Assembly: GCA_021846945.1 (NCBI GenBank)
Contig: JAJZVZ010000002.1
Location: 32,815-96,814 of the forward strand
From: Acidobacteriota bacterium
GTDB taxonomy: Bacteria > Acidobacteriota > Terriglobia > Terriglobales > Acidobacteriaceae
Direction of reading: 5' to 3'
Length of the DNA: 64,000 nucleotides
In this document: positions 1 to 64,000 of the stretch, one piece after another
Layout: each line of letters begins with the position of its first letter
Numbering within the stretch: position 1 is the first letter of the stretch
Made by a program: the position numbers and the translations under genes
The notes under the pieces: model-generated
Database searches by the model: none
Seen by the model: only the letters and a program-made list of their open reading frames with translations
Told to the model about the DNA's origin: nothing

Positions 1-44
1 TATGCGATGAAAATCACCCGCTTCGACGGCCGGCGCGCAATCGC

Positions 45-1388
45 TCACTCTTGAATTGCGGGCGGCTCATTCCCTGCGCCAGCCCTGGTGCGCCGAAGAT
101 AGACCCAGAGATAAAAGCCCCCCATCGCTAACAGAGCCAATGAGGCCGGGCGTATCAGAACCAAGGTGCGCAATTGAGCAAAAATCCCATCGGTGCTCAA
201 TGCGCGGCCGTCCATGAGCGAATTGAGGGCCGACAATGGGACATCCGCGGTGAAGAAAAACGCGGCAGCCGTAACCGCAAGCGCAGTCCTTCCGATCGCG
301 CGCCCTTCGTTCCACACCAGCGCGCAGGCGGGAATCGCGAGCATCAGGATCTTCGCATCCCAGGACCGGTGATAGGTCAGCAACATGGTGAGCGTCGCCG
401 CTGTCGCCAGCGCAAGCCATGCGCTCCGCTGTGAGAATTGAACCTTGAGGGTGCGAACGAACCACACCAGCAGCATCGAGCCGCATACTAAATAGCTGAT
501 TGGATTGTAGATATTCGGTTCGTCGCGGAAGACGCTGAGGGCCGCTTGCAGATCGACGACATTCGAGACAGCGTGGCCAAAGACGGCGTTGGGACCGGGG
601 TCATTGATCCCCCCCGGCGACGAAATTCTTTCAAGGTTGGCGTGCCAGTCCTGCATCCAGCCCGGCGCCACGTGCGAAAGCCACACCAATGCCGTGACTC
701 CCAGCACAGCGGTAATGAGCAGGCTCTGCAGGGCGCGTTTCCGGCAGGGTGCGCCCGCCAACAGAAAATAGAGCCAGACGAATCCCCCATCATGGGGCTT
801 GATCGCGAGGCTGAGCGCCATGCACAGGACGCCCACCCACACAAACCGCTCCCGAACCAAGCACCACACCGCGATTCCGCAGAGGCCGACAACGATCCCC
901 GCCGTGTTGGCGGTGCTGATGGTGCTCTCGAAATTGGCAGCCAGAAGACAGGCAAGAAATGTGGAGATGTTCAGCGCATGGTCTGCGCCGACGCTCCACA
1001 TCAGCACGACTGCGAGAATAAAGACTCCGGCCATGACGGCCGTCCAGAGCACATGCGCAAGCCCCCAGGGCAGCACCGCAAAAGGAGCCACAATTACAAA
1101 TGTCGTGGGCATGTTGACGTAGAGCGTCACCGCCTGAACGGATGCGGGCGTACTCAAAGTGCGTTCGCCGCCCTCGGCCCGGTAAACACTTTCGAGAGCA
1201 CTCACCTTGTACGGGTTCTGGTGTTGCATCAGGCAGCGGGTGCCGTAATACACCGCCCTGAAGTCCACCCAGCGGTTGAGCGTATGCCCCACCGAAAAGC
1301 CCCACAAAACGGAGATGCCGCTGCACAACAGCAGGCAAAGCAGGTGAACCCTCCGCCTCTTCTCTGTACTTGAGTCCATTTGCACCAT
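45..1388 (-). CDS. Glycosyltransferase family 87-like (DUF2029) multi-pass membrane protein
   Basis: ORF 45..1496; likely start at MVQMDSS (1388). Many hydrophobic TM segments, 'DFRAVYYGTRCLMQHQNPY' N-terminal GT87-like motif. Confidence 0.7.
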   Translation of the reverse strand: MVQMDSSTEKRRRVHLLCLLLCSGISVLWGFSVGHTLNRWVDFRAVYYGTRCLMQHQNPYKVSALESVYRAEGGERTLSTPASVQAVTLYVNMPTTFVIVAPFAVLPWGLAHVLWTAVMAGVFILAVVLMWSVGADHALNISTFLACLLAANFESTISTANTAGIVVGLCGIAVWCLVRERFVWVGVLCMALSLAIKPHDGGFVWLYFLLAGAPCRKRALQSLLITAVLGVTALVWLSHVAPGWMQDWHANLERISSPGGINDPGPNAVFGHAVSNVVDLQAALSVFRDEPNIYNPISYLVCGSMLLVWFVRTLKVQFSQRSAWLALATAATLTMLLTYHRSWDAKILMLAIPACALVWNEGRAIGRTALAVTAAAFFFTADVPLSALNSLMDGRALSTDGIFAQLRTLVLIRPASLALLAMGGFYLWVYLRRTRAGAGNEPPAIQE

Positions 1389-1645
1389 GCCTGCCGCTCC
1401 GCGGGACGACAGAGGTCCGCGAAAGGGGAGATTGCGACCGTTATAGCATCTCACTGCCCGGGCCGTGCAGGAAAATGCCCAGTGCCCGCATCTCATGTTG
1501 CAGATTCAGCACAAGAATGAGTGCCCCATGTCCCGTCTGCCGCGGCGGATGAATGCGACCTCCGCTCAACAGGCCAGCCTCAGAGGTGCGCGTTGAGTCG
1601 GACCCTGCCCAATCGCTCTCGTCCGCGCCCACCGAAAGCCGCACT

Positions 1646-1954
1646 TCACTCCTTCGTCATCGCCTCCACCAGCGCCTCCCATTCCGCCTCCAGCGTTGGC
1701 CTGTGGTATCCGCGGCCCGCACGGCGGTACCAGTAATCGGCATTCCACTGCACGCCTTCCTTGCGGTGGAGATACGCATGCACCGCCATGCCCTCCGGCG
1801 TTTCCAGGCTGTCCACCAGGCCGTGTGCGCGCGCCCATTCGCCCTTGGCATCCCACCACAAAGCCTCCAGCGGAGCGTCCATTCCATCCGGCGGCTCTGC
1901 CAGCGCCATCGATGCGCGAAATCTCTCAGCATTCATAAGGCCTCCTGAACCCAT
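1646..1954 (-). CDS. Small conserved hypothetical protein (HAYLHRKEG...NADYWYRRAGR motif)
   Basis: ORF 1646..1954 (102 aa); acidic, with recognisable 'AYLHRKEGxxWNADYWYRRAGR' motif. Confidence 0.55.
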   Translation of the reverse strand: MGSGGLMNAERFRASMALAEPPDGMDAPLEALWWDAKGEWARAHGLVDSLETPEGMAVHAYLHRKEGVQWNADYWYRRAGRGYHRPTLEAEWEALVEAMTKE

Positions 1955-2120
1955 TCCTACGTCGACTGCGAATTATTCAAACTTGAGTGACATCGCTCGT
2001 GTCCGGTTGATTTTTCCTTGACTCGCGACAAGCCATTCTTATCGCATGAGTTGCGTCATTTTTCGCCTGTCCACGATTTGAATTGCGTCCACTCCCTTAC
2101 TCTGCCTCCAGAGAGGCAGG

Positions 2121-2311
2121 ATGAACACCGGCAAGAGGCTTTTCGCACCGATCACGGAGCCTGCTCCCGGGAAAACTTTCGGCTGCATCGTGGCGCGGCA
2201 GCACGGCGACCGAGGCGCGCGCACTCTTTCGTCCACGGAGCTGTTCCGTATTACGACGGCGCCACCAAAGAAGATCTGCGGCACAGCCTGCACCACAAGC
2301 AGTCGCAGTAA
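2121..2311 (+). pseudogene. Degraded IS4-family (DUF4372-type) transposase N-terminus remnant
   Basis: Translation MNTGKRLFAPITEPAPGKTFGCIVARQHGDRGARTLSSTELFR resembles the N-terminus of DUF4372 IS4 transposases (MNTGKTLFAQ...FxRIVARYGGDRGVRTLSCAEQFR); similarity then lost. Confidence 0.55.
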
Positions 2312-2364
2312 GCCACTGCGAAAAGCGCCGCTACCTTTTGGATAGGTAACTTAAGGATAGGTTT

Positions 2365-3021
2365 TCAGTCCATCTGGCTGGATTTGGACTGGAGATATTT
2401 GTCGAAGGGAATCTCGAAGTAGAAGAGGCGCTTTCCATCGGCATCGCGCAGATCGAAGATATGCATCTTGGCCCCCTTCAGAGGGTCACTGATTCCCGAG
2501 ATGTCGTAGAACAGGAAGCCGGCGCGCGTGGTGTGTGGTTCCACCACCAGGGCCTGATACTCGAACTCGTTGAAATCCTGCTCGATGGCCTTGTTCTTGC
2601 TCTTTGGTTTGGTGTGGAGAGGCGGAAATGGCAGAGGCATGGGAATTTCCTGGCCCACGTGCGCCGTAGTCGTCATCTTCCGCTCCACATCTTCGGGCTC
2701 GGCAGCCTGGATATCCTCACCCTTACCCTTCGCGGGCTCAAAGAGGATGCGAGCCTCCCGCAAAGAGATGGGCTTGTCGCCCAGATTGGTAATAATGAGC
2801 CGTACCGGCAGGATGTTGTATTTCAAATAATCGACGCGGAAGATCTTCTCCTGTTCGCGGGTGTCATACGGCACGACGGCGATGGCGACCTGCTCCTTCT
2901 CGTGAATTTCAACGGCGGGATAGGATGTAGCAGGCTGCGCGGGCGTCAGGGCAGGGCGTTTGGCCATGGCTGCCAGCGGGAGCCAGAGCAGCAGTACGGA
3001 GATCGTACGGAGAACTTTCAT
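2365..3021 (-). CDS. Hypothetical exported protein
   Basis: ORF 2365..3039; N-terminal signal peptide MKVLRTISVLLLWLPLAAMA. Confidence 0.6.
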   Translation of the reverse strand: MKVLRTISVLLLWLPLAAMAKRPALTPAQPATSYPAVEIHEKEQVAIAVVPYDTREQEKIFRVDYLKYNILPVRLIITNLGDKPISLREARILFEPAKGKGEDIQAAEPEDVERKMTTTAHVGQEIPMPLPFPPLHTKPKSKNKAIEQDFNEFEYQALVVEPHTTRAGFLFYDISGISDPLKGAKMHIFDLRDADGKRLFYFEIPFDKYLQSKSSQMD

Positions 3022-3077
3022 CGCGCTCGACTGTATCATTTTACAGTTAGACCACGAAAAGGCAGATTCCGTTACGC

Positions 3078-4403
3078 ATGATCCTGTTTTTCTACAATAT
3101 GGCCTTGATTGCCGGCCTTGTGATCAGCGCTCCATGGTGGTTGTGGAGGATGGCTACGACGCACAAGTACCGCGAAGGCATGGGCGAGCGCCTGGGCTTC
3201 ACGCGCCAGGCAGCGGACCGTCTGGCGAAGCGTGGGCGCGCACTCGTATGGGTTCATGCTGTTTCAGTGGGCGAGGTGCTTGCTGTCACCCGGCTGGTTA
3301 AGGAACTCGACGCTGCGCTGCCGGATTTCTTCGTGGCAATCTCCACTACGACTCGCACCGGCCAGCAGCTTGCCCGCGAACGCTTCGGCGCGGATCGCGT
3401 CTTCTATTGCCCGCTCGATCTGCCTTGGGCGACCAGAGCCTGGCTCCATGCAATGCAGCCGCGTTTGCTGGTTCTAGCGGAGACGGAGTTCTGGCCTAAT
3501 CTGCTGAACGGCTGTTTTCGCCGCGAGATTCCGGTGGCGGTGGTGAACGCCCGCATCTCCGACCGCTCCTGGCCGCGCTACCGAAGGCTGCGCTGGCTGT
3601 GGAAGCCTATCCTGCGGCGGCTCAGCCGCGTTCTGGCGCAGAGCGAGACAGACGGCAGGCGGCTCCGCGCCCTGGGTTGTGTGCCCGAGTGTGTTTCCGT
3701 CGCCGGCAATCTCAAATTCGACGTACGCGCCGCCGGCGAATCCGCCGCTACCCGATTGTTGAAGGCTGCGGCCGGCGGACGGCGGCTTGCCGTGGCCGGC
3801 AGCACCCTGGAGGGTGAAGAAGCGGAGCTGCTCGAAGCGTGGCCGCTGTTGCTGGCCGCCGAGCCAGAACTGGCCATGGTGCTGGCTCCGCGCCATCCCG
3901 AGCGCTTTGGCGCAGTGGCGGCTTTGCTGGAGAGAGCAGGCGTTTCGTGGAGCAGGCGATCGAACTGGAAGGAGCAAGCGCCGGCAGCGCTTCGGCCTGG
4001 TGAAATTGTGCTGCTCGATACGATTGGCGAACTGGCCTCGGTTTACTCGCTGGCCGAGGTTGCCTTTGTGGGTGGCAGCCTGGTTCCCGCGGGCGGACAC
4101 AATCCGCTGGAGCCGGCGCAGTTCGGTGTGCCTATCGTGATGGGGCCGCACTATGTGAACTTCCGCGCAATTACGGAAGACCTTCGCGAGCACCGCGCCC
4201 TGCGCATTGCCGGGAAAGAGGAACTGGCCGCCACATTGATTGAACTGCTCCAGAATCCGAAAGAGGCTGCCGCTATGGGTGAGCGGGCGCGGCAGGTCTT
4301 TGCCCAGCAGGCGGGGGCGACGGATCGCTGCGTGCAGGCTTTGCGCGCATTGCTTTCAGCGCCAGTTCGTCCCGCATCTGCCGCACAGGAGCGCACGGCA
4401 TGA
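3078..4403 (+). CDS. waaA: 3-deoxy-D-manno-octulosonic acid (Kdo) transferase
   Basis: 441 aa; VWVHAVSVGEV, AETEFWPN, NARISDRS, AFVGGSLVPAGGHNPLEPA are Kdo transferase signatures; overlaps lpxK. Confidence 0.93.
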   Translation: MILFFYNMALIAGLVISAPWWLWRMATTHKYREGMGERLGFTRQAADRLAKRGRALVWVHAVSVGEVLAVTRLVKELDAALPDFFVAISTTTRTGQQLARERFGADRVFYCPLDLPWATRAWLHAMQPRLLVLAETEFWPNLLNGCFRREIPVAVVNARISDRSWPRYRRLRWLWKPILRRLSRVLAQSETDGRRLRALGCVPECVSVAGNLKFDVRAAGESAATRLLKAAAGGRRLAVAGSTLEGEEAELLEAWPLLLAAEPELAMVLAPRHPERFGAVAALLERAGVSWSRRSNWKEQAPAALRPGEIVLLDTIGELASVYSLAEVAFVGGSLVPAGGHNPLEPAQFGVPIVMGPHYVNFRAITEDLREHRALRIAGKEELAATLIELLQNPKEAAAMGERARQVFAQQAGATDRCVQALRALLSAPVRPASAAQERTA

Positions 4404-5395
4404 AGCCGCCATTTTCCGCGCGCCGTCTGCTGCTGCCGCTTGTGCCGGTTTACCGGCTGGTGTTGGAGATCCGCGAGCGGCGCCTTCGCTCCGGGCAGGA
4501 GCCGGTGCGGAAGCTGCGCTGGCCGGTCATCAGCATCGGCAACCTTTCGGCTGGCGGCGCAGGCAAAACGCCGCTTGTCATCACGCTGGCGCAGGCGCTC
4601 GTCCGGCGCGGTCTGTATGTGGATGTGTTGTCGCGCGGCTACGGCCGCCATAGCCGTCATCCAGCCCGTGTCGATCCTGAGGGAACGGCCGAGGAATTCG
4701 GCGATGAGCCGCTGCTGATTGCACGCGAGGCAAAAGTGCCTGTTTATGTGGCGGCGCAGCGCTACCAGGCGGGGCTGCTGGTCGAGACTGGCCGCAAGTT
4801 AGATTTATCTCATGGCCTGCATCTGCTGGACGACGGATTTCAGCATCGCCAGCTTCACCGCGACGTGAATATTCTGCTGCTCAGCCGCGAAGACTGTGAG
4901 GATCGCCTGCTTCCCGCTGGCAACATGCGCGAGCCGCTTTCGGCGCTGCGCCGCGCCACCATCGTCGCCATTCCCGCCGGCGACGATGCGCAAAGGGTTG
5001 AGGCCGGTCTGCGCGCGAATGGCTGGCAGGGGCCGGTCTGGCGCCTGCTCCGCCGCATGGATGTCCCTCCTGTTGCTGGGCCCGTGGCCGCCTTTTGCGG
5101 CATCGCGCGCCCGGCGCAGTTCTTCGAAGGGCTGGAAGCTGCCGGCCTGCGCCTCGCTGCCCGCATCGCCTTTCCAGACCATCACCGCTACACCGCGCGC
5201 GAGATCCGTCGCATCCAGACTGTCGCCCGCAACGCAGGCGCTGCCGCAATCATCACTACGGAAAAAGACGGCGTGCGGCTCGGCAGGCTCTCCGCCGCGT
5301 TTCCAGACCCCCTGCCGCTCAAAACCGCTCACCTGCGCGTTGAGATCGAGGACGAAGAGGTTGCGCTGGACTTTATCGAATCGAAGGTCTGTTAG
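4400..5395 (+). CDS. lpxK: Tetraacyldisaccharide 4'-kinase
   Basis: 331 aa; ISIGNLSAGGAGKTPLV P-loop, LLDDGFQHRQLHRD motif; ATGA overlap with waaA. Confidence 0.94.
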   Translation: MKPPFSARRLLLPLVPVYRLVLEIRERRLRSGQEPVRKLRWPVISIGNLSAGGAGKTPLVITLAQALVRRGLYVDVLSRGYGRHSRHPARVDPEGTAEEFGDEPLLIAREAKVPVYVAAQRYQAGLLVETGRKLDLSHGLHLLDDGFQHRQLHRDVNILLLSREDCEDRLLPAGNMREPLSALRRATIVAIPAGDDAQRVEAGLRANGWQGPVWRLLRRMDVPPVAGPVAAFCGIARPAQFFEGLEAAGLRLAARIAFPDHHRYTAREIRRIQTVARNAGAAAIITTEKDGVRLGRLSAAFPDPLPLKTAHLRVEIEDEEVALDFIESKVC

Positions 5396-5749
5396 TGCAG
5401 ACCGCCAGAAATGCGAGAGATTATTCTGCGAACTGAGGAAGGTTCCGCATGGCATCAACCAGCAGGGTCAAAGAGGCTGCGGGAAAGTTCCGATTTTGAG
5501 TTGAATTTCCAGAAAACATCCTTCGGAGTCATGTCGATTTTGCAAAACTTACGGCACGACTGAAGTCATGCCCTAAAGAGAATTCACGTTCCGATCACGC
5601 TGCCCTTGACCTGATCTGTACTTCGAATCCGGGGTTTTCAAGTGGCTGAGGAGGCGCAGGGCTTGTTTGTCTAAAGATAAACAACGTTCCGCTGTTACCA
5701 GGCCCTCCTCGTATCGAGTTCTTCCGCAACCTCTAGAGCCTGCGCAGCG

Positions 5750-6910
5750 CTAAACGTAGAATCCAGGCCGCCGCCTGGTCACGCCGGGATGCTTCTCAAG
5801 CTCTGCTTCATCCAGGTCGAAGCCCAGCCCCGGCTCATCGCTCAACTCGACAAAGCCATTCCGGATCGGCAGCGGCCTGCCCAGCACGGTCTCGCGCCAG
5901 GGCACATCCATCACCATGAACTCCTGCAGGAAGAAATTTGGCACCGCGGCCATTACGTGGGCCGATGCAATGGTGCAGATGGGACCGTTGGGATTGTGTG
6001 GCGCAATCGGCACGTTGTACGCCTCGCACATCGAGGCGATCTTCCGCATTTCGCTGATGCCTCCACAGCGAACCACGTCGGGCATAAGAATATCCGCGGC
6101 GTGCTTCTCGAGCACCGGGCGCGCCATGAAGCGCGAGTGCAACCGCTCGCCCACGCAGACGGGCAGGGGAATCTTCCTGCGGATGTCCGCGATCTCGTCC
6201 GGGAACTCCGGACCCACAGGTTCCTCGTACCACATGCAGTTGATGCCGGCGGCGGCGATGCGCTGCGCCATCTCCACGGCCGTGGGCGCATTCAGCATGG
6301 CGTGCGTTTCCACGGCGATGGGGAAGTCGCGGCCTGCGCCGTTCTGCACCGCGACCAGCCGCTCCAGCGCCAGTTGCTTCTGCTCTTCGGTGAGGCCCAG
6401 GTTTGAGGCGAGGTGCTCACCATACCAGTAGTTGGTGTGCGCAAAGGGATCGAACTTGCAGGCGGCGAAACCCTGCTTCCTGACCGCTTCGGCCTGTCGC
6501 GCGTAGTCCTGCGGCGTGCCGGTGCCGCCCAGGAACCAGTAGTTGGCATAGAGCTTGATCTGCTTGCGATAGGCGCCGCCCAGCAGTTCATAGATCGGCA
6601 TCCCGGCACGCTTGCCGGCAATATCCCACAGCGCAATATCCACGGCGCTGATCGCGCTCATCACCGGACCGGCCTGCCCCAGCCAGTTGAAGTCCCGGTA
6701 CATCTTGGTCCACAGGTAGTCGATGCGCGTGGGATCTTCGCCGATCAGCGTTTCACCCGCGTGCTTGCAGGCCTCCAGCACCATCGGGCTGCCCGGCCAG
6801 TTCGAGCCTTCGCCGATGCCGGTCAATCCTTCATCGGTGTAAATCTTGATCAGCGTCCAGTTGTACTTGATTCCTTCGACCAGCCATGCCTTCACTTGTG
6901 TAATTCGCAT
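5750..6910 (-). CDS. Mandelate racemase/muconate lactonizing enzyme (enolase superfamily) sugar-acid dehydratase
   Basis: MRITQVKAWLVEG..., DIALWDIAGKRAGMPIYELLGG, PDVVRCGGISEMRKI; start at 6910 just after garD. Confidence 0.85.
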   Translation of the reverse strand: MRITQVKAWLVEGIKYNWTLIKIYTDEGLTGIGEGSNWPGSPMVLEACKHAGETLIGEDPTRIDYLWTKMYRDFNWLGQAGPVMSAISAVDIALWDIAGKRAGMPIYELLGGAYRKQIKLYANYWFLGGTGTPQDYARQAEAVRKQGFAACKFDPFAHTNYWYGEHLASNLGLTEEQKQLALERLVAVQNGAGRDFPIAVETHAMLNAPTAVEMAQRIAAAGINCMWYEEPVGPEFPDEIADIRRKIPLPVCVGERLHSRFMARPVLEKHAADILMPDVVRCGGISEMRKIASMCEAYNVPIAPHNPNGPICTIASAHVMAAVPNFFLQEFMVMDVPWRETVLGRPLPIRNGFVELSDEPGLGFDLDEAELEKHPGVTRRRPGFYV

Positions 6911-6921
6911 AACAAGCCATC

Positions 6922-8487
6922 CTAAGTGACCGGGCCGGGATTGAAAAGGGCGAGATCGTTGTGCAATCCCCAATGCTCGGCCCAGGTTCGCTTGCGGCCG
7001 CCGGCCACGTCGAGAATCATGCGGAAGATTTCCCAGCCAACCTCTTCGACCGTCGTCTCCGCGGTTGCGATTCTGCCCGCGTCGATGTCGATCAAATCGC
7101 GCCAGCGCTCCGCCAGACCGCTGTTTGACGCTATTTTGATCACTGGCGCCATAGCAAGGCCGTAAGGCGTGCCGCGCCCGGTTGTGAAGACGTGCATATT
7201 CATCCCGGCCGCCAACTGCAGGGTGCCGCAGATGAAGTCGCTGGCCGGCGTAGCCGCAAAGACGAGTCCCTTCTGTGTGATGCGCTCTCCGGGGCCCACT
7301 ACGCCCATCAGCGCGGTGCTGCCTGCCTTGGCCACCGAACCCATGGCCTTCTCAACAATGTTCGCCAGCCCGCCCAGCTTGTTGCCCGGGGTCGGATTCG
7401 CACCGCGGTCTGCGCCACCTTTGCGCAGGTACTCGTCGTACCAGGCCATTTCGCGCAGAAAATCCCTGGCCACCTCCGGCGTGGCGGCCCGCGCACTGAT
7501 CAGATGCGCGGCATCGCGCACCTCTGTCACCTCAGAGAACATCACCGTCGCGCCGGCACGCACCAGCAGGTCAGCCGCAAATCCCACGGCGGGGTTCGCC
7601 GTCACGCCGGAGAGCGCATCGGAGCCGCCGCATTGTAGCCCCACCACAAGATCCGACGCCGGACAGGAGACGCGCCGGCGCTCGTTCAGCCGCTTCAACC
7701 GCGCCTCGGCCAGCGTCATGATGTGCGCTACCATTTCGCCAAAACCCTGCTGCGCATCCTGAAGAACCGCGACCGATGGCTCCTCTGTGAGCACGTTCAA
7801 CGGCCCGTCGAGCAATTTTGCAGGCTGCAGCTTTTCGCATCCGAGGCTAACCACCAGCAGTTCGCCGCCGAAGTTAGGGTTCAGGCTCAGATTGTGGAGC
7901 GTGCGGATCGGCACCGCCGCGCCGGGCGCATCGATGGCCACGCCGCAGCCATAGTTGTGGGTGATGGCCACGACATCATCGACATGGGGATAGCGCGGCA
8001 GTAGTTCCGCCTTGATGCGGCGGACTGCATAGTCCACGGTGGGCGCTGTACATTGCACGGTGGTGCTGATGCCGAGGATGTTGCGGGTTCCTACTGAGCC
8101 GTCCGGATTGCGATAGCCCTCAAACGTAAAGCCGTCCAGCGCAGGTAGAGGCCTGGGCGTGGCCGTCGCCAGCGGGCACTCGGCCAGCGCCGGTGCCTGC
8201 GGCTGTGCCACAAGCCCTTCATGCACCCAACTGCCGCCCGCGATGGGCCGCTTCGCGAAGCCGATTACCGTGCCGTAGCGCAGAATGCTTTCGCCTTCCG
8301 CCAGATCGGCAAGCGCGACTTTATGCGCCTGGGGAACAGCTTCAATGAGGACCAGTCCGCAGGGAAAACGGCTGCCCACGGGCAACCCGCCCTGGTTCAC
8401 GACGACAGCGACATTATCGCGCGGATCAACGCGGATATAGCGCGGCAGCGCAGCGGGTTTGTCGATTTGGCCGTGTTCCTTGCTCAT
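6922..8487 (-). CDS. garD: Galactarate dehydratase (UxaA/GarD family, SAF domain)
   Basis: 521 aa; [51 protein letters not shown] match the GarD pattern. Confidence 0.92.
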
Positions 8488-8489
8488 GA

Positions 8490-9842
8490 TTACCGCACCA
8501 TGCAGGGGCGTTTCGGATCGAACTTCCAGCCGGGAATCAACGACTGCATGGCGGCAGCGTCATCACGCGCGCCCAGATTCATTCTCCCGTAAAGCGCGTG
8601 CGCCCGCTCAATGGCGTCCATGTCGAGTTCGACTCCCAGTCCGCCGCGTTCCGGGACGGTCAGCATGCCGTCTTTAATCGGAAAGGGATTTATGGTCAGG
8701 TGCTCCCCATCCTGCCAGATCCAGTGCGTGTCGATGGCCGTGATTGTGCCGGGCGCGGCCGCGGCCACATGCGTCACCATGGCCAGCGAGATGTCGAAGT
8801 GGTTGTTGGAGTGCGAGCCCCAGGTGAGCCCGTTGTCGCGGCAGGTCTGCGCCACGCGCACCGATCCCTGCATTGTCCAGAAGTGCGGGTCGGCCAGCGG
8901 AATGTCCACCGCATTCAGCCGGATCGCATGCCGCAACTGGCGCCAGTCCGTAGCGATCATGTTCGTAGCGGTGGGCAGATTTGTGGCCTGGCGAAACTCC
9001 GCCATAATCTCGCGGCCTGAGAAGCCCTGCTCGGCGCCGCATGGATCTTCCGCGTAAGCGAGCACATCCTGCTTGCCTTTGCACAATGCGATGGCCTCTT
9101 CGAGCGACCACGCTCCGTTTGGATCGAGCGTAATGCGTGCCTCAGGAAAGCGGCAATGCAGTGCTTCCACGGCCTTCATTTCCTCAGTGCCGTCAAGCAC
9201 GCCGCCCTTCAGCTTGAAGTCGTTGAAGCCATACTGCGCGTGGGCGGCCTCGGCAAGTCGCACAATTGCCTCGGGCGTGAGCGCCTCTTCATCGCGCAGG
9301 CGAAACCAGCCCGCGGCCGATTCGCTCGCGCACCGGTAAATGATGCCGGCTTTGCGGCTGTCGCCCACGAAGAACAGATAGCCAAGCACCGGCACGGTTG
9401 CGCGTTGCTGGCCTTCACCCAGCAGCGCCGCAACGGGGAGTCCAAGAAACTGTCCGAGCAGGTCGAGCAGCGCGGACTCGATCGCAGTGACGGCATGGAT
9501 GGCGACGCGCAGATCGAAGGTCTGCAGACCGCGCCCCCCTGCATCGCGATCGGCAAAGCGCTGCCGCACGGCGTTCAGAATGGCGTTATAGGAAGCAGTT
9601 TCGCGCCCGATCACCAGCGGCTTTGCTTCTTCCAGAACCCGCCGAATCTTTTCTCCGCCTGGAACTTCGCCCACTCCGGTGTTTCCCGCATCGTCTGTCA
9701 GGATGACGAGGTTGCGCGTAAAGTATGGCGCATGCGCGCCGCTCAGGTTGAGCAGCATGCTGTCGTGGCCTGCCACAGGCACCACGCGCATGGCGGCAAC
9801 CCGCGGCGATCTGCCGCCCGCATTCAAGCCTGCACTGCTCAT
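8490..9842 (-). CDS. gudD: Glucarate dehydratase
   Basis: 450 aa; [25 protein letters not shown]-like N-terminus, [27 protein letters not shown], ending [16 protein letters not shown]. Confidence 0.95.
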
Positions 9843-10090
9843 TGCTTATCTGCCCTCATTGCTTCGCCGGTCATCATACCACCGCGCGGCATTGCCGGGG
9901 CGGCTTCTCGGTTTCCCCTTTACAGAAGCGCATTCGCTCGCTTACAAATTTCATGTCACTAAACCGAATCGAACGCAGAGGCGTTATCGCCGGACGGATA
10001 GCAGGCTGATCGCGCCGTGATCCCGGCGCTGCGATGATTTTCTTGGATCGCGCGAATTGGAACAGCAAGCACCAGGCTAGAGAAATCTCC

Positions 10091-10111
10091 CGCTCTGAGC
10101 GGCTCAGAGCG
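10091..10111. promoter_or_regulatory. Perfect 9-bp inverted repeat CGCTCTGAG-CGG-CTCAGAGCG upstream of the uxuA-like start
   Basis: Read directly; lies in the gudD/uxuA-like divergent intergenic region, about 25 bp before ATG 10136. Confidence 0.5.
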
Positions 10112-10135
10112 CGCCCTCAGGGAAAGGAAAAGCAC

Positions 10136-11236
10136 ATGAATCGGAGACAGTTCATCACGATGAGCGGCGCGGCCGGGCTGGCTGCTGCTACCGTGCCGGC
10201 CTCGGCAACAGCGCCGGTCGAACCTGATGCAAAGCCGGGCCAGATGAAACTCGGCGACCAGACCGCGCCAACCAACGATGTGCATCTGCAGTATCTGGCT
10301 CGCTACGGCGTGCGCCACATCTGTGGCTACCCGGAGATTGAGGGCGACCGCCTCTACGCCACCGTGGACGAACTCAAGCGCATGATGGACATGGCTGGTA
10401 AGTACGGCATCAGCATCGACTGCATCGCGCCGCCGTTCCTTGGTTCCACCTATATCAACCGTGAAAAGCATCCCGCCATCATGCTGGCTGAGAGCCCGGA
10501 GCGCGACCGCGACATTGAGCAACTCCAGACCCTCATCAAGAATTGCGCAACGGCCGGAATCCCTTGCATCAAGTACAACATGAGCATCCTGGGCGTTTTG
10601 CGCACGGGGCGCGTGCCAGGACGCGGCGACGCCATGGACCACGTCTGGAACCTCGCCGAGGCGCATCCCGCAACTCCGCTCACCCGCGCAGGCCGTGTCG
10701 ATGCCGATGCTTTCTGGGAGCGCATCACGTACTTTCTTGACCGCGTAATCCCGGTTGCCAATGAGTACAAAATTCGCATGGCGTGCCATCCTCACGATCC
10801 GGGCGTTCCTCCCGAGGGCTATCAGGGCGTGGTCCGCGTGCTGGGCACCGTTGACGGGCTCAAGAGGTTTGTCACCATTCAGGAGGGCCCGTATCACGGC
10901 CTCAACTTCTGCCAGGGCACCGTATCGGAGATGCTTCAGAATCCCGGCGTCGAGATCTTTGACGTCATCCGCTACTTCGGCACGCGCAAGAAGATATTCA
11001 ATGTACACTTCCGCAACATTCGAGGGCATCGGAATCACTTCGAAGAGGTCTTCCCCGACGAAGGCGACGTGGACTTCGTCAAGGCCATCAAGGTTTACAG
11101 GGAGGTTGGCTATCCCTACATGCTCATGCCCGACCATGTGCCAATTGCCGCGAACGATCCTGGCTCGCTCCAGTCATTTGCTTTCTGCTACGGATATATT
11201 CGTGGGCTCCTTCAGTTTTTGGACTCCACGTCCTGA
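10136..11236 (+). CDS. Mannonate dehydratase (UxuA-like) TIM-barrel protein with Tat signal
   Basis: MNRRQFITMSGAAGLAAATVPASA Tat leader; HPHDPGVPPEGY, KIFNVHFRNIRG, DEGDVDFVKAI motifs. Confidence 0.8.
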   Translation: MNRRQFITMSGAAGLAAATVPASATAPVEPDAKPGQMKLGDQTAPTNDVHLQYLARYGVRHICGYPEIEGDRLYATVDELKRMMDMAGKYGISIDCIAPPFLGSTYINREKHPAIMLAESPERDRDIEQLQTLIKNCATAGIPCIKYNMSILGVLRTGRVPGRGDAMDHVWNLAEAHPATPLTRAGRVDADAFWERITYFLDRVIPVANEYKIRMACHPHDPGVPPEGYQGVVRVLGTVDGLKRFVTIQEGPYHGLNFCQGTVSEMLQNPGVEIFDVIRYFGTRKKIFNVHFRNIRGHRNHFEEVFPDEGDVDFVKAIKVYREVGYPYMLMPDHVPIAANDPGSLQSFAFCYGYIRGLLQFLDSTS

Positions 11237-11318
11237 GGGAGCCGTTCATACCCGCGCTGTGTATAGTAAGTTGAAAATTGCAGGAAGCTCAGCGCCGCGG
11301 CCTGGGCGGAATGGATGA

Positions 11319-12662
11319 TTGATCGTGTCTGAAAGCAGGCAAACCCGGGTACGTTATCTCATCATCACTATCATCTTCGCGGTGAGCTGTTTCAGCTATG
11401 GAGATCGCGTGGCGCTCTCCCTTGCCGGCGAGTCGATGCTGAAGACGATTCACCTGACCCCGATCCGGCTTGGCTGGCTCTTATCGGGATTCAGTTGGGC
11501 CTACGTGCTGGGGCAGTTGCCTTCCGGTGGTTTGCTTGACCGCTTTGGATCGAAGCGGGTTTATGGGATCAGCATCATCTTATGGTCGGTCTTTGCGTTC
11601 CTAACGGGCTTTGCCGGATTTCTCGGTCCAAGCCTGGCATTCACCGCAATTTTCATACTGCGGCTCCTTTCCGGCCTGGCTCAATCGCCTGTCTTCCCCG
11701 GTAACGGCCGTATTGTTGCCGAGTGGTTCCCGACGGACGAGCGCGGCCGGGCCTCTGCGATCTTTAACGCCTCGCAGTATTTCGCCCTTCCAATCTTCGC
11801 GCCGATCTTTGGCTGGATTATTCACTCCATGGGCTGGAGAAGCAGCTTCTGGTTTATGGGGCTGCTTGGCTTTGTCTTGACCGCGGTTTGGTTTGCCAAT
11901 ATTTTCAGCGTCAAGAAGCACCCACGCGTCTCCAGGTCGGAAGTGGATTTTATCGAACGTGGCGGCGGCCTTGTAAATACCGATGACGATAAGTCGAAAC
12001 TCAGGAAGAATCCGCTCACCTGGTCCACGGTGAAGATGCTCCTGAGTCATCGCATGTTAGTCGGCGTCTATATCGGTCAGTATTGCATTACTACACTTAC
12101 GTGGTTCTTTCTTACATGGTTTCCGGTTTACCTGCAGGAAGCGCGGCATATGTCCATCCTGAAAGCTGGATTCGCGGCCGCCGTGCCGGGGCTGTGTGGG
12201 GGATTCGGCGGCATCCTGGGTGGCATCATCTCCGACAAGCTTCTGGATCGGGGATGCTCGCTCAGCTTCGCCCGCAAGGCGCCGATCATGGCCGGAATGA
12301 CGCTGGCCATGACGATGATTGCCTGTAACTACGCCAGCGCGCAAAGCCTGATGCTGCTGTTTATGTCAATCTCATTCTTCGGGAAGGGAATCGGCGCGCT
12401 GGGCTGGACGGTCGTCTCTGATACTTCGCCCAAAGGCCTGGTTGGCATGAACGGCGCGCTTTTCAACTTTATCGGCAATATGGCCGGCATCACAACGCCG
12501 CTCATCATCGGATACATTGTCGAAAAGACGCATTCCTTCAACTATGCGCTGATCTATGTCAGCTTTATCGCGTTTTGCGCCATTGTGAGTTATGGACCGA
12601 TTGTCGGCGAGATCAAGCGTATTGAACTGGAGGTTCCGGCAACGGCCGAGAGCGCCCGGTAA
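11319..12662 (+). CDS. MFS transporter (hexuronate/aldarate anion:cation symporter type)
   Basis: 447 aa, 12-TM-like; SYGDRVALSLAGESM, GWLLSGFSWAYVLGQLPSGGLLDRFGSK as in the GudP/ExuT family. Confidence 0.85.
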   Translation: MIVSESRQTRVRYLIITIIFAVSCFSYGDRVALSLAGESMLKTIHLTPIRLGWLLSGFSWAYVLGQLPSGGLLDRFGSKRVYGISIILWSVFAFLTGFAGFLGPSLAFTAIFILRLLSGLAQSPVFPGNGRIVAEWFPTDERGRASAIFNASQYFALPIFAPIFGWIIHSMGWRSSFWFMGLLGFVLTAVWFANIFSVKKHPRVSRSEVDFIERGGGLVNTDDDKSKLRKNPLTWSTVKMLLSHRMLVGVYIGQYCITTLTWFFLTWFPVYLQEARHMSILKAGFAAAVPGLCGGFGGILGGIISDKLLDRGCSLSFARKAPIMAGMTLAMTMIACNYASAQSLMLLFMSISFFGKGIGALGWTVVSDTSPKGLVGMNGALFNFIGNMAGITTPLIIGYIVEKTHSFNYALIYVSFIAFCAIVSYGPIVGEIKRIELEVPATAESAR

Positions 12663-12780
12663 CGGAACGCGCGGTCAGCGGGGATCGAGATCACGTTGGC
12701 CCGGCAGCCGTGACCGATTCGAGTTACTGAATGTGGCGATGCGCAACCAGCGCCGCCAATCGATAAAGGAGATGGAGCTT

Positions 12781-13563
12781 ATGCCGGAATGGCCGGGAAA
12801 CTTACCGCGCAACGTATTCAAGCAAGCGCTGGCGCATGGAAAGCGCCAGGTGGGGCTATGGTCGAGCCTTTGTAGTCCGATCGTGGCTGAGGTTCTTGCC
12901 GGAGCAGGGTTTGACTGGATTCTGATTGACGGTGAGCACGCGCCGAACGATATCGGCTCGCTCATCGTGCAACTGCAGGCAATGCGCGGCGGGACCGCTG
13001 AACCCATCTTCCGTATTCCGTGGAATGATGCTGTGATCATCAAACGCGTGCTCGACGTCGGCGCGCGTTCTTTGCTGATTCCCTTTGTCCAGAACGCCGA
13101 AGAGGCGCGCAAAGCGGTGGCTGCTGCGCGCTATCCTCCGCTCGGCATTCGCGGCGTCTCGGTTGCGCCGCGCGCCAACGACTACGGGCGCGTCACCGGT
13201 TATCATCGCAACGCCCATCTGGACACCTGTATTCTTGTGCAGTTGGAAACCCGGGCGGCGCTCAAGGAGATTGAGGCGATTGCGGCCGTGGATGGCATCG
13301 ACGGCCTCTTCATCGGCCCCAGCGACCTGGCCGCGGACTTCGGCCATCTCGGCAATCCCAAGCATCCTGAGGTGCAGGAGGCGATCAAAGACGCTGGCGT
13401 GCGCATCCGCGCTACCGGCAAAGCCGCGGGCATGCTCTCCGGTAATCTGGATGATGTAGAGCCTCTGTTTGCGCTCGGATTCAACTTCACCGCCGTCGGC
13501 AGCGACCTCGGGATTCTTGCTCGCGGCGCGGAACAGATTGCCGCACGGTTTCACAAGAGCTAG
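12781..13563 (+). CDS. garL: HpcH/HpaI aldolase, likely 2-dehydro-3-deoxyglucarate aldolase
   Basis: Start MPEWPGN after AAGGAG; GLWSSLCSPIVAEVLAGAGFDWILIDGEHAPND, GIDGLFIGPSDLAADFG. Confidence 0.87.
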   Translation: MPEWPGNLPRNVFKQALAHGKRQVGLWSSLCSPIVAEVLAGAGFDWILIDGEHAPNDIGSLIVQLQAMRGGTAEPIFRIPWNDAVIIKRVLDVGARSLLIPFVQNAEEARKAVAAARYPPLGIRGVSVAPRANDYGRVTGYHRNAHLDTCILVQLETRAALKEIEAIAAVDGIDGLFIGPSDLAADFGHLGNPKHPEVQEAIKDAGVRIRATGKAAGMLSGNLDDVEPLFALGFNFTAVGSDLGILARGAEQIAARFHKS

Positions 13564-13599
13564 GAAAGCGCGAGATTTTTTAAACCCAGGAGGAAAAGG

Positions 13600-14502
13600 A
13601 TGGCAACATTAGGATTCGTCGGTCTCGGGATCATGGGCCGGCCGATGCTTAAGAATCTGTTGAAGGCCGGTCACAAGGTGGTTGCCTATGGCCGCACTCC
13701 CGCCAAGCTCGATGCATGCGTGGCTGACGGCGCCGGGCGCGCCGCCTCGAATCGCGAAGTGGGTGAGCGTGCCGACATGATCTTTACCATGCTGCCCGAT
13801 GGCCCTGAGGTCGAAGAGGTGGTGCTTGGCCCCAACGGGATTCTGGAAGGCTGTAAGGCTGGGGATCTCATCATTGACATGAGCTCGATCAATCCTCTCA
13901 TCTCGCAGAAGATTGCGGCCGCCTGCGCCAAGAGAGGCGTCGGCTTTGTGGATGCGCCGGTGAGCGGCGGCGAGCCGAAGGCGATTGACGGCACCCTGGC
14001 GATCATGGTCGGGGCCAGCGAAGACAACTTCCGCAAAGCGGAGCCTTACCTCAAGTGCATGGGCTCCACGGTCACGCTTACCGGACCGGTGGGCGCGGGC
14101 AACACCACCAAGCTCGCCAATCAGATCATGGTGGCGTGCAACATCGCCGCGATGGGCGAGGCTCTGGCACTGGCGACGCACTGCGGGCTCGACCCCGAAG
14201 TAGTTTTCAATGCGGTCAAAGGAGGCCTGGCGGGTAGCGCCGTGCTCAATGCCAAAGGGCCCATGCTCATTGCGCGAAATTTCAAGCCTGGATTCAAAAT
14301 CCAGCTCCACCAGAAGGACCTGCGCAACGCGCTCCAGACGGCGGAGGCAAACAAGATGTTTCTTCCGCTCACCGGCCTGGTGCAGCAGATGCTGCTTTCA
14401 CTGATGGGCGACGGCAAGGGCGAGCTCGATCACTCAGCGATTGCGACCTTCATCGAGGGGCCGTCTCATGTTGAGGTGAAGCGGCCCTCGGCAAGCGCGT
14501 AA
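13600..14502 (+). CDS. garR: 2-hydroxy-3-oxopropionate (tartronate semialdehyde) reductase
   Basis: 300 aa; GFVGLGIMGRPMLKNLLKAGH, FVDAPVSGGEPKAIDGTLAIMVGA, beta-hydroxyacid dehydrogenase motifs; SD AGGAGG. Confidence 0.9.
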   Translation: MATLGFVGLGIMGRPMLKNLLKAGHKVVAYGRTPAKLDACVADGAGRAASNREVGERADMIFTMLPDGPEVEEVVLGPNGILEGCKAGDLIIDMSSINPLISQKIAAACAKRGVGFVDAPVSGGEPKAIDGTLAIMVGASEDNFRKAEPYLKCMGSTVTLTGPVGAGNTTKLANQIMVACNIAAMGEALALATHCGLDPEVVFNAVKGGLAGSAVLNAKGPMLIARNFKPGFKIQLHQKDLRNALQTAEANKMFLPLTGLVQQMLLSLMGDGKGELDHSAIATFIEGPSHVEVKRPSASA

Positions 14503-14550
14503 CGGCTCGTGTCTGCCATGGGCCAAGTCTCTGACGGTATAAAAACCTGG

Positions 14551-14594
14551 GTGCCTCAGGTCTCGTCCGCCGCGGCGGATGAGACCTGGGGCAC
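14551..14594. terminator. Long palindrome between convergent garR and SMP-30 genes (possible bidirectional terminator or REP-like element)
   Basis: gtgcctcaggtctcgtccgccgcggcggatgagacctggggcac: nearly perfect inverted repeat. Confidence 0.5.
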
Positions 14595-14650
14595 CTCGAC
14601 CTCAAGGTAAGAAATCATGTGGCCGGAGACTTAATCGGCTACTTGCGCGC

Positions 14651-15748
14651 CTACTTCCTTTGCACAATGGGCTCTCCCGGTATCAGCAGATTCACGCGAT
14701 AGATGCTATCGGTGTCCGTAATGTAAAGCGTCTTGCGATCGGCGCCGCCCCAGGCAAGATTCGAGACCCGCTCCGGCATCTCAATCGTTGCCAACGGCTT
14801 GCCTTCGGGAGAGAAGATCCACACGCCACCGGGCCCCGCGCTATAGACATTTCCCTTCGAATCCACCTTCATCCCATCCGGATTGCCGGGGCGCGTGTCC
14901 GAGGTGGCATCATAGAACACCTTTGCATCGGTGAGCGTGCCATCCGGCCGGACGGTGTAGCGCATCCATATCTTCTTCGGCTGGGAGTTATCAACGTACA
15001 GGTACTTCTCATCCGGCGAGAATGCGATGCCATTCGGGCGCGGCAGGTCGCTGACCAGCAGTTGCAGCTCGCCGCGTGCCGGGGCAGAGCCGGGCTGCTG
15101 AGTAAGCGCATGAGGGATGCGGTACACTCCATTCACTTTGAGCTCTTTGTCAGGGTCCTTGTCGGATTGCGTGCGCAGGCCGTACGGCGGATCCGTAAAG
15201 TAGAGCGAGCCGTCGGACCGGTACACAAGGTCATTCGGGCTATTGAGCCGTTTGCCTCGATACGAATCCGCCAGGATCGTCGTCGGGCCCCCCGTATTTG
15301 GCGACTCGAAGCGGTAAACATCCCGCTGCGCATGCCCGGCAACTGTCAGCCGGTTTTGTGCGTCGAGCGTCATGCCGTTCGATCCGGGCTCGGGGCCTCC
15401 ATATGGCTCCGTTCCTTTGTATCCGCTGGGCTGCTCGAAGATGGTCACGCCTTGTCCCGGCGTCCAGGTGCGGATGCTGTTGCTTGGGATTTCGGCGAAG
15501 AAGAGCCGGTCGCCGTCCCAAACGGGGCCTTCCACCCACTTGAATCCCGTGGCGATCCGCTCCAGCGTGGCGCCGGACGGGATGACCTGATTGGCGGCCG
15601 GGTCCAGCCGGTCAACTTTGAGAGGAGTGGAAACCGTGGTGTTCGTTGGTTGCGCTTGCTTGGTCGCGGCCTGTTGGTTTGCCTTGCATCCGCACAGAAT
15701 GGCCAGCGCAGCCAGCCAAAGCAGTCGATGAGAATCATTCCATTTCAT
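14651..15748 (-). CDS. SMP-30/gluconolactonase/LRE family lipoprotein
   Basis: LAALAILCGC lipobox; GLKWVEGPVWDGDRLFF-like, SPNDLVYRSDGSLYFTDPPYG, PDGMKVDSKGNVYSAGPGGVWIFSPEG. Confidence 0.88.
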   Translation of the reverse strand: MKWNDSHRLLWLAALAILCGCKANQQAATKQAQPTNTTVSTPLKVDRLDPAANQVIPSGATLERIATGFKWVEGPVWDGDRLFFAEIPSNSIRTWTPGQGVTIFEQPSGYKGTEPYGGPEPGSNGMTLDAQNRLTVAGHAQRDVYRFESPNTGGPTTILADSYRGKRLNSPNDLVYRSDGSLYFTDPPYGLRTQSDKDPDKELKVNGVYRIPHALTQQPGSAPARGELQLLVSDLPRPNGIAFSPDEKYLYVDNSQPKKIWMRYTVRPDGTLTDAKVFYDATSDTRPGNPDGMKVDSKGNVYSAGPGGVWIFSPEGKPLATIEMPERVSNLAWGGADRKTLYITDTDSIYRVNLLIPGEPIVQRK

Positions 15749-15983
15749 GTAATTTTCCTGGAGAGCGGGTGATAGCCGCCGGCCGTGCCTGGTGCAATCG
15801 ACGACGTCATCCATCTATATCTGTGCGGCGCCTGGCTGTCAAGAACAGCGAGTCAAGAACCGTCTGGGAGCAGAAATTGTTCAAATGGAGAGCATCGTGC
15901 GACTCGAAGCAAAGACGCCTTTGCCCGGATCGGCTTGATGGTGCTGCCGGGGTGGGCAATAGCGGGCTTTCAGCGCATGACGG

Positions 15984-16520
15984 TCACAGTCCCCGGCGCG
16001 TCTTGAACTCCGCTCCAATTGCCGTAAGGTCGCTCTGGCCGAGGGCATGCGCCGCGCAGGGAAATATAACATCCTCTTCGAGGTGGATATGCCCGCCGTA
16101 GATGCCCTGCAATTGCTCTGTAATCGATAGCAGCTGGCTCTCATCGTCCGTGGCCAGGCCGCGCTCGGCAACCCACTTCGAGTAGAGCCTGTCCGCTTCT
16201 TCGTGCAGAGCTTTTGTCTCCCGGTGCTCAGCCTCCAGCCTGTGCACATCGTCGCTCACTGCCGGCACCTGCCTGCAGAGCAGCCGTGGAAACAGCGACT
16301 CTTCCTCATCCAGGTTGTGGCGCGGGCCCGACTCGCGGAAGTAAGCCAGGGCGGCTTCGACCGCGCGCCGTTCCTCGGTGTCCAGCTCCCGGCCCCTGGC
16401 CTGTTTCACCACCTTGCACAAAATATCGAGGAAGCGTTCAATCCTGCGATGACAATCCTTGAGCATTCCGATCGGGTCATCGAATCCACTGTCCGGCTTG
16501 GCTCCAATTTGAATTGCCAT
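15984..16520 (-). CDS. Hemerythrin-domain (HHE) protein
   Basis: 178 aa; DCHRRIERF, RHNLDEEESLFPRL, EAEHRETKALHEE, HIHLEEDVIFP diiron ligand pattern. Confidence 0.85.
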   Translation of the reverse strand: MAIQIGAKPDSGFDDPIGMLKDCHRRIERFLDILCKVVKQARGRELDTEERRAVEAALAYFRESGPRHNLDEEESLFPRLLCRQVPAVSDDVHRLEAEHRETKALHEEADRLYSKWVAERGLATDDESQLLSITEQLQGIYGGHIHLEEDVIFPCAAHALGQSDLTAIGAEFKTRRGL

Positions 16521-16542
16521 GATATACCTCCGCTTTCATTTT

Positions 16543-17712
16543 CTACGCTCCCTGCAAAACATGCAGCGTGGGCACCCGCCGGGCCGCCTGCGGAGGCTTC
16601 ACATATCCGCGAGGAATGTGGACGCAGCAAGGCTCCTCGGCCAATGGATCGCCCGTCAGCGCATAGGCACGGGCACGCGAGCCTCCGCAGATCTGCCGGA
16701 ACTCGCAGACTCCGCATTTGCCTTCCAGGCTATCCGGATTTCGCAACTCCTGGAACAATGGCGACTCGCGATAGATCGCCGCCAGCCCCGTCTGGCGGAC
16801 GTTTCCCGCCGAAAGCGGAAGAAATCCGCTCGGAAAGACCTCGCCGGTGTGCGAGATGAAGACGAAGCCCTTGCCGTCGTTGAGCCCGCGCGGCGCGCGC
16901 CCGATGGTGTCGGGCAATTTCTCCGGCGCCGCGGCGGTGACGCCCGCCCGGCGCTGCGCGGCGCGCTGTTGCAGTACGTAGCGCCGGTAGTGCTGCGCCT
17001 CGGTGGTCTTGATGTCGAAAGAAGCCTTTCCCGAAAGCTCAAACAGTCTGGCGAAGACCTGCTCGAACTCCTCCGCGTTTAAGAGATCGGCGAGCTTGCC
17101 GCGGCCGGTGGGCACCAGAAAAAAGACGCTCCACAGGGTGATCTTGAGTTGCTCCATCCGCGCGACCAGGTCGTCGATCTCGCCGATATTTCTGCGGCTG
17201 AAGGTGGTGTTGATCTGCACCGGAAGCTCGGCCTCGTTCGCCCAGCGAATGGCATCGAGCGTGCGCGCAAACGAGCCGGCCATGCCGCGGAAGGCATCGT
17301 GTGTCTCGGCCCGCGCCCCGTCCATGCTGACGGCAAGCCGAGCCAGGCCAGCTTCCTTCAGGCGGAAGATGACCTCCCTTGTCAGCAGCGGAGTAGCGCT
17401 CGGCGTAAGCGATACACGCACCCCTGCCTGCCGCGCATGGGCAATCAGCTCAAAGAGGTCCGGCCGCTTGATGGGGTCGCCACCAGTGAGCACAAAGACC
17501 GGCACTTGCAAAGCGGCAATCTGATCGATCAGGCGCTTTCCTTCTTCCGTACTCAATTCCATGGGATGACGCTCAGGCTGCGCCGAAGCCCGGCAGTGTA
17601 CGCAGGCAAGGTCGCATGCCTGCGTTACTTCCCAGATTGCCAGGAATGGGCGCTCATCAAAATCAACGGCGCCGTAATCAAAGGTATTGATCCGCGGGTT
17701 CATGGTTATCAT
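16543..17712 (-). CDS. Radical SAM/SPASM protein (NirJ/AhbD-like)
   Basis: TQACDLACVHCRAS (CxxxCxxC), FVLTGGDPIKRPDLFELI, C-terminal KCGVCEFRQICGGSRARAYALTGDPLAEEPCCV SPASM-like cluster. Confidence 0.88.
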   Translation of the reverse strand: MITMNPRINTFDYGAVDFDERPFLAIWEVTQACDLACVHCRASAQPERHPMELSTEEGKRLIDQIAALQVPVFVLTGGDPIKRPDLFELIAHARQAGVRVSLTPSATPLLTREVIFRLKEAGLARLAVSMDGARAETHDAFRGMAGSFARTLDAIRWANEAELPVQINTTFSRRNIGEIDDLVARMEQLKITLWSVFFLVPTGRGKLADLLNAEEFEQVFARLFELSGKASFDIKTTEAQHYRRYVLQQRAAQRRAGVTAAAPEKLPDTIGRAPRGLNDGKGFVFISHTGEVFPSGFLPLSAGNVRQTGLAAIYRESPLFQELRNPDSLEGKCGVCEFRQICGGSRARAYALTGDPLAEEPCCVHIPRGYVKPPQAARRVPTLHVLQGA

Positions 17713-17739
17713 CACACCGCGCCGTCGCTTTTCTGTGCA

Positions 17740-17753
17740 GTGACTTAAGTCGC
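17740..17753. promoter_or_regulatory. CRP/FNR-type operator candidate GTGACTTAAGTCGC
   Basis: Semi-palindrome between the divergent rSAM gene and the crp/fnr gene; shared with 18488-18501 and 21032-21045. Confidence 0.6.
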
Positions 17754-17770
17754 GCTGGTAAAATTCCGCC

Positions 17771-18475
17771 GTGAGCGCTGAACGCATCGATCTAGCCGCC
17801 GTCTTGCAGAAGACCGCGCTGTTGTCGAGTCTTTCCCCTTCCGAGCTGCACCTGCTGGCCGCTCGCACCGTCCGCAAGCTGTTCAGCACAGGAGAGTTGC
17901 TGTTTTCAGAGGGCGAACCATGCAATGGCCTGCACATTGTGTCGCGCGGCAAGGTCCGCATCTTCAAGACATCCATGAGCGGCCGCGAACAGGTGCTTGC
18001 CGTCGAAGGCCCCGGCGGTTCCGTGGCGGAGCTACCGGTTTTTGACGGCGGTCCTTATCCGGCATCAGTCATCGCGCTTGAAGACACCGAGATCGCCTAT
18101 ATTTCCCGGCGCGACTTTCAGGCCTTTTGCATGGAGCATCCCGAGGTGGCGCTCAAAGTGCTGGCCGTGGTGGGCGCGCGCCTGCGGAGGCTCGTGGGCA
18201 TTATCGAGGAGCTTTCCTTCACGACCATTCGGCAGCGCCTCGCTTCCACCCTGCTCAAGCTGGCGCAGACTGAGGGCAAAAAGACGCCGCGCGGCGTTGA
18301 GTTCCGCTTGCCGGCCAGTCACCAGGAGATGGCGAATCAGCTTGGCACCGTCCGGGAGCTGATCTCGCGCAACCTCATGCGCCTGCAGGCGGAGGGTCTG
18401 CTCGAGGTGGACGCGCGCCAGGTCATCGTAAAGGACATGAACGGGCTGGCTGCTTTGCTGGAAACTTCCGCGTAA
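17771..18475 (+). CDS. CRP/FNR family transcriptional regulator (DNR/NnrR-like, no N-terminal Fe-S cysteines)
   Basis: cNMP-binding fold GKVRIFKTSMSGREQVLAVEGPG; C-terminal HTH with RELISRNLMRL (ExxSR recognition signature). Confidence 0.9.
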   Translation: MSAERIDLAAVLQKTALLSSLSPSELHLLAARTVRKLFSTGELLFSEGEPCNGLHIVSRGKVRIFKTSMSGREQVLAVEGPGGSVAELPVFDGGPYPASVIALEDTEIAYISRRDFQAFCMEHPEVALKVLAVVGARLRRLVGIIEELSFTTIRQRLASTLLKLAQTEGKKTPRGVEFRLPASHQEMANQLGTVRELISRNLMRLQAEGLLEVDARQVIVKDMNGLAALLETSA

Positions 18476-18487
18476 TCTTTCCGGCTG

Positions 18488-18501
18488 GTGACATAAGTTA
18501 C
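18488..18501. promoter_or_regulatory. CRP/FNR-type operator candidate GTGACATAAGTTAC
   Basis: Read directly; 47 bp upstream of the RIC start codon. Confidence 0.6.
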
Positions 18502-18547
18502 TGCGGCGCGCCGGTACCCCGGCTAGCCTGGTGATGGAGCATACCTC

Positions 18548-19273
18548 ATGACCACCACCAGCAAAGCCCTTCGCGAGATCGCCAGCGAATATCCTTCGTC
18601 GGTTTCCATCTTTGATCGGTTCGGAATCGACCTCTGCGCAATGGGCGAGAAGTCGCTTGCCGAGGCCTGCGCCGTCCTCAGCCTCTCCACGGAGCAGTTG
18701 CAGGAGAAGCTGGCGGAGCTGCATGTCTCTGCGGGCGGCGTCAGCGACCCGGCAGGGCTGACGCTCACGCAGGTCATACAGCGCATCGTGCGCGTGCATC
18801 ACAGGCGTATACGCTACGACCTTCCCGCGTTGGCGGGTATGGCCGCGAAGCTACTCCGCAGGCACCCGAGGCGCGATGAGGAATTTGCTCCGCTCGCACG
18901 CCATATGGAGCACCTGCGCGCACACATGCTGGAACACATCGGACGGGAAGAACAGGTGCTCTTTCCCCTGATTGCGCACATGGAAGAGGATTCGATCGTT
19001 GGCTATCCTGGAGGGGCTGCCTCGCTTCGCTCGATCAGTGAGCCGATCGCCAGGATGAAGCAGGACCACGCAGCCAGCGGCCGCACGATGGACGAGTTAC
19101 GCCGCCATACCAACGATTTCGAGCCGCCGCAACATGCCTGCCCGACGCATCGCGCGCTGCTGGGCGGCATGCGCAGCTTTGTTGAAGATCTGCGCCAGCA
19201 TAAGCATCTTGAAGAAGGCATCCTCTTTCCGCGCGCTTTGACCATGGGAACAGAACTCGCAAGCAGGAGGTAA
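18548..19273 (+). CDS. Iron-sulfur cluster repair di-iron protein (RIC; ScdA/YtfE-like) with variant N-terminal domain
   Basis: DUF542-like IDLCAMGEKSLAEAC followed by HHE-type HH..HMEHLRAHMLEHIGREEQVLFPL..HKHLEEGILFPRAL. Confidence 0.87.
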   Translation: MTTTSKALREIASEYPSSVSIFDRFGIDLCAMGEKSLAEACAVLSLSTEQLQEKLAELHVSAGGVSDPAGLTLTQVIQRIVRVHHRRIRYDLPALAGMAAKLLRRHPRRDEEFAPLARHMEHLRAHMLEHIGREEQVLFPLIAHMEEDSIVGYPGGAASLRSISEPIARMKQDHAASGRTMDELRRHTNDFEPPQHACPTHRALLGGMRSFVEDLRQHKHLEEGILFPRALTMGTELASRR

Positions 19274-19275
19274 CG

Positions 19276-20637
19276 ATGAGCGGGACAACCTTCAGTAATC
19301 CGGGAATCCACGCCGGAGAAAGCACAGCAGCACATGCAATCCTTATCCGCGAGCAGAAAAAGAGCCTGATGCTGCGCGCATGGATTCTGAGCGGCCTCTT
19401 CTTTATGGCGCTGCCCGGCACTCTGCTGGGATTTTCAAACCTCATGGCAATCAGCGCCGGCCATGGCCTGGCCGCATTGCCGGCTACCTTGATCCAGGGG
19501 CACGGTCACGCGCAGATGTTCGGCTGGATCGGCAGCTTCATTCTCGGCATCGGCTTTTACTCACAGCCAGGCAGGTGGAAGAATTTTCTTCGCCTGCAGC
19601 TTGTCTGCTTCGTCCTCTGGACGCTCGGCGTGGCACTGCGCTGGACCGGCAATATCTATGGCTGGCACTGGAGAATTCTTCTGCCGGTTTCAGCAGGATT
19701 GGAACTTGTCGCCATGGCGCTCTTCCTCAGCGCCGCTTCGCGTCATAAGCTCCCTGAGCAGTCGCAGCCCACGGCGCCCAAGCCGAGAGTGGAATTATGG
19801 ATGATTTCAGTTCTGATCGGGACCGTGGGACTCACCGCGGCGATGATCTTCAACTTTGTCGAATGCCTGCGCCTCGGCATGAGCGGCAAGGCCATCTCCT
19901 TTCCCCATGCGCTCGATCAGCGCTATCTGGCGCTGCTTGCATGGGGATTCCTGGTGCCGTTCGTATGGGGATTCTCGGCGCGCTGGCTGCCTTCGTTTCT
20001 CGCCGTTGCCAGGCCCAATGCGCGCCTGATGAAGCTGGCGCTTGGGCTTGATCTCGCCGGAGTCCTGCTGGGCGTCGCCGGTTTCACCCTCACCGCCACG
20101 GTGCTTCTTACGGTAAGCGCGGTGGCCATCGCGATAGCGCTGCAATTGCTGCGGCGCCCGCATGGCGCGGCCAAAGTGCAGGGGATTCATCCCAGCTTCC
20201 CTATTTTTGCGCGCCTTCCGTATGCATGGCTGCTCATCGCCGCCTGTATGAGTATATGGGCAGCTTTGGCCGATGTGCACGGCGGCATCTGGGGCGCTTC
20301 GCGCCATGCTCTGACGGTCGGCTTTGCGGCAGGCATGGTCTTTGCCATCGGCCCGCGCATTCTGCCGCACTTTACAGGCATACGCGCGTTGTTCAGCAAG
20401 CGCCTTATGCTGCTCAGCCTGCTTCTGTTGCAATTGGGCTGCACGCTGCGCGTCTTCTCTGAGCCGCTCGCATACGAAGGCATCGCGCGGTTTGCCTGGA
20501 AGACTCTGCCTATCTCCGGCATGATCGAGTTGAGCGCAGTGCTGGTCTTTGGCGTCAACATGGCGCTGACGGTGGTTCTCGGAAAATCGGCTTTCGCTCA
20601 GGACAACGAGCCCGTGAAACTGGCAAAAGTCTCGTAA
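19276..20637 (+). CDS. nnrS: NnrS family membrane protein
   Basis: 453 aa, about 12 TM; LIQGHGHAQMFGWIGSFILGIGFYSQP and HALTVGFAAGMVFAIGPRILPHFTG are NnrS motifs. Confidence 0.9.
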   Translation: MSGTTFSNPGIHAGESTAAHAILIREQKKSLMLRAWILSGLFFMALPGTLLGFSNLMAISAGHGLAALPATLIQGHGHAQMFGWIGSFILGIGFYSQPGRWKNFLRLQLVCFVLWTLGVALRWTGNIYGWHWRILLPVSAGLELVAMALFLSAASRHKLPEQSQPTAPKPRVELWMISVLIGTVGLTAAMIFNFVECLRLGMSGKAISFPHALDQRYLALLAWGFLVPFVWGFSARWLPSFLAVARPNARLMKLALGLDLAGVLLGVAGFTLTATVLLTVSAVAIAIALQLLRRPHGAAKVQGIHPSFPIFARLPYAWLLIAACMSIWAALADVHGGIWGASRHALTVGFAAGMVFAIGPRILPHFTGIRALFSKRLMLLSLLLLQLGCTLRVFSEPLAYEGIARFAWKTLPISGMIELSAVLVFGVNMALTVVLGKSAFAQDNEPVKLAKVS

Positions 20638-21031
20638 CGAACATGCCTGGAACGTTGTTAGGCGCCCGCCAAAGGCGCAGCTCCAGGCTGCGGATATTTC
20701 AGATATTTTGCCGCAAACGCATAGGCTGCGGAACCGCCCATTCGCATAAGTGCTTTGTGACACGGTAAAGCTTCGGCCGTGCGGTAGACGCAGCGAAGTG
20801 AATGAGAACCTTAGCTGCTGCGCGTCATCACCATTCCTTCTCTCTTGCCCTTTGCTCCTTTCCAGCAACTCGCTTAGAAGTAAGAGCAGCTACGCATAAG
20901 CGGGATAGGTGCATGCAGACATGCGAGCACCGGCTATTGTTCCTAAACGGCAAGACGAACGCGCAGATGTGGCTTCCTGCGCGAGTCAACTCGATCCATT
21001 TCCTCGCGCCAGACCAAAGAAAATGCGCCTT

Positions 21032-21045
21032 GTGACTAAAGTCCC
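21032..21045. promoter_or_regulatory. CRP/FNR-type operator candidate GTGACTAAAGTCCC
   Basis: Read directly; 80 bp upstream of the qNOR start. Confidence 0.5.
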
Positions 21046-21125
21046 TGCATGTCCATTGTCCGCGGCCTACGATCACTGATAGCAGAACGTTGTATTCATC
21101 TCGCACTCGGAATCGAGGATAAGCA

Positions 21126-23417
21126 ATGTCATATAAGCGGTATTGGATGGCTCTCGCCGTCGTCATCATTGCATCATTTGCCGTTCTTGGAGGCGTGGGA
21201 CGGAAGATGATCAGTCAGGCGCCTCCCATTCCCGACGTTTACAACACGAACGGTCAACTTCTCTTCACAGGTAAGTCCATCACCGATGGGCAAGGCGTAT
21301 GGCAGTCCATCGGCGGCCAGGAGATCGGCACAGTATGGGGCCACGGCGCCTACGTCGCGCCCGACTGGAGTGCGGACTGGCTGCATCGCGAGGCCGGCAT
21401 CCTGCTTGACAGCTGGGCGCAGCAGGATGGCGTCACCGGTTTTGCCTCGCTCAACTTCGACCAGCAGGCGATTCTCAAGGCTCGTCTCATTCGCGAAGAG
21501 CGCACCAATACCTACGATGCCGCCACCAATCGCGTGACGATCGACGGCGACCGCGCCGCCGCTTTCCAGCAACTGGCCGCATACTATGCGGGCATCTTCG
21601 CCAACGGACGTAAAGACTACGCCATACCTCCCGGAGCACTGACCAATCCGGAAAAGCAAAAGGAACTTGCCGCGTTCTTCTGGTGGACGGCCTGGGCTGC
21701 AACCACTGATCGCCCCGGTTCCACTGTGACTTATACCAATAACTGGCCCCATGAGCCTCTGGTCGCCAACGAACCGACGACCGGCGCTGTCTTGTGGAGC
21801 ATCGTCAGCTTTGTCTGCCTGCTCGCCGGCATTGGCGGTCTGGTGTGGTGGTATCAATCGCAGGAGAAATCGCCGGTGCACGGACCTTATCCGGCGCGGG
21901 ATCCCTTCCTTGGCGCGAAGCCAACTCCCTCGCAGCGCGCCACTATTAAATACTTCGTCGTGGTAATGCTCCTTTGGGCCGTGCAAATACTGATGGGTGT
22001 CATTACCGCTCACTATGGAGTAGAAGGCCAGGGCTTCTACGGCTTTCCGCTCGATAAGTACCTGCCTTATGCAATCACGCGCACATGGCACTTGCAGTTA
22101 GCCATCTTCTGGATTGCTACTTCGTGGCTGGCGACCGGCCTCTATGTAGGCCCGGCGATCAGTGGCCGGGAGCCGAAGTATCAGCGGCTCGGCGTGAATG
22201 TCCTCTTCGTCGCGCTGATTCTGGTTGTCGGCGGATCGATGGCCGGCGAATGGCTCGGCATCCAGCAACGGCTCGGCAATCTCTGGTTCTGGTTTGGCAG
22301 TCAGGGTTTCGAGTATGTGGACCTTGGCCGCTTCTGGCAGATCCTGCTCTTCATCGGACTGGTGCTCTGGCTGGTGCTTATGGTGCGCGCGCTCAAGCCT
22401 GCTCTATCGCTCAAGAGTGAAGATCGTCCGCTGCTTTCGCTCTTCCTGGTTTCCAGCGTCGCCATTCCGCTCTTTTACGCCGCGGGCCTGATGTATGGGC
22501 AGCGCAGCAATCTGGTTACCGCCGAATACTGGCGCTGGTGGGTCGTTCACCTGTGGGTTGAAGGATTCTTCGAAGTCTTTGCCACCGTGGTGATCGCATT
22601 CCTCTTCACGCGGCTCAAGCTGCTTGAGATTCGCAGTGCCACGCGGTCCGTACTGTTTTCTACCACCGTCTTTCTTGCCGGTGGCATTATCGGTACTTTC
22701 CATCACCTCTACTTTGCCGGTTCCGGAGCCGCGGTGATCGCCTTCGGCGCAGTCTTCAGCGCGTTGGAAGTCGTGCCGCTCACTCTCATTGGCTACGAGG
22801 CATGGGAGAATCTGCGCCTGACGCGTCCTACTGCGAAGGCCCGCTGGATTGCAAATTACAAGTGGCCGATCTACTTCTTCGTAGCCGTCGCCTTCTGGAA
22901 CCTTGTGGGAGCAGGGCTTTTCGGCTTCCTCATTAATCCGCCCATCGCGCTCTACTACATGCAGGGCCTCAACCTGACTCCCGTGCACGGCCACACTGCT
23001 CTCTTCGGCGTCTACGGCATGTTGGGCCTGGGTCTCACGCTCTTCTGCCTGCGTGTTCTTCAGCCCGGGCGGCCTTGGAAAGAAGGCATGTTGAAGGCGT
23101 CCTTCTGGCTCATCAACATTGGCCTTGTCTTCATGGTTGTCCTCAGCATGTTGCCCATCGGGCTGATGCAGGCGTGGGCTTCCATCGGGCGCGGCACCTG
23201 GTACGCGCGCTCGGCGGAGTTTCTGCAAACCGACACGATGCAAACTCTGCGCTGGATGCGTGTCCCGGGCGATATTCTCTTTGCGATTGGCGCCGCGCTG
23301 CTGGGTTGGTTTGTCCTCGGGCTGCTGACCGGCCACTCGTACGCCAGTAAGGAGTCGAACTTCGATAAGACGCCGCATAGTGAAGACACCGAAGAATCCA
23401 AGCTGGCGGTAGCTTAA
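21126..23417 (+). CDS. norZ: Quinol-dependent nitric oxide reductase (single-subunit qNOR)
   Basis: 763 aa; N-terminal GQGVWQSIGGQEIGTVWGHGAYVAPDWSADWLHRE, then heme-copper core HLWVEGFFEVFATVVIAFLF, GTFHHLYFAG, TPVHGHTALFGVYG. Confidence 0.94.
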   Translation: MSYKRYWMALAVVIIASFAVLGGVGRKMISQAPPIPDVYNTNGQLLFTGKSITDGQGVWQSIGGQEIGTVWGHGAYVAPDWSADWLHREAGILLDSWAQQDGVTGFASLNFDQQAILKARLIREERTNTYDAATNRVTIDGDRAAAFQQLAAYYAGIFANGRKDYAIPPGALTNPEKQKELAAFFWWTAWAATTDRPGSTVTYTNNWPHEPLVANEPTTGAVLWSIVSFVCLLAGIGGLVWWYQSQEKSPVHGPYPARDPFLGAKPTPSQRATIKYFVVVMLLWAVQILMGVITAHYGVEGQGFYGFPLDKYLPYAITRTWHLQLAIFWIATSWLATGLYVGPAISGREPKYQRLGVNVLFVALILVVGGSMAGEWLGIQQRLGNLWFWFGSQGFEYVDLGRFWQILLFIGLVLWLVLMVRALKPALSLKSEDRPLLSLFLVSSVAIPLFYAAGLMYGQRSNLVTAEYWRWWVVHLWVEGFFEVFATVVIAFLFTRLKLLEIRSATRSVLFSTTVFLAGGIIGTFHHLYFAGSGAAVIAFGAVFSALEVVPLTLIGYEAWENLRLTRPTAKARWIANYKWPIYFFVAVAFWNLVGAGLFGFLINPPIALYYMQGLNLTPVHGHTALFGVYGMLGLGLTLFCLRVLQPGRPWKEGMLKASFWLINIGLVFMVVLSMLPIGLMQAWASIGRGTWYARSAEFLQTDTMQTLRWMRVPGDILFAIGAALLGWFVLGLLTGHSYASKESNFDKTPHSEDTEESKLAVA

Positions 23418-23498
23418 TACTCCTGAAATGCCTGAATGGAGGCGGAACGTCCATTCGATGTTGAAATCGGCGGCGGCAGCCCACAGGGAGAGGCGCGA

Positions 23499-23557
23499 AC
23501 AGCGGCTGCAAAGTTGAGCGAATTCGCAGTTGTATTGGATTCGTTTGCAGCCGCTGT
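23499..23557. repeat. Perfect 14-bp inverted repeat ACAGCGGCTGCAAA ... TTTGCAGCCGCTGT (31-nt spacer) downstream of qNOR
   Basis: Read directly: 23499-23512 and 23544-23557. Confidence 0.7.
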
Positions 23558-23620
23558 GGAAGCCGCCGCATCTCAACTCTTCCGTGAAAAGGCCGAACCC
23601 GCGTTCGGTCCGGCTTAAGG

Positions 23621-23645
23621 GCTGCGCCGCATCCCGCGGCGCAGC
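23621..23645. repeat. 10-bp perfect hairpin GCTGCGCCGC-ATCCC-GCGGCGCAGC
   Basis: Read directly; no U-tract. Confidence 0.55.
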
Positions 23646-24084
23646 GCTCCATTTCTCTCCGGCGCTGCCTCTCATAAGCACAATACGCGTGTTTTTCTGC
23701 CGGTCAAAAGGCGATTGACAGTGAATGCGGGTGAAGTATATGGTTCACTCTATTCCGAGGCGCGTCATTTCCCTGGGTGAGTTTCCCATTGGAATTTGAG
23801 GCAAAGACGCAGGTTTCCCCATCGAAGTCCAAGAGATACTGATGAAATGAATTGGCAGCCCCGGCCTTGCCTTCGATGAGCGCTTGCGGGTGATTTCTTT
23901 TGGATGACGCAGAGATTGGTTGGGTCCGGCGCGTATGCCGCTGAGAGAAAGTGGCCTGTAGTCTGATTGCCGCGAATCTTCCGCTGAATGGCGGATTACT
24001 GCCCGATCTTTCCCAGGGATGGAACGGCGCTTCGCAGCGTGGCTAGGACGCTCACGCTTGGGAGAGCAGCAGAAAGGAGAATAC

Positions 24085-25566
24085 ATGGATCGCCGGAAGT
24101 TTATGGGATTGATGGGGTCGGGCCTTGCCGCAGGCAGTGTGGGCCCGGCGCTTGCGATGGCGCCTTCGAGTGAGCCCTCATCCGATCAACGCCCCAATTT
24201 CCTCTTCATTATTTGCGACGATCTGATGTTTCGCACCATCAATGCGCTGAATAACCCCGAAGTGCATACGCCGAACATCAACAGGCTGCTCTCATCCGGC
24301 TTTGGGTTTACGCATGCCTTCCATCAGGGATCATGGAGCGGCGCAGTGTGCTTGCCCAGCCGCACGATGCTGAACAGCGGGTTGACGGCATTTCACGCGG
24401 AAAGAGGGATTGACGAGGTCCACACCTGGGGGCAGACGCTGGGGAATGCGGGATACGACACCTATATCTGCGGCAAATGGCATCTCGACACGACTGTGCT
24501 GCAGCGCAGCTTCAAGGAGATGGGGCCGGTCGCACCGGGCATGTTGCCGTCCACCCCGATCAACGGAGCCGCCTACGACCGGCCGCGGCCGGGCGACACA
24601 TGGCAGCCGTGGGACAAATCCCTCAAGGGGCACTGGATTCATACCAATCTCTGGGTCAATCAGAATCCTGACCGGATTGAGCACGCTGCTGCTGTCTACA
24701 CTGACTGCTTTATTGACCATCTGCTGAACAAGGCGGCCAAGCGCGATACGCCGTTCTTCATGTATCTCGGTTTCAATTCGCCCCACGATCCACGGCAGGC
24801 TCCTCGCGAGTATGTGGATCGCTATCCGCAGGACAAGATCGAAGTTCCTCCGAATTTTCTGCCGGAACACCCATTCGATCAGGGGGACTATAAGATCCGG
24901 GATGAGTTGCTCGCGCCGTTTCCCCGCACGCCCGCGGATGTTCAGTTGCACCGCAGAGAGTATTACGCTCTGATCACCTACGTAGATCATCAGATCGGGC
25001 GGATTCTGGAGGCGCTGCAGCAGTCCGGCAAGGCGAGCAATACATATGTCATCCTGACTGCCGACCACGGACTGGCAGTGGGTGAGCATGGCTTGATGGG
25101 CAAGCAGAATATGTATGATTGCAGCGTTCGCATGCCGCTCATCATTGCAGGTCCTGGCATTCGCGCCGGGGCACGGAGTGACGAGCTGGTGTATCAGCAT
25201 TGCCTCTATGCCACCACCTGCGAGTTGGCCGGCATTCCGATCCCGCAGACAGTGGAGTTTCCCAGTCTGGCGCCGCTTCTTCATGGCGGAAACCAGCCGG
25301 TGTTTGACGCGGTGTTCAGCTACTACAAGAGCTACCAGCGGATGGTGCGGACCAAGACGCACAAGCTGATCGTGTACCCGCAGATTCAGCGAGTGCAGGT
25401 CTTTGACATCGTCAACGACCCCTGGGAGATGCACGATCTTTCAACGGATGCGTCGGCGGCAGGGGTCCGGAACGAACTGATGCAGCGGCTGAAGGAGTTT
25501 CAGCAACAGCTTGGCGATAAACTAAATCTTGAGCATCCGGCCAGGGAAAGGTCGCCGGAAGCGTAA
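24085..25566 (+). CDS. Type I sulfatase (Cys-type, CLPSR) with Tat signal
   Basis: MDRRKFMGLMGSGLAAG leader; NFLFIICDDL, GAVCLPSRTMLNSG formylglycine motif, GKWHLDTT, ADHGLAVGEHGLMGKQNMYD. Confidence 0.93.
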   Translation: MDRRKFMGLMGSGLAAGSVGPALAMAPSSEPSSDQRPNFLFIICDDLMFRTINALNNPEVHTPNINRLLSSGFGFTHAFHQGSWSGAVCLPSRTMLNSGLTAFHAERGIDEVHTWGQTLGNAGYDTYICGKWHLDTTVLQRSFKEMGPVAPGMLPSTPINGAAYDRPRPGDTWQPWDKSLKGHWIHTNLWVNQNPDRIEHAAAVYTDCFIDHLLNKAAKRDTPFFMYLGFNSPHDPRQAPREYVDRYPQDKIEVPPNFLPEHPFDQGDYKIRDELLAPFPRTPADVQLHRREYYALITYVDHQIGRILEALQQSGKASNTYVILTADHGLAVGEHGLMGKQNMYDCSVRMPLIIAGPGIRAGARSDELVYQHCLYATTCELAGIPIPQTVEFPSLAPLLHGGNQPVFDAVFSYYKSYQRMVRTKTHKLIVYPQIQRVQVFDIVNDPWEMHDLSTDASAAGVRNELMQRLKEFQQQLGDKLNLEHPARERSPEA

Positions 25567-25599
25567 TCCGAAAAGTAGCGAATCCGGAGCAGCGAGGTC

Positions 25600-26589
25600 A
25601 TGAATCTTCCCCAGGTTATCGACGCGAGCACCAAGCCGAAGGGCTGCTGTGCGCCCTCATCTGCGCATGACTCATGTGAATGCGATACAGCGAAACAATC
25701 TATTTCCACCCAGGAAGATCAGACGGAAATGCTCGCCCGTATGGTGAAGCTGCCGGGTGGTGACTTTCTGATGGGAACGGATTCGAAGGAAAGCTTTCCA
25801 GCAGATGGGGAAGGGCCGGTGCGGCAGGTTACGCTGAGGCCGTTCTTCATTGATCGCACAACCGTAACCAATCGGACTTTCCGAAAATTCATTGAAGCGA
25901 CAGGATATCGAACGGATGCCGAGCGCTTCGGCTGGTCCTTTGTCTTCTGGTTGCACATCCCAAAAGAACGATTTAGAGAAATGGTGAAGGAAAGGGTAGT
26001 CGCAGTGCCCTGGTGGTGCAAGGTGGAAGGCGCCAGGTGGGATGCTCCTGAGGGGCCGGGGTCAGATCTGTGCGGACGCGAGGATCACCCGGTGGTTCAT
26101 GTCTCCTGGAATGACGCGGTGGCATTCACGCAGTGGTCGGGCCAGCGCTTGCCTACTGAGGCAGAGTGGGAGTTCGCCGCGCGCGGGGGCCTGGAGCAGA
26201 AGATTTACCCGTGGGGAGACAGGCTACGGCCAAACGGGGAACATCGCTGCAATATCTGGCAGGGAGATTTTCCCAATCACGATACGGCGGAGGATGGCTA
26301 TTCCGGAACGTGTTCTGTAGAGGCATTTCCGCCCAATGGCTATGATCTCTATTCCATGACCGGCAATACGTGGGAGTGGTGTGCCGATTGGTTCAGCGCG
26401 GACTTTCACCGGACGGCCAGCCGCGACAACCCTACGGGACCGCCAACCGGAACGGCTCGCGTCATGAAGGGCGGATCGTTCCTCTGTCATAAGTCTTACT
26501 GCAACCGCTACCGGGTAGCGGCGCGCAGTTCAAATACTCCTGATAGTTCTACTTCGCACATGAGTTTCCGCTGCGCGCTGTCAGCCTGA
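25600..26589 (+). CDS. Formylglycine-generating enzyme (FGE/SUMF1 family)
   Basis: GGSFLCHKSYCNRYRVAARSSNTPDSSTSHMSFRC contains both active-site cysteines; MGTDSKESFPADGEGPVRQV. Confidence 0.93.
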   Translation: MNLPQVIDASTKPKGCCAPSSAHDSCECDTAKQSISTQEDQTEMLARMVKLPGGDFLMGTDSKESFPADGEGPVRQVTLRPFFIDRTTVTNRTFRKFIEATGYRTDAERFGWSFVFWLHIPKERFREMVKERVVAVPWWCKVEGARWDAPEGPGSDLCGREDHPVVHVSWNDAVAFTQWSGQRLPTEAEWEFAARGGLEQKIYPWGDRLRPNGEHRCNIWQGDFPNHDTAEDGYSGTCSVEAFPPNGYDLYSMTGNTWEWCADWFSADFHRTASRDNPTGPPTGTARVMKGGSFLCHKSYCNRYRVAARSSNTPDSSTSHMSFRCALSA

Positions 26590-26698
26590 CACACCTGTGT
26601 TGGCGTGTGGATTGTTCACTCCAGCAGGCGCGCGTTTGCATTTCTCCGCGCCGCTGTGGGGTGCTAGGATTGCATGCGAGTTCAAGAGGGAGGAAATG

Positions 26699-27016
26699 AT
26701 GCGCATTTGTTTCTTGCTGAAAGTCCGGCAGGACAAGGTGGAGGAGTATAAAGCCCGCCACGCGCAGGTCTGGCCCGAGATGCTTGAGGCATTGCGCGAA
26801 ACCGGCTGGCGCAATTACTCACTGTTCTTGCGCCCGGATGGTCTTCTTGTCGGATATCTGGAGGCTGAAGACTTCAAGAAGTGTTGTGCCGAGATGAAGA
26901 AACATCCGGTGAATGCGCGCTGGCAGGCAGAAATGTTTCCTTTTTTCGAAACACTTGCAGGCGGCGCGGCGGATGATAACATGATTCCGCTCGAAGAAGT
27001 CTTTCACCTTGATTGA
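26699..27016 (+). CDS. rhaM: L-rhamnose mutarotase
   Basis: MRICFLLKVRQDKVEEYKARHAQVWPEMLEALRETGWRNYSLFL; GYLEAEDF. Confidence 0.9.
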   Translation: MRICFLLKVRQDKVEEYKARHAQVWPEMLEALRETGWRNYSLFLRPDGLLVGYLEAEDFKKCCAEMKKHPVNARWQAEMFPFFETLAGGAADDNMIPLEEVFHLD

Positions 27017-27138
27017 GAAGCTTCCGCGAGGGAATAGCAATTTCACAATGCGCGGCGCCGGGTTACGCACGGCAAAACGCGCCTCACATGTTCCTTCTTG
27101 AAACGGCGCGGTTGACCTAGTTACGGAGGAGTGGTGGT

Positions 27139-28785
27139 ATGAAATCGTTGAATGGAGGGCGGCGCGATTTTTTGCGCGCGGGCAGTTTGGGCATGGCGAT
27201 AGCGGCAATTCCGGCAGCATCGTTGGCGGCAAGGGCTAAGGAGAAGGATGGCGAGGCTGGTTCGGCCGGTGTTTTCGATGTGCGCAGATATGGCGCAACG
27301 GGCGACGGCAAGACGCTGGACACGGCTGCCGTTAATCGCACGATCGAAGCAGCTGCGGCGGCGGGTGGCGGCGTAGTTGTCTTTCCGGCAGGGCAGTATC
27401 TCTGCTTTTCGATTCACTTGAAAAGTAATGTGCACCTGCACCTGGAGGAAGGCAGCACGATTGTGGCTGCCGATTCGCCCCTTCCTGGCCAGCAAACCGG
27501 TTACAACGGGGGCACCTACGATGCAGCAGAGCCGAACACGCCCTGGGAGGCGTATCAGGACTATGGCCATAACCACTGGCACAACTCGCTGATCTGGGGC
27601 GAGAACATCCACGACTTCAGCATTACCGGAACCGGACTGATCTACGGGAAGGGACTCAGCTTTGGGGCCAGCCGCGCCGCCCGCGGCAACTATCCAATCT
27701 ACTTGGCCGAGCAGGCCGGCGTGGGCAACAAGGCCATTGCGCTCAAGAACTGCCACAATGTGCTTCTGCGCGACTTCTCGATTCTTAAGGGCGGACATTT
27801 TGGTCTGCTCCTGACTGGCGTTGACAATCTCACCATCGACAATCTGAAGATCGACACTGACCGCGACGGCATGGACATCGATTGCTGCCAGAATGTGCGC
27901 GTGTCGAACTGCACAGTGAACTCGCCCTGGGACGACGGTATCTGCCCCAAGTCAAGCTTTGCGCTTGGCTATGCGCGGCCTACGCGAAACGTAACGATCG
28001 CCAATTGCTTCGTCAGCGGATGCTACGAGTTGGGCACGGTGCTGGACGGCACCTTCAAGAGGTTTCCGGCGGGCCCCCATGCCTACGGCACCGGGCGCAT
28101 CAAGTGCGGCACGGAGTCGAATGGCGGCTTCATCAACATCACGATCACCGGCTGCGTATTTGAGGGCTGCCGTGGCTATGCCCTGGAAAGCGTGGACGGG
28201 GCGCTGCTGGAAGACATCACCATCTGCAACACGACCATGCGCGATCTTAACTGCGGTCCGCTCTTCGTGCGCCTGGGCGCGCGTCTGCGGGGGCCAAAGG
28301 AGAGTACAAAGGTTGGCGTGGCGAGGCGCATCCTCATTGACAACCTGACTTGCCACAACGCGCCGATGCGGCTCAGTTCGGAATTGAGCGGGATTCCCGG
28401 CTATCCGATTGAGGATATGAAGCTATCGAACATCTACGTGGAGACCGCCGGCGGTGGCACCGCGGAGATGGCGCAGATTCAGCCGCCGGAGCGCGAGAAC
28501 GGATATCCCGAGCCGGGGATGTTCGGCCCCATGCCGGCATACGGCTTCTTCCTGCGGCATATGCGCAATCTTGAGATGAGCCATGTGGAGATTGCGACCA
28601 AGACCGCAGATGCCCGGCCGGCCATCTACCTGGCCGACGTGGAGCGGACGGATTTCTTCGCCATTACAGCTGCGCGCGCCGCCGCTGGAGCCTTTGCATT
28701 GCACAACGTAAAGGACCTGAGAATCGGCTGGAGCCGGGCGGCTGCGGACACCGCGCTTGCATCGGCGGACAACAAGATGCTGTGA
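27139..28785 (+). CDS. GH28-like (polygalacturonase/rhamnogalacturonidase) right-handed beta-helix protein with Tat signal
   Basis: RRDFLRAGSLGMA leader; FDVRRYGATGDGKTLDTAAVNRTIEAA, DRDGMDIDCCQNV, PWDDGICPKS, TGRIKCGTESNGG. Confidence 0.85.
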   Translation: MKSLNGGRRDFLRAGSLGMAIAAIPAASLAARAKEKDGEAGSAGVFDVRRYGATGDGKTLDTAAVNRTIEAAAAAGGGVVVFPAGQYLCFSIHLKSNVHLHLEEGSTIVAADSPLPGQQTGYNGGTYDAAEPNTPWEAYQDYGHNHWHNSLIWGENIHDFSITGTGLIYGKGLSFGASRAARGNYPIYLAEQAGVGNKAIALKNCHNVLLRDFSILKGGHFGLLLTGVDNLTIDNLKIDTDRDGMDIDCCQNVRVSNCTVNSPWDDGICPKSSFALGYARPTRNVTIANCFVSGCYELGTVLDGTFKRFPAGPHAYGTGRIKCGTESNGGFINITITGCVFEGCRGYALESVDGALLEDITICNTTMRDLNCGPLFVRLGARLRGPKESTKVGVARRILIDNLTCHNAPMRLSSELSGIPGYPIEDMKLSNIYVETAGGGTAEMAQIQPPERENGYPEPGMFGPMPAYGFFLRHMRNLEMSHVEIATKTADARPAIYLADVERTDFFAITAARAAAGAFALHNVKDLRIGWSRAAADTALASADNKML

Positions 28786-28786
28786 A

Positions 28787-28829
28787 ATGAAAATGGGGAC
28801 CAGGCCATCCGGCATGATCCCCGTTTCAT
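28787..28829. terminator. Hairpin between convergent GH28 and sdhB
   Basis: atgaaaatgggga ... tccccgtttcat stem. Confidence 0.55.
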
Positions 28830-28885
28830 CTTCGGTTATCGGCGCATCGTGGGCTGCTCAAACGCGTACAATCACCGGACGATGA

Positions 28886-29635
28886 TTACTTGCGCAGAAA
28901 ATCCTTCACCTTCTGCACCATCACATCGCGGCCCACATCGGAGATGGCCTCGGTGAGCGGAAGCTGCTTGGGGCAGGCCTCGACGCAATTCTGCGCATAG
29001 CCGCACTCCTGGATTCCGCCGTCGCCGGCCATGGCGCGCAGGCGCTCTTCCTTGAAGACCTTGCCGGTAGGATGGTTGTTGAAGAGCTTGACCTGAGCAA
29101 TGGTAGCCGCGCCAACGAAGCCGGTGGCCTCATTGAACTGCGGGCAGACCTCCATGCAGCAGGTGCAGCTGATGCAGTTTGAGAGCGGGTAATTGACCTC
29201 CTGCTGCTGCGGGAAGACGCGCGGGCCGGAGCCGAGATCGTAGGTGCCGTCGATGGGAACCCATGCCTTGACGGCCTTAAGGTTCTCAAAGAGCACCGAG
29301 CGGTCCACTTGCAGGTCGCGTACCAGCGGAAACTTTGAGAGCGGTTCGAGCCGAATGGGCTGCTCCAGATTCTCAATGAGCGCGGAGCAGGCCATGCGCG
29401 CCTTGCCATTGATGCGCATGGCACAGGAGCCGCAAATCTCCTCAAGACAATTTGAGTCGTATGTGACAGGCGTGGTGGAACGGCCGTCCGCGGTGACAGG
29501 ATTGGCGGCGATATCCATCAGGGCGCTGGTCACATTCATGCCGGGGCGCCACTGGATTTCGAATTTCTCCCAGACAGCGGGCGCATCGGGGCTGGCCTGG
29601 CGCTTGATTTCAATTTGTACGATTTTGTCTGCCAT
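28886..29635 (-). CDS. sdhB: Succinate dehydrogenase/fumarate reductase iron-sulfur subunit
   Basis: CLEEICGSCAMRINGKARMAC; CISCTCCMEVCPQF; YAQNCVEACPK. Confidence 0.95.
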   Translation of the reverse strand: MADKIVQIEIKRQASPDAPAVWEKFEIQWRPGMNVTSALMDIAANPVTADGRSTTPVTYDSNCLEEICGSCAMRINGKARMACSALIENLEQPIRLEPLSKFPLVRDLQVDRSVLFENLKAVKAWVPIDGTYDLGSGPRVFPQQQEVNYPLSNCISCTCCMEVCPQFNEATGFVGAATIAQVKLFNNHPTGKVFKEERLRAMAGDGGIQECGYAQNCVEACPKQLPLTEAISDVGRDVMVQKVKDFLRK

Positions 29636-29652
29636 TCGTCAGTCTCCCTCTG

Positions 29653-31431
29653 CTATTTGGCCACGTCGTAACGGCGCGGGCGCGGCTTGATGTGTTGAAT
29701 ATCGACATCTTCAAGCTCAAAGCGCGGACCGGTGCAATCGGGGTTGAAGCTGGCCTTTGTGGTTTTGAGGAACTTCTCATCGTTGCGTTCCGGGAAATCA
29801 GGCTTGTAGTGCGCGCCGCGGGACTCGTCGCGCAGGATCGCACCCTGAACGATGACGCGGGCAAGCACGAGCATGTTCTGCAACTGGCGCGCAAAGGCGA
29901 AGCTGGTGTTGGCCCATTGGCTCTTGTCGCTCAGGTTGACCTTCTTGTAGCGGTCCATCAACTCGACGACCTTTTCGTCCGCTTCCTTGAGTCCTTTGTT
30001 GTAGCGGGTGACGGTGGCGTGCTTGGTCATCACGTCGCCCAGTTCGCGCCACAGCTTGAAGGGATTCTCCGTGCCTTCATTCTGGAGCAGCTTACTGTTG
30101 ATCTCGGCCTGACGCGCCAGCTCGGCGGCCGCGCCGCTGTCGCCCTCGGCCGCAGGCAAACTCCTGGCATAGGCAAGGGCGTTGGGGCCGGCGACAAAGC
30201 CGCCAAAGATGCAGCTGACCAGCGAATTCGCGCCCAGGCGGTTAGCACCGTGGTATTGATACTCGCACTCGCCCGCGGCGAAGATGCCGGGTACGTTGGT
30301 CATCTGGTTGAAGTCGACCCAGAGGCCGCCCATGGTGTAGTGCATGCCGGGGAAGATCTTCATCGGCTCGTCGTGAGGATCGACGCCGACAAACTTCTCG
30401 TAGATCTCCAGGATTCCGCCGAGCTTGCGATCGAGGGTGGCGCGGTCAATGTGCGTCAGATCGAGGTAGACCATCGGCTGGCCGTTGAGGCCCAGACCTT
30501 CCTCGTAGACCACCTTGTGGATGGCGCGTGTGGCAATGTCGCGCGGAACAAGGTTGCCGTACTTGGGATACCACTCCTCAAGGAAGTAGAAGCGCTCGGC
30601 GGCGGGAATTTGCTTGGGATGGCGCTTGTCGCCGGGTGCGCGAGGCACCCAGACGCGGCCGCCCTCGCCGCGGGCCGACTCCGACATCAGCCGAAGCTTG
30701 TCTTCGCCGGGAATGGCGGTGGGATGCACCTGAATGAATTCGCCGTTGGCGTAGTAGACACCCTGTTGGAAGACAGCCGACTGTGCCGAACCGGTACACA
30801 CGACGGAGTTGGTGCTCTTGCCAAAGATGGCTCCAATGCCGCCGGTGGCCAGGATAATGGCGTCGGCGGGGAAGGAACGCAGCTCCATCGTCCGCAGGTC
30901 GAGCGCGGTAATACCGCGTGCTGTGCCCTTGGAGTCGATGATGGCGGAGAGAAATTCCCAGCCCTCGTACTTGCGAACCTTGCCGTCGGACTCATGGCGG
31001 CGCACCTGCTCGTCGAGCGCATAGAGAAGCTGCTGGCCGGTGGTGGCTCCGGCAAAGGCGGTGCGGTTATAGAGCGTTCCGCCGAAGCGGCGAAAGTCCA
31101 GCAGGCCTTCGGGAGTGCGGTTGAAGGGCACGCCCATGCGGTCGAGCAGATCGATGATGCCCGGCGCGGCCTCGCACATCGCTTTGACGGGCGTCTGGTT
31201 GGCCAGAAAGTCGCCGCCGTAGATGGTGTCGTCGAAGTGCTTGAAGGTGGTGTCGCCTTCCCCTTTGAGGTTTTTGGCGGCGTTAATGCCGCCCTGAGCG
31301 CAAACTGAGTGCGAACGCTTGACCGGGACGATCGAAAAGAGATCCACGGTGCCGCCGGCCTCGGCGATCTTGATGACCGCCGCGAGTCCGGCCAGGCCAC
31401 CGCCGATCACGATAATTCTGGGTGCTGCCAT
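29653..31431 (-). CDS. sdhA: Succinate dehydrogenase flavoprotein subunit
   Basis: IIVIGGGLAGLAAVIKIAEAG; RSHSVCAQGGINAAKN; HYTMGGLWVD; GECEYQYHGANRLGANSL. Confidence 0.96.
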   Translation of the reverse strand: MAAPRIIVIGGGLAGLAAVIKIAEAGGTVDLFSIVPVKRSHSVCAQGGINAAKNLKGEGDTTFKHFDDTIYGGDFLANQTPVKAMCEAAPGIIDLLDRMGVPFNRTPEGLLDFRRFGGTLYNRTAFAGATTGQQLLYALDEQVRRHESDGKVRKYEGWEFLSAIIDSKGTARGITALDLRTMELRSFPADAIILATGGIGAIFGKSTNSVVCTGSAQSAVFQQGVYYANGEFIQVHPTAIPGEDKLRLMSESARGEGGRVWVPRAPGDKRHPKQIPAAERFYFLEEWYPKYGNLVPRDIATRAIHKVVYEEGLGLNGQPMVYLDLTHIDRATLDRKLGGILEIYEKFVGVDPHDEPMKIFPGMHYTMGGLWVDFNQMTNVPGIFAAGECEYQYHGANRLGANSLVSCIFGGFVAGPNALAYARSLPAAEGDSGAAAELARQAEINSKLLQNEGTENPFKLWRELGDVMTKHATVTRYNKGLKEADEKVVELMDRYKKVNLSDKSQWANTSFAFARQLQNMLVLARVIVQGAILRDESRGAHYKPDFPERNDEKFLKTTKASFNPDCTGPRFELEDVDIQHIKPRPRRYDVAK

Positions 31432-31523
31432 GAATGCTTCCTCTTAAAAGTTCGAGGGTCGGAGATCAGAGATCAGGGACCGGTTTTTGAGCTGCCGGCA
31501 TGGATCCGGAAGCCAGGAGCGAT

Positions 31524-32279
31524 TCAAACCGACAAGCCGGGACTAACCGGCGCGGTTAAATACGAAAGGGGGACTATGTCGGGAGCATTCTGGTACTTCG
31601 GTCCGACAAAGGCCCAGATGCTGGCCAGGCCCATGACCGCCAGCAGCACGCCAATCGCGGTGCAAACGTAACCGAAGCGACGGCGGGATTTCTTCCCGGG
31701 AGTAATACCCCACTTTGCGGCAAAGAGCCAGATGCCATAAGCGAAGTGCCAGCAGACGGCGATCATGGCGATCACGTAGATGGCGAGCATCCATGGATTG
31801 GACAGCTCATGCTGCACTTTGGCAAAGGCCGCTCCCGGGTGTTCGGGAAGACTGATGCCCATGAAGCGCTGCCGGATTACGTGCTGCAAAATATACGCAA
31901 ACGCGATGATGCCGGTGTAGCGCTGAGCGGTGTACATCCAGTTGCCCGACCACGGATAGTAAACAACATTGGATTTGCCGCGGAGCCAGATGTAGAGGCC
32001 ATAGATGCCGTGATAGAGGAGCGGCAGGAAGATAAATACCCACTCCAGGATGCGGACAAGAGGCAGGCTGTTCAGAAACCTTACCTGTGCGCCGTAGGCG
32101 GCTGGCCCTTTGAGCGCCTCGTAATTCGAGAGGAGGTGTTCGAGAAGGAATGCGCCGATGGGAATGATTCCGAGCAGTGAATGAAGCTTATGCCAGAGAT
32201 ACGACGTCCCCTGACCGGCTCGCAGAGGTTGCACGCCGCGGCGAACAGTGGGCGCGGCAGCGGATTGGGCAGTTGCCAT
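31524..32279 (-). CDS. sdhC: Succinate dehydrogenase cytochrome b subunit (type B)
   Basis: 251 aa, about 5 TM, LLGIIPIGAFLLEHLLSN, YHGIYGLYIWLRGK. Confidence 0.9.
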   Translation of the reverse strand: MATAQSAAAPTVRRGVQPLRAGQGTSYLWHKLHSLLGIIPIGAFLLEHLLSNYEALKGPAAYGAQVRFLNSLPLVRILEWVFIFLPLLYHGIYGLYIWLRGKSNVVYYPWSGNWMYTAQRYTGIIAFAYILQHVIRQRFMGISLPEHPGAAFAKVQHELSNPWMLAIYVIAMIAVCWHFAYGIWLFAAKWGITPGKKSRRRFGYVCTAIGVLLAVMGLASIWAFVGPKYQNAPDIVPLSYLTAPVSPGLSV

Positions 32280-32437
32280 GAGAGTCAGCTCCTAAAGGCG
32301 GCTGGTCGAAAGCGTTTTTTTGGGTACAGACACTGAAAATTGTTTCTATTGGTTCAACAGCATTATTTGAGTCTACCTCGTTTCGCGTCAAGGCGACGGG
32401 TGGCAAATTTACGATGCGGTGAACAATTATTGAACCT

Positions 32438-33061
32438 TCAGAGGCCCAGTTCGGGCAGCAGGGCAAGGATGGCACGGCCGCGATGACTGAGCGAGAGCTT
32501 GGTTTTCAGATCGAGTTCCGCCATGGTGCAGCCGAGCTCAGGCAGATAAAAAAGAGGGTCGTAGCCGAAGCCGCCGGTGCCGCGTGGAGCGTTGAGGATC
32601 ACGCCTTCAACCGAGCCATCGGCAGTATGAAGAACAGAGCCGTCGCGGGCGGCGACGAGCACGCAGTGGTAACGTGCGGTACGCTGGGCCTCGGGTATTG
32701 TGGCCAGCCGCTGTAGCAGCACCATGTTGTTCCACACGTCGGTGTTGTCGTTCGCATCGGGCGAGTCGATCAGACCCGAGTCGGCGGCAAAGCGCGCGGA
32801 GCGGACGCCCGGGGCGCCGTCGAGCGCATCCACCTCCAGGCCGGAGTCATCGGCGAGCACCAGCTTGCCAGGGGCCAGGCGGGAGTAGTAAACGGCTTTG
32901 ATGGTGGCATTTTCAGCAAAGGTAACGCCGTCTTCCTCGGGTGCCGGAATGGTGTCGAGGCCGGGCAATGGGTCAATGGCTACGGAGTGCGTCTCGGCCG
33001 CGGTGCGGAAATCGCGCAACTTGCCCTGGCTGGTAGTGGCGGCATACAGATGAACGGCCAT
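32438..33061 (-). CDS. rdgB: XTP/dITP pyrophosphatase (RdgB/HAM1)
   Basis: YAATTSQGKLRDF, FAENATIKAVYYSRLAPGKLVLADDSGLEVDALDGAPGVRSARFA. Confidence 0.93.
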   Translation of the reverse strand: MAVHLYAATTSQGKLRDFRTAAETHSVAIDPLPGLDTIPAPEEDGVTFAENATIKAVYYSRLAPGKLVLADDSGLEVDALDGAPGVRSARFAADSGLIDSPDANDNTDVWNNMVLLQRLATIPEAQRTARYHCVLVAARDGSVLHTADGSVEGVILNAPRGTGGFGYDPLFYLPELGCTMAELDLKTKLSLSHRGRAILALLPELGL

Positions 33062-33283
33062 AATGCAAGTGTAACGGGAGCGGCGCCGGCCTTAGCCCTC
33101 GCGCCGCAGCGGCCTTTTGCTTTGACAGAGGTGTCCGGCATTGCTTAAGTTAAAGCGGCGCGGAAAATATTTCATTTGGTAATTCTGTGCGCGGACTCGC
33201 CGATGGAGCGGGGTCAGGGTGTCCTTACGGTTTGCGGCGAAGGAGCCCGAAGAGGGCAGGTGCATGAAGGAGCAAGTCAAGCG

Positions 33284-36200
33284 ATGAAGAATCTGGGGAT
33301 GAACTGGATGATGAGCGCGGTCGTGTTCGGTGCGTTGGCGTTGTCGGTCGTGGCGCAAACAGGTGCGGGTCTTGCCGGGCCGGAGTCCCTGCAAGTTGAC
33401 AACCTGAAGACGCCGTTGGGGATCGACGATCCGGTGCCGCGATTTTCGTGGCAGTTGCATGACCCGGCGCAAGGGGCGCGGCAAACGGCCTATGAAGTAC
33501 TGGTTGCGTCGAGCGAGGACTTGCTGAGCGAGGGCAAGGCGGACGTCTGGGATAGCGGGCGCATCCAGTCGGGTGAGTCGCTCAATGTGCATTACGCCGG
33601 TCCCTCCCTCAAAGCGAGCACACGCTACTATTGGCGCGTGAAGGTCTGGGGTGCGGCGGACAAAACGTATCCAGAGAGCGGGATTGGCTGGTGGGAGACG
33701 GGCCTCATGCATCCGCAGGACTGGCAGGCGCAGTGGATCGGCTACGAAACGCCGGAAGAAGCCGCCGTGCGTCACGCTTCCGCGCTGTGGATTGCCAATC
33801 CTGATGCGAAGGCCGTAGCGGCGGAAAGGAGAAGCGAGCAGCGCTTTGACTACCGCACGACGGTGACGCTGGACAAGCCCGTGAAGAGCGCCGCGCTCTA
33901 TGCCACAGGGCAGGATGCGGTGTCGGCGTGGATCAACGGCGTGCAGGTGCTCAAAGCCGCTCCCCTGCCGCCGTGGAAGCAGATGCCGTGGAAGAAGTTC
34001 GTGCGCACGGATGCAACAGGAAAGCTAAGCAACGGAGCCAATGCCATCGCTATTGAAGCCGTGCATTATGTCGCCAATCCAAACGGAATGGTGACAGCAG
34101 ATCCGCCGCCAATGGTCGCGACTCTGTTCGTGGAGTACACGGATGGAACCACGGCGACTTTTGCCAGCAACACGGACTGGAAGACGGCGGCTCATGCGGC
34201 GCCGGGTTGGCAGCGCAAGGCATTCAACGATGCGGGATGGAAGAACGCGGTGGCGTGGGGGGGCGCGACGCAGACGGCCGCGGTGGCGCTGGGGAATCCG
34301 TGGATTCCCGACGCTGTGAAGGCTTTGCGGGATACCTTCAAAATCGAGAAGCCGGTGAAGTCGGCACGGCTGTATACCACCGCGCTGGGCGCCTATGAGA
34401 TGTTCCTGAACGGCAGGCGCGTGGGAGACGACGTGCTGGCGCCGGGATGGACCGACTATCGCATCCGCGTCATGTACCAGACCTATGACGTGACCGCGCA
34501 GGTCAAAAACGGAGAGAACGCGATTGGCGCGCTGCTGGCGCCGGGATGGTATGCAACCCCGCTCGAATGGTTCCAGCGGCCCAACAACTACGGTGTGACG
34601 CCACCTGCGCTGCGCGCGCAACTGCGCATCGAATACGCGGATGGCAGCACGGAATCGGTGACGACGAATGCGAGTTGGCAGGCGAACCGATCGTGGATTC
34701 TGCATGCCGAGATTTACGACGGCGAGAGCCAGGACGCACGCATGGCAGAGCCGGGCTGGGATACGGCGGGATTCGATGCGAGCGGCTGGAAGAGCGTGAT
34801 CACAATCAACCCGAATCCGGTGAAAATCGAGGCGCAGGAGTTTCAGTCGATTCGCGTTGAGCGCACTGTGTCTGCCGTGTCGGTGAAAGAGGTCAAGCCC
34901 GGCGTGTACATTTACGACTTTGGGCAGAACCTCGCCGGCGTGGAGAAAGTGCGCGTCCAGGGGCCGGCGGGAGCCGTTGTCCGGCTGCGGTTTGGCGAGG
35001 TGCTGAATCCGGATGGGACGCTGTACACCGAGAATCTGCGCACGGCCAAGGCCACTGATCACTTCATCCTGAGCGGCAGGGGCGTGGAGGAGTTCACGCC
35101 GCAATTCACCTTCCACGGTTACCGCTACGCTGAGCTGTCCGGACTGCCCACCGCGCCGGGATTGGGTGCGGTCACCGCCGTCGTCGTCCATACGGCCGCT
35201 CCGTTGACCACCAGGCTTGACACCGGCAGCACAATGATCAACAAGCTGTGGAGCAATATTCTGTGGGGGCAGCGGTCGAATTTTGTGGGTGTGCCCACCG
35301 ATTGTCCGCAGCGCGATGAGCGGCTTGGCTGGACGGCGGATGCGCAGGTCTTCTGGCGCGCAGCCTCGTACAACATGGCGCTGGCGGCCTTCTCGCGCAA
35401 GTATGCCGGCGATATCCGCGGCTCGCAGGGCGGCACGCCATACTTTGGCATCTATGCTCCGGGTACGGCTGAGCCTCATTCAGGTTCCGGCGCGGGCTGG
35501 AGCGACGCGGGTGTCATCATTCCGTGGACCTCGTGGCTGCAAACCGGCGACACCAGCATCATCCGGCAGAACTGGGCGGCGATGGAAAAGTATCTGAACG
35601 CGATCGAAGCCGCCAATCCCGATCATCTGTGGATACACGATTCCGGAACGCCCTTCGGAGACTGGCTCGCGCCCGAGGGCAAGACCGATTATGTGCTGAT
35701 CGCGACGGCCTATTGGGCATACGACGTGACGCTCATGGAGCAGATGGCGCATGCCATCGGCCACGAGCAGGATGCGGAGCGCTTTGCGCAGCTCTTCGAG
35801 AAGATTCGCGCCGCCTTCCAGAAGCGATTTGTCAGTGCCGATGGCTTCGTAGCCGGCGCCGACAACAGCGCCTCCACATTTGGCCAGATCGACAACCCGA
35901 ATGCGCGGAGCCGGGGCGGCGACACGCAGACCGGCTACGTGCTGGCGCTCCACATGAATCTGTTGCCGGAGAATCTGCGTGCTGCCGCCGCCAAACGCCT
36001 GGCAGACAAGATTCACGCAAACCACGATCTGCTGGGCACGGGTTTTCTGGGCACGCCGTATCTGCTGGCGGAACTGACCAAGGCCGGTTACGCCGAGCTG
36101 GCTTACAAGCTGCTGCTCAATACCGGATACCCTTCGTGGGGCTACATGGTCGAGCATGGCGCCACGACGATGTGGGAGCGGTGGAACGGCGACAAGATGC

Positions 36201-36610
36201 GCGGTGATCCCACAATGAACTCCTACAACCATTACGCCTACGGCGCAGTGGCGGACTGGATCTACCGCTATGCGGCGGGAGTGGATGCGACGCCGCTGGC
36301 TGCCGGATTTCACACCGTGCTGCTGCAGCCGACGTTCGACGCGCGCCTGGGAAGCGTAGCCTTCGATTACGACTCCGTTTACGGCCCGATCCACTCCGGT
36401 TGGACGGTGAAGGGAACAACCGCCGAATGGCATCTGACTCTTCCCGCGAACACTACCGGCTGGCTTAGCCTGAACACGGATGCGGCGGCGAAGTACACAT
36501 TGGACGGGGTTCCATTGGCGCAGAGCAAGCTTGTGAAGGCGACCACGCTCGGCGGCAAGCCCGGGTTTGAGCTGCCATCGGGGAGTTACAGCTTCACGGT
36601 GCAGTTTTAG
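33284..36610 (+). CDS. Alpha-L-rhamnosidase (GH78)
   Basis: About 1108 aa, signal peptide; IDDPVPRFSWQL, GVPTDCPQRDERLGWTADAQVFWRAASYNM, TTMWERWNGD, SYNHYAYGAVADWIYRYAAG. Confidence 0.95.
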   Translation: MKNLGMNWMMSAVVFGALALSVVAQTGAGLAGPESLQVDNLKTPLGIDDPVPRFSWQLHDPAQGARQTAYEVLVASSEDLLSEGKADVWDSGRIQSGESLNVHYAGPSLKASTRYYWRVKVWGAADKTYPESGIGWWETGLMHPQDWQAQWIGYETPEEAAVRHASALWIANPDAKAVAAERRSEQRFDYRTTVTLDKPVKSAALYATGQDAVSAWINGVQVLKAAPLPPWKQMPWKKFVRTDATGKLSNGANAIAIEAVHYVANPNGMVTADPPPMVATLFVEYTDGTTATFASNTDWKTAAHAAPGWQRKAFNDAGWKNAVAWGGATQTAAVALGNPWIPDAVKALRDTFKIEKPVKSARLYTTALGAYEMFLNGRRVGDDVLAPGWTDYRIRVMYQTYDVTAQVKNGENAIGALLAPGWYATPLEWFQRPNNYGVTPPALRAQLRIEYADGSTESVTTNASWQANRSWILHAEIYDGESQDARMAEPGWDTAGFDASGWKSVITINPNPVKIEAQEFQSIRVERTVSAVSVKEVKPGVYIYDFGQNLAGVEKVRVQGPAGAVVRLRFGEVLNPDGTLYTENLRTAKATDHFILSGRGVEEFTPQFTFHGYRYAELSGLPTAPGLGAVTAVVVHTAAPLTTRLDTGSTMINKLWSNILWGQRSNFVGVPTDCPQRDERLGWTADAQVFWRAASYNMALAAFSRKYAGDIRGSQGGTPYFGIYAPGTAEPHSGSGAGWSDAGVIIPWTSWLQTGDTSIIRQNWAAMEKYLNAIEAANPDHLWIHDSGTPFGDWLAPEGKTDYVLIATAYWAYDVTLMEQMAHAIGHEQDAERFAQLFEKIRAAFQKRFVSADGFVAGADNSASTFGQIDNPNARSRGGDTQTGYVLALHMNLLPENLRAAAAKRLADKIHANHDLLGTGFLGTPYLLAELTKAGYAELAYKLLLNTGYPSWGYMVEHGATTMWERWNGDKMRGDPTMNSYNHYAYGAVADWIYRYAAGVDATPLAAGFHTVLLQPTFDARLGSVAFDYDSVYGPIHSGWTVKGTTAEWHLTLPANTTGWLSLNTDAAAKYTLDGVPLAQSKLVKATTLGGKPGFELPSGSYSFTVQF

Positions 36611-36821
36611 AGATGAGCTTGCAGTTCTGCTGTCATGCTGCTGCTCAAAGGAACGGAGTGGAGTCGTGCTCATCGCTTACCGCAGGCTGCAATGGACGTT
36701 CCGGTAGTTCTCGTCGGGAAATGGAAAGAGACCGGGTGGTCTGTACAGTGCAGGGATTGAGCCGCTAGGCTAAAGCCTTGCCTGTGGGGCCCGGCTCGTT
36801 TGGCCGTAGCGCCGAGAAAGG

Positions 36822-37862
36822 GTGAAGATGCAGGTAATACTCGCAGGGATTGGCTGGCACGTGGTTGGCGCGACGATGGCCGCCTCGTTTTACGCTCCCA
36901 TTGAAAAGGTGAAGAAGTGGTCATGGGAGACGACATGGGCCTTCGCGGGCTTCTTCTCCTGGATCCTGTTGCCGATCGGCGTGAGCCTGCTGCTGCTGCC
37001 GAACTTTCGCGGCTTCTACGCATCGATGGGGCCTGACCTGCTGCTGAAGGTGGCGCTCTTCGGAGCGATGTGGGGCGTGGGCAACGTCAGCTATGGCCTG
37101 ACGATGCGGTATATGGGCATGTCACTGGGCATCGGCGTGGCCATCGGGGTCACGCTGGTGGTGGGCACGCTGGTGCCGCCGCTGATGCACGGACAGGCCG
37201 CGATGCTGTTCACCACCAAAAGCGGTCTGCTGACGATGGCCGGAATCGTGGTGGCGCTGGCGGGCGTGGCCATCGTCTCCTATGCCGGGCATCAGAAAGA
37301 GTTGCAACTCAAGCGCGAGATCGAGGAGTTCAACCTGGCTCTGGGGCTCGGGCTGGCGGTGATGTGCGGAATCTTCTCGTCGGGGATGTCGTTTGCCATG
37401 GACGCCGCCAAGCCGATGACGGCGGCGGCTCTCCATCTTGGGGTGAATCCGCTGTATTCAGCATTGCCAAGTTATGTGTTCATTATGGGCGGCGGGGCTG
37501 TCGTGAACCTCTGTTATTGCTTTGTCCGCCTGGGCATTAAGAAGGATCTTTCGCTGCGGCGCGATCTCTCGCAAACGCGCCAGACGCTTTGGAAGAACGG
37601 CAGCATGGCGGCTGCCGGCGGCATCATGTGGTATCTGCAGTTCTTCTTTTACGCCTGGGGCGCGGCCAACATACCGCAGCGCCTTGGATACGTGAACTGG
37701 ATGCTGCACATGAGTATTTACGTCCTTTGCGGCGGGCTGGTAGGCCTGGCCCTGGGCGAATGGAAGGGCGTGAATTCGAGGCCCGTGCGGCTGCTCTGGG
37801 CGGGAATCATCGTGATTATCGCCGCAGCCAACCTGGTGGGGTTGGGCATGGCGGCATCGTAA
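36822..37862 (+). CDS. rhaT: L-rhamnose/proton symporter
   Basis: 346 aa; [68 protein letters not shown]. Confidence 0.93.
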
Positions 37863-37909
37863 AAGCAGGGAACAAGGGAACAGGAATCTCTGCTGTTGCC
37901 GCGCAGAGT

Positions 37910-37961
37910 GATCGAGCCCGGTCCTTTCCGTGGCAAAGCCAGAGAAAGACCGGGCTCGATC
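37910..37961. terminator. Bidirectional terminator hairpin between rhaT and GH3
   Basis: Perfect 14-bp stem GATCGAGCCCGGTC ... GACCGGGCTCGATC. Confidence 0.7.
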
Positions 37962-37985
37962 TATGTTCATTTGCGAGCAGGCGTC

Positions 37986-40679
37986 TCAGTCAATTGTTTG
38001 GCTGAGGCGCAGATCGCGCGACGAGGCTCCGACGCTCAGGGTGCGCTTGCCGGTCGCGGTAATCCACTTGCCGTCAGCCGTGGACCAATATTGGAGTTGC
38101 CGCGGCGGAACGTGCAGCTCTACCGTTGTTGATGCGCCTGCGGGGATGTGGACACGATCGAAGGCCACCAGCGCCCTGACCGGGAACTGCACTCCGGCAG
38201 GAATCTCGCTCGGCGCGCCCAGGTAAACCTGCGGCACCTCGTCAGATGCCATGCCGCCCGTGTTCTTAATGGTGACATTGACATCCAGGCCGCCATCGGA
38301 GGCTTTCTCAACCTTCAGGCCAGAGTAGGAGAAGGTGGTATAGCTAAGGCCGTATCCGAAGGGGTAGAGCGGGTCGATCTTCTCCTTGTCGAACCAGCGG
38401 TAGCCGACGTTGACGCCCTCGCTGTAGGTGGTCTTGCCGTCCACGCCCTTGTAGGAGCGCTCGGGATGCATGGGATCGGTGGCGGCATAGTCCTCAAGTC
38501 GCCTGGCCCAGGTGACAGGCAGGCGGCCGGCGGGACTGGTTTTGCCCAGCAGAAGGTTGGCCGAAGACCAGCCACCTTCATCGCCGGGCCACCACATTTC
38601 CAGAACAGCCTTTACTTTGTTCACCCAGGGCAGAGCGACCGGCTGGCTGGTGTTGAGCACGACGATAGTGTTGGGATTCACGGCGGCTATCTCATCCACC
38701 AGCTTGTCCTGATCGCCAGGAAGGCCGAAGACCGGCTCAAGACGCGTCCAGAGAAAGACGACGGCGATTTTGGCGTTCTTCGCGGCGGCAATCGCAGCCG
38801 CGTGATCCGCCGCGCGCTTCTCCGGCGTGTACCAGTTGAGGCGGATCTGCGCCGGCGCGTTGGATGTATCGGGGTTGATGTGGATTTCGATGGCATGAGG
38901 CCCCGCGGCGAGATAGACCGAGCGGCGCAGGTTGTCGATGCCATCGGTGGTGGGAATGGCGTTGTCCTGGTTAGCCTGCAGGATGTCGCCGTGGATGCCG
39001 CCCTGGACGGCTCCGGTGGCGCCCAGCCGTTTGCCGTCGATGGAGAAGTTGGCGTCGTCGCCCAGAGCCTGCAGATAGAGCCAATAATCGCCCGCGTGCG
39101 GAACGGTGAGCGTGCCCGTCCAGGTGAAGGTGGAATTGGGCGGAAGAGCTTTGCCGTTCCTCGCGGTGAAGTTGACCTGTGCATCCGTTTGCGATGTGCC
39201 ATTGCCGGTACGCAGCAGGCCGGGCTTGCCGTCGTGGCTGAGCGCGCTGGCGGGCACGGTGGTACCGGTCATGTCATCGTCCACGGCAAAACGGATATTG
39301 GAATTGCCGGAGATTTTCTTCATGGCGGCGAGCGGGCCTACCTGCCGCCACGGCAACCCGACAGAGCGTTCACCGTTAATGCCAATAGAATCCACCTGGC
39401 CGGCAGTGGGACCGATGAGCACAACGGAATTCAGATCGTCAGCCTTGAGCGGCAGGATGCCGCCTTCGTTCTTCAACAGCACCGCCGCATCTTCGCCCGT
39501 CTTCTCAATGATTTTGGCGTTGGCGTCAATGTCCTGCGCGGTGACGGAGTGCTTTTGCATCCCGTCCATGTAGCCGAAGCGGATGATCTCATAAAGCACG
39601 CGGCCGGCTGCGCGGTTGATCGCGGCTTCAGTGACTGTGTCATCCTTGAGAGCCTCAGCCATCTTGATCGGCTGAGGTGTTTCGCCGGAACCGCCGGTTC
39701 TTCTCCCCTGAGGAGGTTCCTCAGGGATATGGCCCCCAAACATATTGCCGCCACCGCCATTAGCCCGATGCGGCGGCGGGAAAGGCGCCGGCCTCACTGA
39801 AAAGAAAGACGGAGCTGAGAAGCGAGTATTCCCCGGCATCTCCATATCAAGGCCGGCATTGATGAATGCGACGCTGTGCGTTGCGCCCCAGTCGGAAGTG
39901 ACGAATCCCTTGAAGCCAATTTCGTTGCGGAGAATTTTGGTCATCGTGTCGGGATTGCCGCACGCATACGGGCCGTTGACGTGGTTATACGAACACATGA
40001 TAGACGACACGCCGGCCTTGATCGCCGCGTCGAACGGGGCCACGTAGACCTCGTGCAGTGTCTGGTCATCGACAAAGATATTGCCGCTGTTGGAATCGTA
40101 GGCTACATAGTGCTTGACCATGGCCATGACGTGCTGCGACTGGATGCCTTTGATTTCAGCGGCGCCCATCTGCCCCGTGAGGAACGGATCTTCGCCAAAG
40201 GTGTTGTAGCCCCGGCTGAATTCGAGATCGCGGTCGATGTTGACGAAGGGCTGCAGCGAGACATCAATGCCCAGTGAGCGGTCTTCGCGGCCGATGACCA
40301 GTCCGTTCTCCTCGGCGTCTTTCACACTGAAGGTGGCGGCGACGCCCATGGTCGCCGTCTCGCCCTGAGAAGGATGGCGCGTGAGCACCCCAGGCGGCCC
40401 ATCAGCCATGCGGAGGCTGGGAATGCCAAGCCGGGGCACACCGGCGAGATAGCCTGCCTGTCCCTGGTAGACTGCGGGGTTTTCGAGCGTGCCGTGAATG
40501 AGAGCACGCTTTTCCTGGAGCGTCATCTGGCTGAGCAGCTTTTCGGCCCGCGCCCTGGCGGCAGCATCGGGCACCCACTGCGCCCGCGCCGTGCATGCGC
40601 CCGGCAGGAGTGTGGCCAGCGCCAGCACTACACATCCTTCCGCGCGCAGTAGCTTCTTCATTGTGTTCATTGGTTTCAT
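37986..40679 (-). CDS. GH3 beta-glucosidase with PA14 insertion, secreted
   Basis: Signal peptide MKPMNTMKKLLRAEGCVVLALATLLPGACTARA; GFVTSDWGATHS (nucleophile), PA14-like FTWTGTLTVPHAGDYWLYLQALGDDANFSIDG, GYGLSYTTFSYS. Confidence 0.93.
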   Translation of the reverse strand: MKPMNTMKKLLRAEGCVVLALATLLPGACTARAQWVPDAAARARAEKLLSQMTLQEKRALIHGTLENPAVYQGQAGYLAGVPRLGIPSLRMADGPPGVLTRHPSQGETATMGVAATFSVKDAEENGLVIGREDRSLGIDVSLQPFVNIDRDLEFSRGYNTFGEDPFLTGQMGAAEIKGIQSQHVMAMVKHYVAYDSNSGNIFVDDQTLHEVYVAPFDAAIKAGVSSIMCSYNHVNGPYACGNPDTMTKILRNEIGFKGFVTSDWGATHSVAFINAGLDMEMPGNTRFSAPSFFSVRPAPFPPPHRANGGGGNMFGGHIPEEPPQGRRTGGSGETPQPIKMAEALKDDTVTEAAINRAAGRVLYEIIRFGYMDGMQKHSVTAQDIDANAKIIEKTGEDAAVLLKNEGGILPLKADDLNSVVLIGPTAGQVDSIGINGERSVGLPWRQVGPLAAMKKISGNSNIRFAVDDDMTGTTVPASALSHDGKPGLLRTGNGTSQTDAQVNFTARNGKALPPNSTFTWTGTLTVPHAGDYWLYLQALGDDANFSIDGKRLGATGAVQGGIHGDILQANQDNAIPTTDGIDNLRRSVYLAAGPHAIEIHINPDTSNAPAQIRLNWYTPEKRAADHAAAIAAAKNAKIAVVFLWTRLEPVFGLPGDQDKLVDEIAAVNPNTIVVLNTSQPVALPWVNKVKAVLEMWWPGDEGGWSSANLLLGKTSPAGRLPVTWARRLEDYAATDPMHPERSYKGVDGKTTYSEGVNVGYRWFDKEKIDPLYPFGYGLSYTTFSYSGLKVEKASDGGLDVNVTIKNTGGMASDEVPQVYLGAPSEIPAGVQFPVRALVAFDRVHIPAGASTTVELHVPPRQLQYWSTADGKWITATGKRTLSVGASSRDLRLSQTID

Positions 40680-40860
40680 GATCCTTTTTCCCCAGAGCCT
40701 GCGGATTTTTTGCGACTCATCTTCTGCAGTTTCACGCCATTGCCGTGCGGCATCCGGATACGCAGTGCTCCGCCGTCGCTTTACGAACGACGAGCCAGTG
40801 TAAAGCATGGACCGGAGACGTGTCGCAATCAGACGGCGCAATGCGCTCGATCGGGGAAGA

Positions 40861-41493
40861 TCAGGCGGGCAGGGATAGAACCTTATCGAATCCGGCAGCG
40901 ATGAGATCGCGGCGCAGTTGCTCGACATTCGTGAATACTACGCCCTTCATTCCAAGCCTGCCGGCGGCCTCGATGTTAATCGGCTTGTCGTCGATAAACA
41001 GCGTCTCTTCAGGCGGCAACCCCAGTTCGTTGAGGACGTAGTGATAAATGGCGGGGTCGGGTTTGGCGATGCCTAGCTGATAGCTCCACACCAGCACGTC
41101 GAAACGGGCGAGCCAGTCGAACTTCCGCTGTATATAGTCATGCACGCTGTCGCCCATATTGGAGAGGATGGCGGTGAGCAGGCCCTGCTGCTTAAGCTGC
41201 TCCTGCCAGGCCAGCATGGGAGTGTTCAGTGTGGTCCACATGAGGGCGTCCCAATGGTTCAGTTCCGCAATGGCGGACGGCGGCAGTGCCACGCCCGCAT
41301 CGCGCGTAAACTTTTGCCAGTAGCCGATGCCGGTCAGCTTGCCTTCGTCGTAGGCATGACGGTCGTTCCAATAGAGGTTGTCGAAGCGTTCTTTCGTCAG
41401 CCCCGTAATCTGCAGCAGGGCTGCGTAAGCCTCAGGGTCCTGAGGACCGGTTAATACCATTCCATAGTCGAAGACAACAGCACGCAGACTCAA
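40861..41493 (-). CDS. HAD superfamily hydrolase
   Basis: AVVFDYGMVLTGP; ILSNMGD; GIAKPDPAIY; LFIDDKPINIEAA. Confidence 0.88.
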   Translation of the reverse strand: MSLRAVVFDYGMVLTGPQDPEAYAALLQITGLTKERFDNLYWNDRHAYDEGKLTGIGYWQKFTRDAGVALPPSAIAELNHWDALMWTTLNTPMLAWQEQLKQQGLLTAILSNMGDSVHDYIQRKFDWLARFDVLVWSYQLGIAKPDPAIYHYVLNELGLPPEETLFIDDKPINIEAAGRLGMKGVVFTNVEQLRRDLIAAGFDKVLSLPA

Positions 41494-41607
41494 TGCTCCT
41501 CCCGGGGAACGCCCGTGTATGGTGGAAAAGGGCGCCTACCTTCATTGTGCACGATGCCCTGCAGACAGAATGCCGGGCGAAGATCCGTACCCGGCTGGAT
41601 GATGGCG

Positions 41608-42795
41608 ATGCGTTTTTCCTGTAGAACGGGCTGGAATACAGAGGAGAGCGAACTGGCGCGCGCACACAGGCTGCGCATCGCGGCCGGACTGCCTGTGGCC
41701 GATCTGACCGCTTCGAATCCGACCCGCTGCGGCTTCGCCTATGGTGCGAAGCTGCTGGCGCCATTGGCCGACCCCGCGGCGCTCGACTACGATCCGCAGG
41801 CCAAGGGCATCCTGCGCGCGCGCCAGGCCGTTTGCGGCTATTATGCCGGCCGCGGCGTGATGCTCGATCCCGGCCAGATTGTACTGACCACCAGCACGAG
41901 TGAGGCTTACAGCTACCTTTTCCGGCTGTTGTGTGACCCGGGCAGCGAGATTCTCGCGTTGCAGCCGGGCTATCCGCTCTTCGACTTTCTGGCCGTGCTG
42001 GATGATGTTCGGCTCAAGGCCGCATCGCTGGTTTACGACCACGGGTGGCAGATCGACCCGGAGGGCCTGCGCAGGGCCATCACGCCGGAGACGCGGGCCA
42101 TCATGCTGGTGCATCCCAACAACCCCACTGGCCACTTCACCAAGCCGTGGGAGGCGAGCGAACTGGCGAACTTGTGCCACGAGTTCGGTCTGTCGTTGAT
42201 TGTCGACGAGGTCTTCCTTGACTATGGGATCACAGAAATCGGCGAAAGCTTTGTCGCCGGACTCGACGCCGTGCCGGTCTTTGTTGTGAGCGGGCTGAGC
42301 AAGATTGCCGGCCTGCCGCAGATGAAAGCGGCATGGATTGTGGCGACGGGCCCCGGGAAGACGCAAGCACTGGACCGGCTGGAGGTGATTGCCGATACCT
42401 TTCTCTCGATGAATGCGCCGGTGCAGTGCGCTTTGCCGGCATGGTTGTCGGGGCGGGAGGCGATCCAGGCGCAGATCCGGGCGCGCGTAGCGTCGAACCT
42501 GGCTGAGCTCGACCGGCAGCTTGCCTGCCTGCCCGCAGTGCAGAGGCTGAAGGTGGAGGGCGGCTGGTATGCCGTGCTGCGGATTCCGGCGCTCGCCCCT
42601 GATGCGCAGACCGTGATGGCGTTGCTGGAGCATGGCGTTTGGGTGCATCCGGGGTACTTTTTCGGCATGCCGGAGGCCGGCTGGCTGGTGGTAAGTTTGC
42701 TCGGACCGGAGACCGAATTCAGCGCCGGAGTAACTCGTTTTGTAGATTATTTTGGGTACCGCCCGGACGGTAATATTACTGGATGCTTCCTTTAG
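41608..42795 (+). CDS. PLP-dependent aminotransferase class I/II
   Basis: VADLTASNPTRCGF, HPNNPTGHFTKPWE, VSGLSKIAGLPQMKAAW (catalytic Lys); start uncertain within ORF 41515..42795. Confidence 0.88.
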   Translation: MRFSCRTGWNTEESELARAHRLRIAAGLPVADLTASNPTRCGFAYGAKLLAPLADPAALDYDPQAKGILRARQAVCGYYAGRGVMLDPGQIVLTTSTSEAYSYLFRLLCDPGSEILALQPGYPLFDFLAVLDDVRLKAASLVYDHGWQIDPEGLRRAITPETRAIMLVHPNNPTGHFTKPWEASELANLCHEFGLSLIVDEVFLDYGITEIGESFVAGLDAVPVFVVSGLSKIAGLPQMKAAWIVATGPGKTQALDRLEVIADTFLSMNAPVQCALPAWLSGREAIQAQIRARVASNLAELDRQLACLPAVQRLKVEGGWYAVLRIPALAPDAQTVMALLEHGVWVHPGYFFGMPEAGWLVVSLLGPETEFSAGVTRFVDYFGYRPDGNITGCFL

Positions 42796-42871
42796 AGATA
42801 GCTTTATGTAATCTCAGCAACTAGCTGTAAATAAAATCTATAAAACAAATGAAGAGTGCGGATCAGAGCGA

Positions 42872-43504
42872 TTACGTCTTTTGCAGAAATGGGTTACCTG
42901 CGCGTTCATCACCGATTGTGGTGGCCTCGCCATGGCCGGGCAGCACCCTGGTTTCGTCCGGGAGCGTCAGCAGCCGGGAATGAATGGAATCGATGATTTG
43001 ATGGAAGTCTCCGCCCGGAAGATCGGTTCGCCCGATGCTGCCGGCAAAGAGCGTGTCGCCGGCGACGAGAAGGTTAAGCGGTACAAAATGCAGGCAGACG
43101 GAGCCCTGAGTGTGGCCGGGGGTGTGCATGACCTGGGCCGGGTAGCGATCCAGACCCACCTGCATGCCGTCGGTCAGACTCACATCGGGTGGTGCTGTCT
43201 CCGGAGTGGGGATGCCGAGCCATGCCGCCTGCGCCGCCATCAGTTTGAGCTGAGGCAGATCGCTCTCGTTGAGGAAGATGGGCGCGCCGGTGAGTCGTTT
43301 GAGCTTGAGCGCGCCGCCCACGTGGTCGATGTGGGCATGGGTAATGAGGATTTGCTTCAATTTCAGGCCATGCTTTACCAGCAAACGATGAATGCGGCCG
43401 ACCTCGTCGCCCGGATCGATGACGATGGCTTCGCCGGCCTCTTCATCGCCCAGCACCGTGCAGTTGCAGGCGAGCGGGCCGACGGCAAAGGTCTCCAGAA
43501 TCAT
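42872..43504 (-). CDS. MBL-fold metallohydrolase (glyoxalase II-like)
   Basis: ILITHAHIDHVGG, HTPGHTQGSVCLHF, LVAGDTLFAGSIGRTDLPGGD, VLPGHGEATTIGDE. Confidence 0.92.
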   Translation of the reverse strand: MILETFAVGPLACNCTVLGDEEAGEAIVIDPGDEVGRIHRLLVKHGLKLKQILITHAHIDHVGGALKLKRLTGAPIFLNESDLPQLKLMAAQAAWLGIPTPETAPPDVSLTDGMQVGLDRYPAQVMHTPGHTQGSVCLHFVPLNLLVAGDTLFAGSIGRTDLPGGDFHQIIDSIHSRLLTLPDETRVLPGHGEATTIGDERAGNPFLQKT

Positions 43505-43629
43505 GCTTTGATTTTACAGAGGCCGAGGGATGGGGAAATGCCGGCGGGGCCAGACGCAGCGAATCAATCAGATTGCACAGCAGATCGGCGTCCGGCCGTT
43601 CAGCGAATTTCTGTGCGGCGCAAGAATCG

Positions 43630-43941
43630 TTACTTGCCCGGCTTGGCGGGTGCGGAGATCGGGGCGGATTTCGTGCCATCCAGGACCGAACGCGTTCCGG
43701 TAGAGCGCTCGTAAAGAACGACCAGGAGAATGGAAGTGCACATGAAGATGACCGCAGACCACGTGGTGAGCCGGGTGAGCACGTTGGCCGCGGCGCGCGG
43801 GCCGAAAGCGGTCTGCGATCCCTGGCCGCCAAAGGCGCCCGCCAGGTCAGCTGAGCGGCCCTGCTGAATGAGAACAACACCGATCAGGAAGAAGCACACC
43901 AGGATGTGCACGACGATGACGAAGTAGAAGAGAATCTGCAT
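43630..43941 (-). CDS. secG: Preprotein translocase subunit SecG
   Basis: IGVVLIQQGRSADLAGAFGGQGSQTAFGPRAAANVLTRLTTW. Confidence 0.94.
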   Translation of the reverse strand: MQILFYFVIVVHILVCFFLIGVVLIQQGRSADLAGAFGGQGSQTAFGPRAAANVLTRLTTWSAVIFMCTSILLVVLYERSTGTRSVLDGTKSAPISAPAKPGK

Positions 43942-43990
43942 CTTTCAACTGCTTTCGATAAGATCCGCATGTTGCGGATACAGGAATCTT

Positions 43991-44075
43991 TGGTGCGGAA
44001 GGCGGGACTTGAACCCGCATGCCTCTCGGCGCCACCCCCTCAAGATGGTGTGTCTGCCAATTTCACCACTTCCGC
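43991..44075 (-). tRNA. tRNA-Leu(GAG) with encoded CCA
   Basis: GCGGAAG...CTTCCGCACCA acceptor; CCATC-TTGAGGG-GGTGG anticodon arm (GAG); long variable arm; GGTTCAAGTCC T-loop. Confidence 0.95.
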
Positions 44076-44177
44076 GCACTTGTGACCCTCTGAGTATAGC
44101 AAACGCCGGGGAGCCGGGAAACGGCGCCCGCAGAGGCGCCAGAGGCCGGAGAAGCGGCTCAGAAAAAAGAGGATAGC

Positions 44178-44741
44178 TCAGTGCGCGGGATGCGGCTTGG
44201 CGGCCATCTTCCCGCGCAGGCGTTTTTCGTCCGCATCGCTCCAGTATTTGGCCCTGAGCTGGATGAAGACCGAGGAATAGGGAATGGTCATGTTGGTTTT
44301 CAGGACCAGCACCTTGAAGCTTTTGCCGGTTTCGCCGATGTCGGCGATGACTTTGTCGTGGAGCTCAGTCTCCAGGTGGTAGCCACGGAGAAGCGCGCCG
44401 ATTTGTTGCCGGTAGGCTGAGGCTCCAGGGACATCCTGGTCGGGAACAGAGGGCAATTCGGCATCCATGAAGATGTAGGGGCGGACATGAATGGAGCGGT
44501 TGACCGTGCTCAAAACATAGCGAACTACGTCGATCTGATTAGCGTTTGTCTCGATCGTCTCGATCCCCGGAGAAACCTGAAGCGGGTAAGCGGAATCGAC
44601 GATGAGAATCCAGTTGCGGTGGCCCAGCAAGGGCAACTCAGCGGCGACCCTGGCCTTCCAGCCGGAGGGCGCGGGAGCCGGGGCAGCATACATCAATGTC
44701 GACGCGAACAAAAGACTGAGGACGGCGAGAGCTTTGCGCAT
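44178..44741 (-). CDS. Secreted protein, possible divergent RbsD/FucU-fold
   Basis: Signal peptide MRKALAVLSLLFASTLMYA; LPLLGHRNWILIVDSAYPL and FKVLVLKTNMTIPYSSVFIQLRAKYW resemble RbsD/FucU family motifs. Confidence 0.5.
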   Translation of the reverse strand: MRKALAVLSLLFASTLMYAAPAPAPSGWKARVAAELPLLGHRNWILIVDSAYPLQVSPGIETIETNANQIDVVRYVLSTVNRSIHVRPYIFMDAELPSVPDQDVPGASAYRQQIGALLRGYHLETELHDKVIADIGETGKSFKVLVLKTNMTIPYSSVFIQLRAKYWSDADEKRLRGKMAAKPHPAH

Positions 44742-44900
44742 CAGAAGGCGATCCCCCATGGAGAAATCTGTGAAGCGAGCGGCAAACCATCGGTCCACGC
44801 CTGCCCACGCGGAACATTCGCCGGGCCTGCCGCGAGTCGGCGAGCGCCGCAAATGTCTGGAGCAGTATAACCGGTGGCGAAAGGCGCGCACAGGCGGTTT

Positions 44901-46115
44901 CTACTGGATCCGCTCAAAACGGAAACCGGCCTCGCGCAGGGCATGGCTGATGGCGGTGATGTGCGCGGCGCCGCGCGTTTCGAGGGTGACGTCGATGACG
45001 GTCTCTCCCAGGCTCACGCCATAGTAGGCGCGGTTGTGAACCGTTTCGACAATGTTGGCGCGCTCGCGGGCCAGAATCTGCGTGAGCGCGTGCAGTGCTC
45101 CGGGGCGATCCTGCAGGTAGACGCGGATGCGCAGCAGGCGACCGTCTTTGACCAGGCCGCGCTCAATGATTTTGGCCAGCAGCGTGACGTCGATGTTGCC
45201 GCCGCAGACCAGCACCACGGTGCGGCGATGGCGCAGATTGGTTTTGGATTGGACTACGGCGGCCAGGGCAGCAGCGCCGGCGCCCTCGGCCAGAGTCTTC
45301 TCGTGCTCCAGCAGCATGAGGATGGCGCTGGCGATCTCCTCGTCGTCGACGGTCACGATTTCGTCCACGTAGCGCGTCACTAGAGGTAACGTCAGGTCGC
45401 CGGCGCGGCGCACGGCGATACCGTCAGCAATGGTGGCCTCAGGCGCGAGGGTGACGGGAGCGCCAGCCTCGCGGGCGCGCAGCATGGAGGGCAGCTTTTC
45501 CGCTTCGACACCGATGACGCGGATTTTCGGATTCGACTCTTTGAGGGCGCAGGCCACGCCGCCGATCAGTCCGCCGCCGCCGATGGGGACAACCACGGCC
45601 TCGATGTCAGGCACCTGTTCGAGCAGCTCAAGGCCGATGGTGCCCTGTCCCGAGATAACGTCAGGATCATCGAAGGGATGAATAAAGGTGCGGCCCTCTT
45701 CGGCGCAGCGGCGCATGGCTTCGTCGCACGCTTCGTCGTAGCTGGCCCCGTGAAGGATGACCTCGGCGCCGTAAGAACGGGTGGAGGCGACTTTAACCAG
45801 CGGCGTGGCCAGGGGCATGACGATCTGGGCGCGGATGCCCTGCGCGGTGGCGTGAAAGGCGACGCCCTGGGCATGGTTGCCTGCGCTGGCCGCAATCACG
45901 CCGCGCTCGCGCTCCGCTTCGCTGAGAGTCAACAGTTTGTTGAGCGCGCCGCGTTCCTTGAAGGAACCGGTGCGCTGCAGGTTCTCAAGCTTGAGGTAGA
46001 GCGGCAGGCCGGTTAGCTCTGAGAGGTAATGCGAGAGATGGCAGGGCGAGAGCAGAACCGCCTCGCCAATGCGCGAGCGCGCCGCCCGAATTGTTTCCGG
46101 AGTCACGGGTTTCAA
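44901..46115 (-). CDS. ilvA: Threonine ammonia-lyase (biosynthetic/catabolic, ACT domain)
   Basis: [50 protein letters not shown]-terminal ACT-like [24 protein letters not shown] start behind GGAGG. Confidence 0.92.
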
Positions 46116-46154
46116 GAGATCCTCCTCGATCGTAAAGGTGCATACAATGCAAAA

Positions 46155-46182
46155 GCCACCAGCCGCATATGCGGGTGGTGGC
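46155..46182 (-). terminator. Intrinsic-terminator-like hairpin in the ilvA 5' leader (candidate attenuator)
   Basis: Minus strand GCCACCACCCGCATATGCGGCTGGTGGC-TTTTGCATT, 40 nt upstream of the ilvA start. Confidence 0.55.
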
Positions 46183-46456
46183 CTGGGTGATGCTGAACTT
46201 TCGAGTGTGCTCGGTCAGGCTCCAATTCCCGCGGGCGAGTTGTGACGGGTAATTCGCATGGACATCATGCAAATTGCGCCCGGAACGGCCCGGTGGGAGA
46301 TCGTGTTGGAACTGACGAGAGACATCACTTGGTGAAATGAGTAGAGCAGAGGAGCAGGAGCCGCGTCAAGGAGATTGAAGCGGCCTTCGCGCGATCATAC
46401 CTAAGAGAGAGTATGACCACGCGAAGGCAGCGTGAGCGGTTGGATGCGAAGCACCA

Positions 46457-48295
46457 TTACCGCTTCACTGATGAAGCGTGCCGATGATGGCGCTTCCGGG
46501 ACTCCTTTAAGTCCTCCAGATCGAAGGCGGCATTGACCAGTGCGATGTGCGAAAAGGCCTGCGGGAAATTTCCCACCAGGCGCTTGCGATTCACGTCGTA
46601 CTCTTCCGAGAGCAATCCCAGATCGTTGCGCAGTTCAAGAAGCCGTTCGAAGAGAGCGTGCGCATCGTCGAGGCGGCCAATGGCTTTGAGGCTGGCTACC
46701 ATCCAGAAGCTACAGGCCAGGAAGACACCCTCGCCGGGCGGCAGACCGTCGCTCACCTTCGCTGTGTCATAGCGCAGCACCAGGCCCGCAGGCATCAGTT
46801 CGCGCTCAATCGCTTCCACCGTCGAGCGCACGCGCGGATCGTTGCCGGGCAGAAATCCCACGATAGGCATGAGCAGAAGTGACGCATCCAGTTGGTCGGA
46901 GCCGTAGGACTGCACGAAGCTGTTCTTCTCTTTGCTGAAGGCCTTGTCGCAAACTTCGGCGTGGATGGCGTCGCGTTCGGCACGCCACCGATCGAGGCGA
47001 GCGGCATAGCCGAGCTGCTCGGCGAGCATCACGGCCCGGTCGAAGGCAGCCCATGCCATCATCTTCGAATAGGTAAAGTGCTGTGGACCGCCGCGCGTTT
47101 CCCAGATGCCTTCGTCCGGCTCGCGCCAGAGGGTTTCGAGCTGCTGCAGGAGCAAAGCCAATACTCTGAAGTCGGCTTCGCGGTGGCGGTTCATGCTGTG
47201 CTGCGCATGGAAGAAGCAGTCCAGCATCTCGCCATAGATATCGAGCTGCAACTGGAAGGATGCTGCGTTACCGATGCGTACAGGCCGCGAGTTTTCGTAT
47301 CCGGGAAGCCATTCGGCCTCCCATTCGATAAGTTCCCGCTCGCCCTTGATGCCGTACATGATCTGCACCTGATCGGGACTGCCGGCGAGCGCGCGCAGCA
47401 GCCAGTCCTGCCATGCCGCCGCTTCGTCGCAGTAGCCGCCGTTGATCAGGGCCAGGAGCGTAAAAGTTGTGTCGCGTAGCCAGCAGTAACGGTAGTCCCA
47501 GTTGCGCACGCCGCCGATTGCCTCGGGCAGTGAAGTGGTAATGGCCGCCACGACGCCGCCCGTGGGTTTGAAGGTCATGGCCTTGAGCGTGATCAGCGAC
47601 CGCTCGACGGCATCGCGGTACTTGCCCTCGTATTGAAGGCGCCCGCTCCATTTGAGCCAGAACGCTTCCGTTTCCCGGAGCGCCTTCTCCACGTCGATTG
47701 CTGAGGGAACGGGGTGGTAGGAGGTTCCGTGCGCGAGTGTGAACCACGCGCGCTCGCCGGCGCTGACCGTGAAATCAGCCACGGTGTGCAGATTCTCGCC
47801 GTGTACTGGCACGCTTGCGTGCAGAACAGCCAGATTGGGTCCGGCAATGGCGTGCAGGCCATCCGTGCTCAGATCCTGCCTGCGCGTGCCGTTCTTCTTG
47901 CGTGTTACCCATGGCACGGTGCGGCCATAGTCAAAGCGCAAGGCCAGTTCCATGCGCATCGAGAGCTTTCCTCGAATGCCTTCCACAATGCGGACGATGC
48001 GGGAGTTGTGTTCTCGCGCCGGCATCAGGTCGATGAGCCGCGCCGCTCCATCGGCATTCTCAAAGGTGGTTTCAAGAATCAGCGTGTGATCGCGGTAGCG
48101 CCGTTCCGTTTTCCATTCACCTGCCGCCGGAGCGATCTTCCAATAGCCGTGGTCCTTAGCGCCGAGCAGGGAGGCGAGGCAGGCTGCTGATGAGAAATCC
48201 GGCCAGCACAGCCAGTCGATGGATCCGTTCCGGTCAACCAGCGCAGCAGTTTCGCAGTCGCCGATCAAGGCGTAGTCTTCTATTTTCGCAGCCAT
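46457..48295 (-). CDS. Glycoside hydrolase family 15 (glucoamylase/trehalase-like)
   Basis: IEDYALIGDCETAALVDRNGSIDWLCWPDFSSAACLASLLG; GGVRNWDYRYCWLRDTTFTL. Confidence 0.93.
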   Translation of the reverse strand: MAAKIEDYALIGDCETAALVDRNGSIDWLCWPDFSSAACLASLLGAKDHGYWKIAPAAGEWKTERRYRDHTLILETTFENADGAARLIDLMPAREHNSRIVRIVEGIRGKLSMRMELALRFDYGRTVPWVTRKKNGTRRQDLSTDGLHAIAGPNLAVLHASVPVHGENLHTVADFTVSAGERAWFTLAHGTSYHPVPSAIDVEKALRETEAFWLKWSGRLQYEGKYRDAVERSLITLKAMTFKPTGGVVAAITTSLPEAIGGVRNWDYRYCWLRDTTFTLLALINGGYCDEAAAWQDWLLRALAGSPDQVQIMYGIKGERELIEWEAEWLPGYENSRPVRIGNAASFQLQLDIYGEMLDCFFHAQHSMNRHREADFRVLALLLQQLETLWREPDEGIWETRGGPQHFTYSKMMAWAAFDRAVMLAEQLGYAARLDRWRAERDAIHAEVCDKAFSKEKNSFVQSYGSDQLDASLLLMPIVGFLPGNDPRVRSTVEAIERELMPAGLVLRYDTAKVSDGLPPGEGVFLACSFWMVASLKAIGRLDDAHALFERLLELRNDLGLLSEEYDVNRKRLVGNFPQAFSHIALVNAAFDLEDLKESRKRHHRHASSVKR

Positions 48296-48305
48296 AAATA
48301 TCCCT

Positions 48306-49076
48306 TTATTGTTCGCGATAGTTGCGCATCAGCCCGCCGTCCACGACGAAGGTTGCGCCGGTGATATATGAGGCGTCTTCGGATGCCAGGAAGGCCACCA
48401 GCCCTGCCACATCTTCCGGTTTTCCCAGCCTGCCCAGGGGAATCTTGTCGAGCAGCGCGTTGAGCTTGGGCTTGTCTTCTAGCAGAGCCGTGTTGATGGG
48501 AGTGACAATGGCGCCGGGCGCGACGTTATTGATGGTGATGCCGAGCGGGCCCAGCTCGACGGCCAGATCGCGCATCAACATGCGCAGCCCGCCTTTGCTG
48601 GCGCAATAAGTGGCGAAGCCGGGAAAGGCCATGTCTTCGTGCACCGAACTGATGTTGATGATGCGACCGGGCTTCTTTGCGTCGCGCAGACGCCGCGCGA
48701 ATGCCTGCGCAAGAAAGAACGGCCCGCGCAGATTGACGGCCATCACTGCGTCGTAATCGGCTTCAGCGGTGTCGCAGAAATCAGATTTCTTCTCGATGCC
48801 GGCGTTGTTTACAAGGATGTCGGCGCTGCCATAGCGTTTCCACGCTTCGTCCACCACGGCGCGCGCATCGGCTGCGCGGCTTATGTCCGCTTGCACAATT
48901 TCGCCGGTACCGCCTTCGTGTTCAATCTCCTGTTGTGTCTCTTCCGCTCCCTCCGGCTTGCCTACGTAATCCACCACAACTTGTGCGCCTTCGCTCGCGA
49001 GCCGCAGCGCGATACCCTGGCCGATGCCCGACCCGGCTCCGGTTACGATGGCCACTTTCCCCTGTAAACGCAGCAT
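48306..49076 (-). CDS. SDR family oxidoreductase (glucose 1-dehydrogenase-like)
   Basis: GKVAIVTGAGSGIGQGIALRLA; NNAGIEKKS; YCASKGGLRMLMRDLAVELGPLGI. Confidence 0.93.
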   Translation of the reverse strand: MLRLQGKVAIVTGAGSGIGQGIALRLASEGAQVVVDYVGKPEGAEETQQEIEHEGGTGEIVQADISRAADARAVVDEAWKRYGSADILVNNAGIEKKSDFCDTAEADYDAVMAVNLRGPFFLAQAFARRLRDAKKPGRIINISSVHEDMAFPGFATYCASKGGLRMLMRDLAVELGPLGITINNVAPGAIVTPINTALLEDKPKLNALLDKIPLGRLGKPEDVAGLVAFLASEDASYITGATFVVDGGLMRNYREQ

Positions 49077-49179
49077 TCCTTCGCTTGACCTCCTGTATGG
49101 CGTTTCGTTCGTCTCTTGGAGCTTAGATGCGCTCAAATGCGGAGCCGTTTACATTGGCGTGATCGCGGCAGGTGCGCAG

Positions 49180-49884
49180 TTAAAAAATCTCGCTGAGTTT
49201 TTGGAAGGCGTCGAGTTCGATGAGGTGTTGTCCGGGAGGCGCGGGATCTATAGATGCGTGCTCCAGTATCCACGTGTCTTTGTGGAAGAGGAAGACAGCG
49301 TGCAGTCCGGCCGCAAGCGCAGGATTGATGTCGCTTTTGGGGCTGTTGCCGATCATCCAGCTTGTATGCGGCGCGAGCTCGTGGCGCGCAATGACTTCGT
49401 GATAGGTCGCGGGATCTTTCTCCGCAACGATTTCGACAGCGGAGAAGTGCGGCGCGAGCGCGGAGCGCGCCAGCTTGTCAGCCTGCTCGGCGCGGTTGCC
49501 TTTGGTCATGAGGATGAGGCGATGGCGCGTGGCCAGTTCGGCCAGCGTTTGAGCAACGCCGGGAAGAAGCTCAATCTCTTGCTCGGCAATAGTGCGACTG
49601 AAACTGAGAATCTTTTGGGTTTGTTCCGCGGTGACGGGCTCGGAACTGAGGCGCTCGAAGCAGGTCACTAGCGCGCGGGCAAAGCTGGTGAGTCCGTAGC
49701 CGTGGGAGAGGATCGTTTCGCGCTCAACAGCATTGAGCGTCTGGCGAACCTGTTCGGGCGTGTGAGTATGGTGGTTCAGGTAGCTGATGAAAGAAGCGAT
49801 GACACGCTCGAAATAGATATTGTTCTCCCACAGAGTATCGTCTGCGTCGATGAGAAGAGTCTGACCTGCAGAGAACCGTGCCAT
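49180..49884 (-). CDS. HAD family hydrolase
   Basis: LLIDADDTLWENNIYF; LMTKGN; MIGNSPKSDINPALAAG. Confidence 0.87.
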   Translation of the reverse strand: MARFSAGQTLLIDADDTLWENNIYFERVIASFISYLNHHTHTPEQVRQTLNAVERETILSHGYGLTSFARALVTCFERLSSEPVTAEQTQKILSFSRTIAEQEIELLPGVAQTLAELATRHRLILMTKGNRAEQADKLARSALAPHFSAVEIVAEKDPATYHEVIARHELAPHTSWMIGNSPKSDINPALAAGLHAVFLFHKDTWILEHASIDPAPPGQHLIELDAFQKLSEIF

Positions 49885-49965
49885 AAATCGATAGTAGGGG
49901 CAGAAGGCGCAGGCGCTCAAGGAGCACCGGCGAATGAGGAACGGCGCAGCCAGGCAGGTTTGCGT

Positions 49966-50769
49966 CTAAGGGTTCAGGAATGCTTCACTTTTGCGGGCAG
50001 CGGCCTTGCTTCCGCTTGCGCCGGGAATGAAGAAATCGTCTGCGCCAAGGCCGCATTCCGCGGCGATGCGCAGGCCGTATTCGCAGCGGCCCAGATCGCC
50101 GGGACCGCTGTTGTTGGTTCCCAGGGTAAAGGTGCATTTCGCCGCTTTCGCTATCTCGATGAAGCGCTTGCTCGGCAGGCGATAGCGGTCGTTGAGTTCG
50201 ATTGCCACATTGTTGCGGGCTGCCGCGGCTGTCACAAGTTCCATGCGCTCGCTGGTCCAAAGACTGTCATAGTCTGCGGCTAGTACGGCGGGCAGAAAAG
50301 TAGGATTGGCAAAGATGTCGATGGGTTCGCTCTCGAGAATCGCGACAGTACGCGCGACAAGCGTGTACATGAAGGATTGCGGATCGGGGATGGCCCCCAC
50401 CTCTTCGGGAATCCAAAGGCGCATGCGGCGGCCGTTATCGTCTGTCCACGTCATGGCGTCGGTGAAGATGTAGTCGAACTCGCCGGCAGCATGAGCCGAG
50501 ATGACACTTGTCCACTCGCGGCCCTCCGCTTGCATGCCCACAAAGACGGGATGGCCTTGCATGCCGGTGCTGAAGGCGAGTGCTGCGGCGTCATCCTGCA
50601 CGGGAAAGCCCCTGCCGCAATTGACGGCGATTCCGTAGACCATGCCGTCGCGGCGGGCGCGGTTGAGCGTCTGTTCCAGTGTGAGCCCACCTTTCAGGTG
50701 GACGTGAAGATCGAGCAGGGGAATACCGGCAGGCGTGCGCTGGATCAGTTTGCAGATGTTCTCGTCCAT
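49966..50769 (-). CDS. PHP-like metal-dependent hydrolase
   Basis: LLDLHVHLKGGLTLEQTL; FDYIFTDAMTW; ELNDRYRLPSKRFIEIAKAAKCTFTLGTNNS. Confidence 0.75.
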   Translation of the reverse strand: MDENICKLIQRTPAGIPLLDLHVHLKGGLTLEQTLNRARRDGMVYGIAVNCGRGFPVQDDAAALAFSTGMQGHPVFVGMQAEGREWTSVISAHAAGEFDYIFTDAMTWTDDNGRRMRLWIPEEVGAIPDPQSFMYTLVARTVAILESEPIDIFANPTFLPAVLAADYDSLWTSERMELVTAAAARNNVAIELNDRYRLPSKRFIEIAKAAKCTFTLGTNNSGPGDLGRCEYGLRIAAECGLGADDFFIPGASGSKAAARKSEAFLNP

Positions 50770-50926
50770 GGTTCTCCTTGAGGGCTTGCGCGGCCAGATG
50801 TGCTGCCACTCCGCAATTTTCTCCCATCTGGCTAGTCGGATTTTCGTCTCTATCGTATTTCGTTCTATGCCGTGGTGGCTTCAGATGCGTATCTCCGCGG
50901 CGGGCAAGTGCGGTTAGAGTGGAAGC

Positions 50927-52279
50927 ATGGAAAGCAGGCAAGCCGGGTGGAGACAGGAACTGGGGCCGATGATCGCGCTGGCCGTTCCTGTGGTGTTGAG
51001 CGAACTGGGCTGGATGGTACAGGGCGTGGTAGACACCATCATGGTGGGCAGGCTCGGACCGGCGGCCATTGGCGCAGTGGCGTTGGGAAATGCGATTTAT
51101 TACACGCCGTCGCTCTTCGGCATTGGGATTCTGCTGGGCCTGGACACGCTGGTAGCGCAGGCCTACGGGCGCAGCGATCATGACGACTGTCATCGCTGGC
51201 TCGCGCAGGGAGTCTATCTCGCCTGTATCGTCACACTGCCGATCATGCTGGTCGTCGGTTTAGTCAGCTTCGGGATTACGCACTTTGGCATTAGCGCGGC
51301 GGTGGCGGGGCCGGCGGGCGGATATCTGCGCCTGCTGAACTGGGGCACGCTTCCGCTGCTGTTGTATGCCGGCACAAGGCGCTATCTGCAGGCCGTGGGA
51401 CAGGTGGGCGTGGTTACCACGTCCTTTGTGGCGGCCAATGTCGTGAACTGGTTCGGCAACTGGGTGCTGATTTACGGCAAGCTGGGGATGCCCGCGCTGG
51501 GCGTCAATGGATCGGCGATCTCCACGGTGGCGTCGCGCGTGCTGATGGCGGCGATGCTGATCGGTTTTGCCTGGCGCTATGAGCGGCGCCGCGGGCATCC
51601 GCTTTTTCAGCACTGGGCGGCGCCGAGCGTGGAACGGCTGCAGCAGTTGATGCGGCTGGGCGCTCCGGCGGCAGGGCAGATCGTGCTCGAAGTAGGCGCA
51701 TGGAACCTGGCGACTCTTTCCGCTGGATGGCTGACTCCGGTGGCTCTTGCGACGCACCAGATCGCGCTCAACTACGCCAGCTTGTCGTACATGGTTCCGC
51801 TCGGTGTTTCCGCAGCCGCCGCGGTCAGCGTTGGTCAGGCCGTGGGAGCCGGGGATGCGGCAAGGGCGCGCCGCGCGGGTTGGCTGGCTTTGGCGTTGGG
51901 TACCAGCTTTATGATGATGGCCGCAGCGGCTTTTTTCGTTGCGCCGGGGCCGCTGATTGCTCTTTACACCAGCGATCCGCGCGTGATGGCCGTAGGCCCG
52001 CGGCTTTTATGGCTGGCGGCGGCGTTCCAGATCTTCGATGGAGTGCAGACGGTCTCAACGGGCGCGTTGCGCGGACTGGGTGAGACGCGCGTTCCCATGT
52101 TTGCCAATCTGGTGGGCTACTGGATCCTTGGGCTGCCGCTGGGATTCACACTATGCTTTGTCCTGCACTGGGGCATTTATGGCCTTTGGATCGGACTCAC
52201 GCTAGCCCTGATTGTGATCGCTGTCACACTTCTTGGACGTTGGCGGCGAGATGCCGCGCAGCCTCTCCCGGCGCGATGA
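50927..52279 (+). CDS. MATE family efflux transporter
   Basis: 450 aa; GWMVQGVVDTIMVGRLGPAAIGAVALGNAIYY; ALRGLGETRVPMFANLVGYWILGLPLG. Confidence 0.94.
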   Translation: MESRQAGWRQELGPMIALAVPVVLSELGWMVQGVVDTIMVGRLGPAAIGAVALGNAIYYTPSLFGIGILLGLDTLVAQAYGRSDHDDCHRWLAQGVYLACIVTLPIMLVVGLVSFGITHFGISAAVAGPAGGYLRLLNWGTLPLLLYAGTRRYLQAVGQVGVVTTSFVAANVVNWFGNWVLIYGKLGMPALGVNGSAISTVASRVLMAAMLIGFAWRYERRRGHPLFQHWAAPSVERLQQLMRLGAPAAGQIVLEVGAWNLATLSAGWLTPVALATHQIALNYASLSYMVPLGVSAAAAVSVGQAVGAGDAARARRAGWLALALGTSFMMMAAAAFFVAPGPLIALYTSDPRVMAVGPRLLWLAAAFQIFDGVQTVSTGALRGLGETRVPMFANLVGYWILGLPLGFTLCFVLHWGIYGLWIGLTLALIVIAVTLLGRWRRDAAQPLPAR

Positions 52280-52501
52280 GGCGGCATGGTTTTTGCAGCG
52301 GCCCTTCGTCACTCAAGCAAAATGCTGGACTTATCGCGAACCGTCTCACCCGCGAGGGCGAGATGGTTCCATCTGATGGGACTCAAAGGGGTTACCAATT
52401 GATCGCTTCATGAGACGCGAAACCTCTGGAGTGACTATAATCACCTTGAAGCGTGAAAAGAACTCCGCTTAACTGAATTTACTTGAAGGGAATCCCGCCA
52501 A

Positions 52502-54343
52502 ATGGCGACTGGAGACCTAGCCCTGGGTCAAGAACAGGGCCAATCGAGTGCGCGCCAGCGCGTTGTCAATGATTTCAGCATCATAGTAGCAACGGTGAAC
52601 GGTTCCGGCTCGCAATCCGCCAATAGCGTGCTGCTGAAAAGCATCTTTGGAATGGGGGTTCCGGTCAGCGGAAAAAACCTCTTTCCTTCGAACATTGCCG
52701 GTCTACCAACCTGGTACACCATTCGTGCCAGCAAAGATGGATATGTGGCCCGCAGACGTGACTGCGCGGTGCTGGTGGCGCTGAATCCCGAAACGGCGCG
52801 CCAGGACGTGCTGAATCTGCCCGTGGGCGGCGTAGCCATCTACGAAGAAAATCTGAACCTGAAGCAATACCGCGACGATATCGTCGCCTACCCGGTCCCA
52901 TTCGACAAGCTCACCGCATCGATCTGCCCCGAGGCCAAGCTGCGCAAGCTGGTCAAGAACATGGTTTATGTGGGCGTGGTGGCGCAGTTGCTCTCGATCG
53001 ATTTGACCGTGGTGGAGAAGGGCCTGCGCAAGCAGTTTGCCAAGAAGCAGAAGGTCTTCGACTTGAACTTCGGCGCGGTGAAGGCTGGCTTCGACTATGC
53101 CCAGCAGAACTTCACCAAGCAGGATCCGTACTTCATCGAGCCGATGAAGGCGACGGCCGGCAAGATCATCATCGACGGCAACGCGGCGTGCGGAATGGGC
53201 GCGGTGTTCGCGGGCGTCACGGTGGTTGCGTGGTATCCCATCACTCCTTCAACTTCACTGGTGGAAGCGACCACCGACTTGTTGAAGAAGTTGCGCGTGA
53301 CTCCCGACGGCAAGGCTACTTTCGCTGTGGTGCAGGCCGAAGACGAGCTGGCCGCCATCGGCATGGTGCTGGGTGCCGGTTGGGCAGGAGCGCGCTCCAT
53401 GACGGCGACCTCCGGTCCGGGCATCTCGCTGATGGCCGAGTTCTCCGGCTTGGGCTACTTTGCGGAGCTTCCCGGCGTGATCTTCGACGTGCAGCGCAGC
53501 GGTCCTTCGACGGGCATGCCGACGCGCACTTCGCAGGCCGACATTCTTTCCACGGCGTTTCTTTCGCACGGCGACACGAAGCATGTGCTTCTGCTGCCCG
53601 GGAATGTGAAGGAGTGTTTTGAGTTCGGTTGCGAGGCCTTCGACCTGACGGAGCGCCTGCAGACGCCGGTCTTTGTGCTTACCGATCTCGATCTGGGCAT
53701 GAATAACTGGATGTCAGATCCGTTCACGTATCCTGAAAGGCCGCTGGACCGCGGCAAGGTTCTCACTGCTGAAGACCTCGAACGTCTGGGCGGATTCGCA
53801 CGGTATCGCGATGTGGACGGCGACGGCATCGGCTGGCGTACCCTGCCGGGCACGAAGCATCCCAAGGCCGCGTACTTCACGCGCGGTTCCGGACACAACG
53901 ATGCCGCCGGCTATACCGAAAAGCCGGATGAGTATCAGGCGGTGATGGACCGGCTGGCGCGCAAGTTTGAGAACGCGCGCGCACTGGTTCCCGCTCCGGT
54001 CGCGGTGAAGAACGGCAGTTCGAAGGTTGGCTTCCTCGCCTACGGCACCACCGACTTCGCCATGCGCGAGAGCATGGACGAGATCAAGAAGGGATACGGG
54101 CGCGACGTGGATTACATGCGCATCCGGGCATATCCCTTCGCGCAGGAGATTCACGACTTCATCGCATCGCATGAGCGCGTCTACGTGGTGGAGCAGGACC
54201 GCGACGCGCAACTGGCCTCGCTGCTCAAGCTCGATCTGCCCGCCGAACAGGCAACAAAGCTGCGCAGCATCCTGCACTATAACGGGCTGCCGATCGATGC
54301 TCGTTCGATCACCGAAGAGTTTGCGACGAAGGAGGGCCTCTAA
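52502..54343 (+). CDS. korA: 2-oxoacid:acceptor oxidoreductase, fused gamma-alpha subunit
   Basis: 613 aa; WYPITPSTSLVEATTD, QAEDELAAIGMVLGAGWAGARSMTATSGPGISLMAE, QRSGPSTGMPTRTSQAD. Confidence 0.93.
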   Translation: MATGDLALGQEQGQSSARQRVVNDFSIIVATVNGSGSQSANSVLLKSIFGMGVPVSGKNLFPSNIAGLPTWYTIRASKDGYVARRRDCAVLVALNPETARQDVLNLPVGGVAIYEENLNLKQYRDDIVAYPVPFDKLTASICPEAKLRKLVKNMVYVGVVAQLLSIDLTVVEKGLRKQFAKKQKVFDLNFGAVKAGFDYAQQNFTKQDPYFIEPMKATAGKIIIDGNAACGMGAVFAGVTVVAWYPITPSTSLVEATTDLLKKLRVTPDGKATFAVVQAEDELAAIGMVLGAGWAGARSMTATSGPGISLMAEFSGLGYFAELPGVIFDVQRSGPSTGMPTRTSQADILSTAFLSHGDTKHVLLLPGNVKECFEFGCEAFDLTERLQTPVFVLTDLDLGMNNWMSDPFTYPERPLDRGKVLTAEDLERLGGFARYRDVDGDGIGWRTLPGTKHPKAAYFTRGSGHNDAAGYTEKPDEYQAVMDRLARKFENARALVPAPVAVKNGSSKVGFLAYGTTDFAMRESMDEIKKGYGRDVDYMRIRAYPFAQEIHDFIASHERVYVVEQDRDAQLASLLKLDLPAEQATKLRSILHYNGLPIDARSITEEFATKEGL

Positions 54344-55380
54344 TGGCAACCGCAACACCCAATCCTAAAGTGAACTACATCGGCCTTCCGATTACTGATT
54401 ACCGTGGAGGCAAGTCGACGCTCTGCGCCGGCTGCGGCCACAATGCCATCTCCGAGCGCATTATTGACGCCATGTTCGAGATGGGCGTGGAACCGGAGCG
54501 GGTCATCAAGATGAGCGGCATCGGCTGCTCGTCCAAGAGCCCGGCCTACTTCATGAACCGCTCACACAGCTTCAACAGCGTGCACGGGCGCATGCCGTCG
54601 GTGACCACGGGAGCGGTGCTGGCTAATCACAGCAACATGGCGCTCGGCGTCTCCGGCGACGGCGATACGGCGTCGATCGGCATCGGCCAGTTCGTCCACC
54701 TGATGCGCCGCAATCTGCCGATGATTTACATCATCGAGGACAATGGCGTCTACGGGTTGACGAAAGGCCAATTCTCAGCCACGGCCGACATTGGCTCCAA
54801 GCTTAAGACCGGCGTCATCAACGACCTGCCGGCGATTGATACCTGCGCTCTGGCCATTCAGTTGGGAGCAACCTTTGTGGGCCGCTCGTTCTCCGGCGAC
54901 AAAAAGCAGTTGCTGACGATGCTGAAGGCGGCAATCGCCCACAAGGGCACGGTGATGCTTGACGTGATCAGCCCTTGCGTGACCTTCAACGACCACGAAG
55001 GATCCACCAAGAGCTACAAATTCATGCAGGAGTACGACGAGCCGATTAACGAGGTTGGATTCATCCCCAGCTTCCAGGAGATCGACGTAGACTACGACTC
55101 CGGCCAGGTGTACGACGTGCAGATGCACGACGGCTCCAACCTGCGCCTGCGCAAGCTGCGTGAGGACTATGATCCTACCGACAAGGCAAACGCGGTGCGC
55201 ACGCTGATGGAGGCGCATGAGAACAACGAGGTTCTAACTGGTGTCTTCTACATCAACACACAGCAGCCCACGTTTATCGATCTGCTGAATTTGGTGGATG
55301 AGCCTCTGGCTACGCTGCCCGAGTCACTGACCCGTCCGCCGAAGTCGGCGCTGGGCGCACTGATGACGAATCTGCAGTAG
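54343..55380 (+). CDS. korB: 2-oxoacid:ferredoxin oxidoreductase beta subunit
   Basis: STLCAGCGHNAISERI; KMSGIGCSSKSPAYF; SGDGDTASIGIGQFVH TPP motif. Confidence 0.94.
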   Translation: MATATPNPKVNYIGLPITDYRGGKSTLCAGCGHNAISERIIDAMFEMGVEPERVIKMSGIGCSSKSPAYFMNRSHSFNSVHGRMPSVTTGAVLANHSNMALGVSGDGDTASIGIGQFVHLMRRNLPMIYIIEDNGVYGLTKGQFSATADIGSKLKTGVINDLPAIDTCALAIQLGATFVGRSFSGDKKQLLTMLKAAIAHKGTVMLDVISPCVTFNDHEGSTKSYKFMQEYDEPINEVGFIPSFQEIDVDYDSGQVYDVQMHDGSNLRLRKLREDYDPTDKANAVRTLMEAHENNEVLTGVFYINTQQPTFIDLLNLVDEPLATLPESLTRPPKSALGALMTNLQ

Positions 55381-55413
55381 GCGGTTCTTGCAGGCAACAT
55401 TTCAGAAGCTGCC

Positions 55414-55461
55414 ATCTCCCGTTTCTTCCTCAGCTTCGCTGGGAAGGGACGGGAGATTTTT
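55414..55461 (+). terminator. Rho-independent terminator after korB
   Basis: ATCTCCCGT...GGGACGGGAGAT followed by TTTT. Confidence 0.75.
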
Positions 55462-55543
55462 ATGCTCTATAGAGTTAGTGCTCGAATTTGCAGCGCGGGG
55501 ATAAAAATGTGCAGCGGGCGCGTTCAGCGAAAATAGTGTGGAT

Positions 55544-56518
55544 TTACTCACGGACAGCGATGCTGCCAATTGCGCGGTCAATTCGGTCCAGCGCCTCTGC
55601 CGGCAGAGTGACGCCGATGGCGCGCACATTATCTGCGATCTGCTCAGGCCGCGACGCACCGATAATCGCCGAAGCGACCTCCGGCCGCCGCAGCACCCAG
55701 GCCAGCGCCATCTGTGTCATGGTCAATCCCAGATCCGCGGCAATCGGCTTCAGTTGTGCAACAGCTTCGAGCAAATAATCGGAGCGGTAATGCCGCCCGG
55801 CTGTCTCCATAAACATGTTCATCTGCTCGCTGGTGGCGCGGCTCCCCGGTGGAGGCGCCTGCCCCGGCGCATACTTGCCGGTGAGTACGCCGTGCGCCAG
55901 CGGCGAAAACGCGAGGTTGCCAATGCCGTGCCGCGCGCAGGTGGCAAAGACAGATCGTTCCGGCTTGCGCCATAGCATGGAGTATTGCGGCTGGCTCGAA
56001 GCGAAGGGAATGAGCCCATCCGCGCCGGCGATCATGGCGGCAGCATCGATCTGCTCGGCGGTCCACTCGCTGAAGCCGATCGCCCGCACCTTACCGGCGC
56101 GTACGGCGCGGTCCAGCGCGGTAAGCGTTTCTTCGAGCGGCGTTTCCTTATCGTAGCGGTGGCACTGGTAGAGATCGATGCACTCGACGCCCAGCCTCTG
56201 TAGTGACCGGTTCAGTTGCTTCTCAATCTGCGCGGCCGAGAGCCCGTGGTCCGGCTCATCGCCGACCGGAAAGTAGAGCTTCGTCGCGATCAAGTATCTG
56301 TCGCGAGGATGGGCGCGCAGCGCTTCACCCAGCACGCGCTCCGCCTCGCCTGCGCCATATTGATTGGCAGTGTCGAAGAGCGTCATGCCGTGGTCCAGCG
56401 CCGCGTGAATGCACCGGATTGCCACATCTCGCGCGATGCCTCCAGCCACCGTCAGCCAGGTGCCAAAGCTCAGCTCCGACACTTCCAGTGGGCCATTGCC
56501 AAGACGGCGGTATTGCAT
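55544..56518 (-). CDS. Aldo/keto reductase (Kv-beta/YghZ-like)
   Basis: MQYRRLGNGPLEVSELSFGTWLT; GMTLFDTANQYGAGEAERVLGEAL; CIDLYQCHRYDKETPLEETL. Confidence 0.93.
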   Translation of the reverse strand: MQYRRLGNGPLEVSELSFGTWLTVAGGIARDVAIRCIHAALDHGMTLFDTANQYGAGEAERVLGEALRAHPRDRYLIATKLYFPVGDEPDHGLSAAQIEKQLNRSLQRLGVECIDLYQCHRYDKETPLEETLTALDRAVRAGKVRAIGFSEWTAEQIDAAAMIAGADGLIPFASSQPQYSMLWRKPERSVFATCARHGIGNLAFSPLAHGVLTGKYAPGQAPPPGSRATSEQMNMFMETAGRHYRSDYLLEAVAQLKPIAADLGLTMTQMALAWVLRRPEVASAIIGASRPEQIADNVRAIGVTLPAEALDRIDRAIGSIAVRE

Positions 56519-56583
56519 CCGTTTCCTTTCAACACTTCAGGTTGCTTGAGATCGCTCTAGCCCGTGACCGTTGCAAACAAGGA

Positions 56584-59500
56584 CTAACTGAGCGCCTGTA
56601 CCGTACCCTTGCCCACCAGTTCCTCGACCCGCTCCACCCAGCCGCGATCGGCCGCCACGCTCATGCCTTCGGGTTCGAGGATCACCGCGTATTCGCCTTT
56701 CTTTTCGAGATGGAGCATCACTTTGCCCGGTCCAGGCGCGGCATCCGCGGCGCTTTTGAGCCCGGCGAACATCTCCTCGGTGGCGCGGTCGAGATTGATG
56801 CGGATGCGCACGCCCATCGGCAGCTTCACCTGCACATCTTCAAGCGCCTGCACCTGGCTTATCGAGATCTTCGGCGCGGCATCTTCATCGCCCATCAGGA
56901 CACCGCGAATCAGCACAGGAGCTTCAATCTTCAGTTGGTTGGCGAGCCGCTCGTAGTCGCGCGGGAAGGCAATCAAATCAATCTTGCCCGTTGCGTCTTC
57001 AAGCGCTGCCTGCGCATACAGCTTCTGTTCCCGCTTACTTTTCTGCACGCGCAGTCCGTGGATGATTCCTGCCACCTGAATCTCGTCGGCCGGATCGGTC
57101 TGCGTGCCCCAGCGGCGCTCCGGCGGCTTGCGCTCCAGCGCCTCGGCGGTTGAGATAACCCCGCTGAGGTTGCGCAGTTTTTCCGCGTACTTATCCAGCG
57201 GGTGGCCCGAGACGAAGAAGCCGAGCACTTCTTTTTCATTGGCCAGGCGCTCGGTTTCTTCCCAATCGGCGACGCGTGGCAGATCGTCTTCAGCGCGCGC
57301 GTGCGCAGGCCCTTCGTCAAACAACCCAAAGAGACCCGTTTGCCCCTGCGCCGCGTCTTTCTGTGTCTTCTGCGCGCGCTCGATTGCCTTGTCTACGGCG
57401 GCCATCAGCGGGCCGCGCTTGCCGAGCGCATCCAGCGCGCCCGCCTTAATGAGCGATTCGATCACGCGCTTGTTCATCACGCGCAGGTCAACCTTCTCGC
57501 AAAACTCCCAGAGGCTCTTGAACCGCCCGCCGGCTTCGGCGCGCGCTTTCGTGATGGACTCGATTGCATTGCCGCCGACGTTCTTCACCGCCGCCAACCC
57601 AAAACGGATCGCCTGGCCGTGCGGCGTGAACTGCGCGCCTGAAAGCTGCACATCGGGCGGCTCAACGGCGATGCCCATCTCGCGGCATTCGCCGATGTAC
57701 TTCACCACTGATTCGGGCTTCGATGTTTCCGACGTCAGCAGACCCGCCATGAACTCCACCGGGTAGTGTGTCTTCAGGTAGGCCGTCTGGTAGGCCAGCA
57801 GCGCATAGGCCGCCGAGTGCGATTTATTGAAGCCGTAGCCGGCAAATTTCTCCATCTGATCAAAGAGCTCGCCCGCGATATCCTTCGGATGGCCCAGCGC
57901 CGCAGCTCCGCTCATGAAGCGCTCGCGCTGCTTGGCCATCTCCTCGGCATTCTTCTTGCCCATGGCGCGGCGCAGCAGGTCGGCTTCGCCCAGGCTGTAG
58001 CTCGCGACTATATGGGCGATCTGCATTACCTGTTCCTGGTAGACGATCACGCCCAGTGTCTCTTTCAGGATGCCTTCAAGCTGCGGCAGCATGTATTCAA
58101 CTTTGCGCCGGCCCCACTTGCGCTCGATGAAGTCGTCGATCATGCCACCCTGGATCGGCCCTGGCCGGTAGAGCGCGTTGAGCGCGGTCAGGTCTTCCAC
58201 CGTTTCAGGCTTGTAGCGGCGCAGCACGTCCCGCATTCCGCCCGACTCAAACTGGAAGACTCCCGAAGTCAGCGCCGAGTGAAAGACTTTCTTGTAGGTC
58301 TCTTCGTCGTTGAGCGGAATGCTCTCGATGTCGAGTTTTTCGCCGCGGTTCTGCTCGATGAGCTTGAGGCAGTCGTCGATCACCGTCAGCGTGGTCAACC
58401 CGAGGAAGTCCATCTTCAGCAGGCCCATCTTCTCGACGGCCTTCATGTCATAGGCGGTGACGATTTCGTCGTTCTTCGTCTTCGCCACCGGCACAAGTTC
58501 AGTAAGTGGCCGCGGCGCAATCACCACGCCCGCCGCGTGCATGCCGATGCCGCGCGTCAGTCCTTCGAGCTTCTTTGCGGTATCGATCAGCTCGTGAATC
58601 TGCGCGTCACTCTCGTAGGCCTTGCGCAGGTCGGGCGATTCTTCGAGCGCCTTGTCGAGCGTCATGCCGATGGTGGAGGGAACCAGCTTGGCGATGCGGT
58701 CCACGTCGCCGTAGGGCATGTCCATGGCGCGGCCGCAATCCTTGATGGATGCCTTGGCCGCCATGGTGTTGAACGTGATGATCTGTGCCACCTGATCGCG
58801 GCCGTATTTGCGCGTGACGTAATCGATTACCTCGCCGCGGCGGTTCATGCAAAAGTCCACGTCGATGTCGGGCATGGACACGCGCTCGGGATTCAGGAAA
58901 CGTTCGAAGAGGAGCGCGTTCTGCAGCGGATCGATATTGGTAATCTCCATCACGTACGCCACCAGCGAGCCGGCGGCGGAGCCGCGGCCCGGCCCTACGG
59001 GGATGCCGTGATCCTTGGCGTACTTGATGAAGTCCCACACGATCAGGAAGTAGCCCGAATACTTCATCTGCTTGATAATGGCGATCTCGCGCTCCAGCCG
59101 CGCGTCGTACTCGTGAAGCGGCGAGCGCAACAGGCCGCGCGTTTCCAGGCCGCGGATGGCCGTGTCGAGGCGCTTTTTATAGCCCTCGCGGCACACTTGC
59201 TCGAAGTAGCTATCGATGGTGTGCCCATCGGGTACGGCGAACTCAGGGAAGGGATTGTCCACCGGATGCAGCTTTAACTGGCAGCGCTCGGCAATCTCCA
59301 TCGTCCGCTGCATCATCCCCGGGTGGTCGGGGAAGAGCCGTGCCATCTCTTCGGCGCTTTTCACAAAGAACTGGTCGCCATCAAATCGGAAGCGGTCGGT
59401 GTCGTGAATCTTGGCGCCGGTCTGCACGCAAAGCATCACGTCGTGCGCGTGTGAGTCCTCGCCGCACAGGTAATGCGAGTCGTTGGTCAGCACCAGCGGA

Positions 59501-60093
59501 ATGTTCAGGTCTTTCTCCAGCCGGAGCAGGTCGGCCTGAATCTTCTTTTCCTGTTCGAGACCCTGGTCCTGAATTTCGAGGTAGAAGTTGCCGCGGCCAA
59601 AGATGTCCTCGTACTGCTGGGCGGCAGCCTTGGCCCGGTCGTACCGGCCGGCCATCAGCTCCTCGCACAGCTCACCGCTCAGGCAGCCGGAGAAGCCGAT
59701 CAGCCCCTTGGCATGCTCGGCCAGGTAGCGCTTGCTTACGCGAGGACGGCGGTAGAAGCCGTGCAGCGAAGCTTCAGAGGTGATCCGCACCAGGTTCCGG
59801 TAGCCTTCCTCGTCCTGGGCCAGCACCAGCAGGTGGTTGTAGTGGTCGTTGGGCGCCTCGGCGCGATGATCCTCGGCCTTGCACACGTACAGCTCGCAGC
59901 CCAGGATGGGCTTGACTCCCTTGGCCTTGGCCGCGTTGAAGAAGTGGACCGCGCCATAGATGTTTCCGTGGTCCGTCATGGCGACGGCCTTCTGCCCAAT
60001 CGCCGCGACACGGTCCACGAGCTTGTAGACGTCGCAGGCTCCGTCGAGGAGGGAGTATTCGGTGTGCAGGTGCAGGTGCGTAAATTCAGACAT
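56584..60093 (-). CDS. dnaE: DNA polymerase III alpha subunit
   Basis: 1169 aa; PHP domain [88 protein letters not shown]-type finger region. Confidence 0.97.
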   Translation of the reverse strand: [1169 protein letters not shown]

Positions 60094-60802
60094 GGCTCTA
60101 CAGCGATTTTAGTCGCCGATCGAGACCCTGGGGGACTCCCACCCTGGATCGTTTGATGTCGGTTATCAACAGATTGAGCTCGCGCGTTGAGGTTAAGGTG
60201 AACGTCCGCTCTCTTGAATCACTGCGAAAGGCCTTTGCCTGAGGACGAGGGCGATTGGGCAGGCGGCTTATCGGCGCTAGACCCGCTTCTTGTTGAACCC
60301 CGTCAGAGACGGTGAACTTTCCCGATTGCGCTCGGGATGGAATGAACGCATTGAATGGGACATGGAAGCCTGAAACACCGCATATACGGTGCTCCTCTGC
60401 GGCCACGGCCTTTCGCCCCGGTGACATGATGTGGTACACGTCTTAATAGAGGTCGCAAGCGGTGTTGAGCAGGGGAGTCCCGGGGCAAATGGAAATGTAT
60501 AGATTCAGCCGCGGCAAATTCTGATTCCAACCCTCAGACAGTATCTACCGGTGACCACGCGAGAGATTGAGTGCGCAGAATTCCGGGGAGACCGCGGGCA
60601 AGTTGGCCAGGGAATGCCAGATTGAACTTTCTCCGTTCATTCGTCATCGTGTTCAGCGTAAAGTAAGGGCCGTTTTTTAATGAGCGGTCATAGAATCCCC
60701 CTTTTGAGCGGGCGGGTGTGCCGGCAGGGACGAGACCCATCCGTTCGCGTTGGTCATTATTCCTTTTAACCTCGTGCACGTCCGAATTTTCACGGAGGTC
60801 GA

Positions 60803-61741
60803 ATGACTCATTTCACAATCGTTGCTGCCTCCCCAGCAGAACCATGCCTTAACCCCGAACCCGTCACATTCTCCAATGGATCGTGTTCCCCGAAACGGGC
60901 ACTCACAATCGCGTTGCTATTATTTTTGTTCCCGTTCGTTCTTGCGCTTCATGCGCAGAATAACTATGAGATTCAGGTGTACCCATCTGAAACTATTGCT
61001 CCCGGAACTCTGCTCACTGAACTCCACAGCAATTACACCGTCGAAGGCAGCACGACAACTCAATTTGGGATGCTGCCGACGCAGGGGCAGGAGCACGAGA
61101 CGATCGAACTTACGCAGGGAATCAATAAGTGGTCGGAGGTTGGATTCTATATCTTCACGGAAGAGGAGAATGGAACAGGAATTCAATGGGTTGGCGATCA
61201 TATCCGCCCCCGCGTGCGCGCCCCGGAGAGCTGGCACCTGCCAGTGGGCCTGAGCCTTTCCAATGAGATTGGATATGCGCGCGCCGCTTACGCCAATCCA
61301 ACCTGGTCATGGCAGATCATGCCGATTGTGGACCAGACGCTGGGTAAGTGGTACTGGTCAGTCAACACAACGATGAATTGGGGGATTCACCCAACATCGC
61401 TTCCTCCTGGAGCTTCTCAGCAAGAGATCAATTATTATTACCGGGATGTATCACCCCACGGCGTTACATTCGGACCAGCCGCTACATTAACGTTTCAACC
61501 GGACAAATACTATAACGTTGGTCTCGAATATTACGGATATTACGGGGAGTTTGGCCACTTTGTTTCGCTGCACAATCAGCAGCAGCAATTTTTCCCTGTC
61601 GTGAATCTCTTTGTGTCACCGAAGTGGGAGATCAACTTCGGCGCAGGTTGGGGGGCAACAGCCTCGACCGACCACCTTATTGTCAAATGCATCATCGGCC
61701 ACTATTTCAATTGGGGCATGTACCATCGCAAGCACCGCTAG
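60803..61741 (+). CDS. Putative outer-membrane beta-barrel protein
   Basis: Signal-like hydrophobic segment ending ALHAQ; alternating aromatic-rich beta strands (YYNVGLEYYGYYGEFG). Confidence 0.55.
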   Translation: MTHFTIVAASPAEPCLNPEPVTFSNGSCSPKRALTIALLLFLFPFVLALHAQNNYEIQVYPSETIAPGTLLTELHSNYTVEGSTTTQFGMLPTQGQEHETIELTQGINKWSEVGFYIFTEEENGTGIQWVGDHIRPRVRAPESWHLPVGLSLSNEIGYARAAYANPTWSWQIMPIVDQTLGKWYWSVNTTMNWGIHPTSLPPGASQQEINYYYRDVSPHGVTFGPAATLTFQPDKYYNVGLEYYGYYGEFGHFVSLHNQQQQFFPVVNLFVSPKWEINFGAGWGATASTDHLIVKCIIGHYFNWGMYHRKHR

Positions 61742-61930
61742 CTTTGTTCGCAACCGCAATGAAGATCAAGTTTGGGCGCCATGCGCACAGCGCAGGTTGC
61801 GTGTTTCAGTGAGAGGCATCCGATCGCAGGTTTGCGGTTTGTCTCTCTCTGTTCTCTCGACGACCGTACTGGAAAGCGCATCATGCATCGGCCGCAGTGG
61901 GCATCGAGTAAAGTTGCTTGCCACAAAAAG

Positions 61931-62311
61931 CTAGGCGGATTCGTCAATCATCGCCAGGATCTCTTTTTCAATCTCGGCGGCAAGACCTTCGACGCCGGCG
62001 AGGCCGGTTGCGCGCAACAAATCGGTTGGCTTCACAGTGGCGATCGTGCAGCCTTCGCCGTCGCTGAAGACGGAGATGCGGCAGGGCAGGACCGTGGAAA
62101 CCCTCATCTCGGCGGTCAAGGCCGTGGTGGCTGCCTGCGGATTGCACACATCGTAGACTTTGCATTCGTGGGCGAAGTCGATGCCCTTGGACTTGAGCGT
62201 CTGCTTGAGGTCATGGACATGAAGAACTCCGAATTTATGACGGGCGGCCGCCTCGCGCAACCGGGCGTCGACTTCGGCCGATGAGCGGGATGAATGCCTG
62301 CTGTAGGTCAT
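61931..62311 (-). CDS. DUF302-domain protein
   Basis: FGVLHVHDLKQTLKSKGIDFAHECKVYDVCNPQAATTALTAEMRVSTVLPCRISVFSDGEGCTIATVKP. Confidence 0.85.
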   Translation of the reverse strand: MTYSRHSSRSSAEVDARLREAAARHKFGVLHVHDLKQTLKSKGIDFAHECKVYDVCNPQAATTALTAEMRVSTVLPCRISVFSDGEGCTIATVKPTDLLRATGLAGVEGLAAEIEKEILAMIDESA

Positions 62312-62380
62312 AATGGCTCCTTGTGTTCATCTTTGTTGATTCCATGATGGCCCGGATTGATTCGCTTTTCCTGTTTCAAT

Positions 62381-62401
62381 CATCGTGCGGATTGCACGAT
62401 G
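62381..62401. promoter_or_regulatory. Perfect 8-bp inverted repeat CATCGTGC-GGATT-GCACGATG upstream of the DUF302 gene
   Basis: Read directly; about 70 bp upstream of start 62311. Confidence 0.4.
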
Positions 62402-62714
62402 GTTGCGCAGGAAGACGCGAGAAGCGCAGGCGTTCGAACCGGATTCCTGAAACGCAGCGGCGGTGATGTGCCGTTCAATCGCTCAGACTGGACTGCAACA
62501 TGTTCATTCTAGGAAACTTATCGAGAAGATTCCGGAGAGGCATCGTCTTCCATACCTCTTCCCTGGCTTCAGCCACACTGCAGGAGAATGACGAATGAAA
62601 GCCTTTCGTCCTGCGAAAGCGAGTTTGCTTCAGCGCCCGCCTTTGGACAAATCTTCACCCCGAGGGCTGGCGCCCTCGACAGGAGCGCAACCGGCCGATC
62701 TCTTGAACTCCGGA

Positions 62715-62879
62715 CTAAGAGCCCATCGCGTTCCCGCCGCAATCCGCGTGGCCGCACCTGCAGATTACGATCGTCGTCTTGCCTGCGGTGCCTTCGCAGT
62801 GTGCACTGCAATATTTAGACTTATCGGCCGGAATGCAAGTGCAGACGGGATTGGCGCATTTCTTGGGGTTTGTCGTCAT
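62715..62879 (-). CDS. 54-aa Cys-rich protein resembling bacterial metallothionein (SmtA/BmtA type)
   Basis: MTTNPKKCANPVCTCIPADKSKYCSAHCEGTAGKTTIVICRCGHADCGGNAMGS; eight Cys with two His. Confidence 0.65.
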   Translation of the reverse strand: MTTNPKKCANPVCTCIPADKSKYCSAHCEGTAGKTTIVICRCGHADCGGNAMGS

Positions 62880-63234
62880 AACTCCCCCTTTCGGGTTTTT
62901 GTATTCATCCGTGCGGCGCACGGCCTGCCAATACAGCTTCAACTTGCGGCCTAAGCATAGCATGGAAAAGGCATGTTGTAGCCTCCCACTTGCGGTCGAA
63001 TTCCTCCAAAAGTACCGCTGCGTCGAAAGGGTATCTATTATTGCCAGGGAATTTTGAAAGCTCGCGGCACGCAAAAAAGCCTTGACCCTGGGTAATCCGG
63101 CTGGGCTGCCCTCAGTGTGTGGAGCAAACTGGTCCCGCCTCAGGGGTAGGGCTGATCTGCGGCGGGCAACGGTCCGGTCTCTCGCTATGCAGTGACATGC
63201 ATTTGCGCTCGCCCGTCTTCAAAAGGGCTCCGTC

Positions 63235-63975
63235 TGTCAGCGCCGGTTTAAAACGGAGCCATATTGGCCGGGTTAGGCCGGAGCCAGGGAGAAGCCGAAG
63301 GTGGTGCAGGCACACGGCGGCGTCGGCCGCGTGAGCGAGACAAGCGCAGTCATGGTTCGAGTTTTTTCCCTGCGCAAGATGTAGCTATTTCACGGCCGAT
63401 CCTCCCGCGCCGTCGTCTGTCTCCGGTCGAGCGGATTCCGAGCTACGGCCAGGCGATGAACGTGAAGCGCGTCTATCGGCTGTATACAGAGGAGGGCCTA
63501 GCGGTGCGGCGGCGCAAGCGCAAGCGGCTGGTGCGGGATCGCGCGGCCGAGCCGCGGCTGGTGCGTGCCAACCAGGAGTGGGCGATGAACTTCATCGTGG
63601 ACGGTCTGGCGAACGACCGGGTGGTGCGGATCCTCAGCGTGGTGGATGCGTTCACCCGCGAGTGTCTGGCACTGGAAGCCGACACCAGCCTGGGCAGCGG
63701 CCGGGTGACGCGGGTGCTGGAACAACTGATCGATCAACGCGGTCTGCCGGAGAATGTGCGGTCCGACAACGGGCCGGAGTTCACCTCGCGGCGCATGCTG
63801 GGCAACCCACCCTCCGACCGCTGAACCCTCCCCGCCCGAACGCGCTTCGGGGGAGAAAAGCCTCTTCCGCTACGCTCCAGAGCCTTTTCTCGCCCGAAAA
63901 TCCCAACTTAACCTTTCTTCCTACTGGCTCCCTTTTCCTCCGCCCCAGTGGTTCCCTTTCATTTCGCCCTTGACA
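63235..63975. mobile_element. IS21-like element remnant (imperfect terminal inverted repeats TGTCA...TGACA)
   Basis: Left TGTCAGCGCCGGTTTAAAACGGAGCCA vs right end reverse complement TGTCAAGGGCGAAATGAAAGGGAACCA (18/27 identical by eye); subterminal repeats at the right end. Confidence 0.5.
63420..63801 (+). pseudogene. IS3-family transposase (OrfB, integrase core) fragment, truncated at both ends
   Basis: MNVKRVYRLYTEEGLAVRRRKRKRL...NQEWAMNFIVDGLANDRVVRILSVVDAFTRECLALEADTSLG...RSDNGPEFTSRRMLG then abrupt loss. Confidence 0.85.
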
Positions 63976-64000
63976 CCGCCCCAAAAGCAAACTCGAAACC

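Follow-up and report, generated by a model that had tools for sequence, protein, structure and literature searches.

In bacteria that make heme by the coproporphyrin route, the last step is carried out by ChdC, an enzyme that requires peroxide. Quinol-dependent nitric oxide reductases (qNORs) use heme b, radical SAM (rSAM) proteins of the SPASM type are often peptide maturases, and DNR/NnrR regulators sense NO through heme and recognize sites of the TTGAC-N4-GTCAA type. The dependence of ChdC, also called HemQ, on H2O2 is documented (PMC10965808), and PMC10548856, citing Dailey 2015, notes that AhbD lies beside hemY/hemH/hemQ in some genomes. In Haloferax volcanii, ahbD is needed for denitrifying growth, and its mutant loses only anaerobic growth, which protoheme restores (PMC5746218). 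The coproporphyrin heme pathway, used by the soil acidobacterium studied here, calls for an oxygen-free heme-finishing enzyme, to which no protein had been assigned. From sequence comparisons, we consider it likely that an rSAM encoded beside NO genes is an oxygen-independent coproheme decarboxylase in an NO/low-oxygen regulon and provides qNOR with heme b during hypoxia or exposure to NO. What is new is that this role is given to TIGR04053, a large curated NCBIfam family without an assigned function.

The window, the whole stretch of 64,000 nucleotides that was analysed, contains a conserved cluster that comprises genes for a Crp-type regulator, RIC, a membrane protein with a heme-copper fold, qNOR and a TIGR04053 rSAM, and that shares a palindrome (Table 1). 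The earlier note had read six adjacent genes, with those for a hemerythrin and the rSAM on the minus strand, divergent from crp/fnr, RIC, nnrS and qNOR on the plus strand, and every reading frame lies in that place and orientation. The rSAM start, earlier given as 17976, is corrected to 17712 (ATG, with a GTG at 17715), so the rSAM and crp genes do not overlap. Because the arrangement recurs across Acidobacteriaceae in a neighbourhood survey, it is not due to chance. The hemerythrin gene was found in 37 of the 46 close homologous loci, and its product is likely to be either a binder of O2 or NO or an iron buffer.

Table 1 Features of the locus, in window coordinates.
Feature	Position	Strand	Basis
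Hemerythrin HHE-domain protein	15984..16520	-	PF01814 1.7e-16; directly 3′ of rSAM gene
Radical SAM/SPASM protein, TIGR04053; putative AhbD-type oxygen-independent coproheme decarboxylase	16543..17712	-	TIGR04053 492 bits, Fe-S motifs, tree position
Palindromic putative operator GTGACTTAAGTCGC	17740..17753	.	Intergenic, rSAM/crp; motif search
Crp/Fnr-family regulator, without FNR-type cysteine cluster	17771..18475	+	PF00027, PF13545, solved-structure relatives
Palindromic putative operator GTGACATAAGTTAC	18488..18501	.	Upstream of RIC; motif search
RIC/YtfE/ScdA-type di-iron iron-sulfur cluster repair protein	18548..19273	+	PF04405 + PF01814; TIGR03652 173 bits
12-helix membrane protein, ‘NnrS-like’, heme-copper-oxidase-like fold	19276..20637	+	AlphaFold, Foldseek, alignment A1
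Palindromic putative operator GTGACTAAAGTCCC	21032..21045	.	Upstream of qNOR; motif search
Quinol-dependent nitric oxide reductase (qNOR/NorZ)	21126..23417	+	PF22085 4e-64, COX1 4.5e-63

Our survey of close rSAM homologues, which covers one order, shows the gene kept beside NO genes in nirS-less genomes of Acidobacteriaceae in 44 of 46 cases, bearing out an association first proposed from this single locus. The palindrome, GTGAC-N4-GTCAC, precedes rSAM/crp, RIC and qNOR, occurring three times in the window against 0.01 expected, and its intergenic enrichment over 80 loci is about 20-fold. No convincing DNR/FNR-like TTG[AC]-N6-[TG]CAA site was found here: one match lies within the rSAM gene and one far off. 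Across Acidobacteriota, TIGR04053 is not associated with qNOR (10/35 versus 86/262, p 0.70); the NO pairing is therefore specific to this branch, and we do not claim TIGR04053 as a whole to be NO-specific.

Among the neighbours, qNOR combines PF22085 with COX1 and matches solved qNORs over its full length (E 1e-248), as expected of NorZ, a NorB with a fused N-terminal cytochrome c-like domain. In RIC, both domains, ScdA_N and hemerythrin, are matched, with a TIGR03652 score (173 bits) below the equivalog cut-off of 204.7. The regulator had been called DNR-like; it belongs to the Crp/Fnr family and matches the DNR structure 3dkw at 5e-18, but several other Crp-family proteins of solved structure are closer (4e-28) and the sequence lends the narrower label little support. 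The FNR cysteine cluster is not present in it. The ORF previously named NnrS matches no Pfam family even at E 10, NnrS PF05940 included, and neither NCBIfam nor a plasmid search gave a match. Its AlphaFold model (pLDDT 87.5) has a 12-helix fold like that of heme-copper oxidases, with Foldseek matches to cbb3 (TM 0.66) and cNOR (TM 0.58), and H76, H78 and H344 are invariant in alignment A1. We therefore keep the name ‘NnrS-like’ solely for the pattern of its residues and for its genomic setting.

The rSAM carries radical SAM (PF04055) and SPASM domains, with a CX3CX2C motif (C34, C38, C41) and a C-terminal CX2CX5CX20C motif (C334, C337, C343, C364). It exceeds the NCBIfam cut-off for TIGR04053 (492 versus 395 bits), falls under the equivalog cut-off for AhbD, TIGR04545 (362 versus 500 bits), and scores 184 bits against the NirJ model. 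In our tree, TIGR04053 forms a clade (100/99 support) that is sister to AhbD-type proteins and apart from AhbC/NirJ1; TIGR04053 and AhbD share all Fe-S cysteines, as well as 17 residues that are missing in AhbC/NirJ1. The AhbD-invariant cysteines at 239, 296 and 346 are E, S and S in all 30 TIGR04053 alignment rows, haloarchaeal ones included, and GGDP replaces the GGEP of AhbD in the same rows. Sequence and fold searches of the PDB returned PqqE as the nearest structure and no AhbD structure, and therefore do not discriminate substrate. We found no mention of TIGR04053 by name in the literature searched.

The genomic surroundings of TIGR04053 point to heme formation. In relatives, its gene stands third, after one for a NirJ1/AhbC-like rSAM and then a fused AhbA-AhbB, which is the AhbD slot. 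The hemY/cgoX gene is near TIGR04053 in eight loci, among them a haloarchaeal operon and that of the paralogue in this genome, which adjoins both cydAB and hemY; paralogues adjoin cydAB in 4/5 loci. ChdC occurs in 34/35 Acidobacteriota genomes with TIGR04053 (9 of the 34 matches being weak, 40–54 bits) and in 74/262 without it (p 6e-16, related genomes not being independent); with genomes collapsed to families, the association has p 1.7e-8. Profile searches of this genome found ChdC, HemY and HemH, and HemN as a match below cut-off only; AhbAB was not found there with PF17805, which is present in relatives. That the rSAM is of the heme type, as read initially, is upheld. The earlier note had pictured it as a heme-repair or additional NO-defence branch; synteny, ChdC co-occurrence, the tree and the hemY neighbours point instead to de novo synthesis of heme b.

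A mechanism can be outlined from these observations. The Crp-type regulator would bind the palindrome and coordinate the genes of the locus. Using a predicted pair of [4Fe-4S] clusters, one catalytic and the other auxiliary, the rSAM would turn two propionates of coproheme III into vinyls and so complete the coproporphyrin-dependent pathway (HemY/CgoX, HemH/CpfC) found in this genome; heme b would form with neither O2 nor H2O2. At low O2 or high NO, the peroxide-dependent ChdC is expected to become limiting, and the rSAM would then keep heme flowing to qNOR and possibly to the NnrS-like protein, while RIC would mend iron-sulfur clusters. The second TIGR04053 gene may play this part next to cytochrome bd oxidase.

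Other roles can be weighed against this one. Instead of producing ordinary heme b, the rSAM might make a special heme, or repair one damaged by NO, on behalf of qNOR or the NnrS-like protein. This role is suggested by its being paired with qNOR and the heme-copper-fold protein in this branch specifically, by the altered cysteines and GGEP motif, and by the presence of ChdC for heme b in this genome. We regard it as unlikely, since qNORs use heme b and further TIGR04053 members, with no NO genes around them, lie in Ahb operons or next to hemY, cydAB, genes for cytochrome c assembly or multiheme cytochromes, which suits a general heme b supply. Very unlikely, in our estimate, is a TIGR04053 product that is a non-b heme (for example, mono-vinyl or otherwise trimmed) made from coproheme and dedicated to qNOR or the NnrS-like protein, which would be a new NO-handling heme cofactor. 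Peptide maturation, frequent among SPASM-type rSAMs, would fit the appearance of PqqE, SkfB and SuiB among the best fold matches and the CGCGG family putative rSAM target (TIGR03995) in two haloarchaeal TIGR04053 loci. However, TIGR03995 is absent from 60 Acidobacteriaceae genomes, this one included, no CGCGG ORF occurs in the window or is common to the loci, and the heme-pathway context holds throughout; we rejected a CGCGG-type RiPP maturase and give such a role little probability. There is scant chance that the gene is a passenger, held in place by common descent and unrelated to NO or heme: the one-order scope of the survey and the lack of phylum-wide qNOR co-occurrence would allow it, but gene order is shuffled among loci while gene set and palindrome are kept, and NOR association recurs in Thermus and haloarchaea. 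Synthesis of heme d1 or a d1-like heme deserves hardly any credence and is largely refuted: despite the kinship with NirJ and a Thermus homologue that adjoins a gene annotated as nitrite reductase, nirS was not found in this genome (consistent with the initial view that the rSAM is unlikely to serve cytochrome cd1), 60 family genomes gave one weak partial PF02239 match, NirDLGH/AhbAB genes were not found in this genome, scores and tree place the rSAM nearer AhbD, and haloarchaeal members adjoin copper nirK.

Two genes elsewhere in this genome exceed the NirK cut-off, so its description as a non-denitrifier is unsafe, and the NO may come from the bacterium’s own nitrite reduction. TIGR04053 is packaged with qNOR and cytochrome bd, the very heme enzymes required when NO is present or O2 is scarce. 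There is also a bearing on the N2O formed by Acidobacteria, which abound in soil.

The locus resembles NO-response clusters (RIC, NnrS, NOR) under DNR/NnrR control in its grouping of a Crp/Fnr regulator, RIC and NOR and in the single palindrome common to them; the half-site is TTGAC/TTGAT there and GTGAC here, the regulator is nearer other Crp proteins than DNR, and a proposed heme-synthesis rSAM is included. NirJ and AhbC are rSAM/SPASM enzymes homologous to TIGR04053 and act, as proposed for the latter, on iron tetrapyrroles, but they form a separate clade (100/100 support) and their partner genes are absent here. AhbD (TIGR04545; Methanosarcina barkeri Mbar_A1458) shares the rSAM/SPASM architecture and both Fe-S motifs from its sister clade; the differences lie in the cut-off score, the three cysteines and GGDP for GGEP, and the rSAM of this genome would be used without AhbABC. 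ChdC/HemQ, encoded elsewhere in this genome, performs the reaction proposed for the rSAM, coproheme III to heme b, with an unrelated fold and at the expense of H2O2. The H. volcanii AhbD (HVO_2144) can tentatively be placed in TIGR04053 by synteny with a Haloferax larsenii gene that scores 501.6 bits. Haloarchaea, unlike this genome, have AhbAB/C, and their loci carry another regulator and a CGAA-N4-TTCG palindrome without RIC or Crp; as here, HVO_2144 has a denitrification/NOR neighbourhood, beside nirK, halocyanin and norB (PMC5746218), in a host that also has a ChdC (PitA).

The radical SAM/SPASM protein of the NO locus (rSAM) belongs to TIGR04053 (492 bits, cut-off 395) and scores lower against NirJ2 (229 bits) and NirJ (184 bits). 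Against the curated AhbD model it reaches 362 bits, below the cut-off of 500. A maximum-likelihood tree places TIGR04053 (41 rows, 100/99) as sister to the AhbD-type group (94/86), with AhbC/NirJ1 separate (100/100). All three groups carry the CX3CX2C and CX2CX5CX20C motifs, and 17 further conserved residues are common to TIGR04053 and AhbD and not found in AhbC/NirJ1. Four positions consistently separate TIGR04053 from AhbD: GGDP replaces GGEP, and E, S and S replace three AhbD cysteines. This difference is fixed (30/30 TIGR04053 rows versus 10/10 AhbD rows), and haloarchaeal TIGR04053 members have the TIGR04053-type residues. On this evidence rSAM would work like AhbD, although the curated model does not class it as one. 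Its structure model is moderate (pLDDT 78.9), and the PDB neighbours of that model point to no particular substrate.

Several comparisons point to coproheme decarboxylation as the probable reaction of rSAM. ChdC is a marker of the heme pathway that runs through coproheme. Among 297 Acidobacteriota genomes, it occurs in 34/35 with TIGR04053 versus 74/262 without (Fisher p 6e-16); the association persists for strong ChdC matches only (25/35 versus 60/262, p 2e-8) and after collapsing to families (17/18 versus 13/62, p 1.7e-8). The source genome encodes ChdC, HemY and HemH; profile searches of it found no AhbA/B, and its HemN-like match is far under the cut-off. In two loci of other Acidobacteriota (L107, L120), a NirJ1/AhbC-like rSAM and a fused AhbA–AhbB siroheme decarboxylase are followed by TIGR04053 in third place, the AhbD slot; the middle gene of L112 is likewise siroheme-decarboxylase-like. 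Eight loci have hemY/cgoX near TIGR04053 (L024, L078, L087, L088, L091, L103, L104, L110); L104 holds the source genome's second TIGR04053 gene, on C308. Further neighbours are cytochrome c assembly genes, multiheme cytochromes and RIC, which fits heme demand at low oxygen; a few neighbourhoods have no heme link. In vitro, M. barkeri AhbD, with two [4Fe-4S] clusters, converts iron-coproporphyrin III to heme (PMC3942049). H. volcanii ahbD (HVO_2144) adjoins nirK, halocyanin and norB; its mutant loses only anaerobic growth and regains it with protoheme (PMC5746218). The H. larsenii gene in the same arrangement is TIGR04053 (501.6 bits).

All six genes named in the earlier note are present, with profile matches to hemerythrin, radical SAM/SPASM, Crp/Fnr, RIC and qNOR models. 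Contig C177, which contains the window, belongs to a draft genome of 5.3 Mb that is estimated at 99% completeness. The profile match of the 477-aa rSAM ORF begins only at residue 104 and codon-usage gene calling gives a shorter gene, so that rSAM and crp are cleanly divergent, 58 bases apart. The qNOR matches quinol-dependent NORs of known structure. The ‘NnrS’ ORF has zero Pfam matches even at E 10, and we use ‘NnrS-like’ only as a working name. Its AlphaFold model (pLDDT 87.5) resembles heme-copper oxidases and cNOR (TM 0.58–0.68), and His76, His78 and His344 are invariant; with this predicted fold and no Pfam match, the family may deserve its own profile model.

Coordinates of features in the window and in compared loci (C, contig of the source genome; L, compared locus)
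Feature	Position	Remark
rSAM gene	16543-17715	codon-usage calling; ATG at 17712
GTGAC-N4-GTCAC palindrome	17740	between rSAM and crp
GTGAC-N4-GTCAC palindrome	18488	upstream of RIC
NnrS-like ORF	19276-20637	
GTGAC-N4-GTCAC palindrome	21032	upstream of qNOR
2-oxoacid:ferredoxin oxidoreductase	52502-55380	two-subunit
NirK-type protein	C170:1367-2272	over Cu-nitrite reductase cut-off
NirK-type protein	C213:4228-5127	over cut-off; C-terminal plastocyanin-like domain
hemY, cydA, cydB, TIGR04053	L104:3867-9546	contig C308; all within 6 kb
Third TIGR04053 copy	L105:2-391	contig C228; broken off by contig end
RIC, then 726-aa radical SAM protein	L158:4047-7155	contig C303
CGCGG family genes (TIGR03995)	L102:4956-5255; L103:1839-2150	haloarchaeal

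Scanning 84,980 species genomes left 80 loci, the close ones all from Acidobacteriaceae-type soil bacteria. Counting was restricted to the 46 homologues with 71% identity or more and 4 kb or more of upstream sequence. Of these loci, 44/46 carry one or more of crp, RIC, NnrS-like and qNOR near rSAM (NnrS-like 39, RIC 36, crp 34, qNOR 22; hemerythrin 37), and the set is kept where order is shuffled (for example, L011, L041 and L048). The pairing with NO genes holds within Terriglobales-type genomes; across the 297 Acidobacteriota genomes, TIGR04053 and qNOR occur independently (p 0.70). NOR or nir genes adjoin TIGR04053 independently in Thermus and haloarchaeal loci, and a Deinococcus member neighbours siroheme and sulfate-assimilation genes. 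Two haloarchaeal NOR/TIGR04053 clusters (L102, L103) also hold putative rSAM-modified RiPP genes of the CGCGG family. Homologues below 61% identity represent a different paralogue, with NO genes in 0/4 and adjoining cydAB in 4/5; the arrangement on C308 recurs, with hemY/cgoX, in L078, L087 and L088. The source genome holds a third, truncated copy.

The pattern GTGACNWAAGTYNC has exactly three matches in 64 kb (0.01 expected), at the rSAM/crp, RIC and qNOR sites; it was picked after inspecting them, so this statistic alone is not independent, and enrichment across the 80 loci is the stronger test. There, with one mismatch allowed, density is 0.92/kb between genes versus 0.045/kb inside genes (approximately 20-fold). 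The palindrome lies within 200 bp upstream of rSAM in 39/46 loci; its presumed ligand is the Crp protein encoded next to it, which may activate or repress. Elsewhere in the source genome, it precedes three further RIC genes (C303, C61, C251) and has one site on C213, near a NirK gene. On C303, two GTGAC palindrome matches lie close to the RIC gene and the radical SAM protein after it, kin of the tetraether lipid synthase Tes (312 bits, below the cut-off of 450). A weaker palindrome, GTGACTATAATCAC (within 52431-55380), lies upstream of the 2-oxoacid:ferredoxin oxidoreductase, a possible low-potential electron source within the same regulon.

In the mechanism we propose, NO or hypoxia would, judging from the shared sites, lead the Crp-type regulator to turn on rSAM, RIC, NnrS-like and qNOR; rSAM would then finish heme b without peroxide, feeding qNOR. 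Two proteins of the source genome (loci L166 and L167) score 307 and 303 bits, above the 296.3-bit cut-off for Cu-nitrite reductase, and a profile search found no nirS there. Given these NirK-type proteins, the NO source may be internal, and their presence suggests partial denitrification to N2O. Earlier genome work on this phylum reported a single strain with nirK and others with norZ, while nirS was absent (PMC5900883).

AhbD-type chemistry, AhbD–hemQ co-localization (PMC10548856) and NO clusters are each already known, and a 2024 paper termed the enzyme that ends the coproporphyrin pathway without oxygen unknown (PMC10965808). What appears to be new is the assignment to that step of TIGR04053, a family that differs from AhbD at a constant set of residues, and the grouping of its gene with qNOR (in the paralogue, with cytochrome bd) under a shared predicted operator.
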